From NCBI GenBank assembly GCA_002689385.1, contig NZFX01000044.1, positions 1 to 32,492 of the forward strand: 32,492 nt of DNA, written 5' to 3'. The DNA comes from Phycisphaerae bacterium. GTDB taxonomy: Bacteria; Planctomycetota; Phycisphaerae; Phycisphaerales; SM1A02. Of this stretch, positions 1 to 32,492 are shown piece by piece. The notes under the pieces are model-generated. The model was not told where the DNA came from. It did no database searches and saw only the letters and a list, made by a program, of their open reading frames with translations. Made by a program: the position numbers and the translations under genes. The first letter of the stretch is position 1; the number at the start of each line of letters is the position of its first letter.

Positions 1-26
1 ACAAACTATTTTCTCATCTCATTAAT

Positions 27-686
27 CTACTGCGGGCAGATTAACTCCGTGGAGACGAGAACTTCAGCTGTTGTTTTATCGAGTACTTCTTGAAGTGTGA
101 CATTAGGAGAAAGTTCGGTGATTTCGAATAGTTGTTTTTCTTTGTTCATCTCCATGACACACAAGTCAGTGATAATCATGTCGATGCATCGAAGTCCTGT
201 AAGCGGTAACGTGCAGGCAGGAATAAGTTTTGGGTCACCCTTGCGAGTGATGTGGTCCATGATGACGACAACTTTGTTGACACCAGCAACAAGATCCATC
301 GCGCCTCCCATGCCTTTAATCATCTTTCCCGGAATCATCCAGTTTGCAATATCGCCTTGTTGCGAAATCTCCATCGCGCCAAGAATAGCGAGGTCGATAT
401 GTCCACCGCGAATCATTTCAAACGACTCTGCTGAAGAGAAGTAGCTTGCGCCTGGCACCGCGGTGACGGTTTGTTTGCCCGCGTTGATTAAATCAGCATC
501 TACTTTGTCATCTGTGGGGAACTCGCCCATGCCGAGCAATCCGTTTTCAGATTGAAGCCACACCGTCATCCCATCTGGGACATAGTTGGCAACGAGTGTT
601 GGCATCCCAATCCCTAAATTGACATAAAAGCCGTCTTTGAGTTCTTGAGCGGCACGCTTTGCAATTCCGTTTCGATCTAATGGCAT
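27..686 (-). CDS. scoB: 3-oxoacid CoA-transferase subunit B
   Basis: This is the beta subunit of a family I CoA-transferase (SCOT/AtoA type), which moves CoA between succinyl-CoA or acetyl-CoA and a 3-oxoacid such as acetoacetate in the cytoplasm. The 219-residue length fits a separate B subunit. The motif SENGLLGMG near residue 46 holds the catalytic Glu of the family. The glycine-rich NLGIGMPTLVANYV near residue 23 and the GGAMDLV segment are also typical. The A subunit normally lies next to it and would be expected beyond the left edge, but is not visible. The gene diverges from the aldehyde dehydrogenase with 41 bp between start codons. There is no Shine-Dalgarno sequence; a TATTAT hexamer ends 7 nt before the ATG. 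The substrate cannot be read from sequence; ketone-body or glutarate-type acids are possible. Confidence 0.93.
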   Translation of the reverse strand: MPLDRNGIAKRAAQELKDGFYVNLGIGMPTLVANYVPDGMTVWLQSENGLLGMGEFPTDDKVDADLINAGKQTVTAVPGASYFSSAESFEMIRGGHIDLAILGAMEISQQGDIANWMIPGKMIKGMGGAMDLVAGVNKVVVIMDHITRKGDPKLIPACTLPLTGLRCIDMIITDLCVMEMNKEKQLFEITELSPNVTLQEVLDKTTAEVLVSTELICPQ

Positions 687-693
687 AGCGGAG

Positions 694-721
694 ATAATAC
701 CACCTCTGGGTGTGCTAGAAT
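694..721. promoter_or_regulatory. Overlapping divergent promoters between scoB and the aldehyde dehydrogenase
   Basis: On the minus strand TATTAT lies at 694-699, 7 nt before the scoB ATG. On the plus strand TAGAAT lies at 716-721, 6 nt before the dehydrogenase ATG. Neither start has a Shine-Dalgarno sequence. Each -10 sits where the -35 of the opposing promoter would be, so the two promoters could exclude one another. The transcription starts predicted from these hexamers fall at or next to the start codons. This is inferred from hexamer position only; no good -35 is seen. Confidence 0.4.
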
Positions 722-727
722 ACCGAG

Positions 728-2266
728 ATGACTACAACACTTTCAAACCTAATAAATCACCCACTTGTTTGTGACGCTTCAGAAGCGACAGACAACCACT
801 TTGTCTCCTATAACCCATCGACGGGAGAGCCGATCGCCGCTGTCCGCCGGCAGACAACGGAAGAATACAACGACCTTGTCGCTCGCTCCCAAGCGGTTTT
901 TAAGGAATGGCGCATGCTGCCAGCACCCAAGCGCGGCGAAATTGTTCGCCGAATTGGCAATGCATTTCGTGAGTACGAGCAACAACTCGGTGAACTCGTC
1001 ACGATGGAATGCGGGAAAATATTACCTGAAGGTATTGGCGAAGTTGTTGAATGCATTGACATCGCAGACTTCGCGGTAGGTCTGTCAAGACAACTCTACG
1101 GTTTGACAATTGCTTCCGAACGCCCTCGGCATGCAATGATGGAGCAGTGGCAACCAATCGGACCAGTTGGCATTATTTCAGCGTTTAACTTTCCTGTTGC
1201 AGTTTGGGCATGGAACTCTATGCTTGCGGCGGTTTGTGGTGACACAACCATTTGGAAACCAAGTGACATTACACCATTGACTGCAATTGCAATGATCAAC
1301 GTTGCGCACGAAGTTATGCGAGACCAAGATATTTTTACTCCAGAAAATGGAGACCCGTGCGACGTGTTTGGTTTGATCATCGGCACCGTCGAAGAAGTTG
1401 GTGAGCCGATGATTCAAGACCGCCGTTTACCACTCATTAGTGCAACAGGTTCTTGTCGAATGGGTCGACGTGTTGGCGCAGTTGTCGGTGGCCGTCTTGG
1501 CCGATCACTCCTTGAACTCGGTGGCAACAACGCCATCATCATCATGGACGATGCCGATTTAGATATGGTTATTCGTGGAACATTGTTTGGTGCAGTTGGC
1601 ACTGCGGGGCAACGGTGTACTTCAACTCGCCGCCTTCTATGCCACGAATCCGTGGTGGATCAAGTCACCGAAGGACTACTTAAAGCATACACACAAGTTT
1701 CCATTGGTGATCCACTTGAAGCAAGCACGTTGATGGGCCCACTTATTAACGAAGCGTCCGTTGAAACTATGCGTTCGTCAATTGAGCAAGCAAAAGCAGA
1801 AGGTTGCGAAATTCTATGCGGGGGCGTGGAAGGCATCGAGCGCTGGGCAGACCGTCCTGGTCACTTTGTTGAACCAACGATTGTTAAAGTACCCAAAGGC
1901 ACCATGCCAGAAGTGGTGAAAGAAGAAACGTTTGCCCCAATTTTATACATCTTTACTGTGAGCGATTTAGATGAAGCGCTTGCAATGCACAACGACGTTG
2001 ATCAAGGCCTAAGCAGTGCAATTTTTACGAACTCCATGCGTAATGCCGGTAGGTTCCTCTCAGCAGAGGGATCCGATTGTGGGATTGCCAATGTCAATAT
2101 CGGCACAAGCGGTGCAGAAATTGGTGGTGCATTTGGCGGAGAAAAAGATACAGGTGGTGGCCGTGAATCTGGTTCCGATGCATGGAAGGCGTATATGCGA
2201 CGTCAAACATGTACTTCGAATTGGAGTGACGAAATGCCACTCGCTCAAGGTATTGAATTCGGGTAA
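728..2266 (+). CDS. Aldehyde dehydrogenase, ALDH7 (L-aminoadipate-semialdehyde dehydrogenase) type
   Basis: NAD(P)+-dependent oxidation of an aldehyde, most likely 2-aminoadipate 6-semialdehyde to 2-aminoadipate in lysine catabolism. The 512-residue protein has the oxyanion Asn in SAFNFP (N154), the general base Glu in LELGGNN (E263) and the nucleophile Cys in GQRCTST (C297). The C-terminal block [20 protein letters not shown] is diagnostic of the ALDH7/antiquitin branch. The ATG at 728 fits the family N-terminus; it has no Shine-Dalgarno sequence and a TAGAAT hexamer only 6 nt upstream, which suggests a leaderless message. The stop codon overlaps the next start by one base (TAATG), so it is coupled to the Nudix gene. 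A saccharopine-dehydrogenase-family gene about 13 kb away supports the lysine role. Other ALDH7 substrates such as betaine aldehyde cannot be excluded. Confidence 0.92.
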
Positions 2267-2886
2267 TGCACTTAAAGCGCCCTGCGACGATCCATCTTCA
2301 GGAAGGGTTATTTATTCCTGAAGGTGTAGACTTAGAGGAAGTCGACCGTCGTTGGCAAAAACGCTGTTTGCAAAATCCGTCTTGTTTTGACGGCACCCTG
2401 TTGCATGTGCTTGGCGCGCAACGAAATGGATGCGGTGGAGCGAATGTGCATGTAATGCCCTGTTCATATCGTTTTTTCGCAGTACAAGATGCATTCTACA
2501 ATTTGGGCATTCGACCCCTTGGCGTCAAAGGTATTACGCGTTTTGATTCTAAGATACTCTGGGGCAAAAGAAGCAACGCGGTTCATCACTATGCTGGGCA
2601 GTGGGAATGCGCACCTTCTGGGAGTGTTGAACCAGGTCATGCTCCAGAAGAAACCATCCAAAAAGAGTTGCTTGAAGAAACAGGTCTTTCAATTTCGGTT
2701 CCACCAATTGCAGTAGCATTGCTTTTCGATGAAGAAGCAAAAACATGGGAACTTATATATAGGCTGCATGTTAAAGGGTGTGATTGTGTGAGTAATGGTG
2801 AATATGTTGAATATAGTTGGAAGGCTAAAAACAATGTTCCTGGTGGTGTAACACCTATTTCACGGCTGATGCACGTTTACGCATAG
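2266..2886 (+). CDS. Nudix-like hydrolase with a divergent Nudix box
   Basis: Probably a Nudix-fold pyrophosphohydrolase of 206 residues. The C-terminal half has GSVEPGH followed by KELLEETGL (about residues 117-140), which matches the Nudix box Gx5Ex7REUxEExGU in spacing. The first Glu is His and the Arg is Lys, while the metal-binding EE pair is kept. The N-terminal ~100 residues resemble no domain I can name; they may be a substrate-recognition region as in long eukaryote-like Nudix proteins. The start overlaps the stop of the aldehyde dehydrogenase (TAATG), so translation is probably coupled and the two proteins may share a pathway or clear a damaged nucleotide cofactor. The substrate is unknown. 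Confidence 0.75.
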   Translation: MHLKRPATIHLQEGLFIPEGVDLEEVDRRWQKRCLQNPSCFDGTLLHVLGAQRNGCGGANVHVMPCSYRFFAVQDAFYNLGIRPLGVKGITRFDSKILWGKRSNAVHHYAGQWECAPSGSVEPGHAPEETIQKELLEETGLSISVPPIAVALLFDEEAKTWELIYRLHVKGCDCVSNGEYVEYSWKAKNNVPGGVTPISRLMHVYA

Positions 2887-3017
2887 CGCGTAACAGTTTT
2901 AACTTACCTAGTTTAACGGCGGTTTATTCTGCTGGTCTAAATTCCCAGTTTCTATTTGACGATAGGTAGTAACTGGCAGACGTATGCCAATGCACAAAAA
3001 ACATAAGGATCATTTCT

Positions 3018-3650
3018 ATGAATAAGCAAACAACACTAGTACTTAGTATGGCAATGGGCACACTGCTTATACCAACAATTGCCTCAGCAGATTTGCAGGG
3101 CATTTCACACGAGTCGTTCGATAGTGGACTTGGCATCGGGACAACGTATCGCATTTATGCAGATGTTGATGCTGGTGATCAAGTAGATGCAATTTTCGGC
3201 GATGCTGTTAATCCACTTTCGATTCAAACGAGCACAAGCTTTTACCAAAATCAATTTGGCGATTACGGCGCTCCAACAGAGTCTTTGTTTGGATTTTTTC
3301 CTTCGCTGGAGTACGACAGTTTTGTCACCATTGGCAAATTGAACGACACTGGAGATGCAATGCTTGACATCGGTATTGATTGGTCAACTTTTGAAGACAA
3401 CGGTGGCGACATCTGGTCTGAAAACGGCACTTGGTTCGCAACGCCAGACGATGCGCAAGTGTACGAAGAAGATGGCCGTGTGCTTCTTGCTCAATTTACA
3501 ACTGACGGCACTATCTCTGGTGAGTTAAACATTTTAGGTAAGAACGAAGATCTAACAAGTTGGCAATATTCAGCAGTGGCTCTGCCAGCGCCCGGCGCAA
3601 TTGTATTACTTGGTCTTGCTGGGTACCTTCGAGTACGTCGCCGACATTAA
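3018..3650 (+). CDS. Secreted PEP-CTERM-type protein
   Basis: A 210-residue exported protein of unknown function. It has a clear signal peptide: Lys near the N-terminus, hydrophobic residues 5-20, and a cleavage site after ASA at about residue 24. The mature part is acidic and rich in Gly, Asp and Thr. It ends with PAPGAIVLLGLAGYLRVRRR, a PEP-CTERM-like sorting tail with the planctomycete Pro-Ala-Pro-Gly-Ala variant: a short motif, one membrane helix and a basic cluster. Family knowledge says such tails are processed by an exosortase in the inner membrane; no exosortase gene lies in the window. An AAGGA Shine-Dalgarno stretch precedes the ATG. It is convergent with the small basic gene downstream. 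Surface or extracellular matrix roles are inference only. Confidence 0.85.
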   Translation: MNKQTTLVLSMAMGTLLIPTIASADLQGISHESFDSGLGIGTTYRIYADVDAGDQVDAIFGDAVNPLSIQTSTSFYQNQFGDYGAPTESLFGFFPSLEYDSFVTIGKLNDTGDAMLDIGIDWSTFEDNGGDIWSENGTWFATPDDAQVYEEDGRVLLAQFTTDGTISGELNILGKNEDLTSWQYSAVALPAPGAIVLLGLAGYLRVRRRH

Positions 3651-3673
3651 CTATTCTATAAAAGTGGAGTTAC

Positions 3674-4000
3674 TTACTTTACTTCAAGATACTTTGAAAC
3701 ACTCTTCAAATCGTTTACGATTTGGGGAGTGATTTTCAATGTAAAGGAAGCACCGCGTTCAGCGCGGACTGTTCGAGTCGCTCGTGGACGATCAAACCAA
3801 ACACGACCAGCGCGTATGGTGTACTTAATGTCTTTTTGCTTGCGACGGCGTTGGAGCATCGAATGGTCCTTCTTCACCTGCGGTTGCATCCACATCAAAC
3901 GCTCAACGGTCTTGCGTGCTGCAGGACGTGTTAGCTCTTTGACAATGGTGAATGTCATTTCAGTATTTGGGACGATTGTGCTTGCTGTTTCTTTTGCCAT
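3674..4000 (-). CDS. Small basic protein of unknown function
   Basis: A 108-residue, strongly basic protein that I do not recognise. It contains a run of Arg and Lys (QRRRKQKDIKY) in the middle, a region rich in aromatic and Arg residues, and a C-terminal segment TLKITPQIVNDLKSVSKYL that looks like a strand followed by a helix. No signal peptide or membrane segment is present. Two ATGs are in tandem; GGAG ends 6 nt before the second one (4000), so that start is preferred over 4003. It is convergent with the PEP-CTERM gene and divergent from korA. A nucleic-acid- or ribosome-associated role would fit the charge but is a guess. Confidence 0.65.
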   Translation of the reverse strand: MAKETASTIVPNTEMTFTIVKELTRPAARKTVERLMWMQPQVKKDHSMLQRRRKQKDIKYTIRAGRVWFDRPRATRTVRAERGASFTLKITPQIVNDLKSVSKYLEVK

Positions 4001-4087
4001 CATGGACTCCGTTTCGAGCCGAGTATTGTAGCAATTAATACATAATTGGTAAAGCCCAACCCATAGACGAATTGCCAGAGATAAAGG

Positions 4088-4093
4088 TATAAT
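4088..4093 (+). promoter_or_regulatory. Candidate -10 element for the korA-korB-mnmG operon
   Basis: A perfect TATAAT lies 39 nt before the korA ATG, in the only intergenic gap upstream of the operon. No good -35 sits 16-18 bp upstream, so either the promoter relies on other contacts or the match is chance. The predicted transcription start near 4100 leaves a short leader containing the GAGGTGAAGAG ribosome-binding stretch. Confidence 0.45.
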
Positions 4094-4132
4094 TGTGTTT
4101 TAAGCACCCATTTTGAGGTGAAGAGCCCAATA

Positions 4133-6007
4133 ATGCCAGATACAAAATCAAATCAAAAAACAGCGCTTTCAAATGTTTCAGTGCGTTTTTGTGGTGACAG
4201 TGGAGATGGGATGCAACTCACTGGGTCGCACTTTACAGACACAGTTGCACTTGCAGGTAATGACTTTGCAACAGCACCTGATTTTCCAGCAGAAATTCGT
4301 GCTCCAAAAGGGACAACTTTTGGAGTTTCTGGGTATCAAATACAGTTTTCAAGCCAAGAAATCCATACGCCTGGCGATTTAGTCAACGCGATGGTTGCTA
4401 TGAACCCTGCTGGCTTTAAAACCAATCTGGAATATGTTGAAACTGGCGGAATAGTAATTGTTAATGATGACGAATTTAACAAAAGTAATTTTAAGAAATG
4501 TGGGTACGAAGAAGGCTACAACCCGCTTGATGATGAAGTGATTAACGCAAAGTACAAAATTTGCCGAGTTCCAATGTCGCGTTTGACTCGTGAGTCGCTT
4601 GTGAGTGAAGATTCTGACGTTTCAGTGAAAGATATTGACCGTTGTAGAAACATGTTTGCACTTGGAATTATCTCGTGGTTGTATTCTCGTGAAATCGATT
4701 CCACCATTGATAAGTTGCAAAACTATTTCGGGAAGTTAAAAAATAAACCAGAGATTGCAGAGTTAAATGAGAAGGCTATTAAAGCAGGATATTACTTTGG
4801 CGAGACAGCGGAGTTTTTCCCTTCGCAATACGAAGTATCGCCAGCAAAACTGCAAGCAGGTGAATATCGAAGAATTTCAGGCAACGAGGCAATCGTACTT
4901 GGTCTGGCTACGGCTGCTACAAAAGTAGCCAAGCCACTCGTATATGCGAGTTATCCAATCACGCCTGCTTCGGATGTGTTGCACGGCTTGGCGAGGCTGA
5001 AACAGTTTGGCATCCGGACCATGCAAGCCGAAGACGAAATAGCAGCGGTTATGGTTGCAATCGGGGCTTCGTTTGCAGGGCAAATAGGAGTGACTGGAAC
5101 TTCGGGGCCAGGTCTTGCACTGAAATCAGAAGCAATTGGCTTGGCAGTCATGATGGAGCTTCCACTGATTGTGGTGAATGTTCAACGCGCAGGACCTGCT
5201 ACAGGTATGCCAACTAAAACTGAACAGTCAGATTTATTACAAGCCATGTTCGGAAGACCTGGCGAGTGCCCCGTCATTGTTGTTGCAGCATCGAGCCCAG
5301 GTAATTGTTTCCATATGGCGATTGAAGCAGCACGTCTATCCCTAAGAGCAATGTGCCCAGTTGTTTTCTTATCAGAAGGCGGCCTAGGAAATGCAGCGGA
5401 GCCATGGCTTATTCCAGATATTGCAACTATTCCAAATATCGAGGTGAAGCACGCTGAAGCTACTGATGAAGAATTCCTTCCATACAAACGTGATGAAGAA
5501 ACGGGTGGTCGACCGTGGGCTATTCCAGGAATGCCTGGCTTAGAGCACCGTGTGGGTGGTCTTGAAAAACAAGATGGCACAGGTGGAGTTTCGTACGATC
5601 ATGAAAACCACGCACTAATGACAAAGTACCGTGCAGAGAAAATTGCAAAACTTCAAAATGTAATTCCCGATCTTGAAGTGGAAGGTGAAGGCGATACCCT
5701 CATCCTTGGCTGGGGTGGCACGCGGGGTAGTATTTTAGCTGCAGCAACTTTATTGCACGAACGTGGCATATCAGTTGCTACAGCGCATTTGCATTACATC
5801 AATCCTTTTCCAAAAAATATTGGGGATGTGTTAAGCAAGTACAAGAAAGTAATTATGCCTGAAATGAATTCCGGCCAGTTACGTATGCTTCTTCGTAGCC
5901 AATTCTTAGTTGATATCGAAGGTATTCAAAACTTATGCGGTCGTTCCTTCTTCGTGGAGGAGCTTGCTGATCAAATTCAAGCAATGTTGAAAGGGGGTGT
6001 AAAATGA
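4133..6007 (+). CDS. korA: 2-oxoacid:ferredoxin oxidoreductase, alpha (gamma-alpha fused) subunit
   Basis: Subunit of the enzyme that oxidatively decarboxylates a 2-oxoacid, most likely 2-oxoglutarate, to acyl-CoA while reducing ferredoxin. The N-terminal ~180 residues are the gamma domain (FCGDSGDGMQLTG, then APDFPAEIRAPKGTT). The alpha/pyrimidine-binding domain follows from about residue 240 (YPITPASDVLHGL, then GTSGPGLALKSEAIGLAVMM), then a C-terminal domain. About 624 residues is normal for the fused form. The ATG at 4133 is preferred over the in-frame GTG at 4118, because GAAGAG lies 8 nt before it and the GTG falls in the ribosome-binding region. Its stop overlaps the korB start (ATGA). 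Pyruvate-specific enzymes are related, but the two-subunit layout and sequence favour the Kor type. Confidence 0.93.
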   Translation: MPDTKSNQKTALSNVSVRFCGDSGDGMQLTGSHFTDTVALAGNDFATAPDFPAEIRAPKGTTFGVSGYQIQFSSQEIHTPGDLVNAMVAMNPAGFKTNLEYVETGGIVIVNDDEFNKSNFKKCGYEEGYNPLDDEVINAKYKICRVPMSRLTRESLVSEDSDVSVKDIDRCRNMFALGIISWLYSREIDSTIDKLQNYFGKLKNKPEIAELNEKAIKAGYYFGETAEFFPSQYEVSPAKLQAGEYRRISGNEAIVLGLATAATKVAKPLVYASYPITPASDVLHGLARLKQFGIRTMQAEDEIAAVMVAIGASFAGQIGVTGTSGPGLALKSEAIGLAVMMELPLIVVNVQRAGPATGMPTKTEQSDLLQAMFGRPGECPVIVVAASSPGNCFHMAIEAARLSLRAMCPVVFLSEGGLGNAAEPWLIPDIATIPNIEVKHAEATDEEFLPYKRDEETGGRPWAIPGMPGLEHRVGGLEKQDGTGGVSYDHENHALMTKYRAEKIAKLQNVIPDLEVEGEGDTLILGWGGTRGSILAAATLLHERGISVATAHLHYINPFPKNIGDVLSKYKKVIMPEMNSGQLRMLLRSQFLVDIEGIQNLCGRSFFVEELADQIQAMLKGGVK

Positions 6008-7020
6008 ACGAAGTAGCACTTCCAACATACAAACCGAAAGATTTTGCAAGTGATCAAGACGTTCGCTGGTGCCCCGGTTGTGGTGATTACGCCGTGCTCA
6101 CTGCAATGAAAAAGATGGCAGCCAATCTTGGCGCAAAGAAAGAAGACTTCGTCTTTGTTTCTGGCATTGGTTGCGCAGCACGTTTTCCCTATTACATGGA
6201 TACTTACGGTGCTCACACTGTACATGGTCGTTCGCCAGCATTCGCAACGGGAGTAAAAATTGCAAATCCAGATCTTGAAGTGTTTCTAATCTCTGGTGAC
6301 GGAGATTTACTTTCAATCGGCGGTAACCATACCATGCATGCACTTCGTCGCAACATTGACATTAATATTGTATTACTCAATAACAAAATATATGGTTTGA
6401 CTAAAGGCCAGTACTCGCCAACAAGTGAAGTAGGAAAAATCACGAAGTCCACTCCATTTGGATCACTCGATGAGCCAATTAACCCAATTACACTCGCGCT
6501 TGCAAGCGGAGGTTCATTTGTTGCTCGTTCACTTGATGTGGATGTGAAAGGTCTTACAACGCTCATCGATAGGGGGGCAAAGCATAAAGGCACATCCTTT
6601 ATTGAGGTCTACCAAGATTGCAACGTGTTTAATCACCAAGCGTGGTTCTACGCGACACAAAAGGATACTCGGCCTGAGAATACAATTCTTCTCGAGCATG
6701 GGAAGCCGCTTATTTTTGGTGCTGAAAGCGACAAAGGTATTCGTAGAAATGGTGATGCAGTTGAAATTGTTACACTTGGAGATGAATTCAGTGAGGCAGA
6801 CCTGCTTGTGCACGACGAATCTAACTTAGCACAAGCATTCTTGTTAAGCCAATTGTATTGTCCCGAATTCCCAGAACCAATCGGTGTATTTTATGTTGAC
6901 GAATCACGCCCTTCATATGACGAACAATTGCATTCACAAGTAAATGCTGTAGTCGAAAAGAATGGTAAAGCAGATTTGCAAGCAATAATCACTGGTGCAA
7001 ATACTTGGTCTGTTGAATAA
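6004..7020 (+). CDS. korB: 2-oxoacid:ferredoxin oxidoreductase, beta subunit
   Basis: The thiamine-diphosphate-binding partner of korA. The 338-residue protein begins with WCPGCGDY (C23, C26), which with the later SGIGCAARFP Cys can hold the iron-sulfur cluster of this family. The ThDP/Mg motif GDGDLLSIGGNH is followed by NNKIYGLTKGQYSPTS. The start overlaps the korA stop in ATGA, and mnmG starts 5 nt after its stop, so the three genes probably share one transcript. The complex acts in the cytoplasm with ferredoxin. Because PDH is encoded elsewhere in the window, the most economical reading is that KorAB serves as the 2-oxoglutarate step of the TCA cycle; this is inference. Confidence 0.94.
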   Translation: MNEVALPTYKPKDFASDQDVRWCPGCGDYAVLTAMKKMAANLGAKKEDFVFVSGIGCAARFPYYMDTYGAHTVHGRSPAFATGVKIANPDLEVFLISGDGDLLSIGGNHTMHALRRNIDINIVLLNNKIYGLTKGQYSPTSEVGKITKSTPFGSLDEPINPITLALASGGSFVARSLDVDVKGLTTLIDRGAKHKGTSFIEVYQDCNVFNHQAWFYATQKDTRPENTILLEHGKPLIFGAESDKGIRRNGDAVEIVTLGDEFSEADLLVHDESNLAQAFLLSQLYCPEFPEPIGVFYVDESRPSYDEQLHSQVNAVVEKNGKADLQAIITGANTWSVE

Positions 7021-7025
7021 TTCGA

Positions 7026-8822
7026 ATGGATAACCGAGTGGATGTCATCGTAATTGGCGGAGGTCATGCTGGCGTGGAAGCTGCTTGGGCAGCATCTTCT
7101 GCATTGCCAAAGGGCAAAATTGCTTTCGTTACTATGGACGCGTCAACAATTGGCGTCATGTCATGTAACCCTGCCATTGGCGGGCTTGGCAAAGGGCAAA
7201 TAGTTCGCGAGATCGACGCTCTTGGTGGTGTGATGGCAAGGGCAATTGATGCTACAGGCATTATGTTTAAAATGTTAAACACGTCCAAAGGCCCCGCGGT
7301 TTGGGGACCTCGAGCTCAAGCGGACAAAGACGCATACCGTGATGAAGTGCAGCGGATGATTGCAACTCGCAATAATATTGAAATCATTGAAGCAACTGTT
7401 GAAGAGTTAATTGTTGAAGATGGCGTATTGCAGGGTGTGATGCTCGATGGTCCACTGTATGCAAAAGCAGTCGTTTTAACGACGGGAACATTTATGCGTG
7501 GGCTTATGCATACTGGTGATGAACAATCCAAAGGCGGCCGAGTTGGCGAGGGAACTGCAGATACTATTTCGAGCGCACTTACTAGTCTTGGGTTTGAACT
7601 TGGTCGACTTAAAACGGGGACGCCTGCGCGCCTCTCAAAGAAGAGTATTGACTGGGACAATTTGCCATCGCAACTTGGTGATGCAGAGCCGGTTCCATTT
7701 AGTGATCTTCCGCCTAAAACATTCCCAGTGTTATCGCAAGTAGATTGTCGAATCACGGCGACTACTCCAGAGATGCATCAACTAATTAAAGATAATTTAG
7801 ATCGTGCCCCAATGTACAGCGGTGCAATTGATGCTGAGAGTGGACCAAGGTATTGCCCATCTATCGAAGACAAAGTTGTGCGTTTCGCTGAACGAGAGTC
7901 GCACCATGTGTTCCTTGAACCTGAGACAGTTGATGGCGATTCGGTGTACTGCAACGGCATAAGTACCTCGCTTCCTTCGGATATTCAAGAACAGATTATT
8001 CCGATGATGGCGGGCTGCAAAGACGCAATCATTCTTCAGATGGGGTACGCGGTCGAATACGATATCGTTCGTCCACATCAGATCAATGCAACCTGCGAAA
8101 CAAAGTTAGTGCAGGGTCTTTTTCTTGCGGGGCAAATCAATGGTACAAGTGGGTACGAAGAAGCGGCAGGGCAGGGGTTGCTTGCTGGTTTGAATGCTGC
8201 GCGTAAGGTAAATGGCGAAGATGAAGTTACGCTTGGGCGTGACCAAGCTTATATCGGTGTCATGATGGATGACTTGGTAACAACGCTTCCACGCGAGCCG
8301 TATCGAATGTTTACAAGCAGGGCAGAACATCGTTTGTTACTTCGTGCGGATAATTCAGATGAACGGTTAACACCATTTGGCAGAGAATTAGGAATTGTGT
8401 GCGACGAACGCTGGGAAGTGTGGGAACAACGCAAACAAGAAATCTACACTATCAAAACAGAAATTGAAAAACGGAAACTTAGCCAGCTTGCAAAACGATC
8501 TGATACAACAATCAAGGAACTGCAAGCAAAACTTTCAGAGTTTGACTCTCGTCTTGTGCACCGAGTTGTTTCAGACATTCGGTACGCCGGATATATCGTT
8601 CGCCAGCAAGCCGAGATCAAAAGGCAAGCAAAAACTGAGGGAAGAAAAATTCCGACTGATTTGAACCCAAGCGAAATCAGCGGTCTTCGAAACGAAGCTG
8701 TTGACGTTCTCAAGGAATTTAAACCAGCGACCCTAGGGCAAGCATCTCGCCTTGCGGGCATTACACCTGCCGACATTACGCTTATTTCAATTGCCATTGG
8801 TCGCTTTAATTCCACTATTTAA
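7026..8822 (+). CDS. mnmG: tRNA uridine-5-carboxymethylaminomethyl modification enzyme MnmG (GidA)
   Basis: FAD-dependent enzyme that with MnmE installs the (carboxymethyl)aminomethyl group at C5 of wobble uridine in several tRNAs. The FAD-binding Rossmann motif VIGGGHAGVEAA is at residues 9-20. Family signatures MSCNPAIGGLGKGQ and NTSKGPAVWGPRAQ follow, then the second conserved block GLFLAGQINGTSGYEEAAGQ and the C-terminal helical domain. The length of 598 residues is close to the usual ~620. It is the last gene of the korAB run. Its stop is only 15 bp from the left repeat of the tRNA-Tyr island, so the island did not damage it. Confidence 0.97.
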   Translation: MDNRVDVIVIGGGHAGVEAAWAASSALPKGKIAFVTMDASTIGVMSCNPAIGGLGKGQIVREIDALGGVMARAIDATGIMFKMLNTSKGPAVWGPRAQADKDAYRDEVQRMIATRNNIEIIEATVEELIVEDGVLQGVMLDGPLYAKAVVLTTGTFMRGLMHTGDEQSKGGRVGEGTADTISSALTSLGFELGRLKTGTPARLSKKSIDWDNLPSQLGDAEPVPFSDLPPKTFPVLSQVDCRITATTPEMHQLIKDNLDRAPMYSGAIDAESGPRYCPSIEDKVVRFAERESHHVFLEPETVDGDSVYCNGISTSLPSDIQEQIIPMMAGCKDAIILQMGYAVEYDIVRPHQINATCETKLVQGLFLAGQINGTSGYEEAAGQGLLAGLNAARKVNGEDEVTLGRDQAYIGVMMDDLVTTLPREPYRMFTSRAEHRLLLRADNSDERLTPFGRELGIVCDERWEVWEQRKQEIYTIKTEIEKRKLSQLAKRSDTTIKELQAKLSEFDSRLVHRVVSDIRYAGYIVRQQAEIKRQAKTEGRKIPTDLNPSEISGLRNEAVDVLKEFKPATLGQASRLAGITPADITLISIAIGRFNSTI

Positions 8823-8837
8823 TTCTGTAGATAGTCG

Positions 8838-8903
8838 AATGAGAAACACCTACATGTATAAACAGGTAGGTGTTACTGGATAAGCGAGACAGGATTCGAA
8901 CCT
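8838..8903. repeat. Left attachment-site repeat (attL) of the tRNA-Tyr island
   Basis: A 66-bp direct repeat matched by 11268-11333 with five differences. It holds a perfect 9-bp-stem hairpin (8845-8874) and then a copy of the tRNA-Tyr 3' end on the minus strand (from 8884). The bases corresponding to the start of the acceptor 3' strand read AA here instead of GG, so this copy could not pair as a working acceptor stem. It is the displaced, decaying end. The core shared with the right copy without change is 8884-8903. Confidence 0.85.
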
Positions 8904-9102
8904 TACTTCTAAAAACCCTGCTGGTGATATTGAAAACGCAGGAAACAAACAATCTTCATTAGGCGGTGTATCAAAATCCGCATCACTTATTGATAAAAGT
9001 GAACAGGTGCTGCAATTGCTTGCTTTGTTGCAGGAACTTTCAAGTGAGGAAATCGAGTTATTGTTGAGGCTGGCAGATAAACTCAAGCAATTTGATGCAT
9101 AA
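8884..9102 (+). pseudogene. Displaced C-terminal tail of the island integrase
   Basis: An open stretch of 72 codons starting in the attachment core (ARQDSNL) and ending at TAA 9100, with no plausible start codon or ribosome-binding site. The same ARQDSNL frame is the end of the integrase fragment at the other side of the island. If the island is closed into a circle by recombining the repeats, the integrase frame would continue without a break into this stretch. The tail adds about 65 residues, with a polar linker and then a leucine-rich, probably helical segment (QLLALLQELSSEEIELLLRL). A TAA codon directly before the core in this copy blocks translation from the left. Function of the tail is unknown. 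Confidence 0.6.
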
Positions 9103-9163
9103 TTATGATAATAAACGATAAAGACAAGAAAAGGAAACGGATATGACAGACGAAAAAAATAAG
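9075..9163 (+). repeat. Cassette leader repeat A1
   Basis: An 89-bp block repeated at 9320-9415 with small differences: the second copy has 7 extra bases after the CATAAT, plus a few substitutions. It contains the core CAATTTGATGCATAAT (9088-9103) that also occurs at 9333, 10174 and 10572, a GAAAAGGAAAC ribosome-binding region, and the first codons of the small membrane protein. CATAAT could be a -10 element. In this first copy the left part also encodes the end of the displaced integrase tail. Confidence 0.8.
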
Positions 9164-9325
9164 ATGAATAATTTTGCTTATGCTTGCATACGATTCATTA
9201 GCTGGAGAAAAAGAAAGCAAACGAATCAAGAAATGGCAGACGAAACAAAAAAGATGAGTATTTCCTATATGTTTTTTTTGTCCTGTATTGTGGTACTTTA
9301 TGTCCTAATCTGGTTCTTTAGATAA
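9143..9325 (+). CDS. Small membrane protein, cassette A1
   Basis: A 60-residue protein of unknown function. A charged, hydrophilic N-terminal part of about 40 residues is rich in Lys, Asn, Glu and Asp. One C-terminal membrane helix follows (MFFLSCIVVLYVLIWFF), ending in Arg. It is a paralogue of the next gene: both begin MTDE-NK and end with a near-identical helix and the same stop context. AAGGA precedes the ATG by about 9 nt. It has its own leader repeat with a CATAAT hexamer. A C-terminal anchor with the N-terminus in the cytoplasm is likely from the positive charges. No toxin, holin or defence family can be assigned. Confidence 0.65.
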   Translation: MTDEKNKMNNFAYACIRFISWRKRKQTNQEMADETKKMSISYMFFLSCIVVLYVLIWFFR

Positions 9326-9415
9326 ACTCAAGCAATTTGATGCATAATGCACAATTATGATAGTGAACGATAAAGACAAGAAAAGGAAACTGACATGACA
9401 GACGAAACAAATAAG
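9320..9415 (+). repeat. Cassette leader repeat A2
   Basis: The second copy of the A leader (see 9075-9163), 96 bp long. It begins inside the last codons of cassette A1 (AGATAAACTC, where TAA is the stop) and runs through the core CAATTTGATGCATAAT at 9333-9348 to the start of the next gene. A third, cut copy of only its first 17 bp is at 9557-9573. The repeat boundary falls at the same place each time, so the unit of duplication is leader plus gene. Confidence 0.8.
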
Positions 9416-9562
9416 AAGAATACGTTGATAGACGAGAACGATGACCAATCTGCTGAAGAGATTGAGGCTGATGACGGGGGTCTTAGTTCTATTGCCCTTT
9501 TCTCTATGTTTTTTTTGTCCTGTGCAGTGGTTCTTTCTATCCTAATCTGGTTCTTTAGATAA
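9395..9562 (+). CDS. Small membrane protein, cassette A2
   Basis: A 55-residue paralogue of cassette A1. The N-terminal MTDETNKKN is close to A1, but the middle is strongly acidic (DENDDQSAEEIEADDGG), unlike the basic middle of A1. The C-terminal helix MFFLSCAVVLSILIWFF and final Arg match A1 almost residue for residue. A GGAAAC stretch precedes the ATG. The pattern of conserved anchor and start with a swapped charged middle is notable. Function unknown. Confidence 0.65.
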   Translation: MTDETNKKNTLIDENDDQSAEEIEADDGGLSSIALFSMFFLSCAVVLSILIWFFR

Positions 9563-9574
9563 ACTCAAGCAATA

Positions 9575-9910
9575 TTGCGTGACGAAACAAGTGAAAAAAT
9601 GACTTTTAAAAGAGCACTTCCTATTTTAGTTTGGTTTGCTGCTTATGCTGGAATTAGATATGTTTTTGAGGATTTATTAGGATACAAAAATGTACCTTAC
9701 TTGCTCTGCGCATTTGCGATGCTATTTTTGGTCGAGGCAATCAGGTCAAAAAACAAGCAAGTGATATGCACGGTTATTGCTGTTGAGATTTTTATTGCAA
9801 CTTTTTATGTTGAGATTGCTTGGCTGGAGTATGGAATGTGGGCGTTAGGCATCATCGCAATCATTATTGGAATGCGTGGTTGTAAATCTTGTGAATCTGA
9901 TAAACAATAG
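9575..9910 (+). CDS. Small multi-pass membrane protein, cassette A3 (TTG start)
   Basis: A 111-residue, mostly hydrophobic protein with three or four predicted helices (about residues 13-30, 41-57, 61-82 and 86-100) and a Cys-containing C-terminus. The TTG at 9575 is chosen because the first codons read x-x-DETSEK, matching the MTDETNK start of the A1/A2 proteins; ATG at 9599 is the alternative. The 3' boundary repeat (9557-9573) is joined almost directly to this start. The promoter-like core and ribosome-binding stretch of the other copies are missing, as if deleted. It may be expressed only by read-through from A2, or not at all. I recognise no family. Confidence 0.5.
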   Translation: MRDETSEKMTFKRALPILVWFAAYAGIRYVFEDLLGYKNVPYLLCAFAMLFLVEAIRSKNKQVICTVIAVEIFIATFYVEIAWLEYGMWALGIIAIIIGMRGCKSCESDKQ

Positions 9911-9964
9911 TACTTCCTTAACACCCTCTGGGTATTGAAGGGGTGGTGGTGGTAGGATGCTGAT

Positions 9965-10114
9965 ATGAATGAGAAAATCAAAACACTTTGGAGTAAATCA
10001 ATCTTTAGGTTTATCTGTTATGCGATATTTTCCTTCCTGTTGTTGGGTTTATTCAGTGCTGGTGTACTTTGGATTCTTGGGCCAATGGTGCTAGAGAATG
10101 TAGACATCATTTGA
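9965..10114 (+). CDS. Very small membrane protein
   Basis: A 49-residue ORF with a basic N-terminus (about 15 residues with Lys and Arg), one long hydrophobic helix (ICYAIFSFLLLGLFSAGVLW) and a short acidic end. AGGA lies about 8 nt before the ATG. A hairpin terminator candidate follows at once. It resembles its neighbours in being tiny, basic at the start and membrane-bound, though no sequence match to the A cassettes is visible. Function unknown. Confidence 0.5.
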   Translation: MNEKIKTLWSKSIFRFICYAIFSFLLLGLFSAGVLWILGPMVLENVDII

Positions 10115-10123
10115 ATTTAAACC

Positions 10124-10151
10124 CCTCTGCACCTCGCAGAGGTCTTGTTTT
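10124..10151 (+). terminator. Hairpin terminator after the 49-residue gene
   Basis: CCTCTGC and GCAGAGG form a perfect 7-bp stem around a 5-nt loop (10124-10142), followed by TCTTGTTTT. It separates the left group of small genes from the B cassettes. The corresponding place before cassette B2 (about 10525-10550) has decayed and forms no such stem. Confidence 0.6.
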
Positions 10152-10160
10152 ATATGGGGA

Positions 10161-10202
10161 ATGTGCGTTCTTTCAATCTGATGCATAATGCACAGTGAAG
10201 GA
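10161..10202 (+). repeat. Cassette leader repeat B1
   Basis: A 42-bp block repeated at 10559-10600 with four differences. It contains the core CAATCTGATGCATAAT (10174-10189) shared with the A leaders and ends in GTGAAGGA, the ribosome-binding site of the following gene. The core is the only part common to all four leaders, which points to a promoter or a protein-binding site. Confidence 0.75.
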
Positions 10203-10211
10203 ACTAATACT

Positions 10212-10514
10212 ATGACAGAAACAGGAACTATCTTTGCAATTCTTGGAGCATCTATTGGTGTTGCAGGTGGTGCGTATGGAACGTGGAGGAGTATTTGTAA
10301 AGCATCCACTATAGATGAACGCAGGTTTTTGGTTAAAGCATCTCTAATATTCTGGGTGTATGTTGTTGGGTTTGTTGCATTGATTTTGCTAATGGCATCT
10401 AATTGGAAATGGTTGCTATATGTTTTGTATATACCTATTCTGCTTGTCCTCATTTCTTGGTGTAACAAAAGAATTGCAAGCATTCGTGCAAACCACAATG
10501 CTGACAGTACATAG
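10212..10514 (+). CDS. Small membrane protein, cassette B1
   Basis: A 100-residue protein with three predicted membrane helices (about residues 6-22, 40-60 and 64-83) and a polar C-terminus with Lys, Arg and His. The ATG at 10212 is chosen because AAGGA ends 9 nt before it; the upstream in-frame ATG at 10188 lies inside the leader core. Between helices 1 and 2 is a short polar loop (TIDERR). No known family is recognised. It sits in the array of small membrane-protein cassettes in the island. Confidence 0.6.
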   Translation: MTETGTIFAILGASIGVAGGAYGTWRSICKASTIDERRFLVKASLIFWVYVVGFVALILLMASNWKWLLYVLYIPILLVLISWCNKRIASIRANHNADST

Positions 10515-10558
10515 AATTGAACCCCCTGAACACCACAGATGACCCTTTAGATGGGAAA

Positions 10559-10600
10559 ATGTGTGTTCCTTCAATTTGATGCATAATGAACAGTGAAGGA
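10559..10600 (+). repeat. Cassette leader repeat B2
   Basis: The second copy of the B leader (38 of 42 bases as in 10161-10202), with the core CAATTTGATGCATAAT at 10572-10587 and GAAGGAG directly before the next gene. Similarity fades upstream of about 10550, although both copies are preceded by a run of C residues soon after the stop codon of the previous gene. Confidence 0.75.
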
Positions 10601-10609
10601 GCATCAGAA

Positions 10610-10918
10610 ATGAAAAATGAAAAAGATGTTAGATGCGAGGACATTAATAATCAACTAGTTAAATTAAAGTCAACTATCAGAACTACTTTTGTTGGATTGA
10701 TGGCATTGCAATTAGTAATATTTGTATTACTAATGAATGTTGTTCGAGATACATCCAAGAGAGATTATTCGAATTGGAAAACAGATTATCGCCTTGGTTA
10801 TTATTCTGCGAATGAGCAAAAGATGATTGCTAATTTAGAAGACAAAATGCTTCTCGAATTAAGCAAAATCCAAAATCAAATTACAGAGTTGAAATCAAGT
10901 GACCTCATCTCGAGATAA
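10610..10918 (+). CDS. Small single-pass membrane protein, cassette B2
   Basis: A 102-residue protein. A charged N-terminal segment of about 25 residues is followed by one membrane helix (FVGLMALQLVIFVLLMNVV) and a ~55-residue polar C-terminal part with heptad-like Leu/Ile spacing (DKMLLELSKIQNQITELK), probably a coiled coil. GAAGGAG lies 8 nt before the ATG at 10610. The leader matches cassette B1, but the protein does not, so the leaders seem to be attached to different genes. It resembles small phage or plasmid membrane proteins in shape only. Function unknown. Confidence 0.6.
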   Translation: MKNEKDVRCEDINNQLVKLKSTIRTTFVGLMALQLVIFVLLMNVVRDTSKRDYSNWKTDYRLGYYSANEQKMIANLEDKMLLELSKIQNQITELKSSDLISR

Positions 10919-11267
10919 ATTAGAAACAGGAGCATTGCAATGCAAAACGAAGAACGCATTTTGAGCGAATCATCAAGAAGTCTGGCGTTGAGCCATGGGT
11001 AAAGTTATGGCAGAACCTACGCTCGTCCTGTGCTACAGAATTGGCAGAGAAGTATCCAGAACATGTTTTAACTAATTGGTTGGGGAACACTCCAAAGATT
11101 GCAAAAGAACATTACTTGCAAGTAACAGATGAGCATTGGAGACGCGCTGCTACTGGCGAAACAACGCGCGAAGAAAGTGCATCAAAATCCGCATCAGTAC
11201 CCAGCGGTTTGGACATGAATCGTGCTGCACCGAGTTTTCGTAAAGAATCTGTAACTGTAGGCAGTGC

Positions 11268-11333
11268 AATGAGAAACACCTACATGCATAAGCAGGTAGG
11301 TGTTACTCGATGGGCGAGACAGGATTCGAACCT
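11268..11333. repeat. Right attachment-site repeat (attR) of the tRNA-Tyr island
   Basis: The partner of 8838-8903. It supplies the intact 3' end of tRNA-Tyr (minus strand) plus the hairpin just downstream of it, so integration leaves the tRNA and its likely terminator whole. Unchanged core: 11314-11333. Confidence 0.85.
11275..11304 (-). terminator. Hairpin downstream of tRNA-Tyr
   Basis: AACACCTAC and GTAGGTGTT pair perfectly, with an inner TGC/GCA stem and an ATAA loop. On the minus strand it lies 6 nt after the tRNA and is followed by TCTCATT, a weak U-rich tract, so it can act as the tRNA terminator. The copy in attL (8845-8874) keeps the fold with a compensating change. Confidence 0.55.
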
Positions 11334-11393
11334 GTGAAGGCGTACGCCAGCAGATTTACAGTCTGCCCCCTTTGTCCACTTGGGTACTCGCCC
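11311..11393 (-). tRNA. tRNA-Tyr (anticodon GTA)
   Basis: An 83-nt type II tRNA with a long variable arm. The acceptor stem GGGCGAG/CTCGCCC is perfect, the discriminator base is A and the anticodon GTA lies at 11357-11359. The T-arm reads ACAGGTTCGAATCCTGT. Its last ~20 nt form the island attachment core. Upstream on the minus strand, TTGACC and CATATT at 18-bp spacing form a candidate promoter, with the start a few bases before the tRNA. Confidence 0.96.
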
Positions 11394-11466
11394 TATTCAC
11401 TTCAATATGGTATATTACCTTGCTCGTGGTCAAACAGCAAGCATTAGCAAGCCAAATGACTACAAT

Positions 11467-11539
11467 GCCGCCGTAGCTCAACTGGTAGAGCGCTAGATTT
11501 GTAATCTTGAGGTTGCGGGTTCAAGTCCCACCGGCGGCT
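11467..11539 (+). tRNA. tRNA-Thr (anticodon TGT)
   Basis: A 73-nt tRNA. Acceptor stem GCCGCCG/CGGCGGC is perfect, discriminator T, anticodon TGT at 11500-11502. The anticodon stem CTAGA/TCTTG contains one T-T mismatch at the second pair. A strong terminator follows directly. It diverges from tRNA-Tyr across 73 bp. Confidence 0.95.
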
Positions 11540-11543
11540 TTTC

Positions 11544-11574
11544 AAGACTTAGATAAAAAGCTAAGTCTTTTTTT
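11544..11574 (+). terminator. Rho-independent terminator of tRNA-Thr
   Basis: AAGACTTAG and CTAAGTCTT form a perfect 9-bp stem around ATAAAAAG, followed by a run of T. It starts 5 nt after the tRNA and ends 13 nt before the methyltransferase ATG, so that gene needs its own promoter or read-through. Confidence 0.9.
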
Positions 11575-11586
11575 ATTTTAAGTACT

Positions 11587-12762
11587 ATGTCTACAAACGA
11601 CCCAAAACGAAAAACACGCGTGACGTGTGCCCCCAGTCTTGCACCTTATCTGAAGAAAGAGTTAGAGCAACTCGGTTTCGAAGCGCTTTCTATGGATAAG
11701 ACCGGCGTAGAAACAGTAGCGTCCATGGAAGAATGCATGTTGCTCAACTTGCGCTTGCGAACGGCATTCCATGTCTTGCAACGTTTCGCCGATATCAATT
11801 GTCGCAATGCAGAAGAACTTTACAGCGAAGCAAAACGATTGCCATGGGATAGAGTAATTGACCCATCGGGATTTCTTTCGATTACATCGAACGTGCGCAA
11901 CGAAACAATTACAAACTCCATGTTCCCAAACATGCGATTGAAAGATGCGATTTGCGACAAGCTTATATCGGTCGGTGGTAAACGGCCTGATTCCGGTTCA
12001 AGCACTGATGGCATGGTTGTGCATATGCACTGGGTGGACAACAAGGCGCGTATCTATTTGAATATGACGGGAAGAAAACTATCCGATCGTGGCTACCGCA
12101 AAATGCCATTTATGGCACCGATGCGTGAAACAATTGCGGCAGCGGTCTTAATGGAAATGAACTACGACGGCACTAAGCCGCTTGTTGTGCCAATGTGTGG
12201 ATCAGGGACTATTGCAATCGAAGCGGCGCTCATCGCGAAGCAACGTGCGCCGGGTTTACTACGAAGTAACTACGCTTGTAATCATTGGCTGACCTCTGAT
12301 AAAGATGCGTGGAGCCAACAGCGCGCTAGCGCGAAGAAACTTCTTGCTAAAAATGATCCCGCGCCGATTGTCGCAACGGACATTGAAGCAGATGCAATTG
12401 AGGCAACAAAGAAAAACGCAGTGACAGCGGGCGTCGACCACCTGATTGAGTTTCATGTTTGTGATTTTGCGCAAACACCGATGCCTGAAACTGTAGGCGA
12501 TGTTGTTTTACATGGTGAGTATGGGATGCGGCTAGGTGAAGACGAAGACTTAGTATCAACGTACAAGCGAATCGGTGACTTTATGAAAACAGATTGTGCT
12601 GGTTGGGACGGGTATGTGTTTACTTCGGGTAAGCCGCTCATTGCTGCAATTCGTTTGAAAGTAGCAAAGCGTACCCCGTTTATCAATGCGGAGATTGATT
12701 GCCGACTGTTGCGCTATGAGTTGTACAAAGGCACAAAAGTTGCGGAAGCATTCAGGAACTAG
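11587..12762 (+). CDS. THUMP-domain class I RNA methyltransferase (RlmL-N/UPF0020 family) with altered motifs
   Basis: A 391-residue protein of the THUMP plus UPF0020 family, whose members methylate N2 of guanosine in rRNA or tRNA. The N-terminal ~150 residues fit the ferredoxin-like and THUMP domains (VTCAPSLAPYLKKELEQLGF at about 12). The methyltransferase domain has PMCGSGTIAIEAALIAKQ as motif I near residue 203, and ATDIEADAIEATKKNA. In the family motif I is usually DPMCGSGT and motif IV is NPPYG; here they read VPMCGSGT and HGEYG. Catalysis may be changed or lost. The ATG at 11587 has no Shine-Dalgarno sequence and TATTTT 7 nt upstream. The start is consistent with the family N-terminus. 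Confidence 0.85.
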   Translation: MSTNDPKRKTRVTCAPSLAPYLKKELEQLGFEALSMDKTGVETVASMEECMLLNLRLRTAFHVLQRFADINCRNAEELYSEAKRLPWDRVIDPSGFLSITSNVRNETITNSMFPNMRLKDAICDKLISVGGKRPDSGSSTDGMVVHMHWVDNKARIYLNMTGRKLSDRGYRKMPFMAPMRETIAAAVLMEMNYDGTKPLVVPMCGSGTIAIEAALIAKQRAPGLLRSNYACNHWLTSDKDAWSQQRASAKKLLAKNDPAPIVATDIEADAIEATKKNAVTAGVDHLIEFHVCDFAQTPMPETVGDVVLHGEYGMRLGEDEDLVSTYKRIGDFMKTDCAGWDGYVFTSGKPLIAAIRLKVAKRTPFINAEIDCRLLRYELYKGTKVAEAFRN

Positions 12763-12913
12763 TTGAACTTTCGGAGCACTGCCCAAAGCCAGACTCAAGA
12801 AATATTGTGCACACATTTAGCACTGTAATACCAAGGCCAACCCAACATGCAATCGAAGCAAGTGTGGGCAGTGGCCTTATTTTATCTAGCATCTTTAGAT
12901 TCAAACTGGCCAT
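12752..12913 (-). CDS. Possible small membrane protein downstream of pheA
   Basis: A 53-codon ORF in the 188-bp gap after pheA. It would encode a basic start and one hydrophobic helix (LPTLASIACWVGLGITVLNV) with a polar end. It overlaps the 3' end of the convergent methyltransferase gene by 11 bp. No Shine-Dalgarno sequence precedes the first ATG; an internal ATG at 12892 is an alternative. Nothing but length and hydrophobicity supports it, so it may be chance. Confidence 0.25.
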   Translation of the reverse strand: MASLNLKMLDKIRPLPTLASIACWVGLGITVLNVCTIFLESGFGQCSESSTSS

Positions 12914-12950
12914 CAAACAATAATAAGCTCGTTATCACAGAGATAAAACT

Positions 12951-14033
12951 CTAGAGGACTTGGCCCGCTTTGGGGTAGGAACCAAGAATTTTGATTGATT
13001 TGCAGAAAGTGCTTGCGCGTTTGACGGCGGATTGAAGCCCCGCCGTATCGCGGTGCGCGTCTGCATCAATGTAAAACGTGTAATCCCAATTTGTTCGGCC
13101 ACTTGGGCGTTTATCGATATGACTTAAATTAATGCCGTTATCACGGAATGCAGCGAGTACATCGACGAGTGCGCCCGGCTTGTGCTTTGTGGTGAACATA
13201 ATGGTGGACTTGTCATCGGTTGATGGCAGTGCGGATTCTTTTGCAAGAATCAAAAAACGGGTGATATTATCTGGTCGGTCTTGGACGTTCTCAATAGCAA
13301 TTTCTACACCGTACGTATGTGCTGCAAGTTCTGAACCAATCGCTGCCGTGTGCGGATCTTCTTTTGCAAGTTTGACTGCCTGCGCGCTGCTTGCAGTTTC
13401 AATAACTTCTACGTTTGAAAACATTGCGGTAAGCCATTTGCGACACTGAGAAATTACTTGAGGTTTCGATGCGATGCGTGTAATTTCTTTTGTTGTTCCA
13501 TTACACAGCAAGCAGTGTTGAATATCAATAAGTGCTTCTGCATAAATCGTAATGTCGTGTTCTTGAAATGCGTCAAGTGTGTCCGTGATGGAGCCACTCG
13601 TAGAATTCTCATACGGCACTAATCCATAACTGCAATGTCCAGAGGCGACTTCTCGAAACACTCGTTCGATAGTTGGGACGCCGATACATTCCACGCTCGA
13701 ACCAAAATGGCGAATTGCAGCAATGTGGCTGAAGGAACCACTTGGAGCAAGGTGCGCAATTTTTAGTGGTTGTTCGATTTGGAAACTGCCGGACATAAGC
13801 TCCCTGTAGATTGCTTCAATAGTTTTGTTTGAGAGGGGACCTTTGTTTTCTGCAAGAACTCGTTCAAGTACTGCTCGTTCGCGGTGGGGCGCATAAATGG
13901 GTGTATCAGTCCCTCGTTTGTGCTTGCCAACATTAACAACAACTCGTGCTCTTGCAGACAGTAACTCGATTAGCTTCTTGTCGAGTTCATCAATCTGCTG
14001 CCGCAGTTCATCAAGGTTATTTTGGTCTTCCAT
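12951..14033 (-). CDS. pheA: Bifunctional chorismate mutase/prephenate dehydratase (P-protein)
   Basis: Converts chorismate to prephenate and then to phenylpyruvate in phenylalanine synthesis. The 360-residue protein has a chorismate mutase helical domain at about residues 5-85 (DELRQQIDELDKKLIELLSA, then HRERAVLERV). The prephenate dehydratase domain spans about 92-265 (APSGSFSHIAA, VPYENSTSGSI and the catalytic NITRF). A C-terminal ACT domain covers about 278-355 (KPGALVDVLAAFRDNGINLSHI), which in the family gives feedback inhibition by phenylalanine. The ACT motif usually written ESRP reads DKRP here. TATGCT ends 6 nt before the ATG and no Shine-Dalgarno sequence is present. It is transcribed in the same direction as the sigma gene but separated by a terminator. 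Confidence 0.95.
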   Translation of the reverse strand: MEDQNNLDELRQQIDELDKKLIELLSARARVVVNVGKHKRGTDTPIYAPHRERAVLERVLAENKGPLSNKTIEAIYRELMSGSFQIEQPLKIAHLAPSGSFSHIAAIRHFGSSVECIGVPTIERVFREVASGHCSYGLVPYENSTSGSITDTLDAFQEHDITIYAEALIDIQHCLLCNGTTKEITRIASKPQVISQCRKWLTAMFSNVEVIETASSAQAVKLAKEDPHTAAIGSELAAHTYGVEIAIENVQDRPDNITRFLILAKESALPSTDDKSTIMFTTKHKPGALVDVLAAFRDNGINLSHIDKRPSGRTNWDYTFYIDADAHRDTAGLQSAVKRASTFCKSIKILGSYPKAGQVL

Positions 14034-14071
14034 GTGGTTAGCATACCTTATTGAGTACGAATTCTGACATG

Positions 14072-14116
14072 ATAAAAGACCACACAGAGCGTTGATGGGA
14101 GTCGTGGCTCTGTGCG
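14072..14116 (-). terminator. Terminator after the sigma-factor gene
   Basis: Read on the minus strand, CGCACAGAGC pairs with GCTCTGTGTG (ten pairs, one G-T), followed by GTCTTTTATC. It lies between the sigma gene and pheA. Confidence 0.65.
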
Positions 14117-14162
14117 GACGGGGGGATGGTGATGTTGGTTTGCGGGATTTCCGCTTAGAATC

Positions 14163-14684
14163 TTACGCTGATTGTTTCATTTCGGTCTCTTGGGCGTGCT
14201 TCTTTAGCTTGTTGATGCCACGATATTTCCAATTGTTTACGGTCGAGACTGGTACGCCAAGTGATGCGGAAGCTTCTTCGTAGCTTAGGCCTTCACAAAT
14301 CACAAGTCGGACAGCATCACGCTCATGGCTTGGAAGCATTGCGAGCGCTTTAGTGATTTCAGTATTTGACCACTGTGCCTCATCGCTTTTTAGATTACGG
14401 AGGTCGCGGATTGCTTCTTCACGTTGTGATTCGATGTATCGATTTTTGCGCTGGTTTTTGTTGTACCGCCTTTTGATAAGGTTATCAGCGATTTTGATGA
14501 GGTAGCTCGAAGTGATCGTTTTTTCTTCAAGCGCATTGACTGTGAGGAGGCGTGTGAACACTTCTTGTGCGATGTCTTCAGCAGCACCAGGTGCGAGTGA
14601 TTTTCGAGTGAAGCAGTAGACTCGCTTGTAGTAGGAGTCGAATAGTTCTAGTACTAGGTTTGCTCTTGTTGTAGTTACGGGCAC
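14163..14684 (-). CDS. RNA polymerase sigma factor, ECF-like
   Basis: A 173-residue sigma-70 family protein with regions 2 and 4 only. Region 2 is at about residues 10-80 (SYYKRVYCFTRKSL, GAAEDIAQEVFTRLL, YLIKIADNLIKRRY). Region 4 is at about residues 115-165 (LPSHERDAVRLVICEGLSYE, then ASLGVPVSTVNNWKYRGINK, a helix-turn-helix that would read the -35). The GTG at 14684 is chosen because AAGGAG ends 8 nt before it; the ATG at 14786 would add 34 residues without a family match. No anti-sigma factor gene is adjacent. Its own promoter and targets are not evident; the 348-bp gap upstream with repeated TTTGTTC is a candidate. Confidence 0.88.
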   Translation of the reverse strand: MPVTTTRANLVLELFDSYYKRVYCFTRKSLAPGAAEDIAQEVFTRLLTVNALEEKTITSSYLIKIADNLIKRRYNKNQRKNRYIESQREEAIRDLRNLKSDEAQWSNTEITKALAMLPSHERDAVRLVICEGLSYEEASASLGVPVSTVNNWKYRGINKLKKHAQETEMKQSA

Positions 14685-15032
14685 GTCAGTCTCTCCTTGG
14701 TCAAGCGGTTTGCAACGATTCTTGGTTGCATAATCCGTGGCTTTTTCAAGACCCAAATTGCCAACACGGCATTTTGAGGACTCCATTTGTGCGCTGAATG
14801 GTCATCAGAGCGAGGAGTCAATGCCTCGTTCCCGGCTGGGTCGTGGAGGCACCTTCATGAGTTTCAATTGTCAAAGGCGAAAATCAGCTTTCTGATAAGA
14901 GCCACCCCCAACTATGCTTCATATTCGAGATTGTGAACCGTTTTGTTCTATTTTGTTCAAAAAAAGACGAAAAGTTTGTTCTCGATGTAGAATATGCCCT
15001 TTAAACGAATCTTTTTTGGAGACAACATACTA
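14685..15032. other. Gene-free divergent region with short repeats
   Basis: A 348-bp gap between the sigma gene and the small membrane-protein gene. Three copies of TTTGTTC (14942, 14952 and 14975) lie close together, the first two exactly 10 bp apart. TAGAAT at 14988-14993 is a candidate -10 for the plus-strand gene. ATCAG-CTTT-CTGAT (14883-14896) and CGAGG/CCTCG (14811-14828) can form hairpins. No further gene is supported here. Confidence 0.45.
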
Positions 15033-15326
15033 ATGACACAGTCGAAAACACGTAAGAACGCAAAAAATCATGCTCACCATGCATCAAATCCAAGCCCGCA
15101 AGCATCAAAGAAAAGCAGTCCATTGCGAATCTTTGTGATGTATTTTGTGATTTTCGGAACGATTCTCGCCTTTGTCGGTTTGATGGGCGACGATTCCTTG
15201 CCGGGTTCTGATTTGTTTCTGTGGTTGCTTGTTGCGATGAACTTTGTTATCTCAAGTATCGCAACTGTTTCACACCTTAAGGGTGGCAAAACATCCAAAA
15301 TCGACGAAATTTCGAAGAAGTGGTAA
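15033..15326 (+). CDS. Small two-helix membrane protein, unknown function
   Basis: A 97-residue protein. The N-terminal ~35 residues are polar, rich in Lys, Asn, His and Ser. Two membrane helices follow (about 36-52, IFVMYFVIFGTILAFVGL; and 58-80, FLWLLVAMNFVISSIATV), then a basic tail with DEISKKW. The ATG at 15033 is chosen because GGAG precedes it by 11 nt and a TAGAAT hexamer sits directly before the alternative ATG at 14994. It ends 4 bp before the saccharopine-dehydrogenase gene, so the two are probably cotranscribed. I recognise no family. Confidence 0.65.
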   Translation: MTQSKTRKNAKNHAHHASNPSPQASKKSSPLRIFVMYFVIFGTILAFVGLMGDDSLPGSDLFLWLLVAMNFVISSIATVSHLKGGKTSKIDEISKKW

Positions 15327-15330
15327 TCAA

Positions 15331-16479
15331 ATGGTTATGAACGCAGTTGTTCTTGGCGCAGGCATGATCGGCTCTGTTATCGCTGAAGACCTTGCAGAAA
15401 GTGGCTTTCAAGTCACAATTGCAGACCGGAGTGCCTCGGCACTTGGTCGAATTGCTGAACGCTCGAATGGGACTATTGCTATTCGTGAAGTTGATTGCAG
15501 TGACCAGGAAATACTTACATCGCTTGTTAGTGAAGCGGATGTCGTTTTCGGTGCCTTGCCAAGTTGGCTTGGTTTAGACGCTTTGCAAACTGTGATTAAA
15601 GCAGGCAAGCCATACTGTGACATTTCGTTCATGGCAGAAGACCCACGAAAATGGGGTGACCTTGCAAAAGAACATGGTGTTACATGCATTGTAGATTTCG
15701 GTGTTGCACCAGGCATGAGTCATCTGCTTTGTGCCCACGCAGTGCATCTTTTAGATTCATGCGACCGCCTCGACATTGTCGTGGGGGGCTTACCTATCGA
15801 ACGCTCTTGGCCATGGGAATACAAAGCACCGTTTAGCCCGCGCGATGTTATTGAGGAATATATTCGGCCGGCAAGGCTTGTGGAACATGGACAGATTGTC
15901 ACTCGCGAAGCGCTCAGTGAAGGTGTGCTCATGGACCTCCCAGGTGTAGGCACTTTGGAAGCATGTAACTCGGATGGATTGCGAACATTGTGTGACACGC
16001 TTGATGTGCCGTTCATGAAAGAGCGAACGTTGCGGTATCCTGGACACATTGAGTTAATGAAGGTACTTCGTGCGGGAGGGTTTTTTGCGAACAATTCAAT
16101 TGAAGTGGGTGGTCAACAAATTCAACCAATTGACTTGACTGCAAAAATATTGATAGACGGCTGGAAGTATGAACAGGGCGAAGCGGACCTTACGGTTATG
16201 CGTGTTGAAGCTGAAGGAACACTCGGCGAAGAACGAGTGAAGTTGTTCTGGGATTTGCTCGATTATTATGATGCAGATAAAGACCAATCAAGCATGGCAA
16301 GGACTACCGCATTTCCTGCCGCTGCAATGGGGCGAATGCTTGCTGATAAAACGATTGGCATTCCTGGCGTGCATCCTCCTGAAACATTTGGCAATAATGA
16401 AACAGTAGTCAATCGCTTACTCGCAGATCTTGAAGCACGCGATATTCATTTTCAAAAAACAATTGAGTCTGTTCGATGA
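15331..16479 (+). CDS. Saccharopine dehydrogenase family protein
   Basis: An NAD(P)-dependent oxidoreductase of 382 residues related to Lys9-type saccharopine dehydrogenase (L-glutamate-forming). The Rossmann motif VVLGAGMIGSVIAEDLAESG is at residues 5-24, with an acidic residue after strand 2 (TIADRS). The segment DISFMAEDP and the family-typical CIVDFGVAPGMSHLL follow, then PGVGTLEACNSDGLRTL and RYPGH in the substrate half. The likely reaction is saccharopine to glutamate plus aminoadipate semialdehyde, which the ALDH7 enzyme at 728 would oxidise. Related enzymes act on carboxynorspermidine or lysine, so the substrate is not settled. The start at 15331 (or 15337) is set by the Rossmann fold; an upstream in-frame ATG would overlap the previous gene by 83 bp. 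Its stop overlaps the next start (ATGA). Confidence 0.87.
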   Translation: MVMNAVVLGAGMIGSVIAEDLAESGFQVTIADRSASALGRIAERSNGTIAIREVDCSDQEILTSLVSEADVVFGALPSWLGLDALQTVIKAGKPYCDISFMAEDPRKWGDLAKEHGVTCIVDFGVAPGMSHLLCAHAVHLLDSCDRLDIVVGGLPIERSWPWEYKAPFSPRDVIEEYIRPARLVEHGQIVTREALSEGVLMDLPGVGTLEACNSDGLRTLCDTLDVPFMKERTLRYPGHIELMKVLRAGGFFANNSIEVGGQQIQPIDLTAKILIDGWKYEQGEADLTVMRVEAEGTLGEERVKLFWDLLDYYDADKDQSSMARTTAFPAAAMGRMLADKTIGIPGVHPPETFGNNETVVNRLLADLEARDIHFQKTIESVR

Positions 16480-17543
16480 CGAACATCGGCATTATTGGAG
16501 CGGGGATGATTGCGGATGTGCATGCTGAAACAGCAAAACGTATCGGAACTAATGTCGTTGCGGTGTTTGACCCAAGGTCAAAGCGCGCAGAAAATTTCGC
16601 AACAAAGCATGCTTGTGTTCACGAAGTTTCTGTTGAAGCACTTTTAGCAAGAGAAGATATAGACGGTGTTGTTGTTGCAGTTCCAAATGACCAACATGCG
16701 GAACTTGCAATCGCATCAATGGAGGCGGAGAAACACGTCCTCCTCGAAAAACCTATGGCGATGTCATTACAAGAGTGCAATGACATTCTTGCCGCACGGG
16801 ATGCAACAGGCAAAGTTCTGCAGATGGGTTTTGTTTGTCGCTATTCACCAGCTGCGATAAAAGCAAAGAATATGATTGACCAAGGAGACATCGGCGAAAT
16901 ACAGCATGTGCAAGCAACGCTTCTTCGTCAACGGGGTATTCCGGGTTTAGGTGGATGGTTTACAACGAAAGCACGAAGTGGTGGTGGTTGTCTTATCGAT
17001 ATTGGCGTTCACTTGATTGATGTTGTAATGCACATTACTTCGAAGACTTCCCCCTCGCGCATGCGTGGCAAATGCACCCAACAATTTACAGAAAAAACGT
17101 ATGCCTATGAAGAAATGTGGTCAACGCCAAAGGAGGGGGGCACTTTCGATGTCGAGGATCGTGTGCGAGCACTTCTTACAGATGAAAGCGGTACTACGTT
17201 TCAGTTTGATGTTGCGTGGGCAACGCATTTGCCGGACAAGACGGTCAAAGACGGACTTCTTATCGAAGGGTCTTTAGGTGCGCTGGTTGTTGATCTTTGG
17301 AATGATTCAATAACATTTGGCTATTCAGAGAATGGAACTCCCTCAACGAAAGTCATTGATGTTTCAGTTGTGGACGCATGGGAAGATGCATTTGATGGAG
17401 AGCACAAAGCATTTGTGCGTGCGATGGAGTCGGGAACGCTCGGTCATGATGCCGGATCTGGTGAAGACGGGCGCCTTGTTCAACGTATTGTTGAATCGGT
17501 ATATGCATCCAATACAACTAGCCAAGAAGTGCCGGTTAAATAG
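16476..17543 (+). CDS. Gfo/Idh/MocA family oxidoreductase
   Basis: A 355-residue NAD(P)-dependent dehydrogenase. The N-terminal Rossmann domain has GIIGAGMIADVHAETAKRIG at residues 4-23, and the motif EKPMAMSLQECN (about 92-103) carries the family Lys-Pro pair. The C-terminal alpha/beta domain contains GGGCLIDIGVHLIDVVM (about 169-185), where the Asp and His are the usual catalytic pair. It overlaps the saccharopine-dehydrogenase stop by ATGA and ends 13 bp before a bidirectional terminator. Family members act on sugars, inositols and related polyols, so the substrate cannot be told; coupling to the saccharopine gene suggests a shared amino-acid or sugar-acid pathway. Confidence 0.88.
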   Translation: MTNIGIIGAGMIADVHAETAKRIGTNVVAVFDPRSKRAENFATKHACVHEVSVEALLAREDIDGVVVAVPNDQHAELAIASMEAEKHVLLEKPMAMSLQECNDILAARDATGKVLQMGFVCRYSPAAIKAKNMIDQGDIGEIQHVQATLLRQRGIPGLGGWFTTKARSGGGCLIDIGVHLIDVVMHITSKTSPSRMRGKCTQQFTEKTYAYEEMWSTPKEGGTFDVEDRVRALLTDESGTTFQFDVAWATHLPDKTVKDGLLIEGSLGALVVDLWNDSITFGYSENGTPSTKVIDVSVVDAWEDAFDGEHKAFVRAMESGTLGHDAGSGEDGRLVQRIVESVYASNTTSQEVPVK

Positions 17544-17555
17544 GTAACACCAATG

Positions 17556-17587
17556 AAAAAAACGGCCGCAGATGCGACCGTTTTTTT
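17556..17587. terminator. Bidirectional rho-independent terminator
   Basis: AAAAAAACGG and CCGTTTTTTT pair perfectly, and CGC/GCG continue the stem after one C-A mismatch, with an AGAT loop. A-tract and T-tract make it work in both directions, between the convergent Gfo/Idh and TlpA genes. Confidence 0.9.
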
Positions 17588-17604
17588 ATTGAATCAATAT
17601 GCGT

Positions 17605-18753
17605 TTAGTTTTCTACATTTGCTTTATATTCGTTTAAGGTGTCGCGTATCGATGTATTCATCGAATCGTCGCCCATAAACTCGACAGCTTTTTCTTGCCA
17701 TGCAATTGCTTTGTATTTTTTACCCATATCCCAGTAACATCGAGCAAGTGTGTCGAGAATCATTGGGTTTTCATTATCCATGAGTTGACTTGCGCGCGTT
17801 GCAACTTGCAAAGCAAAGTCAAGGTCACGAAGGTCTTCTGGTATATCGTCAACGATGCCCCAAGCCATAGTATTTAGCGCTTGCGCGTTGTCCCATAATT
17901 TTTTTGCCATTTTTTTAGCCCATGCATAGGCAGCTTTTTTATCTTTTTTGCCTTCGAGCAACGCTTTAAATTTCGCATCAGCCATTTGGTCATTATCGCC
18001 GTACTTTTCTGTAAAAATGTCAATTGCAGAAATCCATGCATCCCAGTCGCCGGATTCGCGGGCTGTTTGGTACACACTACCCATTTCTTGCATTGCAATT
18101 TCTTGCTCAGCTTCAACTCGGAACGCTGTTGCCGCAGCTTCAAGATCCCAAGTGCCTTGGATAACTTCCTTCAGTGGTTTGTCCATAGACATTGGGTGGC
18201 CAATCCATGCAACTTGACCATCGCCGTTGATGATAAACGCAGTTGGAATACCTCCTTGGTTTGATGCTTCCATAAAGACTCGCGATGTTGAGCGGTCTGG
18301 ATCAACAGCAACGGTGTAACGCATCCGATCGTTGTTTAGTTTGTTGTCACTCTTGTTAGTTTTTGCAAGAAATTCTGTGACAATCTCAGGTGCCTTTTCG
18401 CTTGATACGCCAATGACTTTTAGTTTGTCCCCGTACTCTTCTTGGATGCCACTGAGGTGTGGCATGGAACTTACACAGGGGCCGCACCAAGTTGCCCAAA
18501 ACTCCATTACGTAGACTTGTCCATCTTCGAATCCATCAATGGCATCACCCTTAACCCAGTGGTCAACAGTTACGGCAGGAGCTTTGTCGCCAATAAAGAG
18601 TGGTGTTGGCGCACCGAGTTCATCTTTTGATTCTTCCGCGAGCGCTGGTTTTTCAATCGGTACCATTGGCACAGCATCCGGATGATCTTGTGCAAAAGTA
18701 GAAGTTGCAAGACATGCAACGGCGGTAAAACTAAGTAGTGTTTGTAATTTCAT
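17605..18753 (-). CDS. Secreted TlpA-like thiol-disulfide oxidoreductase with a helical C-terminal domain
   Basis: An exported 382-residue protein. Residues 1-21 are a signal peptide with cleavage after TFA. A thioredoxin/TlpA domain covers about 52-200, with FWATWCGPCVSSMPHL (C90, C93) and the cis-Pro in GGIPTAF. The C-terminal ~170 residues are alpha-helical and TPR-like (ALNTMAWGIVDD, MILDTLARCYWDMGKKYKAI). It would act in the periplasm, reducing or isomerising disulfides or supporting cytochrome c maturation; which one cannot be told. GGAG lies 9 nt before the ATG at 18753. It follows the CPBP gene in the same direction with a 48-bp gap. Confidence 0.9.
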   Translation of the reverse strand: MKLQTLLSFTAVACLATSTFAQDHPDAVPMVPIEKPALAEESKDELGAPTPLFIGDKAPAVTVDHWVKGDAIDGFEDGQVYVMEFWATWCGPCVSSMPHLSGIQEEYGDKLKVIGVSSEKAPEIVTEFLAKTNKSDNKLNNDRMRYTVAVDPDRSTSRVFMEASNQGGIPTAFIINGDGQVAWIGHPMSMDKPLKEVIQGTWDLEAAATAFRVEAEQEIAMQEMGSVYQTARESGDWDAWISAIDIFTEKYGDNDQMADAKFKALLEGKKDKKAAYAWAKKMAKKLWDNAQALNTMAWGIVDDIPEDLRDLDFALQVATRASQLMDNENPMILDTLARCYWDMGKKYKAIAWQEKAVEFMGDDSMNTSIRDTLNEYKANVEN

Positions 18754-18801
18754 TTTAGGGACTCCTTATCCTTTAAAAGTTCAATGCAAAGTGTAACGGT
18801 T

Positions 18802-19560
18802 TTACTCTGCAAGTGTTGCAAGCATAATGGTGGCTACGACGTCGTATGCCGCATGAGTTGCTGCAGCGATTCCGAAACCGCGACAAATGTAGAGGATGCC
18901 AAGATACACGCCTGCTACGCTGTAAAAGAAGAGCGTTAATGCAGAAAGAGAACCAGTGCTAGGCATATCATGATAAAGAGCAAAGAGCAGAGCTGAAGCA
19001 ATAACTCCGATGGTCAGCCCAGTCAAATTGCTTTGTTTGAACAGATTGCAAATGACAGTATGCACAAGCGCAATTAATAGCATTCGAAACACAAGCTCTT
19101 CATACAGACCAGCCCCGATGCTGATTGCAATTTTATTGAATTCGCTGAGTTCCGCAATTGGAGATGGGTTAGATGCAACAACCATCCCACCGAGTACAGC
19201 ACCAAACAATAAAAGCGGGATTGCATAGGCAATCGATTCGATAGTCATAAAAAATAAAACGCTCAGTTTTATGGTCCAGCGGTTACCGTCGAAGATATGC
19301 CAAAGAAAAAGTATTGTGATGATTGCAACGCCACCAAGCCAAAGCCCTTGGGTTGGCGGCATATCGAATGCCTCAAAGAAACGAACGAGGTGGTCGTGCG
19401 CTTTAATTTGAATCGTATTTCCAATGGACGAAAGTGCAAATTCATAAAATATAATGAACGGCAATAAAAAAACTAAAATGTACAGTGGTTGTCGAGACAG
19501 TTCACTGTATTGAAGTTTTGTCGTACTACCTTGTTTTGCAAAGCGAATTGGTTGCGCCAT
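18802..19560 (-). CDS. CPBP-family intramembrane metalloprotease-like protein
   Basis: A 252-residue integral membrane protein with about six to eight helices. The CPBP (CAAX protease/bacteriocin-processing, Abi) signature is present: YEELVFR (E154, E155, R159), then LYHD (H197) and THAAYD (H236). Family members are glutamic intramembrane endopeptidases; bacterial ones may process bacteriocins or prenylated-like substrates. TATCAT ends 7 nt before the ATG, with no Shine-Dalgarno sequence. It lies 60 bp downstream of rpsT. No peptide substrate is seen nearby. Confidence 0.85.
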   Translation of the reverse strand: MAQPIRFAKQGSTTKLQYSELSRQPLYILVFLLPFIIFYEFALSSIGNTIQIKAHDHLVRFFEAFDMPPTQGLWLGGVAIITILFLWHIFDGNRWTIKLSVLFFMTIESIAYAIPLLLFGAVLGGMVVASNPSPIAELSEFNKIAISIGAGLYEELVFRMLLIALVHTVICNLFKQSNLTGLTIGVIASALLFALYHDMPSTGSLSALTLFFYSVAGVYLGILYICRGFGIAAATHAAYDVVATIMLATLAE

Positions 19561-19620
19561 AGGTAGAATGATACAGCACTGCCGAAAGTGCCGAATTTAT
19601 GTATATAGAATGAAGTACAG

Positions 19621-19890
19621 TTACGCTTGCTTTAAATCACGTAGCTGGCGAGAAAAACGACTCTTCCGACGAGCAGCAGTGTTCTTGTGCATTGTGCTTG
19701 TGCAAGAGACTTTGTCCATAAGCGAACAAAAGCTTTTGAACTCAGTTTCAGCCAACGAAACATCTTTCGCTGTAATCGCATCCAAGAAGGATTTTGATTG
19801 CGCTTTAATGCGTTTCTTTCGCCAGTGGTTTACAGCACGGCGTTTAGCGTTTTGTCGAACATCTTTTTTGGCTGATCGTGATTGTGGCAC
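19621..19890 (-). CDS. rpsT: 30S ribosomal protein S20
   Basis: An 89-residue basic helical protein that binds 16S rRNA in the small subunit. The N-terminal PQSRSAKKDVRQNAKRRAVN and the C-terminal MHKNTAARRKSRFSRQLRDL are S20 signatures. The GTG at 19890 is chosen: GGAG ends 8 nt before it and the protein then starts as S20 proteins do (M-P-x-S-x-S-A-K-K). The ATG at 19938 would add 16 residues and lies at the predicted transcription start. It is a single-gene unit with a good promoter and a leader hairpin. Length and charge are normal. Confidence 0.95.
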   Translation of the reverse strand: MPQSRSAKKDVRQNAKRRAVNHWRKKRIKAQSKSFLDAITAKDVSLAETEFKSFCSLMDKVSCTSTMHKNTAARRKSRFSRQLRDLKQA

Positions 19891-19916
19891 AGTTGTGTCT
19901 CCGAGTTTCTCTACAT

Positions 19917-19932
19917 GCTCCAACAGAGGAGC
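19917..19932 (-). promoter_or_regulatory. Hairpin in the rpsT leader
   Basis: GCTCC and GGAGC form a 5-bp stem with a 6-nt loop in the ~45-nt 5' leader of rpsT, 15 nt upstream of its Shine-Dalgarno sequence. S20 is known to repress its own translation in other bacteria; whether this hairpin serves that here is inference. Confidence 0.35.
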
Positions 19933-19941
19933 GAACATGGA

Positions 19942-19969
19942 ATTATCCCAAAATCCAGCAGGAAGTCAA
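19942..19969 (-). promoter_or_regulatory. Sigma-70-type promoter of rpsT
   Basis: On the minus strand TTGACT (-35), 16 bp and GATAAT (-10), which is preceded by TG plus one base as in an extended -10. This is the best -35/-10 pair in the window. Confidence 0.75.
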
Positions 19970-20056
19970 GTCACTTATGGCACTTTGATGTAGCGATATC
20001 GTGCTTCCTGTGGTATTCTTCCAATTCTCAGGTGGAAAACACCCCGTTATGACTCA

Positions 20057-20130
20057 GCGGGTGTAGCTCAACTGGATAGAGCGTCGGTCTACGAAACCGA
20101 AGGTTACAGGTTCGAGTCCTGTCATCCGCG
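20057..20130 (+). tRNA. tRNA-Arg (anticodon ACG)
   Basis: A 74-nt tRNA with acceptor stem GCGGGTG/CATCCGC (one G-T pair), discriminator G, anticodon ACG at 20091-20093 in a TCGGT/ACCGA stem, and T-arm with TTCGAGT. It would read CGN codons after A-to-I editing. Confidence 0.96.
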
Positions 20131-20143
20131 TTATTTTCACCCT

Positions 20144-20178
20144 ATGCCCCGAAGCACTTGTTTTGGGGCATTTTTTTT
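20144..20178 (+). terminator. Rho-independent terminator of tRNA-Arg
   Basis: ATGCCCC and GGGGCAT pair perfectly around a 14-nt loop and are followed by eight T. It begins 14 nt after the tRNA. Confidence 0.9.
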
Positions 20179-20198
20179 GTTTACCCCACATTTCTTAT

Positions 20199-20225
20199 GG
20201 TGTCTGATCCCTGGGGTCAGACACC
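20199..20225. repeat. REP-like palindrome (GGTGTCTGA/TCAGACACC)
   Basis: A 27-bp element: nine bases pair perfectly with their inverted copy around TCCCTGGGG, which can pair further. On the minus strand it contains GGTGTCTGACCCC, a sequence I associate with REP-type palindromes linked to TnpA-REP (RAYT) transposases. Only one copy is in the window and no transposase is present. Confidence 0.5.
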
Positions 20226-20276
20226 CCAGTCGGAGGTTGCGATTTTTTTGAAAGGGCTACGGAATGTAGTAAATGT

Positions 20277-21047
20277 TTATGAGCCAGAAATCCCAAATTC
20301 GACAGTAACCACCACGCTAACATCTTTCATAATGGTGGATGTGTCATGTATGCCGTAACTTGAAACCCGTGTAGAGTTGGGTGTTGTGATTTGAATGACA
20401 CCTTGTCGAATGTCTTTAATCGCAGAAACACTTCCACCAGCTTTGTTTGTCACTTCTTCTGCTCTTGTGCGAGCATTTTGTGCAGCGTTTGCCAAAATTT
20501 GAACTTTGACATCGCTTACGCCACTATATGTGTAGGAAGGAGTTCCACCGATGACAAAAATGCCATCTTTTAAGAGGTCAGTAACTTCACCTGCTGTTGC
20601 AGCAATTTTGCCCACTTCTGTCGTCGACACACCTATGTGCTGCGAAAGCTCGTATTCAATGACGTCTCTAGTTTTGTTTCCATCAAAGTCACGGTCGTAA
20701 AAAACAGTCGTTGAAATTGCGCCGCGTGTTATCTCATCGTTGAAAAAACCTTTGTCAGTTAAAAATGAATCGACCCGTTTCATCCCAATATCGAGAGTTT
20801 CGTGTGCGCTTTGAATGCTTTCGCCTGTGCCTTTGACAGTAATCCACCAATCCCCTTGATCGCTGCGTACTCGTTTTGTCGCTTTTCCTTTAACGATAAT
20901 GGATTGTTGTGCAATTTCAGCGTTTGCGAACTTTGAACGGTAAGCATTTGAAGCCACGATGGTGCTTGTTACGATGGATGCGACGATGCCGACCGCGATG
21001 ACTGCAGCGGAATTGAATGCCATGAGTTTGATACGATATTCTGCCAT
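20277..21047 (-). CDS. SIMPL-domain (DUF541) protein
   Basis: A 256-residue membrane-anchored protein. A hydrophobic helix (SAAVIAVGIVASIVTSTIVA) at about residues 12-31 is an uncleaved anchor or signal. The rest is a SIMPL/DUF541 domain (IIVKGKATKRVRSDQGDWWI, then VKVQILANAAQNARTRAEEV, NKAGGSVSAIKDIRQG). The family is periplasmic or outer-facing, forms oligomers and has no firmly known biochemical activity. The ATG at 21047 is chosen: AAGGA lies 8 nt upstream and the helix then falls near the N-terminus, while the ATG at 21164 would add 39 residues overlapping the PDH promoter. Confidence 0.85.
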   Translation of the reverse strand: MAEYRIKLMAFNSAAVIAVGIVASIVTSTIVASNAYRSKFANAEIAQQSIIVKGKATKRVRSDQGDWWITVKGTGESIQSAHETLDIGMKRVDSFLTDKGFFNDEITRGAISTTVFYDRDFDGNKTRDVIEYELSQHIGVSTTEVGKIAATAGEVTDLLKDGIFVIGGTPSYTYSGVSDVKVQILANAAQNARTRAEEVTNKAGGSVSAIKDIRQGVIQITTPNSTRVSSYGIHDTSTIMKDVSVVVTVEFGISGS

Positions 21048-21131
21048 TGGGAATTTCCTTGTTTTGTATTTTTGGCTCGGAACTACTAACCAATCGCCAT
21101 GGATGCCCCGGTATCTACATTTTGAGGGGTG

Positions 21132-21140
21132 TGGTATAAT
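21132..21140 (+). promoter_or_regulatory. Extended -10 promoter of the PDH operon
   Basis: TGGTATAAT is a perfect extended -10 (TG, one base, TATAAT). No good -35 is seen, which is usual for extended -10 promoters. Start near 21147 leaves a leader of about 25 nt before the E1-alpha ATG. Confidence 0.65.
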
Positions 21141-21170
21141 CTTCAGTTCCATAAAGGTATGCATTTTTTT

Positions 21171-22295
21171 ATGATGAGCACAGAATTCCTAATCCAAACA
21201 CGAGAGAATATTGACGAGATGAAAGACAACGCATTCCAATTGACACAAGCAGAGGCCCCAGGGAAGGAAGTGTTGCTTGGTTGGTTACGACAAATGCTTC
21301 TTATCCGTGAGTTTGAAGTCAGAACCATGCAGGCGTATCAGAATCGCCTTATCGGCGGTTTCTGCCACATTTATATTGGGCAAGAAGCTGTTGCAGTTGG
21401 TTCAATCGCGGCAGTTAATCCCGATGACCCTATCGTGTTAGCGTATCGCGACCATGGACATGCACTCGCGCGAGGGATGGATCCAAAATATTGTATGGCT
21501 GAAATGTTTGGGCGGATTGGTGGTTGCGCAAAAGGCAAGGGTGGGTCCATGCACATGTTTGATGCAGAGCACTATTTATACGGCGGGCATGGAATTGTCG
21601 GTGCACAAACTCCACTGGGAGCCGGTCTAGCTTTCGCAACCAAGTATGAAGACGAAGTTATTAAAGGTGGTAAATCGAGTCATGTTACGCTTTGTTATTT
21701 AGGTGACGGCGCATTGAATCAAGGATGTTTCTATGAGGCGATGAACTTGGCAAGCTTGCAAGATCTCCCCGTTATTTTTGTGCTTGAAAATAACCGCTAC
21801 TCGATGGGAACCTCCATCGAACGGGGCACTTCAATGGCGCACGACTTGCGTGTGAAATCTGAAGCTCATGGTATTCATCACGCAATTGTCGATGGCAAGA
21901 ACGTCATTGATTTATATAAAGATTTTAAATCGATTGCAGATTGGTGTAGAGAAGAATCGAGGCCCTTCTTCGTAGAGGCCGAAACGTATCGATACAAGGG
22001 GCACTCTATGTCGGATCCTCGAAAATATCGAACTAAAGATGAAGAGTTGGTTGAAGAATCAAATGACAGCATCGCCTCGCTTAAAAACTACCTTAGTGAG
22101 GAGTACGATGTGGCGAGCGATGCTCTTAAGCAAATAGCGCAGCAAGTCAAAGCGCAAGTGAAACAAGCAGTTGAGTGGGCGAATAATTCACCTGAAACAC
22201 CCATGAATGAGCTCTACAAAGATGTATTTACCGATCACTGGGGACCATACGCTGGTACTTCAAAACCAGAAATGCTTGATGAAGGAGGTGCATGA
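21171..22295 (+). CDS. pdhA: Pyruvate dehydrogenase E1 component, alpha subunit
   Basis: ThDP-dependent subunit that decarboxylates pyruvate in the PDH complex. About 374 residues. Conserved blocks are YQNRLIGGFCHIYIGQEAV, YRDHGHALARG, GGCAKGKGGSMHMF with a loop near the active site, and the ThDP/Mg motif GDGALNQGCFYEAMNLA at about 178-194. The segment YRYKGHSMSDPRKYRT holds the serine region that is phosphorylated in mitochondria. The start is uncertain: ATGs at 21171 and 21174 follow AAAGG by 13-16 nt; the ATG at 21129 lies inside the promoter and is ruled out. Its stop overlaps the next start, and the sequence resembles the alphaproteobacterial/mitochondrial type. Confidence 0.93.
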   Translation: MMSTEFLIQTRENIDEMKDNAFQLTQAEAPGKEVLLGWLRQMLLIREFEVRTMQAYQNRLIGGFCHIYIGQEAVAVGSIAAVNPDDPIVLAYRDHGHALARGMDPKYCMAEMFGRIGGCAKGKGGSMHMFDAEHYLYGGHGIVGAQTPLGAGLAFATKYEDEVIKGGKSSHVTLCYLGDGALNQGCFYEAMNLASLQDLPVIFVLENNRYSMGTSIERGTSMAHDLRVKSEAHGIHHAIVDGKNVIDLYKDFKSIADWCREESRPFFVEAETYRYKGHSMSDPRKYRTKDEELVEESNDSIASLKNYLSEEYDVASDALKQIAQQVKAQVKQAVEWANNSPETPMNELYKDVFTDHWGPYAGTSKPEMLDEGGA

Positions 22296-23293
22296 TGGCC
22301 GTAGCAACTGCTGAACGAGTTATAGAGTTTCGCGATGCGCTCAATGAAGCGATGAGCGAAGAAATGCGCAAAGACAACCGTGTGTACTTACTCGGCGAAG
22401 AAGTCGCTGAGTATAACGGTGCATATAAAGTATCTAAAGGCATGCTCGATGAGTTTGGTGCTCGCCGAGTTATTGACACGCCAATCAGTGAGAGCGGTTT
22501 TGCCGGTATGGCGATTGGCTCTGCAATGCGTGGCTTACGACCAATTGTGGAATTTATGAGTTGGTCATTTAGTCTTGTCGCTGCTGACCCAATTTTGAAT
22601 AACGCTCCAAAAATGCTCTATATGTCTGGTGGCCAATTCGGTTGCCCAATAGTTTTTCGCGGGAATGACGGCGCAGGTGGCCAACTTGCTTCGACACATT
22701 CATGGTGTGTCGAATCAATGTACGCAAATGTGCCCGGTCTCAAAATGGCAATCCCTTACGATGCATACGATGCAAAAGGGCTCCTTAAAACAGCGATCCA
22801 AGATGACAACCCTGTATTCTTTTTAGAATCAGAACGCTTGCTTTCAACAACTGGGCATGTGCCAGTAGAAGAGTACACCATTCCGTTTGGCCAAGCGCTC
22901 ACTAGGCGTTCGGGTACCGACTGCACCATTATTAGTTTTGGTCGACCTTTGCACTTCTGTCTTGAAGCGGCGGATGAACTTGCAAAAGAAGGTATCGAAT
23001 GCGAAGTCATTGACGGACGAACTATTCGGCCGCTGGACATTGACTCGATGGTTGCATCCGTCAAGAAAACCAACGCATGTGTGGTTGTTGACCAGTCTTG
23101 GTCCTTCGCTTCAGTCGGTTCTGAGATAGCATCTCAAATTCATGCATGTTGTTTTGATGATCTTGACAACCATGTATTCCGGGTACACAGTGATGATGTG
23201 CCAACACCGTATGCGCACAATCTTGAGCAAGCATACTTGCCAAACTCACGAAAAATTTGCGAAGCAGTTCGCCAAGCAACATACAACGCGTAA
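22295..23293 (+). CDS. pdhB: Pyruvate dehydrogenase E1 component, beta subunit
   Basis: The E1-beta partner, about 332 residues, of the alpha2beta2 pyruvate dehydrogenase. Conserved segments include YLLGEEVAEYNGAYKVSKGM, RVIDTPISESGFAGMAIGSA, RGLRPIVEFM and FRGNDGAGGQLASTHS near the ThDP site. The C-terminal transketolase-like domain has CEVIDGRTIRPLD. AGGAGGTG lies 6 nt before the ATG at 22295; the ATG at 22292 has only 3 nt and is less likely. The start overlaps the E1-alpha stop. The gene is 16 bp upstream of the E2 gene. Confidence 0.95.
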   Translation: MAVATAERVIEFRDALNEAMSEEMRKDNRVYLLGEEVAEYNGAYKVSKGMLDEFGARRVIDTPISESGFAGMAIGSAMRGLRPIVEFMSWSFSLVAADPILNNAPKMLYMSGGQFGCPIVFRGNDGAGGQLASTHSWCVESMYANVPGLKMAIPYDAYDAKGLLKTAIQDDNPVFFLESERLLSTTGHVPVEEYTIPFGQALTRRSGTDCTIISFGRPLHFCLEAADELAKEGIECEVIDGRTIRPLDIDSMVASVKKTNACVVVDQSWSFASVGSEIASQIHACCFDDLDNHVFRVHSDDVPTPYAHNLEQAYLPNSRKICEAVRQATYNA

Positions 23294-23309
23294 ATAGGAA
23301 ACAGACTTT

Positions 23310-24590
23310 ATGCCTATTGAGATAACAATGCCAAGGCTCTCTGACACAATGGAAGTTGGAACCATCTTGCATTGGCACGTCCAAGTTGGTGACGAAGTTT
23401 CCTCTGGTGACTTACTTGCTGACATTGAAACAGATAAGGCAACTATGGAGTTGCAATCATTTGACGACGGCCTTGTGGAATCCCTCACCGTAGCAGTCGG
23501 TGAACAAGTGGATGTCGGAACACTTATTGCGACACTCTTAGAAGAGGGTGCAGCGGCGTCTACTGAGTCATCGCCTGCTCCCGAAGAAAAACACGAAGCA
23601 AATACACAGCCAGCACAAAAGCCAATTGCCGGCGGTGCACGCGTGAGCCCTGTTGCTCGACGACTTGCTGAAGAACATCGTATTGACCTTAGTACTGTGC
23701 AGGGCAGCGGTCCATCTGGAAGAATTATAAAACGGGATATTTTGCAACTCGTTGCAACAACTTCTGAAACTACTTCTGCAGCGCAAACAACGCAAATCAG
23801 TGCGACCGAAGTGGTAGCAACGAGTGCGCCAGTTTCCCCAGCACAGCCAGTGAAGCAGGTACAAGCACTTGCGCCAACGTCGCCGTGGCAACAGGATCGA
23901 ACAGAACCACTCTCAAATATGCGACAAATCATCGCAAAACGCTTAGTGGAATCGAAACAGACAATTCCTCATTATCAAGTCACGATGGATTTCGACATGG
24001 ATCCATTGATTGAAATGCGCAAAACATTGAATGAACAACTAGCAAGCGCGAGCGTTAAGTTGTCGGTCAACGATTTTCTAGTCCGATGTTGCGCACTTGC
24101 GATGTCGACGAATCCTGCGTTTAACGCTTCGTTTGGTGGCGATTGCATTTTGTACCACGGTCCTGTGAATGTTGGAATTGCAATTGCTCTCCCAGAAGAA
24201 CGAGGCGGTGGCTTGGTCGTAGCGACTATCCGAAATGCTGACCAAAAGAGTTTGCGAACGATTAGTCAAGAGTCTGCGTATCTTTCAAATAAAGCGCGCG
24301 AGACTGGCCTCGCTCCAGATGAAATGGGCGATACAACCTTTACAATTTCTAACCTAGGCATGTTTGGGGTTGATAACTTTACAGCGATCATCAACCCACC
24401 CAACAGTGCAATTCTTGCAGTTGGAGCGGCGATTGAAAAACCGGTTGTTCGTGGCGGCGAGCTCGCAGTCGGACGTGAGATGTCTGCAACACTAAGTTTA
24501 GACCACAGAGTCATCGACGGTGCAATGGCAGCGATGTACTTGAAAACACTTAAAGAACTGATTGAAAACCCCGCATCGCTTCTTGTTTAA
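23310..24590 (+). CDS. pdhC: Pyruvate dehydrogenase E2 (dihydrolipoamide acetyltransferase)
   Basis: The core of the PDH complex, transferring acetyl from lipoate to CoA. A single lipoyl domain is at about 1-78 (MPRLSDTMEVGTI, lipoylated Lys in ETDKATME, K43). A proline/alanine-rich linker follows, then an E3/E1-binding domain at about 108-142 (VSPVARRLAEEHRIDLSTVQ, then GSGPSGRIIKRDI), a second linker and the catalytic domain from about 200. The active-site motif DHRVIDG carries His399 and Asp403. The length of 426 residues is ordinary for a one-lipoyl E2. The E3 (lipoamide dehydrogenase) gene is not in this operon and must lie elsewhere. Confidence 0.95.
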   Translation: MPIEITMPRLSDTMEVGTILHWHVQVGDEVSSGDLLADIETDKATMELQSFDDGLVESLTVAVGEQVDVGTLIATLLEEGAAASTESSPAPEEKHEANTQPAQKPIAGGARVSPVARRLAEEHRIDLSTVQGSGPSGRIIKRDILQLVATTSETTSAAQTTQISATEVVATSAPVSPAQPVKQVQALAPTSPWQQDRTEPLSNMRQIIAKRLVESKQTIPHYQVTMDFDMDPLIEMRKTLNEQLASASVKLSVNDFLVRCCALAMSTNPAFNASFGGDCILYHGPVNVGIAIALPEERGGGLVVATIRNADQKSLRTISQESAYLSNKARETGLAPDEMGDTTFTISNLGMFGVDNFTAIINPPNSAILAVGAAIEKPVVRGGELAVGREMSATLSLDHRVIDGAMAAMYLKTLKELIENPASLLV

Positions 24591-24606
24591 TGCGAAGGAG
24601 CCCATG

Positions 24607-25314
24607 ATGGCAAGAAAACCACATTCAGAGCAACGACCCCAGATTTACGACGGTGATGGCGATGCACTTATGGAAGCAGACCGCCAAGCAAACCGGTTGG
24701 TGATTATGCCAGTCGGCGATCCACGGCAAGTTGAAACATCCAGAAAACGCATTCGTATTCAATGGGGTCAATTCCTCTTGAACGATATGTTGACAAGCAG
24801 ATATCGAACACTTGTTTGTGGTGTTAACCCTGTTGATAACAGCCATGGTATTATCAGTTTGATTGCCGACGCACTTCCCGCAAGCCAATGGGATAATGAA
24901 AGCATTACAAAATACGCAAAGGGATACGCAGAACTTTCACCAGACAAGACCCTCGTTTTGAAATATGACATGGATGATGTCAAAGTGTTTGCACTGCTTC
25001 GGCCACTACATCGCGAAGAATTCACAATGGGTGATTTTAAGACTGGCTTTGAAAAAGTTGCGCAGATGCTCGAGGGTCGGCGCGATCGTATGCCAATGGC
25101 AAGCGTCAGTTTTCTTGGTGGGAAGTCAAATCGCTTGGTTGATGCTGATGGCAATGAGCCAAGTTTTGAAACGGTCATGCGAACGATGTATGAAGCGGGG
25201 TACCGTGGGGATGTTTATCCATCAGTTCGTATGTGGGAACTCGCGCCAACGGGCGTGTTTGCAACATATCCATTTCCTGATAGTTTAAAAGTGATGCGAG
25301 CTGGCGGTTCGTAA
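24607..25314 (+). CDS. Unrecognised protein, last gene of the PDH operon
   Basis: A 235-residue soluble protein that I do not recognise. It has no signal peptide or membrane helix. The N-terminal segment is basic and polar, followed by charged, mixed alpha/beta sequence: VIMPVGDPRQVETSRKRIRI at about 33, TLVCGVNPVDNSHGIISLIA at about 68, a region with VLKYDMDDVKVFALLRP near 115, and a C-terminal ASVSFLGGKSNRLVD and SVRMWELAPTGVFATYPFP. GGAG lies 6 nt before the ATG at 24607, 16 bp after the E2 stop, so it is probably cotranscribed. A link to PDH activity or to another pathway sharing the operon is possible. It is not E3. Confidence 0.7.
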   Translation: MARKPHSEQRPQIYDGDGDALMEADRQANRLVIMPVGDPRQVETSRKRIRIQWGQFLLNDMLTSRYRTLVCGVNPVDNSHGIISLIADALPASQWDNESITKYAKGYAELSPDKTLVLKYDMDDVKVFALLRPLHREEFTMGDFKTGFEKVAQMLEGRRDRMPMASVSFLGGKSNRLVDADGNEPSFETVMRTMYEAGYRGDVYPSVRMWELAPTGVFATYPFPDSLKVMRAGGS

Positions 25315-25346
25315 GTTCAGTCGATTGTAAACGGTCGTTCTGGACA

Positions 25347-27170
25347 TTAACCCGCGAGGCGACGTACCGTGACTACGAAAGATGATGCCATACTTCGGAG
25401 CAATCCGTAACTTATACCCATCCAAAAGAAACCAGCTGCAATAGAACAAATACCCAAGGATATATTTGCAGGCCCTATTCCTCCTTTTATCAAATCAGGC
25501 AACGTCCGCTCGGGTGTTAAGATGGCAAATGAGTTATTTACGGGTGAAAGGGAAGCGAAAAGACCTCCAATAAAACCCATGTTGCTTGAAGGCACAAGGC
25601 AAATCCCAAGACCACCGGTGACGACAAAAACAAGAATCAGCGTTGAAACAATCGCACCTATTGAACCTTGAGATCGCATTGACCAAAGTAAACCAAGCGT
25701 CAAACAAAATGCAATGTAGGGAATAACAACAAAGGGTGTTAACAGTGCTGGAGCAAACAAAGCAACCGGTATGTCAATCGATGCGACACTACCCCCTCGC
25801 ACGAACTCTTTGGTGCCAACAGTTGCGCTTGATGGTTCAATCAAAACAAGAATGCCTACAGCGATCATTGTGATACAGGGGACAAGGACCATTGGAAGCA
25901 AGTGCATGACAAGGCCACGGACTTTTCCATGTAAGTAAGTTGTAGGCGTTATTGAAGTTGTAAGAAGCAAATCGAGCGAGCCATCTTCTCGTTCTTTTGC
26001 AATGGTCGATGCTGAAACAGCAATTGAGGAGAACGTTACGATAAGTAACTCGCCACAGACTAATGCAAGAACTGAACCACGAAATTCTGAAGGAGTTATA
26101 CCACCTGCTGCGTAAAGGGTTACCAAAACAATAAGTGCAAGGATGCAGATAGAGACAAAGCCCCAGCGGCTAAGTACGCCACCAAGATTCCGGTGCCTTG
26201 TGACCCGCTCCCGCCATGCAATTGGGTTTCCAGTTACAACTCGCGATTTGCGTTCGCTTCCATTTGCGGTAAATAACTGCTTTAACCAATTTGACTTGAT
26301 TGGAGTTTGGCCTAATTTTCTGACTTGTAAAGAAGACCAAACAATCGCAATTGCACTGGAGCATGTTGTAAGCCAGCACCAGCCAGCCACGGGGTGCGTT
26401 GTAATCCAGCCCATAAGCCATGGGCGTGAACTCACTTCAGGTGTTACGTATTGAGAAGGCGAGAGCAACGCCTCAAGCACAAGGAATGGATTAAAAGGCG
26501 TCAGGAATGTCGTCCAAGTTGCATTGGAGCCAACCAAGACTGGCGTACGCAACTGACTGTCGATGGCGTACGTGGCAAGCAAGTACGCAATCGTGATGAC
26601 GAAAAAACTGACGGCAGCTTTTCGCCCAGCGGTTCGAGTGACGCTCATTGTCACTGCCGCAGAAGCAATGAACAACGCGAGACAGAATGCTACGAGTTGA
26701 GTGTGTAGAATTGTGTCAAGCGCAACGCCGCCAAAGAATTGCGTGACGACCATAAGCGGCAATGCGCCTAGGAGCAATGCCATGATAAAGAACAGTCTTC
26801 CGAAAATATTTCCAAGAACTATTTGCAAAGGTGAAAGTGGAGTGGTGAGTAATATGTTCCAAGTTTTTGGGTTTGCTTCTTTAGTGATTGCGCCAGCCAT
26901 AAAAATGGGCGTGAGTAAACAAATGAGTCCCATTTGCAAGACGCAAAGATACACAAACACGTTGGCACTTCCTGCAGCGAGTTCTCTCAGCGAGAACCGA
27001 CCAGTTGCAGTTATTGCGAGCAGGCCGAAGAACAGAACACTTGAGAGAATAGCGAGGTAGCTTGCTCGTATGTACAAGTCACGTTTTCGTCTTGATGCAG
27101 TGCCAATCAACCGCAAACAAATGGGGTTGAGAACACTAAAACGTAAAAACCAGTGAAGAAATTGAGGCAT
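25347..27170 (-). CDS. ABC-2 type permease with two repeated modules
   Basis: A large integral membrane protein of about 607 residues with roughly twelve helices. Each half has the ABC-2 motif that follows the first helices: AITKEANPKTWNILLTTPLS near residue 93 and TIAKEREDGSLDLLLTTSIT near 397, each followed by a G-K-or-N-x-x-G-R/R-G-L segment. It thus looks like a tandem duplication of one transporter half. Family members export polymers, drugs or lipoproteins with a separate ATPase. The ATG at 27170 is chosen: the ORF runs open to 27335, but the added 55 residues are polar and Cys/Arg-rich and unlike the family. TAGAAT ends 8 nt before this ATG. No ATP-binding subunit lies in the window. 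Confidence 0.8.
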   Translation of the reverse strand: MPQFLHWFLRFSVLNPICLRLIGTASRRKRDLYIRASYLAILSSVLFFGLLAITATGRFSLRELAAGSANVFVYLCVLQMGLICLLTPIFMAGAITKEANPKTWNILLTTPLSPLQIVLGNIFGRLFFIMALLLGALPLMVVTQFFGGVALDTILHTQLVAFCLALFIASAAVTMSVTRTAGRKAAVSFFVITIAYLLATYAIDSQLRTPVLVGSNATWTTFLTPFNPFLVLEALLSPSQYVTPEVSSRPWLMGWITTHPVAGWCWLTTCSSAIAIVWSSLQVRKLGQTPIKSNWLKQLFTANGSERKSRVVTGNPIAWRERVTRHRNLGGVLSRWGFVSICILALIVLVTLYAAGGITPSEFRGSVLALVCGELLIVTFSSIAVSASTIAKEREDGSLDLLLTTSITPTTYLHGKVRGLVMHLLPMVLVPCITMIAVGILVLIEPSSATVGTKEFVRGGSVASIDIPVALFAPALLTPFVVIPYIAFCLTLGLLWSMRSQGSIGAIVSTLILVFVVTGGLGICLVPSSNMGFIGGLFASLSPVNNSFAILTPERTLPDLIKGGIGPANISLGICSIAAGFFWMGISYGLLRSMASSFVVTVRRLAG

Positions 27171-27512
27171 AAGGGGTAATTCTATAAAACTGCTTGACGA
27201 GCGGGCTTTAACGTGGAATACTACTCGCTTACAGATGTTGCAGCGAAGCGTTTGGTGTAACAAAGAATTCTCGGTCAACCTAAAATTGGCCGATCGCCCC
27301 GGTTTTTTACGCCGGCAACCGCCTTTGAGGGGCATTCAGTGATGAATTGCGTGGTTGATAGATTGATTTAGTTATTTGAGCATTTTTATTTCACGCTCGA
27401 CAAATCAGTGCTTATTCGTTCTCGTTTTTACGTGAGCTCTGCGATTGGTTTATATGATGGTTTGCTTTCTCGCCTTGTATAAAGGCTGCAGTGCATTTCT
27501 GCAGATACATCA
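27171..27512. other. Gene-free divergent region upstream of rny
   Basis: A 342-bp gap between the divergent permease and rny genes. TAGAAT (27179-27184, minus) fits a permease promoter. TATAAA at 27478-27483 is a candidate -10 for rny. CTGCAG at 27486-27491 and 27499-27504 can pair with each other around TGCATTT, making a hairpin 8 nt before the rny ATG, where a Shine-Dalgarno sequence would be expected. No gene is supported; the open frame on the minus strand to 27335 lacks family similarity. Confidence 0.45.
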
Positions 27513-29072
27513 ATGATTACAAATATAGCCATTGGCATAGGCAGTCTTCTCGTAGGGGTAGCAGTTGGTTGGTTCTTGCTTCGCGCAATGACAGGTGGGA
27601 CACTTCGCCTTGCCAAAAGAGAAGCCGAACAAGCAGTCTCTTCAGCCCAAAAGGAAGGCGAAGCACTTAAGCAAAAAATTGAACTTGATGCAGAACGGGA
27701 TGCAAAGAAACGATTAAAAGAACTTGAATCAGAAGTACTCGATTCGCAAAAAGAGATTAAACAAGATCAAGCTCGACTTGTTAAGCGAGAAGAGGGGCTC
27801 GAAAAACTCATGAATCAGTTGACAGAGCGTCAAGAAAAACTCGATTCAATTCGTACGGATTTGGATGCACAAATGGCATCGCTCGAAAGTGATAAGAGTG
27901 CATTTGATGCGGAGCGTTCTACCTTGCGTAAGCGACTTGAAGAAGTTTCTGGCATGACAGCGCAGCAAGCAAAAGAAGTAATTCTCGAAGAGGTACGCCA
28001 TGATGCAGAGCGAGATGCTAATGAATTGATGCAACAAATTATTGACGATGCAACTGAAAAAGCCCGCGGAAAAAGTCGCGAGATTACTTTGCAGGCAATA
28101 CAGCGATACGCCGCTGAGCACGTTGCAGAAACCACCGTGCGTTCTGTTCGTATTCCTTCCGATGATATGAAGGGGCGCGTCATCGGCCGAGAAGGTCGTA
28201 ACATACGAGCACTCGAACAAGCTACTGGTGTTGATATTTTGATTGATGACACACCGGGAATCATTTCTGTTTCCTGTTTCGATCCAATTCGCCGAGCGAT
28301 CGCGGGTAAAGCGCTTGAAAAATTAGTTTCCGATGGCAAAGTGCACCCCTCACGAATTGAAGAAGTCGTCGAAACAATTAAAGAGGAAGTTCAGGAAACA
28401 ATTGTTAAGAAGGGGAACGATGCAGTCATGGAAACAAACATTCGTGGACTGCACCCGAAAATTGTTGAAGCTGCTGGCAAGATGCATTACCGAACTAGTT
28501 ACGGTCAGAATGTATTGCGTCACTCTGTTGAGGTTGGTTTCCTCTGCCAAGTGATTGCAGACGAATTGGGCCTTGATGGCGAACTCGCTCGACGTTGCGG
28601 TTTCCTTCACGATATCGGTAAGGCGATGGACCACGATATCGATGGTACGCATCCTCAAATAGGTATGGATTTCTGTCGCAAGTTTGGCGAAAAATCGGAA
28701 GCAGTTCTTAACGCTGTTGCGGGTCACCATGGTGATATCCCCGCTACTACACCCTATACGCCGATCGTTATGGCTGCGGATGCAATCAGTAGTGCACGAC
28801 CTGGCGCACGGCGTGAGTCAATGGAAATGTATGTGAAACGGCTTGAGCAACTTGAGTCACTTGCTAAGGAGCAAAAGGGTGTTTCGGAATCGTATGCAAT
28901 TCAAGCAGGGCGCGAAGTACGAGTGATTGTCGATGCTAAATCAATATCTGACGGCGAAGCATTTGCAATGTCGAAACGAATTGCTGCACGCATTGAAGAA
29001 GAAATGACATTCCCCGGTGAGATTAAAGTCACCGTTCTACGAGAAATTAGAGCCGAAGCTATCGCGCACTAA
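27513..29072 (+). CDS. rny: Ribonuclease Y
   Basis: Membrane-bound endoribonuclease that starts mRNA decay. The 519-residue protein has one N-terminal helix (IAIGIGSLLVGVAVGWFLL), a long charged coiled coil at about 30-200, and a KH domain with GRVIGREGRNIRALEQATG (about 222-240). The HD domain has HDIGKAMDHDIDGTHPQ and the metal-binding His/Asp pairs at about 368-395. Length and domain order match the family. The ATG at 27513 lacks a Shine-Dalgarno sequence; a small hairpin precedes it. It is followed 18 bp later by efp. This enzyme is common in Firmicutes and is also found in planctomycetes. Confidence 0.97.
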   Translation: MITNIAIGIGSLLVGVAVGWFLLRAMTGGTLRLAKREAEQAVSSAQKEGEALKQKIELDAERDAKKRLKELESEVLDSQKEIKQDQARLVKREEGLEKLMNQLTERQEKLDSIRTDLDAQMASLESDKSAFDAERSTLRKRLEEVSGMTAQQAKEVILEEVRHDAERDANELMQQIIDDATEKARGKSREITLQAIQRYAAEHVAETTVRSVRIPSDDMKGRVIGREGRNIRALEQATGVDILIDDTPGIISVSCFDPIRRAIAGKALEKLVSDGKVHPSRIEEVVETIKEEVQETIVKKGNDAVMETNIRGLHPKIVEAAGKMHYRTSYGQNVLRHSVEVGFLCQVIADELGLDGELARRCGFLHDIGKAMDHDIDGTHPQIGMDFCRKFGEKSEAVLNAVAGHHGDIPATTPYTPIVMAADAISSARPGARRESMEMYVKRLEQLESLAKEQKGVSESYAIQAGREVRVIVDAKSISDGEAFAMSKRIAARIEEEMTFPGEIKVTVLREIRAEAIAH

Positions 29073-29090
29073 AAGCAAAAGGATTTACCA

Positions 29091-29666
29091 ATGACAATTA
29101 AGGCATCAGAATTACGAAGAGGTCAGGCACTTATTTATGACGGAAAGTTGCAAGTGATAATTGGCACTGACCACGTAAAACCAGGAAAGGGCCCTGCGTA
29201 CGTGCAAGCAAAAATGAAAGCGGTTGATACAGGTACGATTAAAGTCAACCGTTTTAACACCGCGGATAAAATCGAGGCAGTAAATATTGACCGTCGTCCA
29301 ATGCAGTTTCTTTATGAGAACAGTGGGCAAGGTTTAGGCCCATGGGTTTTCATGGATAACGAAACGTATGACCAACTTGAAGTTGGAAGTGATGTGATTG
29401 AGAAGGACCAAAGCCAATGGCTCAAGGATGGTCTTGAAGTATTGATTCTAATCTACGATGGTCGATCACTCGGAATTGAATTGCCTGCTTCTGTTGAATT
29501 GGCAATTACAGAAACCACTGATCAGCCAAAAGCGGCGACTGCTACGAACCAGTTGAAGGAAGCAACAGTCGAAACGGGTGCTCGAGTTCGCGTTCCGCCT
29601 TTTATTGAAATCGGTCAAGTCGTAAAAATTAACACTGAGAGTGGCGATTACCTCGGGAAGGCGTAA
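29091..29666 (+). CDS. efp: Translation elongation factor P
   Basis: Helps ribosomes form peptide bonds at polyproline stretches. The 191-residue protein has the KOW-like N domain (KPGKGPAYVQAKMKAV, with Lys33 at the tip that is modified in many bacteria), a middle OB domain and a C-terminal OB domain (TGARVRVPPFIEIGQVVKIN). A Shine-Dalgarno AAAGGA precedes the ATG. No lysine-modifying enzymes (EpmA/EpmB, or rhamnosyl EarP) are in the window. The stop lies shortly before rsmA, so rny-efp-rsmA is probably one operon. Confidence 0.96.
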   Translation: MTIKASELRRGQALIYDGKLQVIIGTDHVKPGKGPAYVQAKMKAVDTGTIKVNRFNTADKIEAVNIDRRPMQFLYENSGQGLGPWVFMDNETYDQLEVGSDVIEKDQSQWLKDGLEVLILIYDGRSLGIELPASVELAITETTDQPKAATATNQLKEATVETGARVRVPPFIEIGQVVKINTESGDYLGKA

Positions 29667-29695
29667 CTCTGCAAAAGCTCAGTGAAATCCGTTCC

Positions 29696-30481
29696 ATGTT
29701 GCAAGCGTATGGCCTCTCGCCATTGCATCGTCTTGGGCAGAATTTTTTGCATGACCATAATATTCTAAATAAGCTCGTGGATGCTTCTGATGTTGAAGAG
29801 GGAGATGTCGTACTCGAAATTGGGCCGGGCACGGGTACGCTTACAGAAACGCTTTTAGAACGAGGTTGTACGGTAGTTGCTTGTGAACTGGATCGGGGGT
29901 TGACCGAACTCCTTACGGACCGACTAGGTGATTCAATCACGTTGATTCATGGTGATTGTCTTTCTAAGAAACGGCTCAACGAGGAAGTTACCGAAGTGTT
30001 GGGCGATCGAAAATGGAAACTCGTTGCTAATTTGCCTTACCAAATTGCAAGTCCTCTGATGATAGATTTACTTTCGAATCATCACAATTGCCAAGGACAA
30101 TACGTGACGATTCAATACGAAGTGGGGCAGCGATTGATGTCAAAAGTGGACGGAGAAAACTGGGGTGTGCTTTCCATTCTTGCGCAACGCCTTGGGGAAA
30201 TTTCTCTGATTGCGAAGGCGCCAAACACGTGCTTCTGGCCACAGCCCAAAATTACGAGTGCTTGTGTGAGTATGGTTCCAAAGACCGAAAAACCTTCTTC
30301 AGACAATGAGGGCTTTGCAAAGTTTGTAACGAGATTGTTTGCTAAACGAAGAAAACAACTGGGCTCTATTCTTGGGCGAGATTTGCCGTTGCCAGACGGC
30401 ATCTCTGCTGAGGCACGCCCGTCTACGCTTACGATTGAGCAACTTGAATCCCTTTTTTTACTTTTCCCATTTTTAAAGTGA
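29696..30481 (+). CDS. rsmA: 16S rRNA (adenine(1518)-N6/adenine(1519)-N6)-dimethyltransferase
   Basis: Dimethylates two adjacent adenosines in helix 45 of 16S rRNA during small-subunit assembly. LGQNFLHD near the start, motif I EIGPGTGTLTETLL at about 42-55, and the catalytic NLPYQIASP at about 108 show the family. The C-terminal part has the KRRKQLGSI block. The ATG at 29696 gives 261 residues. An in-frame CTG at 29669 lies 7 nt after GGGAAGG and would add LQKLSEIRS, which looks like the usual N-terminus of the family (an M-x-x-LSEIR motif), so the true start may be this CTG. No ATG, GTG or TTG lies between the efp stop and 29696 in this frame. Confidence 0.95.
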   Translation: MLQAYGLSPLHRLGQNFLHDHNILNKLVDASDVEEGDVVLEIGPGTGTLTETLLERGCTVVACELDRGLTELLTDRLGDSITLIHGDCLSKKRLNEEVTEVLGDRKWKLVANLPYQIASPLMIDLLSNHHNCQGQYVTIQYEVGQRLMSKVDGENWGVLSILAQRLGEISLIAKAPNTCFWPQPKITSACVSMVPKTEKPSSDNEGFAKFVTRLFAKRRKQLGSILGRDLPLPDGISAEARPSTLTIEQLESLFLLFPFLK

Positions 30482-30515
30482 ATGAGCCTAAGTGTTTTAA
30501 ATGTAATGTGTTATA

Positions 30516-30532
30516 AAAGTGACGGTCACTTT
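30516..30532. other. Palindrome between rsmA and lptD
   Basis: AAAGTGAC-G-GTCACTTT is a perfect 8-bp inverted repeat with a single central base, between the convergent rsmA and lptD genes. The one-base centre cannot form a normal RNA hairpin loop without opening two or three pairs, so it may be a weak terminator or a protein-binding site. Confidence 0.35.
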
Positions 30533-30586
30533 GAGAAATGAAAAGTGATCGCGGGCCAAGATGAATCGGGTTTTTTTGGTGGGGAA

Positions 30587-32492
30587 TTAGAATTTAAGCA
30601 GGCGGAAACGAAAGCCGTAGGTGGTTTCGTCTTGGATTTGATTTTGCGTTATTTGTGCGGTTAAATCAAATTCAGGATAGTGCCGAGTTGCTGTGAATCG
30701 TAGAGATTGCATGTCATCTGTATTGAAGTTCCACGTTGGAGTGAAGTTTAGCGAATATCGTTTGCTTAACTGATATTGCATACCGAGCGTGAGGAATTGG
30801 TCATTTGAATTTCCGATCTCTCTGTATTCAAGGTACGTTCGAACATCACGTCCGTGGTCTAATTCTGCTCCGATTGACCCTCTAGAAAGTGTGCCATCAT
30901 CGAGTTCCCATGTTCCATTTCCAATAAATGCAATACTGTCGCTGTACTGCCACTTACCGTTGACGATTGCAGCGTCAGCAAGAGATGAGTACTCAGGTCG
31001 CCAGTTAAAAAATTGTGGATTATCGTACCGTTGCGTTGCATCATTACTGGCAAAAAGCAAAGCAGTGTCAATAGTTAGCCAGTCGACTTGGTACCAACGC
31101 CCCGGCCCGCCTCGCCATGTTTGCAATGTGTTTTTAACACCAGCGTACAGTGCCGTGCCTGTTGATAGGTTGTCAAGTTCTGCATCGTATTGCTGGACTG
31201 CACCGATGTCATCAAGGTCTGTATCACCATTCCACAGAGTGAGGTATGGTTCGATGACGTGGCGAAGCCGGTGAAGGTCAAGTAATTCGTTGTCTACATT
31301 GTTGTATATGCGGTTGAATTGCGTAGAAGCTCTAAAGCCAATGGTTCTGTACCAGTAATCTGTATTGGGATTGCTTCCAGCGTTCTCGTCATCAAGCCGC
31401 CAATTCATTTGCATGCTTGCAAAGGGAGCGAAGTGAATCCCGCCAAAGTTCAATGGCATTGAAACTTCATGCCTTGTGACGAATCGTGTTTGATAATCGT
31501 CACCTAATCCTTGTGCAGTAAGCACATCCGAAATAGCATCATTTCCACCAATTGCATCGCCATTGGGAAGTAGAAATGCATTTCGTCTAAGACCGTTACT
31601 ATTCGGCGTTCCACTTTGAAAGACCATGCGTTCGCGAAGGAAGCGCGTTTCACTGGTCCAATTAATCATGTTTCTAAAAATAGAATCGCCATACCTTCGA
31701 TAACCAACCTCAGGCATTTTATCGACGGTGTATTGTCGAGAAGCAAGCAGCCAACTGTTTGAGATGTAATCGTTCAAACTGTTTTTAGTGAGTACGGTAA
31801 ACGCAGCATTTTCTTTTTGATACTTTGCATATATGCTCGTTTCGTATTCGGTGTGCTCTTTGAACTCCGGTTGTCGCCAAACGGACATGAACGTAGCATC
31901 AGTGATATAACTTAGTTGTGACTGCAGCGTCCAGTATGCACTGAGTTGTGTGTTGCTTGACCAAAATGCATAGCCCCTTTGGTGGTGTGGGACAGTCATG
32001 GTTCGGCCAGATGCAGTTTTTTGTTCGCCAGCATCTGCAAGGAAATACAAGTCGAGATCTGCCTGAGTTCCATCTTTGTTGTAGTCGGCCTCGAACCCAA
32101 CTCCTACGCCTCGGTCGGCATAACCATCGAGTTGCAAGTCAAGCGATAGCCCACTTGGTTGGGGCTTGCCAAGTAACGTGAATAGGTCCCATGTTGTTTC
32201 CATGGTTTTACCGTAGCCATCTCTATACCCAACGACCAAGTTGTGAATTGGAATTTCTCCTGCTTCGCCAGCAAAGTAAGGCCAATAAAACACAGGAGTC
32301 CCACCCATACGGACGGTGTTGTGGCTTGATTGAATATATGCGTCACCATTTTCTTCTTGGGTGATGGCAAGTTTTGCTGAACCGATGGCGAGGTCTGGTG
32401 TTGCAAAAGAACTTGTCGATGCTTGTGCATCTTTTGCAACCCATTGGTTCGTTGAAATTTGTTGCATTTCTTTCGCACGAATGTAAATTGGA
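30587..32492 (-). CDS. lptD: LPS-assembly protein LptD (5' end beyond the window)
   Basis: Outer-membrane beta-barrel that inserts lipopolysaccharide into the outer leaflet. The visible part is at least 634 codons. The N-terminal visible section ends the periplasmic beta-taco domain (IQSSHNTVRMGGTPVFYWPY, the family VxxxxxPxFYxPY segment). The C-terminal half is the strand-rich barrel domain (YLEYREIGNSNDQFLTLGMQ, YSLNFTPTWNF, GFRFRLLKF ending in Phe as outer-membrane barrels do). The frame stays open upstream of the ATG at 32467 to the window edge (encoding PIYIRAKE before that Met), so the real start is outside. It faces rsmA across about 100 bp. Its presence shows a diderm cell envelope with LPS-like material. 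Confidence 0.9.
   Translation of the reverse strand, partial: PIYIRAKEMQQISTNQWVAKDAQASTSSFATPDLAIGSAKLAITQEENGDAYIQSSHNTVRMGGTPVFYWPYFAGEAGEIPIHNLVVGYRDGYGKTMETTWDLFTLLGKPQPSGLSLDLQLDGYADRGVGVGFEADYNKDGTQADLDLYFLADAGEQKTASGRTMTVPHHQRGYAFWSSNTQLSAYWTLQSQLSYITDATFMSVWRQPEFKEHTEYETSIYAKYQKENAAFTVLTKNSLNDYISNSWLLASRQYTVDKMPEVGYRRYGDSIFRNMINWTSETRFLRERMVFQSGTPNSNGLRRNAFLLPNGDAIGGNDAISDVLTAQGLGDDYQTRFVTRHEVSMPLNFGGIHFAPFASMQMNWRLDDENAGSNPNTDYWYRTIGFRASTQFNRIYNNVDNELLDLHRLRHVIEPYLTLWNGDTDLDDIGAVQQYDAELDNLSTGTALYAGVKNTLQTWRGGPGRWYQVDWLTIDTALLFASNDATQRYDNPQFFNWRPEYSSLADAAIVNGKWQYSDSIAFIGNGTWELDDGTLSRGSIGAELDHGRDVRTYLEYREIGNSNDQFLTLGMQYQLSKRYSLNFTPTWNFNTDDMQSLRFTATRHYPEFDLTAQITQNQIQDETTYGFRFRLLKF

Follow-up and report, generated by a model that had tools for sequence, protein, structure and literature searches.

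A planctomycete RlmL homologue with HGEY in place of NPPY is conserved in eight genera of one family and kept under purifying selection

Cells may retain rRNA methyltransferases for the mark they leave or for the way they handle RNA, an open question that mutation of Asn309 in Escherichia coli RlmL has addressed. RlmL is the N-terminal half of RlmKL and the 23S rRNA m2G2445 methyltransferase; its motif I starts with D195 and its motif IV, NPPYG, with the Asn at residue 309. According to PMC11194073, the N309A variant makes no m2G2445 yet stimulates large-subunit assembly to the same degree as native RlmL in a ten-gene modification-enzyme knockout, and gives a 50S/70S ratio very similar to that of the native protein in that strain. 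The paper ascribes the stimulation to an RNA helicase activity on helix 74, reported for RlmKL in earlier work cited there, describes the growth effect of RlmL in the ten-gene knockout as small (‘a little’, at 30 °C) and reports that the ribosome profile improved most notably with the fused RlmKL. PMC11221467 likewise allows that enzymes of this kind may have roles other than modification.

The window, a stretch of 32,492 nucleotides from a Phycisphaerae bacterium, encodes a protein of this type (Table 1). The RlmL N-terminal, THUMP and UPF0020 domains occur in that order in its 391 residues, all over the Pfam cut-offs, which bears out the RlmL/UPF0020-type identity given to it by the original prediction. 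Alignment to E. coli RlmL (3v97) likewise upholds the two replacements on which that prediction turned, VPMCGSGT lying opposite DPMCGSGT and HGEYG opposite NPPYG, the latter continuing as MRLGE (H309-G-E-Y-G-M-R-L-G-E). The SAM-loop glycines, described as intact, are unchanged, as is the motif II Asp. The sequence-nearest solved structures are E. coli RlmKL (3v97 and 3v8v) and the putative methyltransferases 3ldu, 3k0b and 3ldg, and the four structure alignments examined all have D at the first place of motif I and NPPYG at motif IV. Against the NCBIfam RlmKL equivalog the protein scores 274.7 bits, below the cut-off of 466; the model covers the 704-residue fused protein, a handicap for one of 391 residues. 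By sequence and predicted fold, we place the protein in the UPF0020/THUMP superfamily with an RlmL-like structure. We regard it as a homologue of RlmL whose active site has been replaced and have not classed it as an RlmL enzyme, because two defining catalytic features (the motif I Asp and NPPY) are missing.

Table 1. Features of the gene and its surroundings, in window coordinates
Feature	Position	Strand	Details
RlmL-type THUMP/UPF0020 protein, catalytic motifs replaced (P0001)	11587..12762	+	391 aa, ATG to stop
RlmL N-terminal ferredoxin-like domain	11620..11778	+	residues 12-64; Pfam PF22020, E 3.5e-9
THUMP RNA-binding domain	11803..12060	+	residues 73-158; Pfam PF02926, E 1.6e-7
UPF0020 methyltransferase domain	12088..12708	+	PF01170, 128.2 bits, E 1.7e-36
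Motif I VPMCGSGT	12187..12210	+	residues 201-208; V replaces D, GSGT retained
Motif II Asp265	12379..12381	+	invariant in 180/180 divergent-clade and 114/114 canonical proteins
Motif IV HGEYG replacing NPPYG	12511..12525	+	residues 309-313; H309 aligns with E. coli N309
Ser347	12625..12627	+	end of predicted strand 341-347; third HGEY-specific methyltransferase-domain substitution
MnmG	7026-8822		upstream of the gene; Pfam
Chorismate mutase/prephenate dehydratase	12951-14033	-	downstream; Pfam
Sigma factor	14163-14786	-	downstream; Pfam

The gene neighbours give no hint of function. The downstream neighbours, including a saccharopine dehydrogenase-like gene, are common to three same-genus loci and absent beside the gene in eight others, and one other locus (L045) carries in its flank a relative of a CoA-transferase encoded at the left extreme of the window. 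Immediately upstream, 2.8 kb (8823-11586) hold no ORF of at least 150 aa; ORFs of 111, 108 and 110 aa lie there on the plus strand.

Relatives were found in 29 of 61 genomes of wider kinship, 12 of the 13 in the same genus among them, and within this set VPMCGSGT and HGEYG occur together in all 12 own-genus relatives and in four further genera. The larger survey drew on the best 80 of 581 matches from a scan of named genomes and on UPF0020 searches of the same family (168 of 181 genomes matching at 0.001, many weakly), the same phylum (151 of 294 at 1e-25), a Bacteroidota sample (155 of 296 at 1e-25) and 12 single genomes. The loci read were those from the scans together with 120 further regions, a subset of all matches. 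They numbered 361, of which 331 fit the RlmL profile and yielded 295 distinct proteins; one of 111 aa was dropped, leaving 294. Written as the first residue of motif I followed by the motif IV tetrad, their combinations are D/NPPY (92 proteins), N/NPEY (75), V/HGEY and N/NPPY (28 each), D/NPPW (11), C/NPEY (9), I/HGEY and I/HPEY (7 each), L/NPEY (6), A/NPPW and D/NPPF (4 each) and 14 rarer ones (23 together). Three loci of genera g56 and g11 (L254, L257 and L261) have UPF0020 matches of 1e-31 to 1e-37 that do not fit the RlmL profile; one such match, in G124, accompanies a C...NPEY RlmL-type protein.

HGEY thus stands in 35 of the 294 proteins: 12 from the same genus (g1), 22 from seven other genera of the family (g5, g7, g8, g14, g47, g53 and g60) and one from g59, all nine genomes of which have HPEY or HPGY. 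In the eight genera it was read in 34 of 37 genomes, the exceptions being two without a strong UPF0020 match (G012 and G105) and one with a partial match (G180). To judge from this distribution, HGEY is more than chance; 35 distinct proteins from a single planctomycete family have it without variation, so that the suggestion that it might be a conserved clade feature proved right. One genome, G169, has both an HPEY protein (L136, on C101) and an HGEY protein (L259, C24:26522-28336), 51% identical; the latter scores equally well at two oppositely oriented positions of a single contig (27122 on the plus strand and 35449 on the minus). Contamination, a faulty assembly or a true paralog could each be the cause. 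Another small-genome genus of the family, g22 (L027, L244, L245 and L246), has A...NPPW, in which the motif I Asp is absent and Trp stands for Tyr while Pro is retained at the third place of motif IV.

The gene is evidently under purifying selection. Of 66 pairs compared within the genus, the 17 with the least saturation give dN/dS values of 0.023-0.100 (Nei-Gojobori, own script); in the two of these with dS below 1 it is 0.056 and 0.040. The codons for H, G, E and Y vary synonymously between species of the genus and the residues remain constant. The 35 HGEY proteins have a minimum pairwise identity of 51% (mean 63%) and 94 of 383 columns invariant, and H309, G310, E311, Y312, G313, C204-T208, E212 and D265 are the same in every one. 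Position 201 is V in 28 and I in 7. The site rates of the invariant motif residues are in the lowest fifth, that of V201 in the middle. Strain-specific loss, gene decay or sequencing error would have to account for the same motif in 35 distinct proteins with an intact frame and low dN/dS, and nothing was found in its favour; we consider it so improbable that we reject it, in agreement with the earlier description of the frame as undamaged and the gene as not decaying.

A first tree of 136 representatives, built with the motif columns left out, placed the 55 rows without the motif I Asp and one further row (L039) in a single clade (SH-aLRT 100), and a careful tree of those 56 rows with 12 chosen canonical rows recovered the same clade with support of 100/100. 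To this divergent subfamily belong 180 of the 294 proteins, 179 without the motif I Asp; the one that has it, L039, keeps Glu at motif IV (D...NPEY). The commonest tetrad is NPEY (96 of 180). Record titles assign the members to Planctomycetota, Bacteroidota and Omnitrophota, and a Spirochaetes bin can be added on the strength of its motif, although single titles may be wrong because some are metagenome bins. All 114 canonical proteins have the motif I Asp. The Asp is indeed missing from the window protein, as claimed, but its loss is shared by a far larger subfamily and is nothing special to this protein.

Within the clade, the HGEY proteins (support 100/99) and the HPEY/HPGY proteins (100/98) each form a group, both inside the same planctomycete family; the two are not sisters in the best tree, and the alternative of a single His clade is not rejected (p-AU 0.478). 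On this phylogeny, we place the origin of His at the catalytic Asn inside the Asp-lacking clade. Of the 20 non-His proteins read from the family, none carries NPPY or the Asp of motif I; motif I starts with N, C, L, A or V and the tetrad is NPEY, NPDY, NPAY or NPPW. Close relatives with an intact NPPY, named in advance as the evidence that would point to a loss or an error, are thus absent among the proteins read. Because these 20 proteins lack the Asp and have these tetrads, we take the loss of the Asp to be older than the changes of N to H and P to G, and the change of P to E most likely to be older as well. The motif replacement is real, but what this lineage lost was not the D...NPPY that had been assumed. 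The HGEY protein appears as the last step in a series, the motif I change being common to the entire subfamily.

We also considered a charge swap in which Glu311 replaces the lost motif I Asp. It had an initial appeal, as D is paired with P in 114 proteins and with E in one, and was weakened by 34 divergent proteins in which Pro stands third and the Asp is missing (28 N/P, 4 A/P and 2 I/P). The N/NPPY proteins, 27 from the Bacteroidota sample and one Balneola, are represented by three tree rows nested among NPEY rows, so the pairing is largely one ancestral event.

It could be that all members of the Asp-lacking subfamily, which most often have NPEY, act on a different site or RNA and that HGEY is a late refinement of this altered specificity. 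The subfamily is one fully supported clade with conserved residues that are rare in canonical proteins (W149 in 100%, V144 in 98%, H233 in 92% and C292 in 91%, with H166 lost). Each of the 12 member genomes tested has one strong UPF0020 match (E < 1e-38; next best 9e-12), and the divergent protein would therefore replace canonical RlmL, not accompany it. A one-for-one replacement, however, is compatible too with an ortholog of unchanged target, and the conserved sites are spread over the protein; we consider this reading unlikely.

The genome that carries the window (1.94 Mb, 97.9% complete) has no second UPF0020 match at E ≤ 0.001. The canonical job consequently has no second copy there, and a second canonical gene is ruled out. 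Its 23S rRNA has G2069 and G2445, the latter present also in 29 other aligned genomes; loss of the target base is ruled out by a test that has little power, since G2445 is so conserved. RlmK (PF10672) gave no match over its cut-off in the 13 genomes of the genus and one weak match below it. RlmN is over its cut-off in all 37 genomes searched, and the RlmB model matches in 36 of the 37, none reaching its cut-off. A second RlmN-like match, below the RlmN cut-off, accompanies the clear RlmN in ten of the 13 own-genus genomes (e.g. G000:C15:20679-21560).

Counting as a signature any residue at least 90% fixed in HGEY proteins and at most 10% in the non-His rest of the clade, nine residues are HGEY-specific: 65, 66, 67 and 69, just before the THUMP domain; 89 and 90, inside it; and 309, 310 and 347 in the methyltransferase domain. 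The position of Ser347 is Gly in 93% of non-His divergent proteins. An AlphaFold model, for which 53 proteins from the window and named loci were aligned, has a pLDDT of 90.3 and a pTM of 0.88, with the block 311-320 averaging 62. It has strands at 199-201, 305-308 and 341-347, and V201, H309 and S347 are predicted at their carboxyl ends. As these strands are presumably neighbours in this fold, it looks as though the catalytic end was rebuilt locally, which is unlike general decay. The best solved match of the predicted model is E. coli RlmKL (3v97_A: Z 43.4, rmsd 1.9 over 372 residues, 28% identity), and Foldseek against E. coli RlmL gives an E of 1.2e-36. No clearly unrelated fold appears among the 50 structure matches listed, which carries no evidential weight.

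Since the known catalytic residues have been swapped, yet the gene is carefully preserved, the protein probably either contributes to ribosome building by another route or works with an unfamiliar active site. We tentatively favour the former, as a leading reading that falls a little short of probable: a SAM-binding assembly factor that acts on helix 74 and has lost the canonical way of making m2G2445. We favour it because H309 aligns with N309, whose Ala mutant loses m2G2445 and still stimulates 50S assembly. The gene would encode RlmL's counterpart in planctomycetes, a protein that would still bind SAM or SAH and, through its N-terminal and THUMP domains, 23S rRNA; Asn309, which positions the guanine amino group in RlmL, is now His, in a loop seemingly rebuilt around it (Gly310, Glu311 and Ser347), and m2G2445 would most likely no longer be made in the canonical way. 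The job under selection would be to open helix 74 and promote 50S assembly near the peptidyl-transferase centre without methylation. This proposal is based on homology, the predicted fold, the motif replacement and its history, purifying selection and the SAM-pocket residues. Catalytic Asn309 is absent while the gene is retained under purifying selection, as would be expected of an RlmL-like assembly factor independent of methylation. Degenerate SAM-binding motifs, the mark of a pseudoenzyme without cofactor, are not seen, as GSGT, E212 and D265 are invariant in all 35 proteins.

Several observations would suit an assembly factor: the conservation of HGEY (35 of 35) with low dN/dS and a gene present in 34 of 37 genomes, the single UPF0020 match, no RlmK over the cut-off in the genus and the fold match to RlmL. 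The methyltransferase domain also appears to evolve faster relative to THUMP in the HGEY group, with a rate ratio of 1.26 (permutation p 0.035, one of four and uncorrected) against 0.90 and 0.90 in two NPEY groups and 1.14 in the canonical group (p 0.11). Against it, the SAM pocket is as constrained as in the NPEY proteins (mean rate 0.28, compared with 0.35 and 0.27 in the two NPEY groups; the canonical rate of 0.78 is high, for which alignment noise or wider divergence are the sole suggested causes), and no residue of the HGEY tetrad varies, where the mere disappearance of catalysis would be expected to leave part of the pocket and tetrad free to drift. In principle, His could take the acceptor role of Asn in the hydrogen bond. 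The presence of G2445 in the genome also counts against an assembly factor, as does the E. coli growth effect, which was small, was observed in a ten-gene knockout and came with a ribosome profile improved most by the fused RlmKL.

A SAM-dependent methyltransferase that is still active, with a rebuilt catalytic loop and m2G2445 or a closely related guanine modification as its product, is nearly as likely, because the new tetrad is so conserved; we regard it as a serious possibility that is itself less than probable. His309 would take over the hydrogen bond of Asn309, and Glu311 and Ser347 would complete the pocket. The invariance of HGEY down to 51% pairwise identity, the synonymous variation of its codons around fixed residues, the invariant GSGT, E212 and D265, the presence of G2445 and the restriction of HGEY-specific changes in the methyltransferase domain to three positions, at strand ends in the predicted model, all agree with such an enzyme. 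It is opposed by the constancy of Asn309, kept in 112 of 114 canonical and 136 of 136 non-His divergent proteins; to our knowledge, moreover, no characterised NPPY-family enzyme has His at this place. It is opposed also by the loss of m2G2445 in E. coli N309A (PMC11194073), a result that supports the original claim that NPPY is needed for guanine N-methylation as far as the Asn and m2G in E. coli are concerned. It is possible, if less than probable, that the HGEY proteins are active enzymes in which Asn-Pro-Pro was converted to His-Gly-Glu in apparent steps (D to N or a hydrophobic residue and P to E, then N to H and P to G), giving a different catalytic arrangement, perhaps with a different product, near the peptidyl-transferase centre.

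We found no paper in the open-licence literature on NPEY or HGEY forms of RlmL-type proteins, on THUMP methyltransferases in Planctomycetes, or, in Bacteroidota, on rRNA modification such as m2G at 23S position 2445; the NPEY subfamily is, on its sequences, delimited here. Annotation pipelines would probably name all these forms simply RNA methyltransferases. The residue mutated in E. coli has here been replaced by evolution, in a gene kept in small genomes and with the new residues held fixed. A methylation-dead protein would be evidence from nature that it pays to keep such an enzyme just for handling RNA. An active one would mean that the NPPY rule for calling such enzymes is too narrow, and would provide graded living intermediates (D-NPPY, N-NPEY, I-HPEY and V-HGEY) for studying how an active site is rebuilt.

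Compared with known systems, the window protein has the domain order and, by prediction, the fold of E. coli RlmL (3v97, 3v8v), and has the SAM loop GSGT and the motif II Asp in common with it; it differs in D195 to V and N309-P-P-Y to H-G-E-Y and in having no fused RlmK. E. coli RlmL(N309A) has the same residue replaced and, according to PMC11194073, keeps assembly without m2G2445, but carries Ala in a laboratory construct, whereas His, Gly, Glu and Ser have been fixed by evolution in the HGEY proteins. The NPEY subfamily (Bacteroidota, Omnitrophota, Planctomycetota and others by title) is the parent clade, at 42-52% identity, and shares the missing motif I Asp (except in one protein) and the Glu at the third place of motif IV, but keeps Asn309 and Pro310. 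Pseudo-methyltransferases such as METTL14 and the N-terminal domain of RsmC also combine a methyltransferase fold with a substituted catalytic motif. These are partners or domains beside an active copy; unlike them, the HGEY protein is single-copy and stand-alone, and its SAM motifs are kept.
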